Of a stretch of DNA of 6,929 nt, positions 1-6,929 are shown in pieces. Both the position numbers and the translations under genes were made by a program. Each line of letters opens with the position of its first letter. Within the stretch, counting starts at the first letter, position 1. Under the pieces are notes generated by a model. The model was not told where the DNA came from and ran no database searches. It saw only the letters and a program-made list of their open reading frames with translations. Source of the DNA: Candidatus Poribacteria bacterium (lineage in GTDB: Bacteria > Abyssobacteria > SURF-5); the NCBI GenBank assembly GCA_016215705.1, contig JACRIR010000225.1, positions 1 through 6,929 of the forward strand, given 5' to 3'.

Positions 1-10
1 AGCAAAAGAG

Positions 11-36
11 AGATTCTTCGCTTCGCTCAGAATGAC
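11..36. repeat. Dispersed short repeat, copy 1
   Basis: The segment starts AGATTCTTCGCTTCGCTCAG and ends AATGAC. A degenerate copy in the opposite orientation lies at 866-890 (GTCATTC, then GA, GGA and GATTC at matching places). I recall this motif as a widely dispersed intergenic repeat in many bacterial genomes. That is recollection, not a search result. It has no coding potential of its own. Confidence 0.5.
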
Positions 37-393
37 GGCAATGTACATGCTGCTTCTTTCGCAATTAACCCGTCGCAGGCGGGTCATGTGCTCCTAAGAA
101 AGAGGCGAAAGGGAGCGCGGGCGGGTTCGAGAATGCAGGCTGAGATTAAGGCAGCTTGCAGAAATATTGCGGGCTTGTGGGGCGGCATTTGAGGAAGAAG
201 TGGTTGAAGAGCCTCAAGCCGCCAATTCCTGCGCCACTGATTCGCGGGCGGTCCAGGGGATGGGTGCTCTGCGATGAGGCTGAGTGATTCTTGCTTGGAT
301 GGTGTAAAAGGGGGAGACACCGCTGAAAAAGGGTATGAAGCGACTCGGAAGTCAACAACTTCGCAGCTTATTTCCGAGCACGGTTTATCTTCT

Positions 394-476
394 CTACGGC
401 TTCGAGACTTTCATATCCTTTTCAATCCTTTTCGCGAGGGAGTCTATGTCGGTGGTCAGGTAGGGCTTGAGAAGAG
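394..476 (-). pseudogene. Possible C-terminal remnant of a lost gene
   Basis: On the minus strand the frame ending at a TAG (394-396) reads LLKPYLTTDIDSLAKRIE followed by KDMKVSKP. This resembles a real protein tail: it is charged, could form an amphipathic helix, and has no low complexity. Directly upstream on that strand (477-521) the frame enters the TGGAC array and becomes a serine/methionine-rich repeat translation, so no intact gene is present. The simplest reading is the 3' end of a gene whose body was lost or replaced by repeat expansion. It could equally be a chance frame of about 27 codons. I do not recognise the family. Confidence 0.2.
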
Positions 477-521
477 TGGACGAAGTGGACGACATGGACT
501 TCATGGACAGCATGGACGCAG
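477..521. repeat. TGGAC 9-nt tandem array 1
   Basis: Five consecutive 9-nt units begin at 477, 486, 495, 504 and 513. Each starts TGGAC and has a variable four-base tail (GAAG, GACA, TTCA, AGCA, GCAG). The period is a multiple of three, so the array stays open in several frames and creates spurious ORFs (for example repeated Met-Asp or Ser-Met). The same unit recurs at 636-691 and, more degenerate, at 3759-3785 and 3833-3850. Confidence 0.8.
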
Positions 522-570
522 TGACTCTTACGGAAGGCGAGAGGCGAAAGGGGGCCGCGCAAGGCGCGGG

Positions 571-598
571 GTTTCTGGTTTCTCGTTTCTGGTTTCTG
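571..598. repeat. 7-nt tandem repeat (GTTTCTG x4)
   Basis: Four 7-nt units start at 571, 578, 585 and 592 (GTTTCTG, GTTTCTC, GTTTCTG, GTTTCTG), and a further GTT continues the phase. Only one base departs from perfect repetition, which points to recent slippage or constraint. No gene overlaps it convincingly. Confidence 0.85.
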
Positions 599-635
599 GT
601 TAAGAGAGAAAGGAGAAACCGGATTTCGGGAAGGG

Positions 636-691
636 TGGACTTCATGGACGGAATGGACGCAGTGGACTCCTATGGACGCAGTGGACTCCTA
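636..691. repeat. TGGAC tandem array 2 with 19-nt higher-order unit
   Basis: Units beginning TGGAC start at 636, 645, 654, 663, 673 and 682. The last four form a higher-order 19-nt unit, TGGACGCAGTGGACTCCTA, present twice exactly (654-672 and 673-691). This shows duplication of a pair of units rather than of single 9-mers. The 10-nt member of each pair breaks the three-base phase, which argues against selection for an encoded peptide. Confidence 0.85.
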
Positions 692-812
692 TGGAAGGCG
701 AAAGGCGAGGGGGGCCATATGCTGAAATTCCGGGCCAGGACTCTCGAGTTGAGAAATACGTGTTTGGATCAATAAGAAACGGACAATTGGGGGAAGATTC
801 CCCTTGTAGGCC

Positions 813-855
813 GGGAAATGGGGGACACGATGGGGCATCATGTCCCCCATTTCCC
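813..855. repeat. 43-nt REP-like palindrome, copy A
   Basis: Two 21-nt arms (813-833 and 835-855) flank a single central base (834). Nineteen of 21 positions pair; the exceptions are 828/840 and 833/835 next to the centre. The arm core is GGGGACACGATG and its partner is GCATCATGTCCCC. Length and architecture are identical to the two perfect palindromes at 4874-4916 and 4971-5013, while the outer seven base pairs differ and remain paired. No T-run follows on either strand, so it is not a typical intrinsic terminator. By family knowledge it resembles REP elements mobilised by RAYT (Y1 transposase-like) enzymes, but no such gene is in the window. Confidence 0.85.
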
Positions 856-865
856 AAAGGCTTTT

Positions 866-890
866 GTCATTCCGACGGAGGCAGGGATTC
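866..890. repeat. Dispersed short repeat, copy 2 (inverted)
   Basis: The segment starts GTCATTCCGACGGAGGCAGG and ends GATTC. It is a degenerate match to the reverse complement of 11-36, lying just past the palindrome at 813-855. Only the flanks match well, so the relationship is tentative. Confidence 0.4.
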
Positions 891-998
891 AGTGAGGAGG
901 CGAAGGGCGAAAGAGCAAAGACGAAAGGGGTGTGCGCGGGAGCGTCGCCAAATCAATGGTACGTTATTTAGGCAGCGCAGTACTGGTTCCCTGGTTGA

Positions 999-1014
999 CC
1001 GCTTGAAAAAGCGG
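999..1014 (+). other. Small GAAA-capped hairpin
   Basis: CCGCTT (999-1004) pairs with AAGCGG (1009-1014) around a GAAA tetraloop. It lies about 45 nt upstream of the proposed dnaJ promoter. There is no following T-run, so it is not a typical terminator, and its role is unknown. A six-pair stem can occur by chance. Confidence 0.35.
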
Positions 1015-1059
1015 CCTTGTTCGGGTGCTGCGAGGGTCATTTAAGTCGTGCGCGCGGAT

Positions 1060-1089
1060 TCGACAAAGGGTGTGCGCCTATGCTATATT
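1060..1089 (+). promoter_or_regulatory. Sigma-70-type promoter for dnaJ leader
   Basis: TCGACA (1060-1065) matches the -35 consensus TTGACA at five of six bases. TATATT (1084-1089) matches TATAAT at five of six, and the spacer is 18 nt. A TG at 1081-1082 gives an extended -10 (TGC-TATATT). The start point would be near 1096, leaving a leader of about 175 nt before the dnaJ start codon. I see no sigma-32-like or CIRCE-type heat-shock element here. Confidence 0.55.
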
Positions 1090-1173
1090 TGGATAAAGGA
1101 GTTGTTCCTCAATCCCGTAGGCGACGATTTCTTCGAAGGCGCGGGGTAAGAAGAGCCCGAAGAAATTGTGCGG

Positions 1174-1263
1174 ATGAATTCGCACCTACAGGAGCATATG
1201 TCGGCTTGCCAAGTGGGGCAGATTATCTATACAGCCTTTTGCCCGCCATCGCCAGAGAGGTGA
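1174..1263 (+). CDS. Possible 29-residue leader ORF (weak)
   Basis: An ATG at 1174 opens a 29-codon frame reading [15 protein letters not shown] and then [14 protein letters not shown]. It stops at TGA 1261-1263, which is inside the dnaJ Shine-Dalgarno and 7 nt before the dnaJ TTG start. That arrangement would suit translational coupling. Against it, the ATG has no clear ribosome binding site, the inner ATG at 1198 has an AGGAG only three bases upstream, and the frame lies within the predicted leader stems. No family was recognised. The HxxxC spacing is faintly like zinc-finger anti-sigma domains, but the peptide is too short to support that. Confidence 0.15.
1257..1263 (+). promoter_or_regulatory. 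Ribosome binding site fixing the dnaJ TTG start
   Basis: GAGGTGA at 1257-1263 matches the 3' part of the consensus Shine-Dalgarno and lies seven bases before TTG at 1271. This, together with the J-domain beginning at the expected distance ([11 protein letters not shown]), decides the non-ATG start. Confidence 0.8.
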
Positions 1264-1270
1264 AACCGTC

Positions 1271-2413
1271 TTGCCGCCCAAGGACTACTATAAGACACTC
1301 GGTGTATCCAAGAGCGCTTCATCGGCAGAGATACGAAACGCTTACCGGAAACTGGCAAAGCAGCATCATCCCGACAGGAATCCGGGTAACAAATCGGCCG
1401 AAGAGAAATTCAAGCAGATACAGGAAGCCTATGATGTTCTTAGCGATGACGGCAAGAGGAAACAGTATGATCTGATGCGCGACGGAGGGTTCTTCGGCGC
1501 AGGGGCGGAAGGATTCGGGGGTTTCAGACCGCGGCCGGGCGGTGGCCCCGGGGCCGGGCCGGGTGGAGGCCAATTCAGGTACGAGGACTTATCCGGATTC
1601 GGCGACCTCGGGGATTTGTTCAGTTCCATTTTCGGATTTGGCGGCGGCGCCGGTCCACGCGGGGGCCGGGGTGTACATTTCGGCGCGATGAAGGGCGAGG
1701 ACACGAGCGCGGAAATAGAGATTCCGTTCGAGCAGGCTATTTCCGGCGGCAAGACCACATTTCAGATAACGCGCGAAGAAGACTGCTCTTATTGCGGAGG
1801 CGCGGGAACAGATCCGGCCTCGGGGACAAAGACGTGTCCGACATGCAATGGCCGCGGCAATGTGGCCACGAGCCAGGGGGCGTTTTCGATCAGCCGGCCG
1901 TGTCCCGGGTGCCTGGGCCGCGGGACGGTGGGCGGCAAGCCGTGCGCGCAGTGCGGCGGAAACGGTTCGGCTGCGCGCAGAAGCTCGATCTCGGTCAAGA
2001 TACCCGCCGGTGTGCGTGACGGCGCGAAAATACGAATCGCGGGACAAGGTCAGAAGGGCGCAGACGGCGGTCCGCCGGGGGACCTCATCCTGACGGTTCA
2101 CGTTCTCGAGCATTCGCGTTTCAAGCGCGAGGGCAGCGATATATTTGGCGAAGTCACCTTGAACCTTGCGCAGGCGGTGCTCGGGACGACTGTGAAGGTT
2201 GACACGATTGACGGTCCCGTGAATCTGCGTATTCCACCGGGAATTCAACCGGGGAAGAAACTGAGACTCAAGGGGAAGGGCGTCAAGAAGGTGACTGGCA
2301 CGGGCAGGGGTGACCATATCGTGCGGGTGAACATTCAGATTCCGGATTCATTGAGCGAATCGGAGAAGGAAGCGTTCGGGAAATTTGTGGAGGCGGCGAA
2401 GTTGAGCCGGTGA
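1271..2413 (+). CDS. dnaJ: Molecular chaperone DnaJ (type I Hsp40)
   Basis: This is a co-chaperone that delivers unfolded clients to DnaK and stimulates its ATPase; it is cytosolic. All type I domains are present in order. The J-domain (about 5-70) has DYYKTLGV and the essential HPD at 33-35. A glycine/phenylalanine-rich linker (about 72-133) contains a [11 protein letters not shown] segment. The zinc-binding region (about 172-232) has four complete CxxCxGxG repeats: [24 protein letters not shown] and CAQCGGNG. The two substrate-binding C-terminal beta domains (about 238-360) include GDLILTVHV and [20 protein letters not shown]. The 380 residues are close to the usual length (about 375-385). 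Translation starts at TTG with a good Shine-Dalgarno. dnaK and grpE are not adjacent, so it is a solitary locus; whether another dnaJ sits with them elsewhere cannot be seen. Expression probably comes from the promoter at 1060-1089 through a structured leader. Confidence 0.92.
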
Positions 2414-2476
2414 TTGGAAAAGGGGCCGACAGGCAATGATGAATGATGAATGCGGAATGGAACCGCCGATGAACTC

Positions 2477-2572
2477 AGCGCGGCGCAGCCGCAACCAAAA
2501 CCGAAGAAAAAAAAGAAACAGGCAATCCGCAGATTTCGCAGATTTGCCTAGCGCGGCGCAGCCGCAACCAAA
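2477..2572. repeat. 23-nt direct repeat pair
   Basis: An identical 23-nt segment, beginning AGCGCGGCGCAGCCGCAACC and ending AAA, occurs at 2477-2499 and again at 2550-2572, 73 nt apart. The sequence between the copies is A-rich and includes the first GATTT cluster. Exact identity suggests recent duplication or a mobile short element. It is not part of any gene. Confidence 0.9.
2528..2548. repeat. CGCAGATTT tandem pair
   Basis: CGCAGATTT occurs twice in tandem (2528-2536 and 2537-2545). GGCAA at 2521-2525 and TTGCC at 2544-2548 form a short inverted repeat around it. It is the first of four GATT-type clusters in this spacer. Confidence 0.7.
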
Positions 2573-2594
2573 CAAAAGAAAGAGCGTTGGGAAT

Positions 2595-2619
2595 CCCGCG
2601 AAGCGTGGGACTTCGCGGG
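2595..2619. repeat. CCCGCGAAG hairpin element, copy 1
   Basis: CCCGCGAAG (2595-2603) pairs perfectly with CTTCGCGGG (2611-2619) around a 7-nt loop. A related shorter element lies at 4571-4593, where AATCCCGCGA, GGGACTTCG and the same order recur. No T-run follows, so it is probably a dispersed repeat rather than a terminator. Confidence 0.7.
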
Positions 2620-2630
2620 GCTCAGCCTAC

Positions 2631-2657
2631 GGATTTCACTGATTTCACGGATTCGGG
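2631..2657. repeat. GATTTCAC repeat cluster
   Basis: GATTTCAC occurs at 2632-2639 and 2641-2648 and is followed by a diverged GGATTC unit at 2650-2655. The spacing of about 9 nt matches the other GATT clusters in this spacer. Confidence 0.7.
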
Positions 2658-2700
2658 GAGAAGAAGAAGAAGAAGAAACAAAAGAGGCATTCTTAGCCAC

Positions 2701-2726
2701 GGATTCACGCGGATTAACACGGATTT
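2701..2726. repeat. GGATT units at exact 10-nt spacing
   Basis: GGATT begins at 2701, 2711 and 2721 (GGATTCACGC, GGATTAACAC, GGATTTGGGA). The 10-nt period is close to one helical turn of DNA. There is no coding potential. Confidence 0.8.
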
Positions 2727-2870
2727 GGGAGAAAAAGAAAAGAGAATTGCGACAAGAATTCGTGATCCTGATATTGAGTAGTACAGATTCAGGGAAGAAG
2801 AAAGAAAAGCAAAAGAGTTAGATCGCGAATGACACGATTTTTGTGAATTACACGAATAAAGAAGTTCCCT

Positions 2871-2900
2871 GATTTAGACAGATTTACACAGATTTCAGGG
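2871..2900. repeat. GATTT units at exact 10-nt spacing
   Basis: GATTT begins at 2871, 2881 and 2891 (GATTTAGACA, GATTTACACA, GATTTCAGGG). The array is bracketed by TCCCTGA (2866-2872) and TCAGGGA (2895-2901), an inverted repeat that could form a stem around it. Confidence 0.8.
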
Positions 2901-3060
2901 AAAATAAGAAGAAATCACGACGGCGATTCAAGATTTCGAACATGAGTAGTACAGCGCAGAGAAGAGAAAATCACGAGGCAAAGTCAAGAATTTGACGGTG
3001 AGCAATTCAGTTAGACCTCTGCCGTGAACCGCTCGTATAAGGAGCAAGAAACACTAAGCT

Positions 3061-3714
3061 ATGCTGATTGATATGCTCGTTCTGTACATTATTCTTCTTT
3101 TCTCGTGTTGTGTCCATGAGGCGGCGCATGCGTGGACGGCCTACATGTGCGGGGACGACACCGCCAAACTTCAGGGTCGCATTACGCTGAATCCCATACC
3201 GCACATCGATCCGATCGGCACAATTGCGTTTCCGCTGCTAGCCATAGTGACCGGCACGATTTCGGGAGGCAGGTCGTTTCTGTTTGGGTGGGCGAAGCCG
3301 GTTCCCGTTAACCCGAACCGGTTCAATAATTATCGACGCGACGACATCATCGTTTCACTTTCCGGCATAGTAAGCAATCTTTTGCTCGCGCTCATTGCTG
3401 CGACGACGCTGAGGTCATGGTATGTGTTTGGCGGGTTTTTGTTTTCGAATTCTCTTGTGGATGTAATTCGCTACTTCATGTACATCAATGTCGTGCTGGG
3501 GGTATTCAATCTTGTGCCTATTCCGCCGCTCGACGGGTCCCGCGTGTTGTACCACTATCTCCCAATGCGCGCCGCGTGGCAGTTTCGGAAGCTGGAACAG
3601 TATGGCTTTGTTATACTTATAGCGTTTCTCTACACAGGCATTTTCAGTTCCATTATTTGGTTGCCGTTGCAGATTTTCGCCTATATTGCCGGACCGTTTG
3701 CGGGTTTCAGATAG
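3061..3714 (+). CDS. Membrane M50 (site-2 protease type) metalloprotease
   Basis: This is a small intramembrane zinc metalloprotease of the S2P/M50 class, which cleaves membrane-embedded substrates. Its substrate is unknown. The protein has 217 residues with about five to six hydrophobic segments (roughly 3-18, 52-68, 95-118, 134-155 and 181-212). The zinc motif HEAAH is at 19-23, directly after the first membrane segment. The second motif, NLVPIPPLDGSR (150-161), carries the aspartate (D158) expected as third metal ligand. GWAKPVPVNP (76-85) is typical of the short bacterial S2P-M50-like subfamily that lacks PDZ domains. An in-frame TAA just upstream (3055-3057) makes the first ATG the earliest possible start. 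However, the best Shine-Dalgarno, AAGGAG (3039-3044), lies 16 nt away, which is long; a start at Met5 (3073) would be further still. It stands alone between two repeat-filled spacers. Confidence 0.9.
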   Translation: MLIDMLVLYIILLFSCCVHEAAHAWTAYMCGDDTAKLQGRITLNPIPHIDPIGTIAFPLLAIVTGTISGGRSFLFGWAKPVPVNPNRFNNYRRDDIIVSLSGIVSNLLLALIAATTLRSWYVFGGFLFSNSLVDVIRYFMYINVVLGVFNLVPIPPLDGSRVLYHYLPMRAAWQFRKLEQYGFVILIAFLYTGIFSSIIWLPLQIFAYIAGPFAGFR

Positions 3715-4017
3715 GTAGTGTCGGTGTCGGAAGAGCAGGCCCCTGACTTCGGGACTCATGGACGACATGGACGGGATGGAGAGGATGGGGAAGGGGGATT
3801 TACTTCTTTTGTGGGGCCGAATTCATGCGGGATGGACAGGATGGAGTGTCCGTTTCAAATGAGCAGGCCCGATTTTGGGTGGGTGAATGTATCTGTCTCC
3901 ATCAAGGAATTCAGCGATTTCCCTCTGTGACAATATTTCAGGAAAGGGGAAGCGCGGCAAAAGAAGCTGTCTCAATCGAGAAATTAGGCAATTTGTTGCT
4001 GTGACTGCCTGAAGCTC
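3715..4017. other. Non-coding spacer with degenerate repeats
   Basis: No gene is supported. Besides the TGGAC units listed separately, an imperfect direct repeat of about 30 bp occurs twice, at about 3719-3753 and 3846-3878. Both copies start GTGTC and share the exact core GAGCAGGCCC (3733-3742 and 3861-3870). No terminator was found behind the protease gene. The right half (about 3880-4017) has no recognisable repeat. Confidence 0.6.
3759..3850. repeat. TGGAC array 3 (degenerate, two clusters)
   Basis: Units at 3759 (TGGACGACA), 3768 (TGGACGGGA) and 3777 (TGGAGAGGA), then at 3833 (TGGACAGGA) and 3842 (TGGAGTGTC), keep the 9-nt period of the arrays at 477-521 and 636-691. Finding the same unit about 3 kb away shows it is a dispersed element and not a single local slippage event. 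Confidence 0.7.
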
Positions 4018-4046
4018 TTTACATGAAATGAGGTTGGTGACATAAT
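4018..4046 (+). promoter_or_regulatory. Sigma-70-type promoter of the Rrf2 regulator
   Basis: TTTACA (4018-4023) and CATAAT (4041-4046) each match consensus at five of six bases and are separated by exactly 17 nt. The predicted start is near 4053, giving an untranslated region of about 50 nt. An imperfect inverted pair GTGAC/GTTAC (4038-4042 and 4054-4058) brackets the -10 and start region. It could be an autoregulatory operator, as is common for Rrf2 proteins, but it does not match the IscR type 1 consensus well enough to call. Confidence 0.6.
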
Positions 4047-4103
4047 TATTGGAGTTACGGGTCTTACGGGGATTGGCACATAGGGTCATAGAGGGACGGA
4101 AAG

Positions 4104-4553
4104 ATGCAGATAACTCGCGCTTCCGAATATGCGATTCGGGGAGTTCTCGATCTTTGCATGCAGCCGAAGGGGGCGGTATGTCTATTGAACGAGATTTCCG
4201 AGCGCCAGAATGTGCCCCCCAGTTTTCTGTCGAAGATATTCCAGAATCTGGCGAGGGCCGGTATCGTTAGTTCATCGCGTGGCACAGGCGGGGGATTCAC
4301 GCTGTTAAAGCCGCCGGAAGACATCAATCTTCTCGATGTGCTGGAGGCAATAGAGGGTCAGATCGAGATGAATGTTTGTCTTGGCAACGGTGATGTATGC
4401 GGGAACCGATCTGTCTGCCCGGTTCACGACGTATGGCGCGAGGCTCAGGATCAATTGTTTGCAACGCTGAGAAAGCAGAGTTTCGCTCAGCTTGCGGAAG
4501 CGAGCCGAAGACGGCGTGAAGAGGCGGCCAGGGAGCCACAGGCGAGCGACTAA
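4104..4553 (+). CDS. Rrf2-family Fe-S cluster transcriptional regulator
   Basis: This is a DNA-binding regulator of the Rrf2 family (IscR, NsrR, RsrR relatives); members sense iron-sulfur status, nitric oxide or redox state. The protein has 149 residues. The N-terminal winged helix (about 1-70) shows the family hallmarks: MQITRASEYAIRGVLDL at the start, the recognition helix around VPPSFLSKIFQNLARAGIV (37-55), and the wing SSRGTGGGFTLLKPPEDI (57-74). The dimerisation helix follows (INLLDVLEAIEG). The cluster ligands are C92, C99 and C105, with H108 nearby, spaced much as in IscR (92, 98, 104, 107). The charged C-terminal tail is unremarkable. AGGGA lies seven bases before the ATG. It is not next to isc, suf, nsr or hcp genes, so its targets and cofactor type cannot be told. 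It is probably monocistronic, from the promoter at 4018-4046 to the terminator at 4705-4739. Confidence 0.93.
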   Translation: MQITRASEYAIRGVLDLCMQPKGAVCLLNEISERQNVPPSFLSKIFQNLARAGIVSSSRGTGGGFTLLKPPEDINLLDVLEAIEGQIEMNVCLGNGDVCGNRSVCPVHDVWREAQDQLFATLRKQSFAQLAEASRRRREEAAREPQASD

Positions 4554-4570
4554 GGAGAGCGGAAAGGAAC

Positions 4571-4593
4571 AATCCCGCGAGGCGGGACTTCGG
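4571..4593. repeat. CCCGC hairpin element, copy 2
   Basis: TCCCGC (4573-4578) pairs with GCGGGA (4582-4587) around a three-base loop, followed by CTTCGG. Base order matches the element at 2591-2615 with a few bases deleted, so the two are probably copies of one dispersed repeat. Confidence 0.6.
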
Positions 4594-4704
4594 AAGCCTC
4601 AGGGCACAAGGCGAAAGGGAAAGAACTGAGAAGAAGATTTTTTTTGTTTCCAAGCTTCGCTTTTCTTCCTGAAATAGTGTATTGACAAACGGTTTTGAGA
4701 GGAT

Positions 4705-4739
4705 AGGGACAGACCCTTGAGAGGTTTGTCTCTTTTTTT
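4705..4739 (+). terminator. Intrinsic terminator downstream of the Rrf2 gene
   Basis: An 11-pair stem joins 4705-4715 (AGGGACAGACC) to 4723-4733 (GGTTTGTCTCT) with two G-U pairs and a 7-nt loop. It runs straight into seven consecutive T residues (4733-4739). It sits about 150 nt after the regulator's stop codon on the same strand. Upstream, GACAAAC (4684-4690) can pair with GTTTGTC (4724-4730), which would disrupt this stem. The two left arms look like a tandem duplication (GACAAACGGTTTTGAGAGG and GACAGACCCTTGAGAGG). Confidence 0.75.
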
Positions 4740-4794
4740 GTCCCTAAGAACTCATTTTCAAAAATACGATCATGTATCCTCGCAATCTTCGGAA

Positions 4795-4815
4795 GGGCGA
4801 CCCGCCGGGTCGCCC
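4795..4815. repeat. GGGCGACCC hairpin
   Basis: GGGCGACCCG (4795-4804) is the exact inverse of CGGGTCGCCC (4806-4815) around one central base, giving a 9-pair stem with a three-base loop. The flanking CCTACAG gives the form I recall as a common intergenic repeat in environmental bacteria. It is not followed by a T-run. Confidence 0.75.
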
Positions 4816-4873
4816 CTACAGAATACGTCACAGGATTCAGGAAACCGACTGCAAAAGACTAATGTCGGTTTTG

Positions 4874-4916
4874 CTTAATTCGGGGACACCATGCAGCATG
4901 GTGTCCCCGAATTAAG
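4874..4916. repeat. 43-nt REP-like palindrome, copy B (perfect)
   Basis: Two 21-nt arms (4874-4894 and 4896-4916) pair at all 21 positions around a single A (4895). The left arm begins CTTAATTC and continues GGGGACACCATGC. It shares the inner core with copies A and C, but the ninth core base is C here (paired with G), where A and C have G (paired with C in copy C). The outer arm differs too but still pairs. A partial right arm, GCATGGTGTCCC, is repeated just downstream at 4923-4934. Confidence 0.93.
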
Positions 4917-4970
4917 GGCTCTGCATGGTGTCCCACAGGAATCACGAAACGCGCTACCTAAGAAAGCGGT

Positions 4971-5013
4971 GCTTATTCGGGGACACGATGCGGCATCGTG
5001 TCCCCGAATAAGC
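4971..5013. repeat. 43-nt REP-like palindrome, copy C (perfect)
   Basis: Two 21-nt arms (4971-4991 and 4993-5013) pair at all 21 positions around a single G (4992). The left arm begins GCTTATTC and continues GGGGACACGATGC. Its centre is 97 nt from that of copy B. It lies about 50 bp beyond the mnmG stop codon and would form a strong hairpin in an mnmG read-through transcript. No T-run follows on the minus strand. Confidence 0.93.
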
Positions 5014-5015
5014 GC

Positions 5016-5055
5016 CCCCGAATAAGCGCCACGCGGCATGACTCGCCCGAATAAA
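5016..5055. repeat. Degenerate half-copies of palindrome C
   Basis: CCCCGAATAAGCG at 5016-5028 exactly repeats 5002-5014, the end of copy C, 14 nt further on. GCGGCAT (5033-5039) and CCCGAATAA (5046-5054) repeat 4990-4996 and 5003-5011, both at an offset of exactly 43 nt. They look like a decayed right half of another palindrome placed one unit length away. Confidence 0.7.
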
Positions 5056-5060
5056 GGGTT

Positions 5061-6929
5061 CTATTTTTTCAGGTAGATCATGATGATGGAGATGTCGGAA
5101 GGTCTTACGCCCGTGATTCGAGAGGCCTGGCCCAGCGTAAGGGGCCGAAAGCGGGCGAGTTTTTCGCGGCCTTCGTTCGAGAGGCTGTGAATGCGGGTGT
5201 AGTCGATATCATGGGGAATGAGTGTCGCCTCGAGTCTTTCAATTCTTTCTATCTGAGCGAGTTGGCGACGGATGTATCCTTCGTACTTGATCTCGATCTG
5301 AACCTGCTCGGAGACGGAAGCTTCCGGCTCAGCGAGTCCGGCTATCGCGTATACTTCCGCGGCATCGAGCTCGGGACGGCGCAGCAACTGCTCGAGCGTT
5401 GTTCCGTCTTTCACATCGCCCGTTCCACGTTCGCGGAGCAAGCGGTTGACTGATTCCGACGGCGGGACTTTGCAGTTTCGGAGCCTGTTCAACTCTTCCC
5501 CGATGCGTTCGCGTTTTCTCTCGAGCGTCGAGAAAGCGGACTCGTCCACGAGTCCGAGCTTATATCCGACGGGCATCAGCCGCAGGTCGGCGTTGTCCTG
5601 TCGGAGCAAGAGGCGATATTCCGCCCGCGCCGTGAACATGCGATATGGTTCTCTTATTTCTCGAGTGACGAGGTCGTCGAGAAGCACTCCGATATAGGCC
5701 TGAGAGCGTGAAAGAACGAGCGGCGGTTCGGCCCTGAGCTTGAGCGCCGCATTTATCCCCGCCATCAAGCCCTGAGCGGCGGCTTCCTCGTATCCGGACG
5801 TCCCGTTTATCTGACCCGCGAAATACAAGTTCTCGACTTGTTTCGTCTCCATTGTCGGTTTTATCTGCGAGGGTGGGGCGAAGTCGTACTCGATTGCGTA
5901 CCCGTACCGCATGATCTCGGCATGCTCTAGTCCGCGGATCGTCCGGAGGAATTCGAGTTGGACGTCCTCGGGGAGGCTGCTGGAGATTCCATTGCAGTAG
6001 ATCTCGTCGGTTTCGAGGCCCTCGGGCTCGAGGAAAATCTGATGTCTTTCTTTGCTTGCGAATTTGACGACTTTGTCCTCGATAGAGGGGCAGTAGCGAG
6101 GCCCGATCCCGCTGATTCTGCCGGAATAAAGCGGTGAGCGGTCGAGATTCTTGCGGATTACCTCGTGCGTTTTTTCATTTGTGTACCCGAGATAGCATGG
6201 GACTTGTTCGCGGTCGATCTGCCGGGTCGAGAAAGAAAACGGCGGAGGAGGGACGTCGCCCGGCTGTTCGAGGAAGGCAGAAAGGTCCACGGTGTTTTTG
6301 TTGATCCGGGGCGGCGTGCCCGTCTTGAGACGCCCGAGATCGAAGCCCGCGTGTCTTAATCCGTCGGAGAGCGACCTGGCGGAGAACTCGCCGGCCCTTC
6401 CCGCTTCATGCTGCGAAAGGCCGATATGAATCAACCCGCGCAGGAACGTGCCGGTTGTGATGATGACGGCGCGGCCCTCGAACTTAGACTGTGTCTGAGT
6501 GACAACCGAGGTAATGCGACCATCCTGAACGCAGACGTTCTCGACGAGCGCCTGCTTGAGATCGAGGTTGGCGGCCTCTTCGAGGAGATGCTTCAACTTG
6601 AGCTGGTATGCTTTCTTGTCGGCCTGAGCGCGAGGGGCCCGCACTGCCGGACCTTTGCTTCGATTGAGCATGCGAAACTGGATGCCGGTCGCGTCGGTAA
6701 CCTTTCCCATCACGCCGCCGAGCGCATCGATCTCGCGAACGAGATGTCCTTTCGCCAGACCGCCGATAGCGGGGTTGCACGACATCTGCCCAATCGTGTC
6801 GAGCGAGATGGTGAGCAGTAGCGTTTCGCAGCCCATCCGGGCAGTTGCGAGGGCGGCCTCGCAGCCGGCGTGGCCTGCGCCGACGACGATTACGTCATAT
6901 TTCTTGGGATAGATGCGCATACCTTCCAT
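5061..6929 (-). CDS. mnmG: tRNA uridine-5-carboxymethylaminomethyl modification enzyme MnmG (GidA)
   Basis: This FAD-dependent enzyme, with its GTPase partner MnmE, installs the (carboxymethyl)aminomethyl group on wobble U34 of certain tRNAs. It is cytosolic and broadly conserved. The 622 residues align essentially end to end with the known family (E. coli about 629). The FAD-binding Rossmann motif GAGHAG is at 17-22, followed by QMSCNPAIGGLAKGHLVRE (48-66) and KGPAVRAPRAQAD (92-104). GRLKTGTPPRI (199-209) precedes GPRYCPSIEDK (276-286), whose cysteine (C280) corresponds to the functionally important one in E. coli. YFAGQINGTSGYEEAAAQG (369-387) and the helical C-terminal MnmE/tRNA-binding region (about 545-620, KYEGYIRRQ, GQASRITGV) complete it. 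It stops at TAG (5061-5063 read in reverse). The first ATG abuts the window edge; Met4 (6918-6920) is an alternative start and a longer N-terminus cannot be excluded. MnmE is not in view. Confidence 0.97.
   Translation of the reverse strand: MEGMRIYPKKYDVIVVGAGHAGCEAALATARMGCETLLLTISLDTIGQMSCNPAIGGLAKGHLVREIDALGGVMGKVTDATGIQFRMLNRSKGPAVRAPRAQADKKAYQLKLKHLLEEAANLDLKQALVENVCVQDGRITSVVTQTQSKFEGRAVIITTGTFLRGLIHIGLSQHEAGRAGEFSARSLSDGLRHAGFDLGRLKTGTPPRINKNTVDLSAFLEQPGDVPPPPFSFSTRQIDREQVPCYLGYTNEKTHEVIRKNLDRSPLYSGRISGIGPRYCPSIEDKVVKFASKERHQIFLEPEGLETDEIYCNGISSSLPEDVQLEFLRTIRGLEHAEIMRYGYAIEYDFAPPSQIKPTMETKQVENLYFAGQINGTSGYEEAAAQGLMAGINAALKLRAEPPLVLSRSQAYIGVLLDDLVTREIREPYRMFTARAEYRLLLRQDNADLRLMPVGYKLGLVDESAFSTLERKRERIGEELNRLRNCKVPPSESVNRLLRERGTGDVKDGTTLEQLLRRPELDAAEVYAIAGLAEPEASVSEQVQIEIKYEGYIRRQLAQIERIERLEATLIPHDIDYTRIHSLSNEGREKLARFRPLTLGQASRITGVRPSDISIIMIYLKK

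Follow-up and report, generated by a model that had tools for sequence, protein, structure and literature searches.

A large family of 43-nt palindromes with paired but variable arms, resembling TIRYT ends, in the genome of a Candidatus Poribacteria bacterium

The DNA analysed here (the window) is a stretch of 6,929 nucleotides that spans an entire contig (C167) in an assembly of 5.47 Mb, 92% complete and divided into 270 contigs, from a Candidatus Poribacteria bacterium. Its relevant features are the following:

813-855, no strand: palindrome copy A, arms GGGAAATG/CATTTCCC, core GGGGACACGATGGGGCATCATGTCCCC at 821-847, 19/21 pairs
1271-2413, strand +: dnaJ gene, the first clear gene downstream of copy A
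4104-4553, strand +: Rrf2-family regulator gene, left flank of the convergent gap with copies B and C
4874-4916, no strand: palindrome copy B, arms CTTAATTC/GAATTAAG, C-subfamily core GGGGACACCATGC at 4882-4908, 21/21 pairs
4921-4934, strand -: half-palindrome remnant CTGCATGGTGTCCC, adjoining copy B
4971-5013, no strand: palindrome copy C, arms GCTTATTC/GAATAAGC, G-subfamily core GGGGACACGATGC at 4979-5005, 21/21 pairs
5016-5054, strand -: degenerate remnants CCCCGAATAAGCGCC and GCGGCATGACTCGCCCGAATAA, adjoining copy C
5061-6929, strand -: mnmG/gidA gene (TIGR00136, 895 bits), right flank of the same convergent gap

Copies B and C share the convergent gap between the Rrf2-family gene and mnmG, with the end of copy C 47 nt past the mnmG stop codon, and copy A lies upstream of dnaJ. 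The positions and the pairing of the three 43-nt palindromes given in the initial annotation were confirmed, the two mismatches of copy A being at arm positions 16 and 21. Across the whole window, only these three centres reached a pairing of at least 15/21, and a value of 19/21 was obtained in none of 20 mononucleotide shuffles of the window. As single-stranded DNA, copies A, B and C each folded into one hairpin of -19.5, -22.6 and -24.0 kcal/mol, respectively (z of -6.2, -11.6 and -10.1 against dinucleotide shuffles). The outer bases are perfect reverse complements within each copy and different among copies (GGGAAATG, CTTAATTC and GCTTATTC), as the initial annotation had it, except that they number eight and not seven.

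A strict pattern of the core yielded 259 forward and 250 reverse matches genome-wide and the reversed control none, and a relaxed pattern yielded 279 matches per strand, that is, about 279 places in 5.47 Mb, again with no match for the control. This excludes that the copies in the window are the only ones. Moreover, in 825 kb of unmasked sequence of the same genome, the 95 strongest inverted repeats with a short loop included 57 that contain the GGGGACA block of the core. The family was absent from two genomes of the same taxonomic family, the core pattern found no match in 97 other genomes, and an Rfam search with the palindromes gave no match. The palindromes thus form a real, large, REP-like family.

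The build common to the family is an 8-nt AT-rich arm, GGGGACAC, a subfamily tag (CATGC, GATGC or CTTGC), the centre and then the inverse, and the core variants found in palindromes are GGGGACACCATGC, GGGGACACGATGC and GGGGACACCTTGC. To quantify the pairing of the arms we used 86 distinct copies from 825 kb of the genome, which had been gathered by core similarity. Pairing amounted to 88-95% at arm positions 1-7 and 79% at position 8, against 28-59% for shuffled arms at the freely varying positions; beyond the arms it fell to background, to which it was close from position 10. These arms are diverse, with 27 distinct perfect ones, and positions 1-8 contained 212 double-change cells versus 38 one-sided ones, where cells represent copies and not independent events. 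At the GGGGACAC positions there were no double changes and 39 one-sided ones, although double changes in the core are under-counted because the copies were collected by core similarity, and one core variant of the type GTGGACAC...GTGTCCAC does exist. The subfamily tag (core positions 9-10) also changes in pairs, from G-C to C-G and from A-T to T-A; the differing arms, too, keep their pairing across the genome. Pairing without conservation of sequence characterises the arms, and GGGGACAC is fixed in sequence. The text of the paper describing TIRYT elements (PMC3733652) contains no occurrence of covariation or compensation, and the covarying arms appear to be undescribed.

The same 27-nt core was found in Syntrophales and in other metagenome-assembled genomes (MAGs) labelled Deltaproteobacteria, in Elusimicrobia and in one Acidobacteriota MAG, with 1 to 77 forward matches per genome, as well as in ten IMG/VR contigs. 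Most Syntrophales copies lack complementary arms, and therefore these are not universally needed, but a minority carries arms of 7-13 bp. Many Syntrophales copies lie inside ORFs, and palindromes in frame with such ORFs were found in these relatives. We compared six arm-bearing sites across 21 genomes of one family. At one of them, between two genes that are tatB- and tatC-like by eye, six Syntrophales genomes carry a 41-nt unit (7 + 27 + 7) directly after the stop codon, one of the units being decayed, whereas in others the unit is absent and its two flanks adjoin each other. No duplication of the target was visible at this site. The arms of the unit are GCGTTAT/ATAACGC, GCATTAT/ATAATGC or GCATTAC/GTAATGC. 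Presence and absence were also observed at further shared sites and, in the genome of the window, some copies of a dispersed repeat carry the palindrome and others do not. We considered whether the arms derive from AT palindromes pre-existing at the target and rejected it: 825 kb contained neither empty sites of the arm+arm form nor such palindromes, and the empty alleles at the shared Syntrophales site had no arms.

With regard to location in the genome of the window, 63 of 88 copies lay outside ORFs, where 13.4% would be expected, and ORFs of at least 330 nt cover about 87% of the sequence; these fractions are approximate because the gene calls come from a simple longest-ORF procedure. Convergent gaps were enriched in copies (17/55 vs 66/393, p 0.006) and divergent ones depleted (3/55 vs 65/393, p 0.017), so that the copies are extragenic with a bias to 3' ends and convergent gaps. 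This distribution and the high stability of the hairpins could be those of bidirectional transcription terminators, or of other RNA hairpins selected for a host function, and at one Syntrophales site (locus 4) the position of the palindrome is indeed taken by a terminator-like hairpin in sister genomes. However, a T-tract followed the 43-mer in only 7/87 cases, which is about background (5.6% of positions), and directly followed the core in only 26/87; moreover, GGGGACAC is fixed in sequence and common to several phyla, and the copies inside ORFs in Syntrophales do not fit such a role. We thus consider this explanation improbable. A one-sided motif of the AAGAAA type was found beside only 18 of 87 copies. 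An operator-like site for a dyad-symmetric host protein would account for the perfect dyad and the conserved GGGGACAC block, but hardly for about 280 copies mostly behind genes, for arms that are variable yet paired, for presence and absence among sister genomes or for the match to transposon ends described below, and it is very unlikely.

TIRYTs are a group of Y1 transposases related to RAYTs, of which they are the sister group. A motif common to their terminal repeats is GGGGWSAS, and there are species in which these repeats make up families (PMC3733652, Di Nocera et al. 2013); TIRYTs correspond to TnpAREP subclass 2.1 (PMC6006769, Quentin et al. 2018); whether TIRYTs form their own repeats was left open by the 2013 paper (PMC3733652). 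In the palindromes, GGGGACAC, which fits GGGGWSAS, is in every core retrieved with the strict pattern. The genome of the window has three Y1 (PF01797) loci, two in contig C28 and one in C225, with inverted ends of the GGGGWSAS type. The two genes in C28 are 97% alike; the complete element has TTATTCCGGGGACATAATACC ... GGTATTATGTCCCCGGAATAA as its ends, and the second copy, truncated where the contig stops, shares the right one. The C225 protein has a DnaA-C HTH domain, and an HTH domain is described for subclass 2.1. The TIRYT ends of this genome are GGGGACATAATACC and GGGGTCAGGTCTTG, the latter at the C225 locus; those of C28 (GGGGACAT) fit only the first seven of the eight GGGGWSAS positions and those of C225 (GGGGTCAG) all eight.

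When other genomes were included, we obtained 22 Y1 loci of the GGGGACA type with matching inverted ends, among them GGGGACACCATAC (9 ends), GGGGACACCTTAC, GGGGACACAATAC and GGGGACATAATGC. The initial annotation had suggested looking for a Y1/RAYT gene flanked by the same palindrome, and this was not found: the closest ends, GGGGACACCATAC and GGGGACACCTTAC, belong to other bacteria and differ from the palindrome cores at one of 13 bases. A TIRYT with the exact tag CATGC, GATGC or CTTGC was present neither in the genome of the window (92% complete in 270 contigs, so that absence is unproven) nor in the relatives searched, and only near matches turned up in 395 genomes from the phylum that includes the Syntrophales relatives. 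The palindromes are not identical to the ends of the TIRYTs of their own genome, which carry other tags, and viral contigs yielded nothing when queried with a TIRYT of this genome. The outer flanks of the TIRYT ends are AT-rich and, outside GGGG, they pair at 15, 19, 20, 16, 16, 15 and 10 of the 22 loci and then at background level, which corresponds to 6-7 complementary nt. Over positions 1-6, 101/132 were paired versus 54.6 in shuffled flanks, and none of 5000 shuffles reached this value. With the interior of such an element taken out, arm, GGGGACAC and tag would be left in two back-to-back sets, which is the build of the palindrome.

The initial annotation attributed the palindromes to a REP/RAYT system. 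What holds of this are the genome-wide extragenic palindromes, the covariation of the arms and a kinship with REP-associated Y1/HUH transposases. A classical GTAG-type REP or REPIN family of a RAYT would likewise show a high copy number, extragenic location with 3'-end and convergent bias, hairpins and Y1 genes in the genome; nevertheless, GTAG was within 14 nt of only 1/88 copies, the palindromes are perfect with a one-base centre and GGGGACAC, and their ends match TIRYT and not RAYT elements, so that we give this possibility little credit. Judging from architecture, the palindromes belong with the TIR repeats of TIRYTs rather than with the GTAG REPs of RAYTs. We believe that they are most likely non-autonomous fused TIRYT ends from which the gene has been removed and on which a TIRYT acts in trans. 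In each half, the AT-rich arm (about 8 nt) would be followed by GGGGACAC as recognition block and by a short subfamily tag; single strands of the palindrome would fold into a hairpin in which the TIRYT would most likely recognise the arms through their pairing and GGGGACAC-tag through its sequence. The enzyme would act on the hairpin in single-stranded form, in the way known for TnpAREP and REPs (PMC8266576), and would move or copy the unit, mostly to gaps that follow genes and with no duplication of the target site. That transposition occurs, that it is driven in trans and proceeds on single strands, and that it requires paired arms is what we infer from these data.

Two routes could keep the arms paired. 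Elements with paired arms may be those that spread, which fits because arm diversity falls in subfamilies and the same pattern is seen at intact elements; if so, most of the arm diversity would be older subfamily diversity filtered by transposition. Alternatively, one arm may be rewritten in situ from the other, in line with the paired change seen at a shared site: in a near-identical pair of genomes, 3 of 347 bases differ at the site of the 41-nt unit, and two of these three form one arm base pair. Such concerted change in situ needs a second process beside transposition filtering. Template-switch (quasipalindrome) correction during replication, a known mechanism (PMC7202029, PMC8604942), could by itself keep the arms paired with no need for pairing, and it is compatible with a TIRYT origin. 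Against this, the arms are also complementary at TIRYT ends about 730-950 bp apart, a distance at which correction through a local hairpin is less probable, one-sided changes remain both in the arms and in the core, and the comparison covered one very close pair of genomes; correction of this kind is a serious possibility but less likely than not. The data do not fully separate the spread of paired-arm elements from copying in place. More speculatively, TIRYTs and the fused-end palindromes might form a hairpin as an intermediate of their movement, one end templating the other, as in the rolling-hairpin replication of other HUH elements. This is rather unlikely but, if true, both ends would be equalised in each round with the arm sequence left free, and the covariation would therefore be a footprint of transposition chemistry and not of host selection.

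Rickettsia palindromic elements are palindromes in frame inside ORFs. The Syntrophales palindromes are similar in this respect, but sequence and hosts are other and the copies in the genome of the window are mainly extragenic. MITEs are also internally deleted transposons reduced to their two ends; here, however, the transposase is Y1 and not DDE, and no target-site duplication was seen. With the REPINs/BIMEs of RAYTs (PMC3116915, PMC8266576) the palindromes share that they are short, non-autonomous, extragenic and moved in trans by a Y1/HUH protein, the last presumably so here; they differ in having neither GTAG guide nor bulge and in being one hairpin instead of a REP pair plus spacer. The closest relatives are the TIR repeats of TIRYTs, or TIRtrons (PMC3733652; PMC6006769), which have a GGGGWSAS block at the ends of Y1 elements and whose ends also spread as independent repeats, some of them self-complementary. 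In contrast to these, two ends are here fused into a perfect 43-nt palindrome in about 280 copies, the arms outside GGGG covary freely, and the exact cognate transposase was not found. TIRYTs were named in 2013 (PMC3733652), and in this large family evolution has dissected the element into a block of fixed sequence and a block in which only pairing is kept. Intact TIRYT genes show the same two-block split at their ends, and filled and empty sites exist between sister genomes. This provides a concrete and testable model of recognition, in which GGGGACAC-tag would be read by sequence and the arms by pairing.

The CTTG variant (CTTGC tag) of the 27-nt core was frequently found within long ORFs in MAGs of Syntrophales and Deltaproteobacteria, examples being the DNA stretches L104, L106, L115, L126 and L135, among others. 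ORFs of at least 600 nt contained 42 of its 50 copies, and about half of the cores located in such ORFs are read in frame as GDTLxQGVP. Since the core at L106:2044 is absent from the equivalent site of sister species, it looks like an in-frame insertion into a protein.

Palindromes of the 43-nt family lie in the gaps between genes on IMG/VR contigs L045-L054, which bear phage-type genes (gene type judged by eye). A different palindrome family, GGGGACAGATTTCAAATCTGTCCCC, is also present on these contigs.

The window's genome harbors further repeats. A second repeated palindrome, GTAGGGGCACGGCGCGCCGTGCCCCTAC, ends in GTAG, and another, GAAAATAGGGACAGACCC...GGGTCTGTCCCTATTTTC, has the plan of the 43-nt family with a different tag. 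A composite repeat, roughly 200 nt long and found at scattered sites, includes CGGGCGCGATGAATCGCGCCCCTACAG; some of its copies, not all, contain a 43-nt-family palindrome. Short tandem repeats of the ATGGACNNN type occupy two intergenic regions of the window.

Positions of these repeats (L-numbers, DNA stretches compared, with the position after the colon)
L029:19707, L035:14762, L056:6046, L061:1812, L076:10578, L077:19382: palindrome GTAGGGGCACGGCGCGCCGTGCCCCTAC
L036:3693, L087:3222: palindrome GAAAATAGGGACAGACCC...GGGTCTGTCCCTATTTTC
Window 4705-4745: degenerate relative of the latter
L038:9994, L031:80, L021:14861, L020:15616, others: composite repeat with CGGGCGCGATGAATCGCGCCCCTACAG
Window 477-523, 636-690, 3750-3787: ATGGACNNN-type tandem repeats

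The degenerate relative is terminator-like by score and is followed by a T-run. At locus 4 (L241-L247), the palindrome of some Syntrophales occupies the site at which sister genomes carry a terminator-like hairpin, and one common T-run follows whichever of the two is present.
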